A stretch of DNA of 20,202 bases. Source: a virus. The DNA is taken from the IMG/VR virus record IMGVR_UViG_3300025108_000497, positions 1 to 20,202 of that record. One strand, 5' to 3'. The translations under genes were made by a program, and so were the position numbers. Every line of letters begins with the position of its first letter. Positions within the stretch are counted from its first letter, which is position 1. The notes under the pieces are model-generated. The model was not told the origin of the DNA. It was given only the letters and a program-made list of their open reading frames with translations, and did not search any database. Shown here one piece after another: positions 1-20,202 of the stretch.

Positions 1-2670
1 AAAACAGAAGGCTCTATGCTTAGTCTAAATTGTGTAGGTATTGAATACCATACACAAGTAATTCACTATGCTAAAAGAAATTGGTTTCAAACAGCATATC
101 ATGTAGCAGAAAATATTGGTGATACATACGAATCTAACAACGGAAGTAGGCAACCTACAATAGCACGACATAATTCAGCATATTCTACAACAACAAAATA
201 TGGTAATGGCTTACCAAATTGGACTAGCAATCATTATGAATTTGGTGCTTCTGAAAATAATTGTTATGACAGATTGATGGATCTTACCACAATACTAGGT
301 GGCAACGTAACTAACGGTGGTGTTGGTGATTTCTTTGAATTAGGATTTGATACCCCATCAGTTAATGCAATAGACCTAGCATTATTTACATCAGGTGCTA
401 GACAATGGAATGGAAATGATCCTGCCACAACCAATGATAGTGACGGTGTAGTTATAGAAAACACAACAGAAATCAACGTATCTGAACAAGAAGGTGGTAT
501 TGCTAATCCAACAGGAACTAAGGTAGCTTCATGGGGTTCACCTACACATGGCTCATTACCTGTTGGCACATCAAAGTATGCAGGACATGAGTTAGAATTT
601 TCATTTAGACCTGAATGGCAATCAGGTGTAACATACAAAACAGGTGCTAAAGTAATTTACAATACTAAACATTACAAAGCACTAAGAGAAACAGTAGGTG
701 ATACACCATCTTCAAGCACATCAGATTGGGAATTAATAGATATGTCAAGTGAGTTTGGTGATAACATACAGTATTCTGAATGGACAGATGATAAGGCAAA
801 GTTATGGGCTAATTCAGGTGTAGATCCAGATAGTGTTAGTAGCATACCAAATTGGGGTTCAAGTACGAGTTATTCAATAGGTGACTTAGTAAAAAACGGT
901 AGTGATTATTATGTGGCAACACAAAAGCACACATCTACTTCATCATTATCAACTGATGTTTCTAATAATAAAATGGAACAGGTAGATGAAGCATTAAAAG
1001 GAAACGGTGCAGGATTCTATGATCAAAACTTAGTTGTAAGAGATGATGGTATAATGTTTAGGACATGGGTAATTCAATCAGTAGGTGATGAAGATTATGA
1101 CGGTTCTAGCGATATAACTGTAACGACAGAATACAGGCATAGTGATTCACAATTACCCCCTCATGGAAGATTTCTAAATATTGGTAACATATTTTTGACA
1201 GGTAATGACGCAAGAGGAAAAGCTTTTGCAAATGCTGTTGTTCAATGGGTTGATCCTAAAGGTGGTGGTGTTAATGGACAATATGAAGTAGTATATGAAC
1301 AGCCAACAGCAACACTAAACAAAATGCAAGTGGTAGATATTCAACATAGAAAAATATGGGAATGGGATAATACTGTAAGTAAATGGCAAAATAAAACAAC
1401 AGATGGTAATTATCGTAATGATGATTGCTGTCACGAATGGAAATCAATCTATAATATACAAGGTTCAGATCCTAGACCTACAACAGTAAACACAACACCA
1501 TTTAATGAAAATTCAAATACTTTTGCCAAAAACATTAGAAGTGCTGTTGAAGTATGCTATGAGTTTGGAAACCCTGCACAAGATTTCATATCATCAAGTG
1601 CTGATGCTAAAAAAGGAGCATGGTTAAATTTTGCATTTCCATTTCCAATGTCAACTTACAATAGCATAGGTGAAGGTGTTGGTGACATTTATGGTGGTGG
1701 CACAAATGAACAGTCAACAGCTTTAACATATCCTAGTACGCTAGATACTCAAAATATGAGTTATACATCAGATGGAAAAATAGGATTCAACCATTCTACA
1801 TCAGAAGAATTAGGACAATTATCCTCATTATCTTTTAACATGAGAGTTTTGATAAATGATGCATTAGGTAATAATCTAGGTGGCATATCACAGGTAAGAT
1901 GTTTCATGGTTGATGTTTATGACAATGTTCAAGTACAAGACTTTGAAATTAGATTTACAGATAATCTAGGTGCAGGTAAGGGATTTCAAACTGTCAATCT
2001 ACCATTGTCAGGATTTTCTAATTTTAGAGGTAGGGTTCCTAAAAATTGGCAGTTAAGATGGGGTTCTACAATAACAGGAATAGAGATACCAATACAAGAG
2101 TTAGATGTTCAAGACGTATTTAATGAGCATAAAATAAAGTATATTGGATTTCAAGTTAATGATTTCTATGATGATGAAGGTAGATTTGATCCACAAAGAA
2201 ACTTACAGGATATGACAAACGTTGGCTCATTCATAAATCTAGGTGGCACTATTAGAATGGCAATAGACGCATTTCATTTTAAGAAGGTATTATTGGCAAT
2301 TTCTAATACACAAAGTGTTCAAAACATTGAGCCACAATTCCTTCAAAGACCTATGATAATGTCATATACACAACTCAAAAATGAGGTCAATTCCCAATTA
2401 GAGATAGAGCAATTTAGACACAAGGAATATAATTTTAAAACATCAGGCAACAGCATATTTGATGTTAGATTTGGTGATACAATATTTTTAAAAAATACCG
2501 AGTTAGTAAATGAATCTGATTATGATGAAACAGCATTAGGTGCAGGAAACGGAACAGCAGGAACAGTTAGGCTAGTTGCAAAAAGAATTGAATATCACTT
2601 AACCAAGCCATCAGCAGGAGCAGGTGGAATTACTAGATCAATCAAAGGTGTCAAGAGGTTTACAGTATAA
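1..2670 (+). CDS. Tail/baseplate structural protein with two chitin-binding-like modules (5' partial)
   Basis: The reading frame is open from base 1 to the stop at 2668-2670. The first ATG in the window is at 16, but there is no stop upstream of it, so the gene probably begins outside the window. Residue numbers count from that ATG. At about 199-241 and 278-324 there are two short modules of the form W...Y..G..V.....Y.A/V......W or its equivalent. This is the aromatic pattern of CBM5/12 (ChtBD3-like) carbohydrate-binding modules common in phage tail proteins. The last 100 residues (GDTIFLKN, then an RLVAKRIEYHL stretch and a Gly-rich end) resemble the C-terminal region of phage baseplate/tail proteins. 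The stop overlaps the next start as TAATG, so it is probably co-translated with the fibre gene. Role: virion tail, perhaps binding surface glycans. The general tail assignment is fairly secure; the exact subunit is not. Confidence 0.7.
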   Translation, partial: KTEGSMLSLNCVGIEYHTQVIHYAKRNWFQTAYHVAENIGDTYESNNGSRQPTIARHNSAYSTTTKYGNGLPNWTSNHYEFGASENNCYDRLMDLTTILGGNVTNGGVGDFFELGFDTPSVNAIDLALFTSGARQWNGNDPATTNDSDGVVIENTTEINVSEQEGGIANPTGTKVASWGSPTHGSLPVGTSKYAGHELEFSFRPEWQSGVTYKTGAKVIYNTKHYKALRETVGDTPSSSTSDWELIDMSSEFGDNIQYSEWTDDKAKLWANSGVDPDSVSSIPNWGSSTSYSIGDLVKNGSDYYVATQKHTSTSSLSTDVSNNKMEQVDEALKGNGAGFYDQNLVVRDDGIMFRTWVIQSVGDEDYDGSSDITVTTEYRHSDSQLPPHGRFLNIGNIFLTGNDARGKAFANAVVQWVDPKGGGVNGQYEVVYEQPTATLNKMQVVDIQHRKIWEWDNTVSKWQNKTTDGNYRNDDCCHEWKSIYNIQGSDPRPTTVNTTPFNENSNTFAKNIRSAVEVCYEFGNPAQDFISSSADAKKGAWLNFAFPFPMSTYNSIGEGVGDIYGGGTNEQSTALTYPSTLDTQNMSYTSDGKIGFNHSTSEELGQLSSLSFNMRVLINDALGNNLGGISQVRCFMVDVYDNVQVQDFEIRFTDNLGAGKGFQTVNLPLSGFSNFRGRVPKNWQLRWGSTITGIEIPIQELDVQDVFNEHKIKYIGFQVNDFYDDEGRFDPQRNLQDMTNVGSFINLGGTIRMAIDAFHFKKVLLAISNTQSVQNIEPQFLQRPMIMSYTQLKNEVNSQLEIEQFRHKEYNFKTSGNSIFDVRFGDTIFLKNTELVNESDYDETALGAGNGTAGTVRLVAKRIEYHLTKPSAGAGGITRSIKGVKRFTV

Positions 2671-3992
2671 TGGCAGGAAATCCAAGACATATCATAAGAG
2701 ATCCAAAAATTGATAATAATTACTTATCATATATCAATAATCTATCAACAGGTAATAACACAACAAATGTTACATCATCACATGAATCAATAAAACAATA
2801 TGTAAAAACAAAGAACGGAATATTTAACGGTGCGTTTGGATCTGTTGGTCATGCCTTAACAATATCAAGTGGTGAATTAGATTTAACAGCCAATTCAACA
2901 GGTGCAGTTGTAGTAAGAAGAATGATACAAGTAAATCCAGAATCATCAACATCTGATACAATAGATAAAATAGAGACAGATGGATTAGAATTACCTTATC
3001 AAGAATTAACATTAATTGCAACTACAAACAATACTATCACATTAGCCCATGCTTCAAGTGTATCAGGAACACAAAAAAACATTTACTGTCCAGGTGATAC
3101 AGATTATGTTTTAGCACCTAATGAAGCTGTCAAATTAATCTATGATCCTGTCAATACTATTTGGATTGTAACAGGAAGTGTTGGAAGTAGTGCTTCTACT
3201 ACATTATCTGCTTTAACTGATACAGATATAACATCTGTGTCTAGTGGTCAAGTTTTAATTTATGATGGCTCAAATTCATGGGATAACAAATCATTAAGTG
3301 GTGATGTAACAATAAATTCATCAGGTGTAACAGCCATAGAGGCTAATACAATAGGCTTAACTGAACTTTCAGCTAGTGGCACAGCTAGTAGTAGTACATA
3401 TCTTAGAGGTGACAATACATGGGCTACTGTAAGTAGTGGCTCAACATCATTTAGTGGATTTACTGCTGACGCAACTTTGGATATGGGTGATTATAATATT
3501 GAAGATGTTAATGTGTTAAAGATAAATTCAGGTAGTGCAAATTCAGCAGATTCATTTACAATGTTTGGCACTTCATCAGCAGGAACAATTAATTTAATTG
3601 ACGATACTGACAGTTTTATTATTGCAGTAGATGGCACATCAAGATTATCAATAAGTGATACGTTAGTAACATCATCTGTTCCAATATCAGCAACAGGAAT
3701 ACAAGATGTTGGTCATGTTTATCTTGACGGTGCAGGAAGTAATGATCTGTTAATTGATGGTAGTGCAAGTGGATTATCATATAATGTTCCAACAGGTGAT
3801 GAACATACATTTAAAATAAATAATTCAGAAAGAATGGTTGTAACAGCAACCGACACAGAAATACAAGGGTGGATTGATATAAGAAATCCAACAGTAGGAG
3901 CTCCTACAAATTCTGCTTATGCAAATATTAGTGGGTGGATAAAAATTCAAGTAGATGGTAATAATTATCGTATGCCTGTATGGGCTGAATAA
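2670..3992 (+). CDS. Tail fibre-like protein
   Basis: This 440-aa protein is rich in Ser, Thr, Gly, Asn and Asp and has almost no Cys, as expected of a beta-structured fibre. At about 178-250 it has a segment typical of phage tail fibres: LSALTDTDITSV, GQVLIYDGSNSW, LSGDVTINSSGVTAI and YLRGDNTWATV. This run (L.D.D...., GQVL.YDG...W, LSGDVT....GV..I, YLRGD.TW) recurs in marine phage fibres. The C-terminus (GWIKIQVDGNNYRMPVW) resembles the short end motif of fibre/receptor-binding proteins. The start at 2670 overlaps the upstream stop by one base, giving a two-gene tail unit. It probably forms the distal host-recognition fibre. The boundary between shaft and tip cannot be placed from sequence alone. 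Confidence 0.72.
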   Translation: MAGNPRHIIRDPKIDNNYLSYINNLSTGNNTTNVTSSHESIKQYVKTKNGIFNGAFGSVGHALTISSGELDLTANSTGAVVVRRMIQVNPESSTSDTIDKIETDGLELPYQELTLIATTNNTITLAHASSVSGTQKNIYCPGDTDYVLAPNEAVKLIYDPVNTIWIVTGSVGSSASTTLSALTDTDITSVSSGQVLIYDGSNSWDNKSLSGDVTINSSGVTAIEANTIGLTELSASGTASSSTYLRGDNTWATVSSGSTSFSGFTADATLDMGDYNIEDVNVLKINSGSANSADSFTMFGTSSAGTINLIDDTDSFIIAVDGTSRLSISDTLVTSSVPISATGIQDVGHVYLDGAGSNDLLIDGSASGLSYNVPTGDEHTFKINNSERMVVTATDTEIQGWIDIRNPTVGAPTNSAYANISGWIKIQVDGNNYRMPVWAE

Positions 3993-4000
3993 CCATAATC

Positions 4001-4008
4001 TTTAAATC
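4001..4008 (+). promoter_or_regulatory. Putative TATA box for the 4029 gene
   Basis: TTTAAATC centred about 25 nt upstream of the ATG at 4029, in the gap after the fibre gene. The spacing fits a leaderless archaeal transcript beginning at the ATG. Confidence 0.4.
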
Positions 4009-4028
4009 AATCTATTCTAAATAAAATC

Positions 4029-4139
4029 ATGCCAACAATAATAGATACTATTGATTATATAATAGCATTAAGACAAAAAATACAGCAACTAGAACAAGAA
4101 CTGCAACAAATAAAAACTATAAATAAAGTTAAAAAATAG
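4029..4139 (+). CDS. Small coiled-coil protein (36 aa)
   Basis: A 36-residue frame begins with ATG at 4029 and stops with TAG at 4137. After a short hydrophobic start (MPTIIDTIDYIIALRQ) it carries a Leu/Ile heptad pattern, LRQKIQQLEQELQQIKTI, which strongly suggests a coiled coil, and it ends in a Lys-rich tail. A TATA-like box about 25 nt upstream supports a separate leaderless transcript. It lies between the tail fibre and the zinc-finger gene at 4149. No family is recognised. It could be a small virion or regulatory protein that oligomerises. Its small size limits confidence. Confidence 0.45.
   Translation: MPTIIDTIDYIIALRQKIQQLEQELQQIKTINKVKK
4118..4125 (+). promoter_or_regulatory. Putative TATA box for the 4149 gene
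   Basis: TATAAATA centred about 27 nt before the ATG at 4149, inside the end of the small coiled-coil gene. Sequence and spacing fit an archaeal TBP site driving a leaderless mRNA. Confidence 0.5.
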
Positions 4140-4148
4140 ACTTAGTTT

Positions 4149-4628
4149 ATGAGTGAAACTGTCTTTATGATATTATGTATAAAATGCAAGTCAGAATTTA
4201 ATCAAGGTGATACTGCTAGAAGATTTTGTAATGCTTGTAGATATAACAAAGACGCACAACAAAGACTACGTTCTCATCTAAAAAGAGAATTAAAACGAAA
4301 ACAAGAAAGAAAATTAAAACCTGAATATTATTGTAAAATTTGTCCTGTATGTGAAAGAGAGTTTAAGACCAAATTAAATGCCAAAAAATATTGCACCAAG
4401 AAATGTAATGAACAAACATCTAGATTACCAATACAGTTAGAAAGAGCAGAAGCTAGGTTGATAAGAAAAGATAAAGAAATAATTAATGTGAATAAAATGT
4501 ATCAAGAAAGAATTAACAAATTATGTGATAATTTAGATTATTATAATAAAAATGCAAATGATGTGATAGAGAAAGAAGAAAAAAATATACAAAGAATTAA
4601 AAAGATTTTGACCTCAACAGATAAATAA
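4149..4628 (+). CDS. Double zinc-ribbon protein with C-terminal coiled coil
   Basis: This 159-aa basic protein has two similar Cys4 modules. The first is C-x2-C near residues 10-13 followed by C-x2-C near 28-31. The second starts with CPVC near 65-68 and continues with C-x3-C near 82-86. Between them lies a Lys/Arg-rich helix (QRLRSHLKRELKRKQERK), and the last 65 residues are charged and look like a coiled coil. The second module resembles zinc ribbons of nucleic-acid-binding proteins that recognise host-type CxxC...CxxxC units. ATG 4149 is preferred because a TATA box lies 27 nt upstream; an internal ATG at 4167 is possible. DNA or RNA binding is a reasonable inference, and no named family is claimed. 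Confidence 0.65.
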   Translation: MSETVFMILCIKCKSEFNQGDTARRFCNACRYNKDAQQRLRSHLKRELKRKQERKLKPEYYCKICPVCEREFKTKLNAKKYCTKKCNEQTSRLPIQLERAEARLIRKDKEIINVNKMYQERINKLCDNLDYYNKNANDVIEKEEKNIQRIKKILTSTDK

Positions 4629-4629
4629 A
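4622..4629 (+). promoter_or_regulatory. Putative TATA box for the 4650 operon
   Basis: TAAATAAA centred about 25 nt upstream of the ATG at 4650, overlapping the end of the preceding gene. A weaker match than others here, but the spacing is right. It could drive the long overlapping gene block that follows. Confidence 0.35.
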
Positions 4630-4649
4630 CGTAAGGTAATTTATGTTAT

Positions 4650-5078
4650 ATGCCAAACCCAGAAAAAAAAGCAGGTAATTCAGGTGCTTGTTGGAAATGC
4701 AATCAACCAATAACGTGTGTCAAAACAGGAAGTTATAATGGTGTAGATCAACTTTCATGGCAAAATCCTGATGGCTCTGGACACTATAAAAAAATTGGTG
4801 CAGGTAATAAAGATTTTGCTTGTTCATCTGGAACAGGTCTAGATGGATTTGATACACCAACAAAATCTAAAGAGCCTTACGAATACAAACATTTATCAGA
4901 AGAAGATAAATCATTGTATAAAGCAATCATTGGCAAAGTATGTGAGTATGACATACTTGGTGATGAAGAAATTGCAAAATATCCTGTTGATCAAGCAGGA
5001 GTGTCAAGAGGAAGAATCAAAAACATATCAAGTGAGGTGTTAAGAGATATTCACAAACATAATAGAGAGGAATCTTGA
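4650..5078 (+). CDS. Hypothetical protein with N-terminal CxxC motif
   Basis: A 142-aa protein. The N-terminal half contains GACWKCNQPI (residues 13-22) and later a Cys in FACSSG (about 57-58), with an intervening LSWQNPDGSGHY segment. The Cys and His residues could form one zinc site with C-x2-C plus His and Cys ligands. The C-terminal half (about 80-142) is helical and charged, with no recognisable catalytic motif. The stop overlaps the following TTG start as TTGA, with a GAGG-type Shine-Dalgarno at 5066-5071 inside this gene, so the two are probably translationally coupled. First gene of the long early block. Function unknown. Confidence 0.6.
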   Translation: MPNPEKKAGNSGACWKCNQPITCVKTGSYNGVDQLSWQNPDGSGHYKKIGAGNKDFACSSGTGLDGFDTPTKSKEPYEYKHLSEEDKSLYKAIIGKVCEYDILGDEEIAKYPVDQAGVSRGRIKNISSEVLRDIHKHNREES

Positions 5079-5314
5079 CCACCCTATTTTTTTCTAATGC
5101 AGATTATTACAAGAACAAAGAATTTCAACAATGTATGAGAAATTACCTTTATTTTACAAAAGATAATGAACTTGAAAATAAGGAAATACAAGATATGGTC
5201 AAAGAAATAGTGATCGGTGATTTTTATAGATCAGCAAAAGAATGGTTATTTTCAGTTGACAAAAATAATACAAAGAATTTTGATTCATTAGATTGGAAGA
5301 AAGACCTTGAATGA
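5075..5314 (+). CDS. Hypothetical protein, TTG start (79 aa)
   Basis: The frame starts with TTG at 5075, overlapping the previous stop by 4 nt (TTGA). An AGAGAGGA ribosome-binding sequence lies just upstream, which favours the TTG. The product is a small, charged, mostly helical protein rich in aromatic residues (YYKNKEFQQCMRNYLYF at the N-terminus). It has no metal motif, membrane segment or signal peptide. It overlaps the next gene by 8 nt. No family recognised. Confidence 0.55.
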   Translation: MTTLFFSNADYYKNKEFQQCMRNYLYFTKDNELENKEIQDMVKEIVIGDFYRSAKEWLFSVDKNNTKNFDSLDWKKDLE

Positions 5315-5711
5315 AGATACTGCTACTGATATAATGCAAGACCTAGCTCTTAGATTCTTTGACAATCAATGCTTTGTAACCCATGATAAATTTAGACGTA
5401 GAGGATATGTTATTCACCACCTATGGTATATTGAGAATGATGTAAGAAGGGAAAACTATCCTAAAGGTGAAAAAGGAAGATACCAATATCTAAAGGCATT
5501 AAGACCTTTGGTAGAAGAAAACCCAGATAGATTTATCTTAATTAAAAATGGCATACATACTAGAATAGATCACCCTCGTAATGGTTTATCAAGAATGAAA
5601 AAAGAAAATTTTTTGAGGTTAGTGTTAGCAGTTAAAATGACCATTAAAGAAAAACGTAAAACGAAAATTAATAAGAGAGGCAAACTAGGTATTAGAGGGA
5701 AAAGAAAATGA
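5307..5711 (+). CDS. HNH-like endonuclease candidate
   Basis: A 134-aa basic protein starting at TTG 5307, which overlaps the previous stop by 8 nt; ATG 5334 is an alternative but has no ribosome-binding sequence. Residues about 20-45 contain CFVTHDKF, then GYVIHHLWYIENDVRR. A later segment reads FILIKNGIHTRIDHPRNG (about 75-95). The arrangement of a His-His core after a beta strand, a spacer, then a second H...H segment resembles divergent HNH (beta-beta-alpha metal) nucleases of phages, where VHH is common. The C-terminus is a Lys/Arg-rich tail that could bind nucleic acid. The HNH reading is tentative, since the classical Asn is not obvious. A non-catalytic DNA-binding protein is the alternative. 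Confidence 0.45.
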   Translation: MNEDTATDIMQDLALRFFDNQCFVTHDKFRRRGYVIHHLWYIENDVRRENYPKGEKGRYQYLKALRPLVEENPDRFILIKNGIHTRIDHPRNGLSRMKKENFLRLVLAVKMTIKEKRKTKINKRGKLGIRGKRK

Positions 5712-5729
5712 GGAGGTTAAAAAAATAAT

Positions 5730-5909
5730 ATGCCATATAGATTGAAAGGTGGAGATTATGTATCATTTAAAACCCATAAATTTTGTTCAGAAGAAAACAA
5801 ATGGTTTGCAAAGGAACTTTATCCAGGCACATACTGTCCTACTTGTGGTAGGACACTTAGAACAAAATCAAGAGGTAATAAAAAAATTTACAATGGTGGT
5901 AGATACTAA
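5730..5909 (+). CDS. Small zinc-ribbon-like protein (59 aa)
   Basis: ATG at 5730 with an AGGAGG ribosome-binding sequence at 5711-5716 (13-nt spacing). The protein has KFCSEE near residue 18-19 and TYCPTCGRTLR at about 35-45. CPTCG is a typical zinc-knuckle half; the lone N-terminal Cys and nearby His may complete the site. A longer frame starting at GTG 5749 overlaps this one out of phase, but its first 48 residues lack features. The better reading is two overlapping genes, this one and the one at 5893. Basic C-terminus (Lys/Arg). Probably a nucleic-acid-binding microprotein; no family recognised. Confidence 0.55.
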   Translation: MPYRLKGGDYVSFKTHKFCSEENKWFAKELYPGTYCPTCGRTLRTKSRGNKKIYNGGRY

Positions 5910-6138
5910 ATTGCATCGTACTTGTAAATTTGTTTGCCAAACTCCTAAATTTAAACAAGAATATACTACTACCACAAAAAATAAAAACGCATACAGAAAT
6001 GGATTTTTCAGATGTAGAAAATGTGAGTATTACATAAAAGATTTTACATATTGTCCATGTTGTGGAACTAAGTTAGCTATTGCTCCAAGAAATGCTAAAA
6101 GTAAAAGAGAATTAACTAAGGATATTGTGAGATATTAA
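5893..6138 (+). CDS. Zinc-ribbon protein (81 aa)
   Basis: ATG at 5893 lies inside the end of the previous gene (17-nt overlap). The protein has CKFVC near residues 11-15, then FRCRKCEYY and YCPCCGTKL at about 40-60. The CRKC...CPCC pair is a classical four-Cys zinc ribbon. It is followed by a basic tail (PRNAKSKRELTK). Starting at 5893 rather than at an upstream GTG removes a featureless N-terminal extension that overlaps another gene. The stop overlaps the next ATG by one base (TAATG). Likely binds DNA or RNA, or contacts the transcription machinery. Specific role unknown. Confidence 0.6.
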   Translation: MVVDTKLHRTCKFVCQTPKFKQEYTTTTKNKNAYRNGFFRCRKCEYYIKDFTYCPCCGTKLAIAPRNAKSKRELTKDIVRY

Positions 6139-6272
6139 TGGAAGAATTATCACAAACTGATTTAAAAATAGTAGCTGGTTTGGATAAAAAGATAAATTAC
6201 CATAAGAATATGATTAAATGGTATGAAGATGAAAAAAAATATTTTTATAAAAAAGGAGGGTATGACCGTTAA
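6138..6272 (+). CDS. Small charged helical protein (44 aa)
   Basis: The ATG at 6138 overlaps the preceding stop (TAATG), and the frame closes with TAA at 6270. The protein begins MEELSQTDLKIVAGLDKKI and continues with HKNMIKWYEDEKKYFYKKGG. It is Lys/Glu/Tyr rich and predicted helical, with no Cys, membrane segment or known motif. Its last codons also hold a strong Shine-Dalgarno sequence (AAAGGAGGG), and its stop lies inside the palindrome in front of MCM, so its 3' end doubles as the MCM leader. Supported by close coupling to the upstream gene; function unknown. Confidence 0.45.
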   Translation: MEELSQTDLKIVAGLDKKINYHKNMIKWYEDEKKYFYKKGGYDR

Positions 6273-6286
6273 GCTTTAAAGCTTAA
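6252..6286 (+). promoter_or_regulatory. Shine-Dalgarno, five-codon minicistron and 18-bp palindrome before mcm
   Basis: AAAGGAGGG at 6252-6260 is the strongest ribosome-binding sequence in the window, but it sits 34 nt upstream of the MCM ATG. It is immediately followed by ATG 6262, which opens a five-codon frame ending TAA at 6277-6279 (MTVKL). That frame ends inside a perfect 18-bp palindrome, TTAAGCTTTAAAGCTTAA (6269-6286). As RNA this can fold into a 7-bp stem with a TTAA loop; as DNA it could be a dimer operator. MCM starts 8 nt after the palindrome. The composition is visible directly; a regulatory role is inference. Confidence 0.45.
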
Positions 6287-6294
6287 TTAATGGT

Positions 6295-8406
6295 ATGAGT
6301 GACATAATTTCCTTCAAATATACAGGTGATAAAGACCGATACAATAAATTCAAGGCTAACAAAACAAGTCAAGGTATTACTATGGCTGAAACCTTTAGTA
6401 AATTCATTGATCAAGAAGCTACATTAGATGAGCATAGAGATGATGATAACAATAAGACAGCCTCAAGACACACAGATGAATTAAAAGCCAAGTTGATGAA
6501 TACTGACCTATCCAAAGTAATAGTCAAAGGATCACACCATATTATCATAACTGATATGGATTTCATACAGGCAACATCACATGATCTTGGCAAGAGGGTA
6601 AAAGGTGCTGTCCATAATGCTGTTGCCTCATATTGGATAAAAAAATGGGCTACAATAAAAGTAAATAATATGCCACAAGAAGAATTAGACCAAAGAATAG
6701 AAGATATAGCAGGGGGTGCAGAGCAAAGTAAGGCAACCATTATCAAACAAGAGATAACAAAATACCATCTAAGAGATTTGGACAAATTCTATAACACAGT
6801 TGATACTGTTAATGTTACATTCACCTGCCAAATTCCCATCAGTACATTATCTGATTTAAGAGAAAAGGATCTAGGTAAAGTAATACAGTTTGATTGTATC
6901 ATCATTGGTCAAACACCAAAGAAGTTAGATATTGAAACAGGTAAATATATTCAAAATGTCTTAATTATGGAAACAGAATCAAAGGCTAAAAATAATAATC
7001 CAGTAGTAATTAAAACAGTATTACATGGTGATGATACTAACAATATTGCAACAGGTCAAACTAAACGATTTATTGGTATCTATTCCACTCAAGAGCCAAA
7101 GAACGGTGCAAAGGTAGAAGCAGAAAAAACACTACAAATTGACACCATGTCAGTACAGGATTTAGAGGAAAAAGCAGAGGTTGAATTAACACAACAGGAA
7201 TTAACAACAGCCAAAGAATTTGCACAAACAGAACAGGAAGATTATATCAATAAATTAATTGCCTCATTTTGTCCAAAGATATACGGTAGAGAGTTAGAGA
7301 AAAAGGCACTATACCTAGCACTATTAGGTGGATCAGATTTTGATGGGTATAGAAAAGAATCACATTTAATGTTGGTAGGTGAAGCAGATACAGGCAAGTC
7401 AGAGCTTATCAAATTTGCTAATACAGTTGCTAGTAAATCATCTATGATAGATGGCTCTAACAGTACAGGTGTTGGAATCTTATTTGCACTAGATGAATAT
7501 GATGGTATGAAAATTTTAAGACAGGGTGCTATGATTATGAATAATGGTGGACATCTCATGGTAGATGAATATGACAAAATGCCTAAGCAAGAACAGAAGA
7601 AATTAAACGTAGCTATGGAACAGCAACACGCTAAATATAACAAAGGTGGACACCAGGCTGACGCAGAATGTAAAACAACAATAATATCAGGCTCTAATCC
7701 TGTTGGTGAAAGATGGAATGAATCCAAAGATATTATTGATAATTTACCCTTTGACGCTTCCACAATATCAAGATTTGATTTAATGATTAGATTGAAACAC
7801 GACACAGGTGAGAATGAGATTAGAGCAAAGATGGCACATATATCAAAGAATAAAAGAGGTGATGTGGAGCAGGTTGCAAATTATAAATGGGTGCAAGGAC
7901 TATTAAATTATCTAAGGAAGTTAAAACCTGTATTCACAAAAGAAGCAGAAGAATTACTTATCAATAGATTTGTAGAATTTACCCAGATAGAACAACAAGA
8001 TGGATCAATACAAATACAAACTAGACAGATGGAAGGAATACAAAGGTTGTGTGAAGCATGGGCTAAGATGTTATTCAAGACAGAAATTGACACAGAAATA
8101 GTAGAAGATGTGATTAAATTCTACCAGGAATGTCTATGTACTCTTGGCATGAACGTATCAAAGGGCATATCACAAATGGATCTAAGAGGTCATTCAACTA
8201 ACAAAGAGGTATATTTTGAGGATTGTTTTAGAACTTTGGCAAAAGAAAACAAAGATGGACACGTTGACCTTAAAGATTTAGCTAGTGAGTTATTACAAAA
8301 TCAAAAAATGTTTTATACTGACGACATGGTATTGAGATACATTGAGGCAAGGAAAGTTAAAGGGTGGTTATATGAGCCAAAGGTGGGAGTATTGAAACGA
8401 CAATGA
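6295..8406 (+). CDS. mcm: MCM replicative helicase
   Basis: A 703-aa AAA+ helicase. The C-terminal half carries the MCM motifs in order: Walker A GEADTGKS (about 362-369), Walker B VDEYDKM (423-429; MCM consensus DEFDKM), sensor-1 region with SNP (Asn about 468), and the arginine finger SRFD (492-495). The last 100 residues are likely a winged helix. The N-terminal half should hold the OB-fold, but only two isolated Cys are seen in its first 200 residues, so the C4 zinc site usual in archaeal MCM appears to be missing. MCM forms a hexamer that unwinds DNA 3' to 5'. In archaeal viruses it replaces the host helicase or recruits host replication proteins. No polymerase or primase is seen in this window, so the virus may depend on host enzymes or encode them elsewhere. 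Confidence 0.93.
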   Translation: MSDIISFKYTGDKDRYNKFKANKTSQGITMAETFSKFIDQEATLDEHRDDDNNKTASRHTDELKAKLMNTDLSKVIVKGSHHIIITDMDFIQATSHDLGKRVKGAVHNAVASYWIKKWATIKVNNMPQEELDQRIEDIAGGAEQSKATIIKQEITKYHLRDLDKFYNTVDTVNVTFTCQIPISTLSDLREKDLGKVIQFDCIIIGQTPKKLDIETGKYIQNVLIMETESKAKNNNPVVIKTVLHGDDTNNIATGQTKRFIGIYSTQEPKNGAKVEAEKTLQIDTMSVQDLEEKAEVELTQQELTTAKEFAQTEQEDYINKLIASFCPKIYGRELEKKALYLALLGGSDFDGYRKESHLMLVGEADTGKSELIKFANTVASKSSMIDGSNSTGVGILFALDEYDGMKILRQGAMIMNNGGHLMVDEYDKMPKQEQKKLNVAMEQQHAKYNKGGHQADAECKTTIISGSNPVGERWNESKDIIDNLPFDASTISRFDLMIRLKHDTGENEIRAKMAHISKNKRGDVEQVANYKWVQGLLNYLRKLKPVFTKEAEELLINRFVEFTQIEQQDGSIQIQTRQMEGIQRLCEAWAKMLFKTEIDTEIVEDVIKFYQECLCTLGMNVSKGISQMDLRGHSTNKEVYFEDCFRTLAKENKDGHVDLKDLASELLQNQKMFYTDDMVLRYIEARKVKGWLYEPKVGVLKRQ

Positions 8407-8522
8407 TGAACAAATGTAAAAGATGTAATCAAGAAAAAGACTTTGTTAAAAATAAAGTATTCCATGATATTGATTTATGTAGTGATTGTATCTATGGGCT
8501 AGTGAGGAAAAATGAGGAATAG
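8403..8522 (+). CDS. Zinc microprotein with paired CxxC (39 aa)
   Basis: The ATG at 8403 overlaps the MCM stop as ATGA; a second ATG at 8406 is in frame. The product contains CKRC (5-8) and CSDC (26-29), a complete four-Cys zinc-binding set separated by 17 residues. Such small treble-clef or ribbon proteins are frequent in archaeal viruses and usually lack assigned functions. It is the first of three consecutive Cys-rich microproteins between MCM and the Dam methylase, overlapping the next by 11 nt. Translational coupling to MCM suggests co-expression during replication. Confidence 0.55.
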   Translation: MMNKCKRCNQEKDFVKNKVFHDIDLCSDCIYGLVRKNEE

Positions 8523-8607
8523 AGTTACCTGTTCTAAATGTAGATGTGAATTGGAAACAAGACGATCAAGAAGCATAAGAAAGTGTGAGGAGTGTGAATT
8601 AGAATGA
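8512..8607 (+). CDS. Zinc microprotein (31 aa)
   Basis: ATG at 8512 lies inside the preceding microgene. The protein has CSKCRC (7-12) and CEEC (25-28), two CxxC pairs separated by a basic stretch with ETRRSRSIR. The spacing is compatible with one zinc ion. The stop overlaps the next start as ATGA. Its size is small enough to be doubtful alone, but the Cys pattern, the tight packing and the similar neighbours make it credible. Function unknown; a zinc knuckle that binds nucleic acid or protein is likely. Confidence 0.5.
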   Translation: MRNRVTCSKCRCELETRRSRSIRKCEECELE

Positions 8608-8699
8608 AATGTAACTGCTTACCATGCCAAAATGGAACACATATTGATAGAGAATGTACTTACAGATGTAACTGCAAACATGAAGCACATGAATTATGA
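8604..8699 (+). CDS. Cys-rich microprotein (31 aa)
   Basis: ATG at 8604 overlaps the previous stop as ATGA, and its own TGA overlaps the following ATG in the same way. The sequence has MKCNCLPCQNG at the start, then ECTYRCNCKHEAHEL at the end: six Cys in 31 residues (CxCxxC and C..xCxC) with two His. This looks like a compact metal-binding peptide and differs from the CxxC/CxxC ribbons on either side. The similar Cys-rich tail of the portal in this window (CKMC..GQHALC....CEC) makes a shared thaumarchaeal-style motif possible. Function unknown. Confidence 0.5.
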   Translation: MKCNCLPCQNGTHIDRECTYRCNCKHEAHEL

Positions 8700-9100
8700 G
8701 TTATATGCCACCAATAAAATCAGATGTTCACTTAACACCTGACAGGATATGGAAATTAATTAAAGATAATTGGGGATATGAGAAAGAAGAATTTTTTGAT
8801 CCATGCCCAATTAACCCTAAATTCAATGGTCTTAATATTGATTGGAAGGCTCTTAACTTTGTTAACCCCCCCTATTCAAGACAAAAAGGTGAAAAGAAAT
8901 CACAATTAACATTATTTGTAGAGAAAGCATTAGAGGAAAAAGGAACAACCATCATGTTATTACCATCTAAAACTGATCAAGATTGGTTTCATCAGATTAA
9001 ACATTTAGACATACTATGGATAAGCAGAAGATTAAGATTTAAAAATAATAAAAATAGTGCCACACAACCACACTTTTTAGTGAAAATATCAGGTAAATAG
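8696..9100 (+). CDS. Phage-type DNA N6-adenine methyltransferase (Dam family)
   Basis: A 134-aa protein that matches the layout of the short phage Dam family. An N-terminal HLTPDRIWKLIKDNWGY region (consensus: a Thr-Pro followed by a helix) leads to FFDPCPINP, then IDWKALNFVNPPYS with the catalytic NPPY at 57-60, then TIMLLPSKTDQDWFHQI and a final strand pair RRLRFKNN. It transfers methyl from SAM to adenine in DNA. Members of this family often lack an obvious SAM GxG loop, as here. The ATG overlaps the preceding stop by 4 nt. A run of seven C bases encodes part of NPPY and is a possible slippage site. It may shield viral DNA from host nucleases or mark it for packaging. The family call is good; the target site is unknown. 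Confidence 0.82.
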   Translation: MSYMPPIKSDVHLTPDRIWKLIKDNWGYEKEEFFDPCPINPKFNGLNIDWKALNFVNPPYSRQKGEKKSQLTLFVEKALEEKGTTIMLLPSKTDQDWFHQIKHLDILWISRRLRFKNNKNSATQPHFLVKISGK

Positions 9101-9101
9101 T

Positions 9102-9263
9102 ATGGGTATATTCACCAATTTTATCAAGGGATTAAAGAAATCATTTGATGGCAAAGACCATCTAAGGGAAATATACCAATGTGCTATATGTGGCAAACCA
9201 AGTTTTAGTCATTGGTGTCAATGGTGTGAAATGGAATTTAAGTATAGGAGCAAAAGAAAATGA
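9102..9263 (+). CDS. Zinc microprotein (53 aa)
   Basis: ATG at 9102 directly follows the Dam stop. The N-terminal half is basic and possibly amphipathic (MGIFTNFIKGLKKSFDGK). The C-terminal half has QCAICGKPS (27-35) and WCQWCEM (38-44), two CxxC pairs and hence a plausible zinc ribbon. The end YRSKRK is basic. Its last 15 bases, GGAGCAAAAGAAAAT, are the left copy of a near-identical direct repeat that reappears at the end of the next gene. The stop overlaps the methyltransferase ATG as ATGA. Function unknown. Confidence 0.5.
   Translation: MGIFTNFIKGLKKSFDGKDHLREIYQCAICGKPSFSHWCQWCEMEFKYRSKRK
9247..9261 (+). repeat. Left direct repeat flanking the methyltransferase gene
   Basis: GGAGCAAAAGAAAAT ends on the T of the methyltransferase ATG. 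A copy with one mismatch lies at 10299-10313, at the stop of the same gene. The pair exactly brackets a gene of visibly lower GC. The match is short and could also reflect a shared ribosome-binding sequence plus similar protein ends. Confidence 0.55.
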
Positions 9264-10315
9264 ATTTAGACCATGAATTTTCTATTACTTCTGATAAAGA
9301 AGAAACAAAACAGAAAATAATTAAATATATTCGTGATAATGATATTTCATTACCAATGAAAGTAATATCAGAAGAAAAAATGTTATCATCATTTCAAGAA
9401 TTAAAAATGGTTGATACAAGTAAATTATGGAAATCAGAAAAGTTTTATTTAAAATATAATTATAAATATTCAAATCCATTAGGTTATTTTAATTCAAGTA
9501 ATATTGGTAATGTTTCATCAAATTATTTTTTTCAAGAATTAAGAATGAAATGTAATTCAATAACATCACCTAGCCCTTATAGAGTATGGAATAATGACAA
9601 ATTTATGAATACATTGTTAAATGCACTTTTTTCATTGAAAATAAAAAATATTAATGTAAAAACTATATTTTCATTGATTGGTGTTAGAAAATATATTGCT
9701 ACACAATTTAAACCTATAATCGCTAAAGCCATATTTGAAAAATTCAACTCAAAAAATGTTTTAGATTTTTCTTCTGGGTGGGGTGATCGTTTATCAGGAT
9801 TTTGTGCCTCATCAACAACAAAATCATATATAGGTATAGATCCAAATAATGATCTTCACTCTCTTTATTTACAACAACAAAAATCATATAATACTGATAA
9901 ACAAATTAAAACAATATGTTCACCATCAGAAGATTATGAATTTATTGATAAAGTTGATACTATTTTTACATCACCACCATACTTTGATTTAGAAAGATAT
10001 ACCTATGATGATAAACAATCATGGGTAAGATATAAAAAACTAAATGATTGGAATGAAAAATTTTTATTTAAAACATTAAAAAAAGCATGGAATGTATTAG
10101 AGCCAAATGGGGTATTATTATTGAATATTTCTGATGTTTATACACATCATGTAATTAATAAAATATGTGATCCTATGAATGATTTTATTAAAACATTACC
10201 AAATGCAAAATATGAAGGATATATTGGTATGAAAATGTCAAAACGACCAAATCAAAAAACTCATAAAAAAGGTGTATTTTGTGAGCCTATTTGGGTATGG
10301 AGCAAAAGAGAATAA
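9260..10315 (+). CDS. DNA methyltransferase (N4-cytosine or N6-adenine type)
   Basis: A 351-aa SAM-dependent methyltransferase. The SAM-binding motif appears as VLDFSSGWGDRLSGF, followed by the acidic strand end IGIDPNN. The catalytic motif is VDTIFTSPPYFDLERY; SPPY is typical of DNA amino-methyltransferases. Downstream GVLLLNISDVY fits the later strand of the Rossmann fold. The N-terminal 150 residues are variable and may recognise DNA. The gene is even more AT-rich than its neighbours: three 60-nt lines I counted gave about 13-22% GC, against about 30-37% for lines in MCM and the nuclease. It is bounded by 15-nt direct repeats, which suggests recent acquisition. It overlaps the upstream gene by 4 nt and the downstream nuclease by 1 nt, so it could pair with that nuclease. 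Methylation site unknown. Confidence 0.8.
   Translation: MNLDHEFSITSDKEETKQKIIKYIRDNDISLPMKVISEEKMLSSFQELKMVDTSKLWKSEKFYLKYNYKYSNPLGYFNSSNIGNVSSNYFFQELRMKCNSITSPSPYRVWNNDKFMNTLLNALFSLKIKNINVKTIFSLIGVRKYIATQFKPIIAKAIFEKFNSKNVLDFSSGWGDRLSGFCASSTTKSYIGIDPNNDLHSLYLQQQKSYNTDKQIKTICSPSEDYEFIDKVDTIFTSPPYFDLERYTYDDKQSWVRYKKLNDWNEKFLFKTLKKAWNVLEPNGVLLLNISDVYTHHVINKICDPMNDFIKTLPNAKYEGYIGMKMSKRPNQKTHKKGVFCEPIWVWSKRE
10299..10313 (+). repeat. Right direct repeat flanking the methyltransferase gene
   Basis: GGAGCAAAAGAGAAT matches the left copy at 9247-9261 in 14 of 15 bases and ends on the first base of the TAA stop. If the two recombined, the methyltransferase would be lost cleanly: the 53-aa gene would end ...SKRE-stop and overlap the nuclease ATG. 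Confidence 0.55.
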
Positions 10316-10752
10316 TGCCAAGAGGCAAACAAAGTGGAATAACCTATGGTCAAAAAAAGCAATATGGTCAATCAGATACAGCACAACTTATAGCAATAGC
10401 CTCATACCTAAGAAAAAAATACAAGGCAAAAGTAAAACGTGAGGCATATCTTATATTCAATATTGACAACAAACTAAAGGGCATTAAGGAATTTGTAACA
10501 AAGGCTGATCTTAATGATTGTAGTGTGAAGAATCCTGACTTATTATGGATTGACAAATACGGTATGTGGATAGTGGAAGTTGATGGTGCTGTCCATGATA
10601 GAAAGGTAGAGAAAACATTAGAAAGAAACAGGTTGTTCAGAAACAATAACATTAAACTCATAGTGGTCAACCTTGCTGATTGTAAAGAATTAGAGTTAGA
10701 TATTTATGAATACATTGACAATGAAATATTGAGGTTAATAAAAAATGAGTAA
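10315..10752 (+). CDS. PD-(D/E)XK nuclease, DUF559/Vsr-like
   Basis: A 145-aa basic protein read from ATG 10315, which overlaps the methyltransferase stop as TAATG; a TTG-started form from 10291 is less likely. The core runs KNPDLLWIDKYG, then MWIVEVDGAVHDRK, then ERNRLFRNNNIKLIVVN. Asp75, Glu88 and Asp90 with His94 fit the PD...ExD...H pattern of the DUF559/Vsr-like branch of the restriction-endonuclease fold, where EVDG..H is characteristic. An N-terminal Glu in the KREAYLI helix may be the additional acidic residue. It probably cuts DNA. Options are a mismatch or junction nuclease for viral recombination, or the restriction partner of the adjacent methyltransferase. The fold call is strong, the biological role uncertain. 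Confidence 0.72.
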   Translation: MPRGKQSGITYGQKKQYGQSDTAQLIAIASYLRKKYKAKVKREAYLIFNIDNKLKGIKEFVTKADLNDCSVKNPDLLWIDKYGMWIVEVDGAVHDRKVEKTLERNRLFRNNNIKLIVVNLADCKELELDIYEYIDNEILRLIKNE

Positions 10753-10849
10753 GGGTTTATGTCATGTATGTTTTACATCAAATGTATTAGTTTCTTTAGT
10801 TGAGGGTTTGCCAATTTGTAATGATTGTATAGCAAATCCATCATCATAG
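10745..10849 (+). CDS. Zinc microprotein (34 aa)
   Basis: ATG at 10745 overlaps the nuclease end by 8 nt. The product, MSKGLCHVCFTSNV then VEGLPICNDCIANPSS, has two CxxC pairs (CHVC at 6-9 and CNDC at 25-28), spaced 15 residues apart: a complete four-Cys set. It also overlaps the most upstream possible start of the following phosphoesterase. It resembles the 39-aa microprotein behind MCM in size and spacing. Function unknown. Confidence 0.5.
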   Translation: MSKGLCHVCFTSNVLVSLVEGLPICNDCIANPSS

Positions 10850-11637
10850 AATTAGATAAAAAAGATACAATAGTGCATTGGGAAAATTTATCTGATATTC
10901 ATATTGGTAATACTAATTTTCATGGGGAATTATTTGAAAGAAGGGTTAAGGATATTCTTGATGATCCATACAGATTCACATCTTTTGGTGGTGATCAGCT
11001 TGATTTAATACTGCCAGGTGATCCAAGATTCAAAGATGAGGCAGTAGGACTAAGGACACTAGCAGAGCAACAAGATGAATTTGACGAAAGATGTGCAGAA
11101 TTATTTGAAGAACAAGATTACTATACAAAGAACTATGGTATGGAAAAAATATGGTATCTACAATGGGGAAATCACGAATACAAGTCAAGAGTAGTAACAG
11201 AAGGTGACATGAAAAGATATTGTAAAATGAGAAATATGACCTTCTTAGGAAGCAAAGGATTTGTCAGATTAGATATTAGATTTAAGGATAAATCACTTAT
11301 GAAAAAGACATTGTTTGTAAATCATGGAGCAGGAGGAGGTGGCACATTAAAAGCATTGGAAAATTTAACCATAAATTGTGAAGCAGATATTTATCAGATG
11401 GGGCATTTACACGATCCAATGGGTATCAAACGTGATACTTTCTTTTATAATGATAAGAAAAATTCATGGGATTCAAAGGAACAAATCCTAGTAAATTCAG
11501 GCTGTTTCACATCAGCAGTTAGGAACAACGTTGATCAATGGTTTGAACAAAAAGGCAATAAATTACAAACTTCAAAGCCTGGCACATGGACAGTATCGTT
11601 TGACGCTTACAATAATAAGGTGAGCCAACATGGTTAA
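10825..11637 (+). CDS. Calcineurin-like metallophosphoesterase
   Basis: Up to 270 aa. The motifs of the family occur in order: SDIHIG (Asp24, His26), GGDQLD (Asp57), WGNHEYK (Asn116, His117, Glu118), VNHGAGGG (His167) and MGHLHDP (His194, His196). These bind two metal ions for hydrolysis of phosphate mono- or diesters. The size and the association with nuclease genes suggest an Mre11/SbcD-like or phage DNA-end-processing enzyme, but a nucleotide phosphatase is equally possible. The start is uncertain: the longest form uses TTG 10825 inside the preceding microgene, while GTG 10873 would leave a very short first strand. No clear ribosome-binding sequence decides it. Cytoplasmic. Confidence 0.82.
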   Translation: MYSKSIIIELDKKDTIVHWENLSDIHIGNTNFHGELFERRVKDILDDPYRFTSFGGDQLDLILPGDPRFKDEAVGLRTLAEQQDEFDERCAELFEEQDYYTKNYGMEKIWYLQWGNHEYKSRVVTEGDMKRYCKMRNMTFLGSKGFVRLDIRFKDKSLMKKTLFVNHGAGGGGTLKALENLTINCEADIYQMGHLHDPMGIKRDTFFYNDKKNSWDSKEQILVNSGCFTSAVRNNVDQWFEQKGNKLQTSKPGTWTVSFDAYNNKVSQHG

Positions 11638-11671
11638 AATTTCTTAATTAAAGATTTTATAAAATATTATT

Positions 11672-11866
11672 ATGCCAACAAGAATAGACCATGATATAGG
11701 GATTTATAGTGAGCATTATGCTATGGTCATAAAATGGTATAATTTAGCCTTCAAAGGCAAACACCCATCAAAAGAAGATGAAAAAACCTTTAATCTTTTC
11801 AGAGTAATTTATGAGGATATACTAAGAGAGGATAAAGAAGGATATGATGATGATGAAGTTGAATGA
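11672..11866 (+). CDS. Small acidic protein (64 aa)
   Basis: ATG 11672 after a 34-nt gap that holds TTAATTAA (about 25 nt upstream, a weak TATA candidate) and TTTTATAAAATATT (too close for this start). The protein begins MPTRIDHDIGIYSEHYAMV and ends with an acidic run EDKEGYDDDEVE. It seems helical, with no metal motif or membrane segment. Acidic tails are common in small viral proteins that mimic DNA or contact basic proteins, but no family is recognised. Confidence 0.55.
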   Translation: MPTRIDHDIGIYSEHYAMVIKWYNLAFKGKHPSKEDEKTFNLFRVIYEDILREDKEGYDDDEVE

Positions 11867-11972
11867 ATTAATAGATTTATACGATATTTTTGTCCTAACC
11901 ACAGAATTTAGTGAGGAGGAATTACAGCATTTATTCTATATGATACAAGTATTAATTAATGATTATCCCTAG
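11844..11972 (+). CDS. Small hypothetical protein (39-42 aa)
   Basis: Four consecutive in-frame ATG codons (11844, 11847, 11850, 11853) leave the start ambiguous by three residues. The product reads KLNELIDLYDIFVLTTEF then EEELQHLFYMIQVLINDYP. It is a leucine/isoleucine-rich pair of predicted helices without transmembrane length, consistent with a small dimeric helical hairpin. It overlaps the preceding and following genes out of frame. Function unknown. Confidence 0.42.
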   Translation: MMMMKLNELIDLYDIFVLTTEFSEEELQHLFYMIQVLINDYP

Positions 11973-12045
11973 AATAGATCCAAATCCTCCTGTTGAGCCT
12001 CCTGCTTGGTGGGATAATTCTGACTTTGATGATGATGAAGATTGA
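11959..12045 (+). CDS. Pro- and Asp-rich peptide (28 aa)
   Basis: ATG 11959 overlaps the end of the previous gene; TGA at 12043. The peptide has a Pro-rich centre (DPNPPVEPPAWWDN) followed by an acidic end (DFDDDED). It is probably disordered. The acidic end echoes the tail of the gene at 11672, suggesting similar low-complexity selection. It is supported only by packing and composition, so it may not be expressed. Confidence 0.3.
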   Translation: MIIPRIDPNPPVEPPAWWDNSDFDDDED

Positions 12046-12083
12046 CCTAAACTTATTAATATCGGGTTAGCGTGACACTTTTC

Positions 12084-12341
12084 ATGGTAGTTAGAATGAA
12101 CGATCCAAAAATTAATGACTATGATATATTCTGTGATACCTGTGGAAGTGAGGAAATATGTGATCACGAATTTAAAACAGGTGCAGATTTACAATCAGTT
12201 GATTATTGTGAAGAATGTTGTCCAAAATGTGAAGCAGAAAATGATGAAGGAGATATAGACGCAGAAAGAGAAATACAAAGAGAAAGAAATTTTGATCGTA
12301 TTCAACAAAGTATTGAAACGGATAGTGGGAACACAACATAA
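12084..12341 (+). CDS. Acidic zinc-ribbon protein (about 85 aa)
   Basis: Contains FCDTCGSEEICDHEF and VDYCEECCPKCEAEN, that is CxxC plus a later C and CxxCCxxC, enough ligands for one or two zinc ions. The C-terminal part is highly charged and helical (AEREIQRERNFDRIQQ). Three in-frame starts are possible: GTG 12072, ATG 12084 and ATG 12096. I choose 12084 because TTATTAAT at 12053-12060 is centred about 27 nt upstream, as for other leaderless genes here. The stop overlaps the next ATG (TAATG). Likely a nucleic-acid or protein-binding factor; no family named. Confidence 0.58.
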   Translation: MVVRMNDPKINDYDIFCDTCGSEEICDHEFKTGADLQSVDYCEECCPKCEAENDEGDIDAEREIQRERNFDRIQQSIETDSGNTT

Positions 12342-12418
12342 TGGAAGGTGACTATCTTTTATTATATGCAGAAAGAAGATTAAGAATCTCTACTAGAAGA
12401 TTGGAGTTTGATAACTAA
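12341..12418 (+). CDS. Arg-rich peptide (25 aa)
   Basis: The ATG at 12341 and the stop at 12416-12418 both make one-base TAATG overlaps with neighbours, which argues for a real coupled frame. The peptide is MEGDYLLLYAERRLRI followed by STRRLEFDN, a short basic amphipathic helix. Function unknown; its size keeps confidence low. Confidence 0.38.
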   Translation: MEGDYLLLYAERRLRISTRRLEFDN

Positions 12419-12684
12419 TGTCAGATTTTGACGCAACCCCCTCTTATCGTATCAGAGCACATATTAGTGAAGCAAGTACACAAAAAGATAAAGGCAAATT
12501 AATTAGAGATGTAACTGTTGAAAACATAAACCAAGACACAAGGCAAATTATTAGAGATAAACAAGATATTGCTAATGTTAAAAATGCAGATGTAGCAACA
12601 CAAGTATTTGATGTTTGGGATAGATTAACGGAAGAAGGTCATAAACGTAACAAAGTGTTTATTGATGAAGATCCTGAAAGTTAA
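12418..12684 (+). CDS. Hypothetical protein (88 aa)
   Basis: ATG 12418 overlaps the preceding stop (TAATG). The product begins MSDFDATPSYRIRAHISEAS and continues with predicted beta then helical segments (LIRDVTVENI, VFDVWDRLTEEGHKRNKV). No Cys, membrane segment or known motif. Its TAA at 12682-12684 shares bases with the stop of the minus-strand gene coming the other way. It closes the long plus-strand block. Function unknown. Confidence 0.55.
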   Translation: MSDFDATPSYRIRAHISEASTQKDKGKLIRDVTVENINQDTRQIIRDKQDIANVKNADVATQVFDVWDRLTEEGHKRNKVFIDEDPES

Positions 12685-12797
12685 TCCTCTGTCAAACCAC
12701 AACAAACACAAGTGTATCTGCTAACTTGTAATTCTTGCATTGTTTCCTTACAAATCTCACAGATTTTTGGCTCATGTACTGTAAATACTTGGCTCAT
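12681..12797 (-). CDS. Minus-strand zinc microprotein (38 aa)
   Basis: The only convincing minus-strand gene. ATG (complement of CAT 12795-12797) opens MSQVFTVHEPKICEICKETM, followed by QELQVSRYTCVCCGLTED and a stop at 12681-12683. CEIC (13-16) and CVCC (30-33) form a compact four-Cys zinc ribbon spaced 13 residues. It occupies almost exactly the stretch that would otherwise be a gap between plus-strand genes, and a TATA-like ATACTATAAAAAC lies about 24-26 nt upstream on its own strand. An antisense zinc-ribbon gene in a unidirectional genome is a good candidate for a regulator or switch. No family recognised. Confidence 0.62.
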   Translation of the reverse strand: MSQVFTVHEPKICEICKETMQELQVSRYTCVCCGLTED

Positions 12798-12815
12798 TTC
12801 TATCATAATATATAA

Positions 12816-12833
12816 GTTTTTATAGTATATAAG
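12816..12833. promoter_or_regulatory. Divergent AT-rich promoter region
   Basis: This block reads as TATATAAG on the plus strand (12826-12833) and as CTATAAAAAC on the minus strand (about 12816-12825). On the minus strand it is spaced correctly for a leaderless start at 12797. On the plus strand it would start transcription near 12856, about 20 nt before GTG 12877; TTTATTAG at 12848-12855 is an alternative leaderless box. Shared control of the two genes is inferred. Confidence 0.45.
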
Positions 12834-12876
12834 AGTGTTGCAATAACTTTATTAGCTACCCTTTAAATACTAATTT

Positions 12877-13830
12877 GTGTCAGATGAACATTTTTTATTA
12901 GAACAATGGCATGACACCTTAGAACAATTCAGAGATGATTATGAAAAATGGGAAAGGCATACACTCAAAGATTATTTAGAAAGATGTGCAGAAATTATTA
13001 ATAATCAAATTAAATATAAAATGTTAGATATTAAAGTTGAGGGAATTAGTGCTTATCTATATGCACAATTAAACAAAGAGGGTATAACGGTTAGTGACCG
13101 ACATATACGCAGAAGCCTTCCTGATGATTACAAACAGAACTATAACAAAACGGACAACGTGTCCGAATTAGAAAAACAGAATTGGGAAATTATAGAAACA
13201 GAAGATCCAAGCATTAGATTAGAAAAGAATCAATTTAATGGTATTAAAATTAATGGTGTCGAACAAAGGGCAAAAGAAAATAAAAAAGAGGATATTGTGC
13301 AAAAACCATTAACACCCAAATTGAACAAAGATACAAGAGAATTAATTTATCTCAAATCATGTAGCAAACTAGCAAACAAATTCCATCTAACCTTTGAAAC
13401 CCTAATAGACAGATACAACAAATCTGATGATGTTCAGGAAATCATTGATAATGAGATAGGTAATGTGGAATTAAAGCTAGGTGAATATGCAAAGATGTGG
13501 GCTAACATAGAAAACGCAAAAGGTATGGTAGATTTAAGGCGTGACTTTGGAGAGTATGAAAAGATCATGGGAACGTTTATGATTGAAACAGGTGAAACTA
13601 TTGCCAGAATTGCACAGTTAATGGATTATTCAGAAAAATATGGTAGTATAGGATTACTAAGAGAGCCAAAAATTAGAGCTTTCTTTGAAAAAGAGGACAC
13701 ATATCCATTATACTTACGTTCATGTCCAAAGTGTTTTACTGATATTAGTCACGATATGAATTATAATATTGCCTTGTATCGTGCTTCAAAGGAATTAGGC
13801 ATAGACATTCCTGTTATCAAATACAATTAA
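12877..13830 (+). CDS. HTH-containing protein, possible TerS or regulator
   Basis: A 317-aa protein with GTG start at 12877; the next in-frame Met is 48 residues in and would delete a conserved-looking helix. Residues about 55-88 (EGISAYLYAQLNKEGITVSDRHIRRSLPDDYK) read as a helix-turn-helix, with the turn at KEGITVSDRHI. The middle is charged and helical. The C-terminus has a single CPKC pair near 286-289 with nearby His and a final LGIDIPVIKYN strand. It lies at the head of the late module, divergent from the minus-strand zinc gene and about 2 kb before terminase. Options are a DNA-binding regulator of late genes or a large terminase small subunit. The HTH is by eye; the function is open. 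Confidence 0.5.
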   Translation: MSDEHFLLEQWHDTLEQFRDDYEKWERHTLKDYLERCAEIINNQIKYKMLDIKVEGISAYLYAQLNKEGITVSDRHIRRSLPDDYKQNYNKTDNVSELEKQNWEIIETEDPSIRLEKNQFNGIKINGVEQRAKENKKEDIVQKPLTPKLNKDTRELIYLKSCSKLANKFHLTFETLIDRYNKSDDVQEIIDNEIGNVELKLGEYAKMWANIENAKGMVDLRRDFGEYEKIMGTFMIETGETIARIAQLMDYSEKYGSIGLLREPKIRAFFEKEDTYPLYLRSCPKCFTDISHDMNYNIALYRASKELGIDIPVIKYN

Positions 13831-13834
13831 TATT

Positions 13835-13842
13835 CATATATA
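13835..13842 (+). promoter_or_regulatory. TATA box for the small membrane protein at 13865
   Basis: CATATATA centred 26-27 nt upstream of ATG 13865, in the short gap after the HTH gene. One of the clearest leaderless promoters in the window. Confidence 0.6.
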
Positions 13843-13864
13843 CTAGCAAAATAAGGAAATTTTA

Positions 13865-14035
13865 ATGTCTAGTGGAAATTTGAGATACTATGGCTTAGGT
13901 GCTTTGACAGGATTGACATCACTAGGGTGGATTCTTGATAAAGTAACTCCAGAAGTCACAACAGCAGTTTTTGTAGCACTTGGTGCAATCATTACAGCAG
14001 ATTATGCTAAACACAAAAACGACACAAACGCCTAA
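13865..14035 (+). CDS. Small two-helix membrane protein, holin-like
   Basis: A 56-aa frame with a well-placed TATA box. Two hydrophobic segments are visible, at about 9-24 (YGLGALTGLTSLGWIL) and 33-47 (TAVFVALGAIITADY). They are separated by a charged turn (DKVTPEV), and a basic tail (KHKND) follows. The small size, helical hairpin and charged C-terminus are typical of holins and other small viral membrane proteins. It directly precedes a secreted-type metalloprotease, which suggests a role in release. Alternatives are a virion membrane-penetration peptide or a tape-measure-like fragment. The family is not recognised. Confidence 0.55.
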   Translation: MSSGNLRYYGLGALTGLTSLGWILDKVTPEVTTAVFVALGAIITADYAKHKNDTNA

Positions 14036-14068
14036 ACATACTTTTTAGGTAACTTTTTATTTTTTTAT
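14031..14068 (+). terminator. Putative terminator after the holin-like gene
   Basis: CCTAAA at 14031-14036 and TTTAGG at 14044-14049 form a 6-bp stem with a short loop, overlapping the stop codon. They are followed by a T-rich run to 14068. T-tracts are the main archaeal termination signal; the hairpin may add to it. It ends just before the protease ATG. Confidence 0.45.
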
Positions 14069-14069
14069 T

Positions 14070-14768
14070 ATGTCTCCAGATTGTATTATTTCACGAAATG
14101 AATTAAATGGAAAGGTAGAATTTGTATCAGAACAAACAGAATGGCAACATAAATGGGAAAAAGACATACTTACTTATGATGTAGAATACCATGAATCATT
14201 AAAATTAATACCTAAACGAAAATTAAAGAGGGCAATCAATCTGGCAATATCTACATGGAATTTTGAAATACCATTAAAATTCAAATCAGCATGGAAAACT
14301 CAAGCAGATATTGAGATAAGATTTAGAACAAAAGAGGAAGATAAGTATTTCAAAGAACGACCATCAGTATTGGCATACGCATACTATCCAGGTCAAGGTA
14401 GAGTATCAGGTCAAGTAGTGTTTAATGCTTCATACATTTGGGATCTAAAAGGTAGGGGTATCAAAGGAAAAGACGCTATCAAAAAAGGATTGGTAGAGAA
14501 CGTATCATACCCAGAGAACATACTAAAAACATATAATTTGTATGCTGTACTTATCCATGAATTAGGACATACACTAGGGTTAAAACATGATGTAACAGGT
14601 GCAGGTGATGGTGAAGATGTAATGGATCCATACTATTCAGTAGAAAATTTAGACTTATCTGATCGTGACATATACAGAATCAGGATAAAATACGGTCAAA
14701 GGGTATGGGATAGATTTAGCTTTTACAACATAATCAAACGATTCCTATATCTAGCAGTTAGACGTTGA
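14070..14768 (+). CDS. Matrixin-type metzincin metalloprotease
   Basis: A 232-aa zinc protease. Residues 163-173 read HELGHTLGLKH, an exact metzincin HExxHxxGxxH with three His zinc ligands and the catalytic Glu. It is followed by a Met-turn VMDPYY with Met185 about 12 residues on. Upstream, VLAYAYYPG and SGQVVFNAS resemble the structural Ca/Zn-binding strands of matrixins. There is no obvious N-terminal signal peptide or propeptide, so export would need a holin or lysis. The C-terminal end (NIIKRFLYLAVRR) is basic and amphipathic. The position between two small membrane proteins suggests S-layer or envelope degradation during entry or release; virion maturation is the alternative. The enzyme family is secure, the biological role inferred. 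Confidence 0.88.
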   Translation: MSPDCIISRNELNGKVEFVSEQTEWQHKWEKDILTYDVEYHESLKLIPKRKLKRAINLAISTWNFEIPLKFKSAWKTQADIEIRFRTKEEDKYFKERPSVLAYAYYPGQGRVSGQVVFNASYIWDLKGRGIKGKDAIKKGLVENVSYPENILKTYNLYAVLIHELGHTLGLKHDVTGAGDGEDVMDPYYSVENLDLSDRDIYRIRIKYGQRVWDRFSFYNIIKRFLYLAVRR

Positions 14769-14822
14769 ATATTATCTATATTATTACATCTCTAATCATA
14801 ATAACAATTTATACAGTATATT

Positions 14823-15020
14823 ATGCCACTAGATAGAGAAGAAAAACTCTACACAGAAGATCAGGTATGGAAGTTTGTAACAAAAGCAATTACTAGAACA
14901 TTATATGACGCAATAGCAACACATGAGGCACATGGACAACATACAATAGAGGTAGATTGGCTAAGAGATTACACAGATAACATAGCAGTAACATTCCCAC
15001 GAATTAGCCCAGATGAATGA
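14823..15020 (+). CDS. Hypothetical protein (65 aa)
   Basis: ATG 14823 follows a 54-nt AT-rich gap. The product begins MPLDREEKLYTEDQVWKFV and continues with a helical region (AITRTLYDAIATHEAHG) and a beta-like end (HTIEVDWLRDY). It is soluble, with no Cys and no recognised motif. The last 8 nt overlap the start of the membrane protein at 15013. It may belong to the same release or structural unit. Function unknown. Confidence 0.5.
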   Translation: MPLDREEKLYTEDQVWKFVTKAITRTLYDAIATHEAHGQHTIEVDWLRDYTDNIAVTFPRISPDE

Positions 15021-15228
15021 TAAAGTATTACATTTCATAGTGGGTTTCATATTAAGTATTTCAGGTGTAATATACACTCCATTGATAATATTAGGATTTA
15101 TCTTTGCATTTGGTAAGGAATGGTATGATGGATATACAGGCAGGGGTGTAGTAGAGATAAATGACATTGTAGCAACATTACTAGGTGCAATATTAGCAGT
15201 AGGTATTGTGTTTTGCTTAAAAACATAA
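15013..15228 (+). CDS. Membrane protein, DUF2279/YfiM-like
   Basis: A 71-aa integral membrane protein. It starts MNDKVLHFIVGFILSISGVI, then has IILGFIFAFGKEWYDGYTGR, then VVEINDIVATLLGAILAV. The ordered motif K.LHF..GF..S, followed by GKE.YD and D..AT..GA, closely resembles the small YfiM/DUF2279-type membrane proteins found in phages and bacteria. Hydrophobic helices cover about 5-34 and 50-68 with a polar GKEWYDGYTGRG loop between. It is probably a lysis- or envelope-associated accessory protein, but the function of that family is not well established. The start overlaps the upstream gene by 8 nt. Confidence 0.58.
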   Translation: MNDKVLHFIVGFILSISGVIYTPLIILGFIFAFGKEWYDGYTGRGVVEINDIVATLLGAILAVGIVFCLKT

Positions 15229-15261
15229 GATATTAATAGAAGATGTAATCTTAGATAGAGT

Positions 15262-15426
15262 ATGAAAACAATTTCAGAGATAAGAAAAAAAGTTGCATTA
15301 GAAGGTAGTGCCAAAAACTTATCAAAAAATGAAGCAAAAATGTGGGTAGATCATAACAAATGGTTATACTCTATGTCAGGGTTGTTAATATTTCACCCTG
15401 TTATAGTCAAAATGAACTTCAAATGA
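15262..15426 (+). CDS. Hypothetical protein (54 aa)
   Basis: ATG 15262, stop TGA at 15424. The product reads MKTISEIRKKVALEGSAKNL then SKNEAKMWVDHNKWLYSMSG and ends with a hydrophobic strand LLIFHPVIVKMNFK. It is basic, with no Cys and no clear membrane helix. Its stop codon is part of an 18-bp palindrome and terminator. A gap of 33 nt separates it from the membrane protein upstream. No family recognised. Confidence 0.48.
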   Translation: MKTISEIRKKVALEGSAKNLSKNEAKMWVDHNKWLYSMSGLLIFHPVIVKMNFK

Positions 15427-15461
15427 CCATTAATGGTCATATTATTTTTATTTTTTCTTAT
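15423..15461 (+). terminator. Perfect 18-bp palindrome plus T-rich tract
   Basis: ATGACCATTAATGGTCAT (15423-15440) is a perfect palindrome that contains the TGA stop of the preceding gene. As RNA it folds into a 7-bp stem with a TTAA loop, followed by a T-rich stretch to about 15461. This looks like a transcription terminator separating the presumed release module from the packaging module. An operator for the downstream promoter is the alternative. Confidence 0.55.
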
Positions 15462-15491
15462 TAGTCATGGTTAGGAACAAAAAATGCGAAG

Positions 15492-15755
15492 ATGGCTACT
15501 AATAATACTTGGACTAACTTAAACAATGACGGTAGAAGATTAGAAAGAATCATTAAACTATGTGAAACTAATATTTCAAAGGCTATGGGTGACAATCCAT
15601 CACAAACTGACCATGATCTAGTGTTAGCATACATAGATAGATTAGTAAAGGCAACTACACAAAAGAGCCATGTGGTAGATTTGGTATTAGGTATTTCACA
15701 TCTAAGGAAGGTTGCAGAGAAGCAACTAGATCAGCCAAAGGTAATGCTTAGATGA
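15492..15755 (+). CDS. Candidate terminase small subunit
   Basis: An 87-aa, largely helical protein immediately upstream of TerL and overlapping it by 4 nt (ATGA). It starts MATNNTWTNLNNDGRRLERI and continues with two likely helices (SQTDHDLVLAYIDRLVKATT and VVDLVLGISHLRKVAEKQ). Length, helical content and strict position fit a terminase small subunit, which binds the packaging start site. No HTH signature is clear, so the call rests mainly on context. The out-of-frame ATG at 15484 closes after 12 codons and was not used. Confidence 0.48.
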   Translation: MATNNTWTNLNNDGRRLERIIKLCETNISKAMGDNPSQTDHDLVLAYIDRLVKATTQKSHVVDLVLGISHLRKVAEKQLDQPKVMLR

Positions 15756-17206
15756 AAAATCCTACATTTCAAGAAGATGTTAATACATTAAGATCCCTAC
15801 TACCAACAAACGACAAAGAGATTTCAGTAGATTTCCCACAGTATAGAGGTATGACATTCAAAGAGTTTTGGGAGGCACTACCAAGAAAATTAGAATATTT
15901 TGACTATGAGGAAGATATAATTAAAACACTAGAAAGCAAAAAGAAAATCTGGATTAAAAAAGCAACCGGGCTTGGGGTATCAGAGATATTCTGTCGTTTC
16001 ATAGCTTGGAACTGTCTTAAAGATGATGTATGGAAGAATAATCAAGTAGATGTATCAGCAGTAATTATTACAGGTGCAAGTCAAGATTTAACTAACAAGA
16101 TTATCGGTAGAATTAAGAATCTATTTGATTTAGAATTTAAGACAAAAGAATCACTTGTAATATTAAACGGTTGTAGGATAGAGGCATTTCCAACAATGAA
16201 TCTATCACCAAGTAGGGGGTTAAATCCATTCTTAGTGCTGTTAGATGAGTGTGATTTCTTTCCATCACGTTACCAAGATGAAGCAAGGACAGTAGCAGAG
16301 AGGTATATTCCAAAGACTAATCCATATATCGCTATGGTGTCCACACCTAATCTACCTGGTGGCTTGTTTCAGCGTATGGAGGAAGAATATGAATTGTTAA
16401 GTGATAAGGATAAAGAGGATTTCTATGTAATGAAACATCTTGACTATACGGTAGGGTTAAACAAGGTATTTGATCCTGAAAATATTAGAGTAGCTAAACT
16501 AAGCCCTAGTTTTGGTAGAGAATATCAACTCATGTATGGAATGGGTATAGGTGATGTGTATGAAAAACTTGACGGAATTATAGAAGAATATGACCTAAAT
16601 ATCATAGGTGGTAGAAGTGGTGTATATGGAGATCCTGCATTTGGCTCATCAAACTTTGGGGTATTGGGAGCAGAGATAAGAGATGGCACACTCTACGTCA
16701 CCGAAGCCAATGAATACCCAAGACCAAGTCCATCTGCTATGCTTGATGTTATGGAAGATATGGCACACAGATACAACTCTAACTGCAAAATCGATTCAGC
16801 TCATCCAGGATTTATTAGAGACCTTGAAGAAAGAGGAATACCAGCTCTTCCGATCAACTTTGGATTACAAATTAGGGATCACGAATCTGCAAACGTTCAA
16901 AGCCTAAGAAGCAAGATGGCTATCAATTCAGCCCAGATGGTCAAGATGGGTAAGGTAAGAATACACCCTAGTCACACCAAACTAATTGCACAGTTAAGAT
17001 CAGCACAATTTGATAAACGAGGTGGTATAGACAAATCTGAATTAAACTTTGATATTGGTGATTGTTTTATCATGGCGTGTTGGGATCTCAAAGAGTTTGA
17101 TTATGGTCACTATGATATTATGTCAGATAGATTAGTCAAACAAGACGACACCGATAAACCTAAAAGTAAGGGTGGTATTTCAATTAATACAGAGGTAATA
17201 GAATGA
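15752..17206 (+). CDS. terL: Terminase large subunit (ATPase-nuclease)
   Basis: A 484-aa packaging motor. The ATPase domain has a deviant Walker A KKATGLGVSE (Lys69/70, Gly73, Gly75) of the K.R/T..G.S kind seen in many phage terminases. Walker B is VLLDECD (Asp165, Glu166), and the coupling motif is STPN (197-200). The C-terminal RNase H-like nuclease has candidate acidic residues Asp294 in YGDPAF, Asp348 in KIDSAHP and Asp434/Asp437 in FDIGDCF. It translocates viral DNA into procapsids through the portal and cuts the concatemer. It is flanked by the TerS candidate and followed by the portal. Length is normal for the family. This is the firmest evidence that the window is viral. Confidence 0.93.
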   Translation: MKNPTFQEDVNTLRSLLPTNDKEISVDFPQYRGMTFKEFWEALPRKLEYFDYEEDIIKTLESKKKIWIKKATGLGVSEIFCRFIAWNCLKDDVWKNNQVDVSAVIITGASQDLTNKIIGRIKNLFDLEFKTKESLVILNGCRIEAFPTMNLSPSRGLNPFLVLLDECDFFPSRYQDEARTVAERYIPKTNPYIAMVSTPNLPGGLFQRMEEEYELLSDKDKEDFYVMKHLDYTVGLNKVFDPENIRVAKLSPSFGREYQLMYGMGIGDVYEKLDGIIEEYDLNIIGGRSGVYGDPAFGSSNFGVLGAEIRDGTLYVTEANEYPRPSPSAMLDVMEDMAHRYNSNCKIDSAHPGFIRDLEERGIPALPINFGLQIRDHESANVQSLRSKMAINSAQMVKMGKVRIHPSHTKLIAQLRSAQFDKRGGIDKSELNFDIGDCFIMACWDLKEFDYGHYDIMSDRLVKQDDTDKPKSKGGISINTEVIE

Positions 17207-17472
17207 ATGATCCAAGACTAGAAGAATTTATTGTCAAGGCAACAGGCAAGACAATAGGCAGGTGTTCAAAGGTAGAATTATCAACTATGTTTTTTAATTC
17301 GTATGCTGAAATTGTCAAATATCATAAGCAATTAACTCAAGGTTATGAAATATACAAAGAACAAGAGGGGATAATTGATAAGATTAAAGAGGAGATCAAA
17401 GACCTAGACACCATACCAACATCAGTAATTACTACCATTATTGAAGCAAAGCCAAAGGAAAAAGTTGACTAA
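17203..17472 (+). CDS. Helical protein (89 aa)
   Basis: ATG 17203 overlaps the TerL stop as ATGA. The product starts MNDPRLEEFIVKATGKTIGR and continues with helices rich in Tyr, Lys and Glu (SYAEIVKYHKQL, YKEQEGIIDKIKEEIKDL), probably a coiled coil. It ends KPKEKVD. It has one Cys and no motif. A small packaging or head-assembly accessory protein is suggested by position only. Confidence 0.5.
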   Translation: MNDPRLEEFIVKATGKTIGRCSKVELSTMFFNSYAEIVKYHKQLTQGYEIYKEQEGIIDKIKEEIKDLDTIPTSVITTIIEAKPKEKVD

Positions 17473-17554
17473 GGATTATCATGTTTGTCCACAATGCTTT
17501 GAGTTTAGAGGTAAAAAATACATTCGTGATGGGTGGGTGTTAGAGTTTGAATAA
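17465..17554 (+). CDS. CxxC peptide with TTG start (29 aa)
   Basis: TTG 17465 overlaps the previous stop by 8 nt, preceded by AAAGGAAAAAG as a ribosome-binding sequence. The peptide MTKDYHVCPQCFEFRG then KKYIRDGWVLEFE has one CPQC pair flanked by aromatic residues. One CxxC could bind zinc in a dimer or represents half a ribbon. It overlaps the next TTG gene by 8 nt in the same style. It is not certain that it is expressed. Confidence 0.38.
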   Translation: MTKDYHVCPQCFEFRGKKYIRDGWVLEFE

Positions 17555-17747
17555 GAATCCAAAGACACAAGAGGAATTAATGCTATTATACATTAAGTCA
17601 GTACACACATTATTAGACGCAGTTAGAGAAAAAGAAAAAAAGTTAAAGAAAGCAAAGGATAATGATCCAGTAACGGTAATGCACTACACAACAAGAATGG
17701 TGCAAGATTGGTTTAGAAGCAAAGGAAACCTACCAATACCTGATTAA
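17547..17747 (+). CDS. Small helical protein (66 aa), TTG start
   Basis: TTG 17547 overlaps the end of the preceding CxxC peptide by 8 nt. The product has a helix MNKNPKTQEELMLLYIKSVH, then a Lys-rich coiled stretch (LDAVREKEKKLKKAKDND), then MHYTTRMVQDWFRSKGN. No Cys or membrane segment. Probably part of the head-packaging unit; no family recognised. Confidence 0.48.
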   Translation: MNKNPKTQEELMLLYIKSVHTLLDAVREKEKKLKKAKDNDPVTVMHYTTRMVQDWFRSKGNLPIPD

Positions 17748-17756
17748 TTTATTCTA

Positions 17757-17766
17757 TTATATATAA
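17757..17766 (+). promoter_or_regulatory. TATA box upstream of the structural genes at 17787/17847
   Basis: TTATATATAA centred about 25 nt before ATG 17787. Strong match and ideal leaderless spacing, in the 39-nt gap after the 17547 gene. It probably drives the Ig-like protein, portal and 19558 gene. Confidence 0.62.
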
Positions 17767-17786
17767 GAGATTTAACAAATTACATT

Positions 17787-17846
17787 ATGATCCCATTATT
17801 ATTGAATCTAGGTATTACTTCTGTTGATAATTGTGGTAGTGAATAA
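17787..17846 (+). CDS. 19-aa leader peptide or interrupted 5' end of the next gene
   Basis: ATG 17787 lies where the TATA box predicts a leaderless mRNA 5' end. The frame MIPLLLNLGITSVDNCGSE stops at TAA 17844-17846. The next codon, TTG 17847, is in the same frame and opens the following gene. So this is either a short leader followed by reinitiation, or the true N-terminus of one protein cut by a nonsense codon or sequence error. Confidence 0.35.
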   Translation: MIPLLLNLGITSVDNCGSE

Positions 17847-18203
17847 TTGGCATACGGACTTTATCTTTTAATGGATCAGCCTAAATGGTTTAGAGGAGAT
17901 TTTAGTGCCACAAATAAATTAACTGGCACAATTTATTCAGATCAAAAATTTACAAGAGAAGCAAATTTAACAGGATATACGATTACAATTAGATTAACCA
18001 AGAATCATAGATGGGGAGATTATTTTAACAAGACAGGAAGTATTGTATCTGCAACAGGTGGAACATTTGAATATGCAGTAGCAGAGAATGAGATACCACC
18101 ACCAGGATTATACAATGTCAAGATTGAATTATCTAAATCAGGAGCAAGAGAATCAACATTAAATAGACAGGAATTAATGGTAGTTGAAGGTGCAACAGCA
18201 TGA
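17847..18203 (+). CDS. Ig-like virion protein (BppU/DUF2479-like fold)
   Basis: A 118-aa beta-rich protein. Ordered features are WFRGDFSATNKL (entry strand with GDF), then TGYTITIRLTKNH, then a GSIVSATGGTFEYAV turn, then PPGLYNVKIELSKSGARES and a final RQELMVVEG strand. This pattern (R.GD....., G..i..rl.k, ...pG.Y...i.l...G) is common in phage head or baseplate Ig-like domains. The start at TTG 17847 adjoins the upstream stop; ATG 17871 inside is possible. It overlaps the portal start by 4 nt, suggesting co-assembly. A minor head or baseplate protein is likely; the exact place in the virion is unknown. Confidence 0.55.
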   Translation: MAYGLYLLMDQPKWFRGDFSATNKLTGTIYSDQKFTREANLTGYTITIRLTKNHRWGDYFNKTGSIVSATGGTFEYAVAENEIPPPGLYNVKIELSKSGARESTLNRQELMVVEGATA

Positions 18204-19567
18204 TTGACGCAATAGGTAATCCAATCAATTACGATATTCAGGAAAATATTATACAAGAATCCAAAGTGCCATTAGCTAAAATAGTCAGATCAGATTATCA
18301 ACGTGAACAACCAATACAAGTCACCTTTGAACAGTTGATTAAATATCACGACAGGACACCACAATTACAAATAGCAGTATCATCTTATTCAGAATTAATT
18401 ACTGGCACAGAAATGAATGTTACCTGCAAGTCAGAAAAAGCAACAGAAACATTAAACGATTGGATAAGAAATGCAGATTTTTATGATAAGTTTGAAAACA
18501 TGGTCACTACCTGTTTAATCACAGGTAATAGTATCTTAGAGAAATTAGATGAGAATGACATACAAGATGTTGAGGAAGTAGATATGCAAACCATCATATC
18601 CAAGAAAAGAAATGAGTTTGGTGAACTACAATATTATGAACATAGAACAAATCATGGACAAACAGCCAAATTAGGTGAAGGAAAGCTAGGCAAATTTATC
18701 GAATTTAACTTAACAAACTATTCTAAACAAGCTTGGGGTAAGTCATTATTTTATTCACTAGCCATACCAAGAACAATAGGAAACAGAACAACAGCACCAT
18801 TAATAGAAATCATGTGGGGTGTCGAAGACGCTATGTCAGCAATTATCTTAAACAATGCTTATCCAATTACAACAATAACATATCCAGGAGCAAGTGATCC
18901 ATACTTAGAAAAAGAGGCAGTTAGGTGGCAAAAGTATAAGCCAGGTGATAAACGTGTCCAGAAGATAAAGCCTGAAATAGAATTTTTTGAAACATCAGGT
19001 AACAGTAAGTACACAGATTATATCGCACACTTAGAGAAAACCTTTGAGCTTGGCACACAATTCCCACACGACATAATGACAGGTGACTTTACAAGTCGTG
19101 CAAGTTCTGAAACAACAGATAACATTGTAATGAAAAGGGTTAGGGGTTATCAGAGATATTTGGCTAACAAACTAAAGGTGGAACTATTTGACAACATACT
19201 AATTCAGAACGGTTATGATCCAGAAGTGGAAGAATGTGATGTTACATTTACATCACAGAATGTCATAGAGTTAGAAGTGGCACAGATTAAGGATCTTACT
19301 ACACAGGGTATTATGACCAAAGGTGAATCAAGAGAATGGCTAAGATCCAACACAGGAATGGAATTACCTGATGATAAAGAGATTCAAGCTAACCAAGACG
19401 TACAATCAACAGTAGCCAAGAACGCACAGGACATAAAACAAGAGAAATTTATCCAAGAAAATATGAAGCAAATATCACAAGTAAAAGCAAAGCCAAAAGT
19501 AACGTGTAAGATGTGCAAGGAAGGACAACACGCATTATGCACCAAACGTAGATGTGAATGTCAATGA
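18200..19567 (+). CDS. Portal protein with Cys-rich C-terminal tail
   Basis: A 455-aa protein with the outline of a phage portal: an N-terminal region with a QLQIAVSSYSELITG helix, a central LITGNSILEKLD strand pair, a WGKSLFYSLAIPRTIGNRT loop/stem region, then the helix with FPHDIMTGDFTSRASSETTD and MKRVRGYQRYLANKLK, and a long C-terminal helix. It forms the dodecameric ring through which TerL pumps DNA. Location right after packaging genes agrees. Unusually, the last 20 residues (about 436-454) form a Cys/His-rich tail, CKMCKEGQHALC followed by TKRRCEC, absent from typical portals and similar to other Cys motifs in this window. The start overlaps the preceding stop by 4 nt. Confidence 0.82.
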   Translation: MIDAIGNPINYDIQENIIQESKVPLAKIVRSDYQREQPIQVTFEQLIKYHDRTPQLQIAVSSYSELITGTEMNVTCKSEKATETLNDWIRNADFYDKFENMVTTCLITGNSILEKLDENDIQDVEEVDMQTIISKKRNEFGELQYYEHRTNHGQTAKLGEGKLGKFIEFNLTNYSKQAWGKSLFYSLAIPRTIGNRTTAPLIEIMWGVEDAMSAIILNNAYPITTITYPGASDPYLEKEAVRWQKYKPGDKRVQKIKPEIEFFETSGNSKYTDYIAHLEKTFELGTQFPHDIMTGDFTSRASSETTDNIVMKRVRGYQRYLANKLKVELFDNILIQNGYDPEVEECDVTFTSQNVIELEVAQIKDLTTQGIMTKGESREWLRSNTGMELPDDKEIQANQDVQSTVAKNAQDIKQEKFIQENMKQISQVKAKPKVTCKMCKEGQHALCTKRRCECQ

Positions 19568-19791
19568 CAGAATTTGACGATTTGACTAAAAGGATCTTGG
19601 ATAAATTAGATGGTTTTGAAGATAAAATAGAAAGCTTGTGTGAAAGATTAATGAAAGTCGAGTATGAACTTAACACTCACTTTAAAGAAATAGAGGATAA
19701 ACAATCAAACAAAGATAGGAAGTTTTACATCATCATAGCAGGTATGGGTATTACATTTACTATGGTAGAAATCTTGCAGAATATTATTTAA
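19558..19791 (+). CDS. Coiled-coil/TM protein, XhlA-like
   Basis: A 77-aa protein read from ATG 19558, overlapping the portal end by 10 nt. Residues about 5-52 form an acidic heptad-rich coiled coil (LTKRILDKLDGFEDKIESLC and later LMKVEYELNTHFKEIED), followed by a basic DRK and a single hydrophobic segment IIIAGMGITFTMVEILQNII at the C-terminus. This coiled coil plus C-terminal anchor resembles the XhlA family of phage membrane-associated proteins linked to cell lysis. A virion scaffold or head accessory role is the alternative, given its place next to the portal. It is followed by the non-coding locus. Confidence 0.5.
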   Translation: MSMTEFDDLTKRILDKLDGFEDKIESLCERLMKVEYELNTHFKEIEDKQSNKDRKFYIIIAGMGITFTMVEILQNII

Positions 19792-19796
19792 TAGGC

Positions 19797-19804
19797 TTTA
19801 AATA
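19797..19804 (+). promoter_or_regulatory. TATA box of the ncRNA locus
   Basis: TTTAAATA centred about 26 nt upstream of 19827, the first base of the structured stem. No open reading frame starts near that point, which argues for transcription of a non-coding RNA. Confidence 0.55.
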
Positions 19805-19826
19805 GGTAATAACTAGCATTATAATA

Positions 19827-19955
19827 TAGCCGTCATGGGATATCTTGAGTTGTGGATTCTAGATACCTGAAAAAGATACCCATCTTAGGCTACCACCAAG
19901 ACGCATTTCGCGAGAGTGCCATAGGTATTTCCTATCATTGAGGTGGTATTTTTAC
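19827..19955 (+). ncRNA. Candidate structured viral ncRNA (about 130 nt)
   Basis: No gene fits this stretch, but two folded domains do. Domain 1: TAGCC (19827-19831) pairs with GGCTA (19888-19892). Inside it ATGGG-A-TATCTT (19835-19846) pairs with AAGATACCCAT (19873-19883), 11 bp with one bulged A and a 26-nt loop. Domain 2: TACCACC (19891-19897) pairs with GGTGGTA (19942-19948), enclosing two hairpins, GCATTT/GAGTGC with loop CGCGA (19903-19919) and ATAGG/CCTAT with loop TATTT (19921-19935): a three-way junction. The two outer stems share bases 19891-19892, so they may alternate. Own TATA box upstream, five Ts downstream. Locally richer in GC than its surroundings. A packaging signal, a 5' leader of the next gene or a host-targeting RNA are possible roles. 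No known RNA family recognised. Confidence 0.6.
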
Positions 19956-19965
19956 TTAATTTTTG
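19942..19965 (+). terminator. Stem end plus T-rich tract after the ncRNA
   Basis: The 3' strand of the outer stem (GGTGGTA, 19942-19948) is followed at once by five Ts, then a second T-rich stretch ending at about 19965. This fits an archaeal T-tract terminator for the ncRNA. Confidence 0.5.
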
Positions 19966-19978
19966 TTGACCTTATGGG

Positions 19979-19986
19979 TTTATATA
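19979..19986 (+). promoter_or_regulatory. TATA box for the gene at 20009
   Basis: TTTATATA centred 26 nt before ATG 20009, a textbook leaderless archaeal arrangement. It makes the upstream structured region unlikely to be merely this gene's leader. Confidence 0.6.
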
Positions 19987-20008
19987 GCCCTTTTTTGCTT
20001 ATAAAGAT

Positions 20009-20202
20009 ATGAGTACAGAACAAGAAATACAATTTGATTATCAATGCAAATTGTGTAAAGAATTATTCATTGGTGAAATGCCTAATGAACATATAAAAAA
20101 ACACAACTTTTGGAGCAAGTCGTCACAAAGTTGTCATAGATGTGGTAGAGAAACACATAACGTGTATCACGATAAGCCTGTATGTGTCTATTGGTGTGCA
20201 GA
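20009..20202 (+). CDS. Zinc-finger protein (3' partial)
   Basis: ATG 20009 with a clear TATA box. The frame stays open to the window end, 64 full codons. The visible part begins MSTEQEIQFDYQCKLCKELF and continues with PNEHIKKHNFWSK, SCHRCGRETHNVYH and VCVYWCA. CKLC with H...H at 13-33 resembles a C2H2 finger, and CHRC plus CxxxC form a second site. Likely a DNA- or RNA-binding regulator; the rest lies outside the window. Confidence 0.6.
   Translation, partial: MSTEQEIQFDYQCKLCKELFIGEMPNEHIKKHNFWSKSSQSCHRCGRETHNVYHDKPVCVYWCA

Follow-up and report, generated by a model that had tools for sequence, protein, structure and literature searches.

The question raised by this locus is whether a gene-free stretch in a tailed-virus genome encodes a structured RNA of its own or is merely the leader of whichever gene follows it. 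The window, by which we mean the whole stretch of DNA analysed here (20,202 nt, positions 1 to 20,202 of IMG/VR record IMGVR_UViG_3300025108_000497), is a tailed-virus fragment whose terminase is 44% identical to the terminase of the Nitrososphaera provirus Pro-Nvie1, and which also encodes an MCM helicase, a Dam-like methylase and a matrixin-type protease. The host of this virus is likely to belong to the marine Thaumarchaeota, the ammonia-oxidising archaea. Marthavirus, which comprises tailed viruses of marine Thaumarchaeota (cited in PMC7678222), and Pro-Nvie1 are probably of the same virus group, and no such RNA was reported for either of them in the literature searched. The initial annotation, made without any database search, had proposed an undescribed structured RNA with its own promoter in a 217-nt stretch without a credible gene, which we describe in short as lying between two structural genes, and had named beforehand what would refute it, viz. 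absence of compensatory base changes, loss of the stems or a conserved reading frame in relatives. The features of the locus, in window coordinates, are as follows.

19558-19791: 77-aa gene, the upstream neighbour
19792-20008: gene-free stretch of 217 nt, from the stop of the 77-aa gene to the next ATG
19797..19804, plus strand: TATA box of the RNA gene, TTTAAATA, with a TTT-AATA core invariant in the alignment
19826..19953, plus strand: structured noncoding RNA, predicted transcript of about 125-130 nt, 5' end at about 19826-19829 and 3' end in the T-tract
19828..19891, plus strand: domain 1 (module D1), consisting of outer stem, internal loop, inner stem and apical module
19847..19872, plus strand: apical module E4, the nearly invariant 26-mer GAGUUGUGGAUUCUAGAUACCUGAAA with the palindrome UCUAGA inside
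19892..19947, plus strand: domain 2, a three-way junction closed by ACCACC/GGUGGU
19903..19919, plus strand: hairpin P2, bulged at one base and capped by a GNRA tetraloop, which is GCGA here and GUGA in relatives
19921..19935, plus strand: hairpin P3, AUAGG/CCUAU, with a variable U-rich loop
19949..19964, plus strand: T-tracts, the proposed terminator (runs 19949-19953 and 19960-19964)
19979..19986, plus strand: separate TATA box, TTTATATA, of the next, leaderless gene, 30 nt before ATG 20009
20009 (ATG): small zinc-finger-like gene, the downstream neighbour

No conserved reading frame was found through 19792-20008 in the window and its relatives, and ARAGORN predicted 0 tRNA or tmRNA genes in the window. 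The folding energy of the single sequence was not better than chance (z -1.3, with 19 of 200 shuffles folding at least as well), and neither strand reached significance (z -1.3 and -1.4). The window by itself was therefore not decisive, and folding energy was excluded from the evidence. A portal-protein scan provided 29 loci of relatives, and the RNA was present behind the portal operon in every one of these loci which covered the site and was not cut by a contig end; the model CM R1 matched it in all site-covering relatives with E values from 1e-26 to 1e-44. Across 14 distinct relatives and 32 base pairs, 96.7% of the helix cells were paired and 10 of the 32 pairs had changed on both sides, which was reached in 0 of 500 shuffles. 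The unpaired cells in this 14-sequence alignment were outer pairs of the junction helix misplaced by MAFFT; when this helix was realigned without a break and the alignment was extended to three lineages at a greater distance (L065, L071 and L070), 99.3% of the junction core was paired and 13 of its 19 pairs had changed on both sides. In APC-corrected covariation (mutual information) over 1773 column pairs, ranks 1-5 were all taken by structural pairs, and the covariation stood far above shuffles and slid controls. The R1 and R2 models also detected the junction in more distant viruses. A fixed helix within the E4 apical loop was not supported on the MAFFT alignment. All three of the refuting outcomes named beforehand were thus decided in favour of an RNA, and the claims of a structured RNA with its own promoter and of a stretch without a credible gene held on comparative evidence (compensatory changes, the TATA spacing given below and the absence of any Rfam or phage match), with transcription remaining an inference.

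The outer stem of D1 has 4 bp (AGCC/GGCU) and is followed by an invariant internal loop, GUC/CUUA, with 19832-19834 opposite 19884-19887, and by an inner stem, AUGGG.U.AUCUU/AAGAU.A.CCCAU, of 11 pairs with one bulge; in the 14 distinct relatives helix 2 of D1 was paired in 100% of cells, with 4 pairs changed on both sides. The helix closing the junction, which had been put at 7 bp, has 6 pairs in the window and 6-8 in relatives. The junction strands AAGA(C) and CAUUGA are invariant. Changes on both sides were seen in 5 of the 6 pairs of P2, while in P3 the pair 35-51 of alignment A3 was the top covarying pair, occurring as UA, CG and GC types. The outer stem of D1 and the junction closing helix directly adjoin. 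It had been suggested that these outer stems, sharing two bases, may be alternative folds; this was not supported, since covariation at the shared bases follows the junction closing helix, and we infer instead that the two are stacked. In L065, L071 and L070 the junction is kept and domain 1 is replaced by unrelated hairpins.

In the window's clade 57 of 59 copies have the TATA box 35-36 nt ahead of the GUCA loop, despite a varying spacer; contigs present as several loci were counted more than once here. The 30 nt after the junction contained 11-19 T in all 28 loci, so that the claim of a T-tract behind the junction (19949-19953 and 19960-19964 in the window) held. That the T-tracts act as terminator is inferred, and the ends of the transcript are likewise inferred from TATA spacing and T-tract and were not measured. 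The first downstream gene belonged to 15 unrelated families in 27 loci, which implies that the RNA is not the leader of one gene, and the last upstream gene varied too. The RNA was absent from an outgroup with a 67-70% identical terminase, in which the protease lies directly behind a TATA-like sequence, suggesting that the RNA is a separable element. The claim that the next gene has a separate TATA box and that the locus is not simply its leader therefore held, with TTTATATA at 19979 and a downstream gene that is not conserved.

It can still be argued that the RNA is a cis-acting leader or attenuator of the next unit, originally the protease/capsid operon, controlling read-through or translation. 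Its constant position before the protease-capsid block speaks for this, as do the protease gene of L071, which starts 36 nt behind the RNA, and the fixed distance of 57-59 nt to the first gene in most of the window's clade, where the families are unrelated. Against it, the first genes are too diverse to meet the criterion of a conserved regulated downstream gene, the T-tracts and a second TATA box intervene, and D1-type RNAs occur at other sites in other viruses (see below). We regard this explanation as unlikely. A further possibility is an element acting at the DNA level, such as a cruciform or a packaging, replication or recombination site, and in its favour the site is one of gene-content exchange, with the cargo changing right behind the RNA. 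On the other hand, the U-G pair of P2 is kept in 11 of 16 sequences, and since in DNA, or on the opposite strand, the two positions would be mismatched, selection appears to act on a plus-strand RNA and not on a DNA cruciform. Promoter spacing is also conserved, only one strand is used, and the structure travels with its TATA box in other viruses, making a DNA element very unlikely.

Some observations were made at and behind this site. In the window (19949-20008) and at the same site in relatives, genes are rapidly exchanged after a similar T-tract/TATA stretch. Immediately after the RNA in L023, at 10282-10400, a paired stretch contains CAUUGAGAAUAUCUUUGGC twice and has no Rfam match. L072 has at the homologous site (12990-13390) about 350 nt which are gene-free and strongly folding; by model R2 this stretch is not homologous to the RNA, and it has no Rfam match either.

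A second hairpin, E2, was seen beside the RNA, and following it led to many unrelated viral contigs. It has the pattern [7 bp]-AAAGA-[AYGU NGAU ACRU]-CAU-[7 bp], and over 35 distinct copies 95.5% of the cells were paired and 8 of 11 pairs had changed on both sides. Its loci, together with those of a further module, E3, that also follows D1, are listed here.

E2: L065 10329-10368; L070 5338-5377; L071 10654-10693; L010 12298-12337; and about 40 other loci
E3, behind D1: L191, L161, L165, L153, L159, L171 and L155

E2 stands apart from the RNA: in L071 it lies upstream of the portal gene, whilst in L065, L070 and the window's clade it precedes the protease gene; from its mostly pre-protease position in the window's relatives, it is likely to lie just past the end of the window. 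Several matches to the E2 pattern in large contigs (L117, L139) lacked the outer helix, look like chance and were discarded. In unrelated contigs E2 was often found directly behind a hairpin with the GUC/CUUA loop of domain 1, and a scan for the D1 hairpin gave 59 contigs, 44 of them distinct. The sequence of the D1 outer stem varies freely and stays paired, and in an alignment across unrelated viruses, including the window's copies, 10 of 14 pairs had changed on both sides. It may be noted that the loop and most of the inner stem were already set by the pattern used for scanning, and that beyond the window's clade it is chiefly the outer stem that carries the covariation. A TATA-like box was present 30-38 nt upstream of D1 in 34 of 43 copies from other viruses. 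D1 always comes first, as the 5' module, and is followed by E2, E3 or E4. The E4 26-mer is identical in L151, L157 and L195, and one base different in L163 and L198; in these contigs it forms a separate hairpin behind D1, and in the window's clade it is grafted on top of D1.

Several of the D1 contigs encode a terminase and a portal only 26-32% identical to those of the window, in the same order (about 30% in L151); the E4 26-mer and the GUCA/UCUUA loop of domain 1 recur at such distances, and in distant viruses in which a terminase was seen D1 lay about 0.8-2.1 kb upstream on the same strand. The portal adjoining another D1 copy is related to portals of haloarchaeal viruses, which suggests that the family belongs at least partly to archaeal tailed viruses. 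The RNA of the window meets the definition of the D1 family by its outer stem, GUC/CUUA loop, G-rich/C-rich stem, TATA box about 33-36 nt upstream and 5' position of D1. The initial annotation must accordingly be corrected in one respect: the RNA is not unique to the window's virus group, because its domain 1 is common to a wider, also undescribed family. As to the other modules observed, E3 is a hairpin with an AGGUC loop followed by a hairpin with the loop CACGUAAGA, and upstream of E2 the place of D1 may be taken by other 5' modules, CUCGGAACGUCUAUU...AGAGUCCGACUUAGCC in L123, L137 and L132, and GUUCGCUGAUUAGAUUAAAUUCGUCACGAACC in L124, L142 and L150.

The near invariance of the E4 apex across unrelated viruses could be taken to mean a base-pairing small RNA, whose exposed loops (the E4 apex and the AAGAC/CAUUGA strands) anneal to mRNA of the host or the virus, or whose UCUAGA forms a kissing homodimer. 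In L013 (5499-5631) UCUAGA is changed to UCGCGG, which is still self-complementary with G-U pairing, leaving a kissing dimer possible. Against this, no target was identified (host genomes were outside the search), the palindrome varies in one sequence only, and E4 and the other modules were neither significantly similar nor significantly complementary to E. coli 16S or 23S rRNA, so that we consider base pairing an unlikely explanation. Mimicry of rRNA, raised by the resemblance of GGAUUCUAGAUACC to the 16S 790-loop GGAUUAGAUACC, was also rejected, as no module matched E. coli 16S or 23S significantly on either strand.

In comparison with known RNAs, a search of Rfam 15 with the whole window returned nothing at gathering level, and the RNA alone matched no family at E up to 5; relatives gave chance matches only, and the D1-E2 arrangement gave no match. 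Phage records contained no match for the window RNA, D1-E2 or D1-E4, and no description of the RNA was found in the open-access literature searched. The claim that no matching family is known therefore held for Rfam and phage records. Pattern matches in genome contigs (L096-L099) fell within bacterial genomes and were set aside as apparently due to chance or to coding sequence. Within Rfam, the phage records and the literature searched, and with host genomes not covered, the RNA family and its modular build appear to be new, although virus-encoded structured RNAs are already known as a kind. The compact three-way junction, the invariant strands and the GNRA arm could also suggest a self-cleaving or otherwise catalytic RNA. 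However, there was no match to hammerhead or any other Rfam ribozyme at E up to 5 and no conserved cleavage-site context was recognised, and we hold catalysis to be very unlikely.

The pRNA of phi29 type (RF00044) resembles the window RNA in being small and structured, in containing a three-way junction and in coming from a tailed dsDNA virus, and the window RNA is encoded next to portal and terminase genes, but the RF00044 model did not match it. pRNA works with gp16-type ATPases and has a different junction sequence; the virus of the window has a large terminase. GOLLD and ROOL, large phage ncRNAs, are similarly independent structured RNAs of uncertain role in tailed viruses, but neither showed an Rfam match to the window RNA. 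Both are several times longer and are bacterial or phage RNAs. Archaeal box C/D and K-turn RNAs are alike in their archaeal setting, in the CUGA in the E4 loop and in possible tandem G-A pairs; however, the RUGAUGA box C is missing (there is no UGAUGA in 19826-19953), CUGA occurs once, and no canonical K-turn was found by reading the RNA sequence, nor was there an Rfam match. In the haloarchaeal tailed virus HFTV1, noncoding transcripts antisense to genes have been described (PMC12542753). These are likewise made by the virus and are the closest published case that we found for an archaeal tailed virus, but the window RNA is intergenic and structured and not antisense.

Taken together, the RNA gene itself is well supported by comparative evidence, which shows its structure, conservation, promoter placement, modularity and lack of a fixed neighbour, whereas its transcription and function are inferred. 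The reading towards which we incline, without regarding it as settled, is that of an independently transcribed, modular structured ncRNA gene acting in trans in a tailed virus probably of marine Thaumarchaeota, in which transcription, trans action and protein binding are all inferred. RNA polymerase would start about 30 nt after TTTAAATA and produce an RNA of about 125 nt ending in the T-tracts and built of the 5' hairpin D1, the apical effector loop E4 and the three-way junction with its GNRA-capped arm. D1 may be the handle that these RNAs share for binding protein, with contacts to the targets made by the exchangeable 3' modules. Protein binding is preferred, by inference, since invariance falls on bases of the internal loop and the junction and not on long exposed single strands. 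It speaks against this best reading that throughout the window's clade the RNA is found in a single place, between the portal operon and the protease operon, as might be expected of a cis element, and against a common handle that domain 1 is replaced in L065, L071 and L070, so that the handle is not universal among junction-bearing RNAs. A bolder version of the trans-acting reading, which in our judgement could equally well prove right or wrong, is a combinatorial family of virus-encoded effector RNAs, in which D1 and exchangeable E2, E3, E4 and junction modules are reshuffled between viruses, each with its own partner, in the manner of adapters.

Few structured ncRNAs of archaeal viruses have been described, and we found none reported for viruses of ammonia-oxidising archaea, which rank with the most abundant cells of the ocean. 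With its strong covariation, defined promoter and exchangeable modules, the family supplies specific sequences to look for in metatranscriptomes, and a way into the question of how these uncultured viruses seize their hosts or assemble virions.
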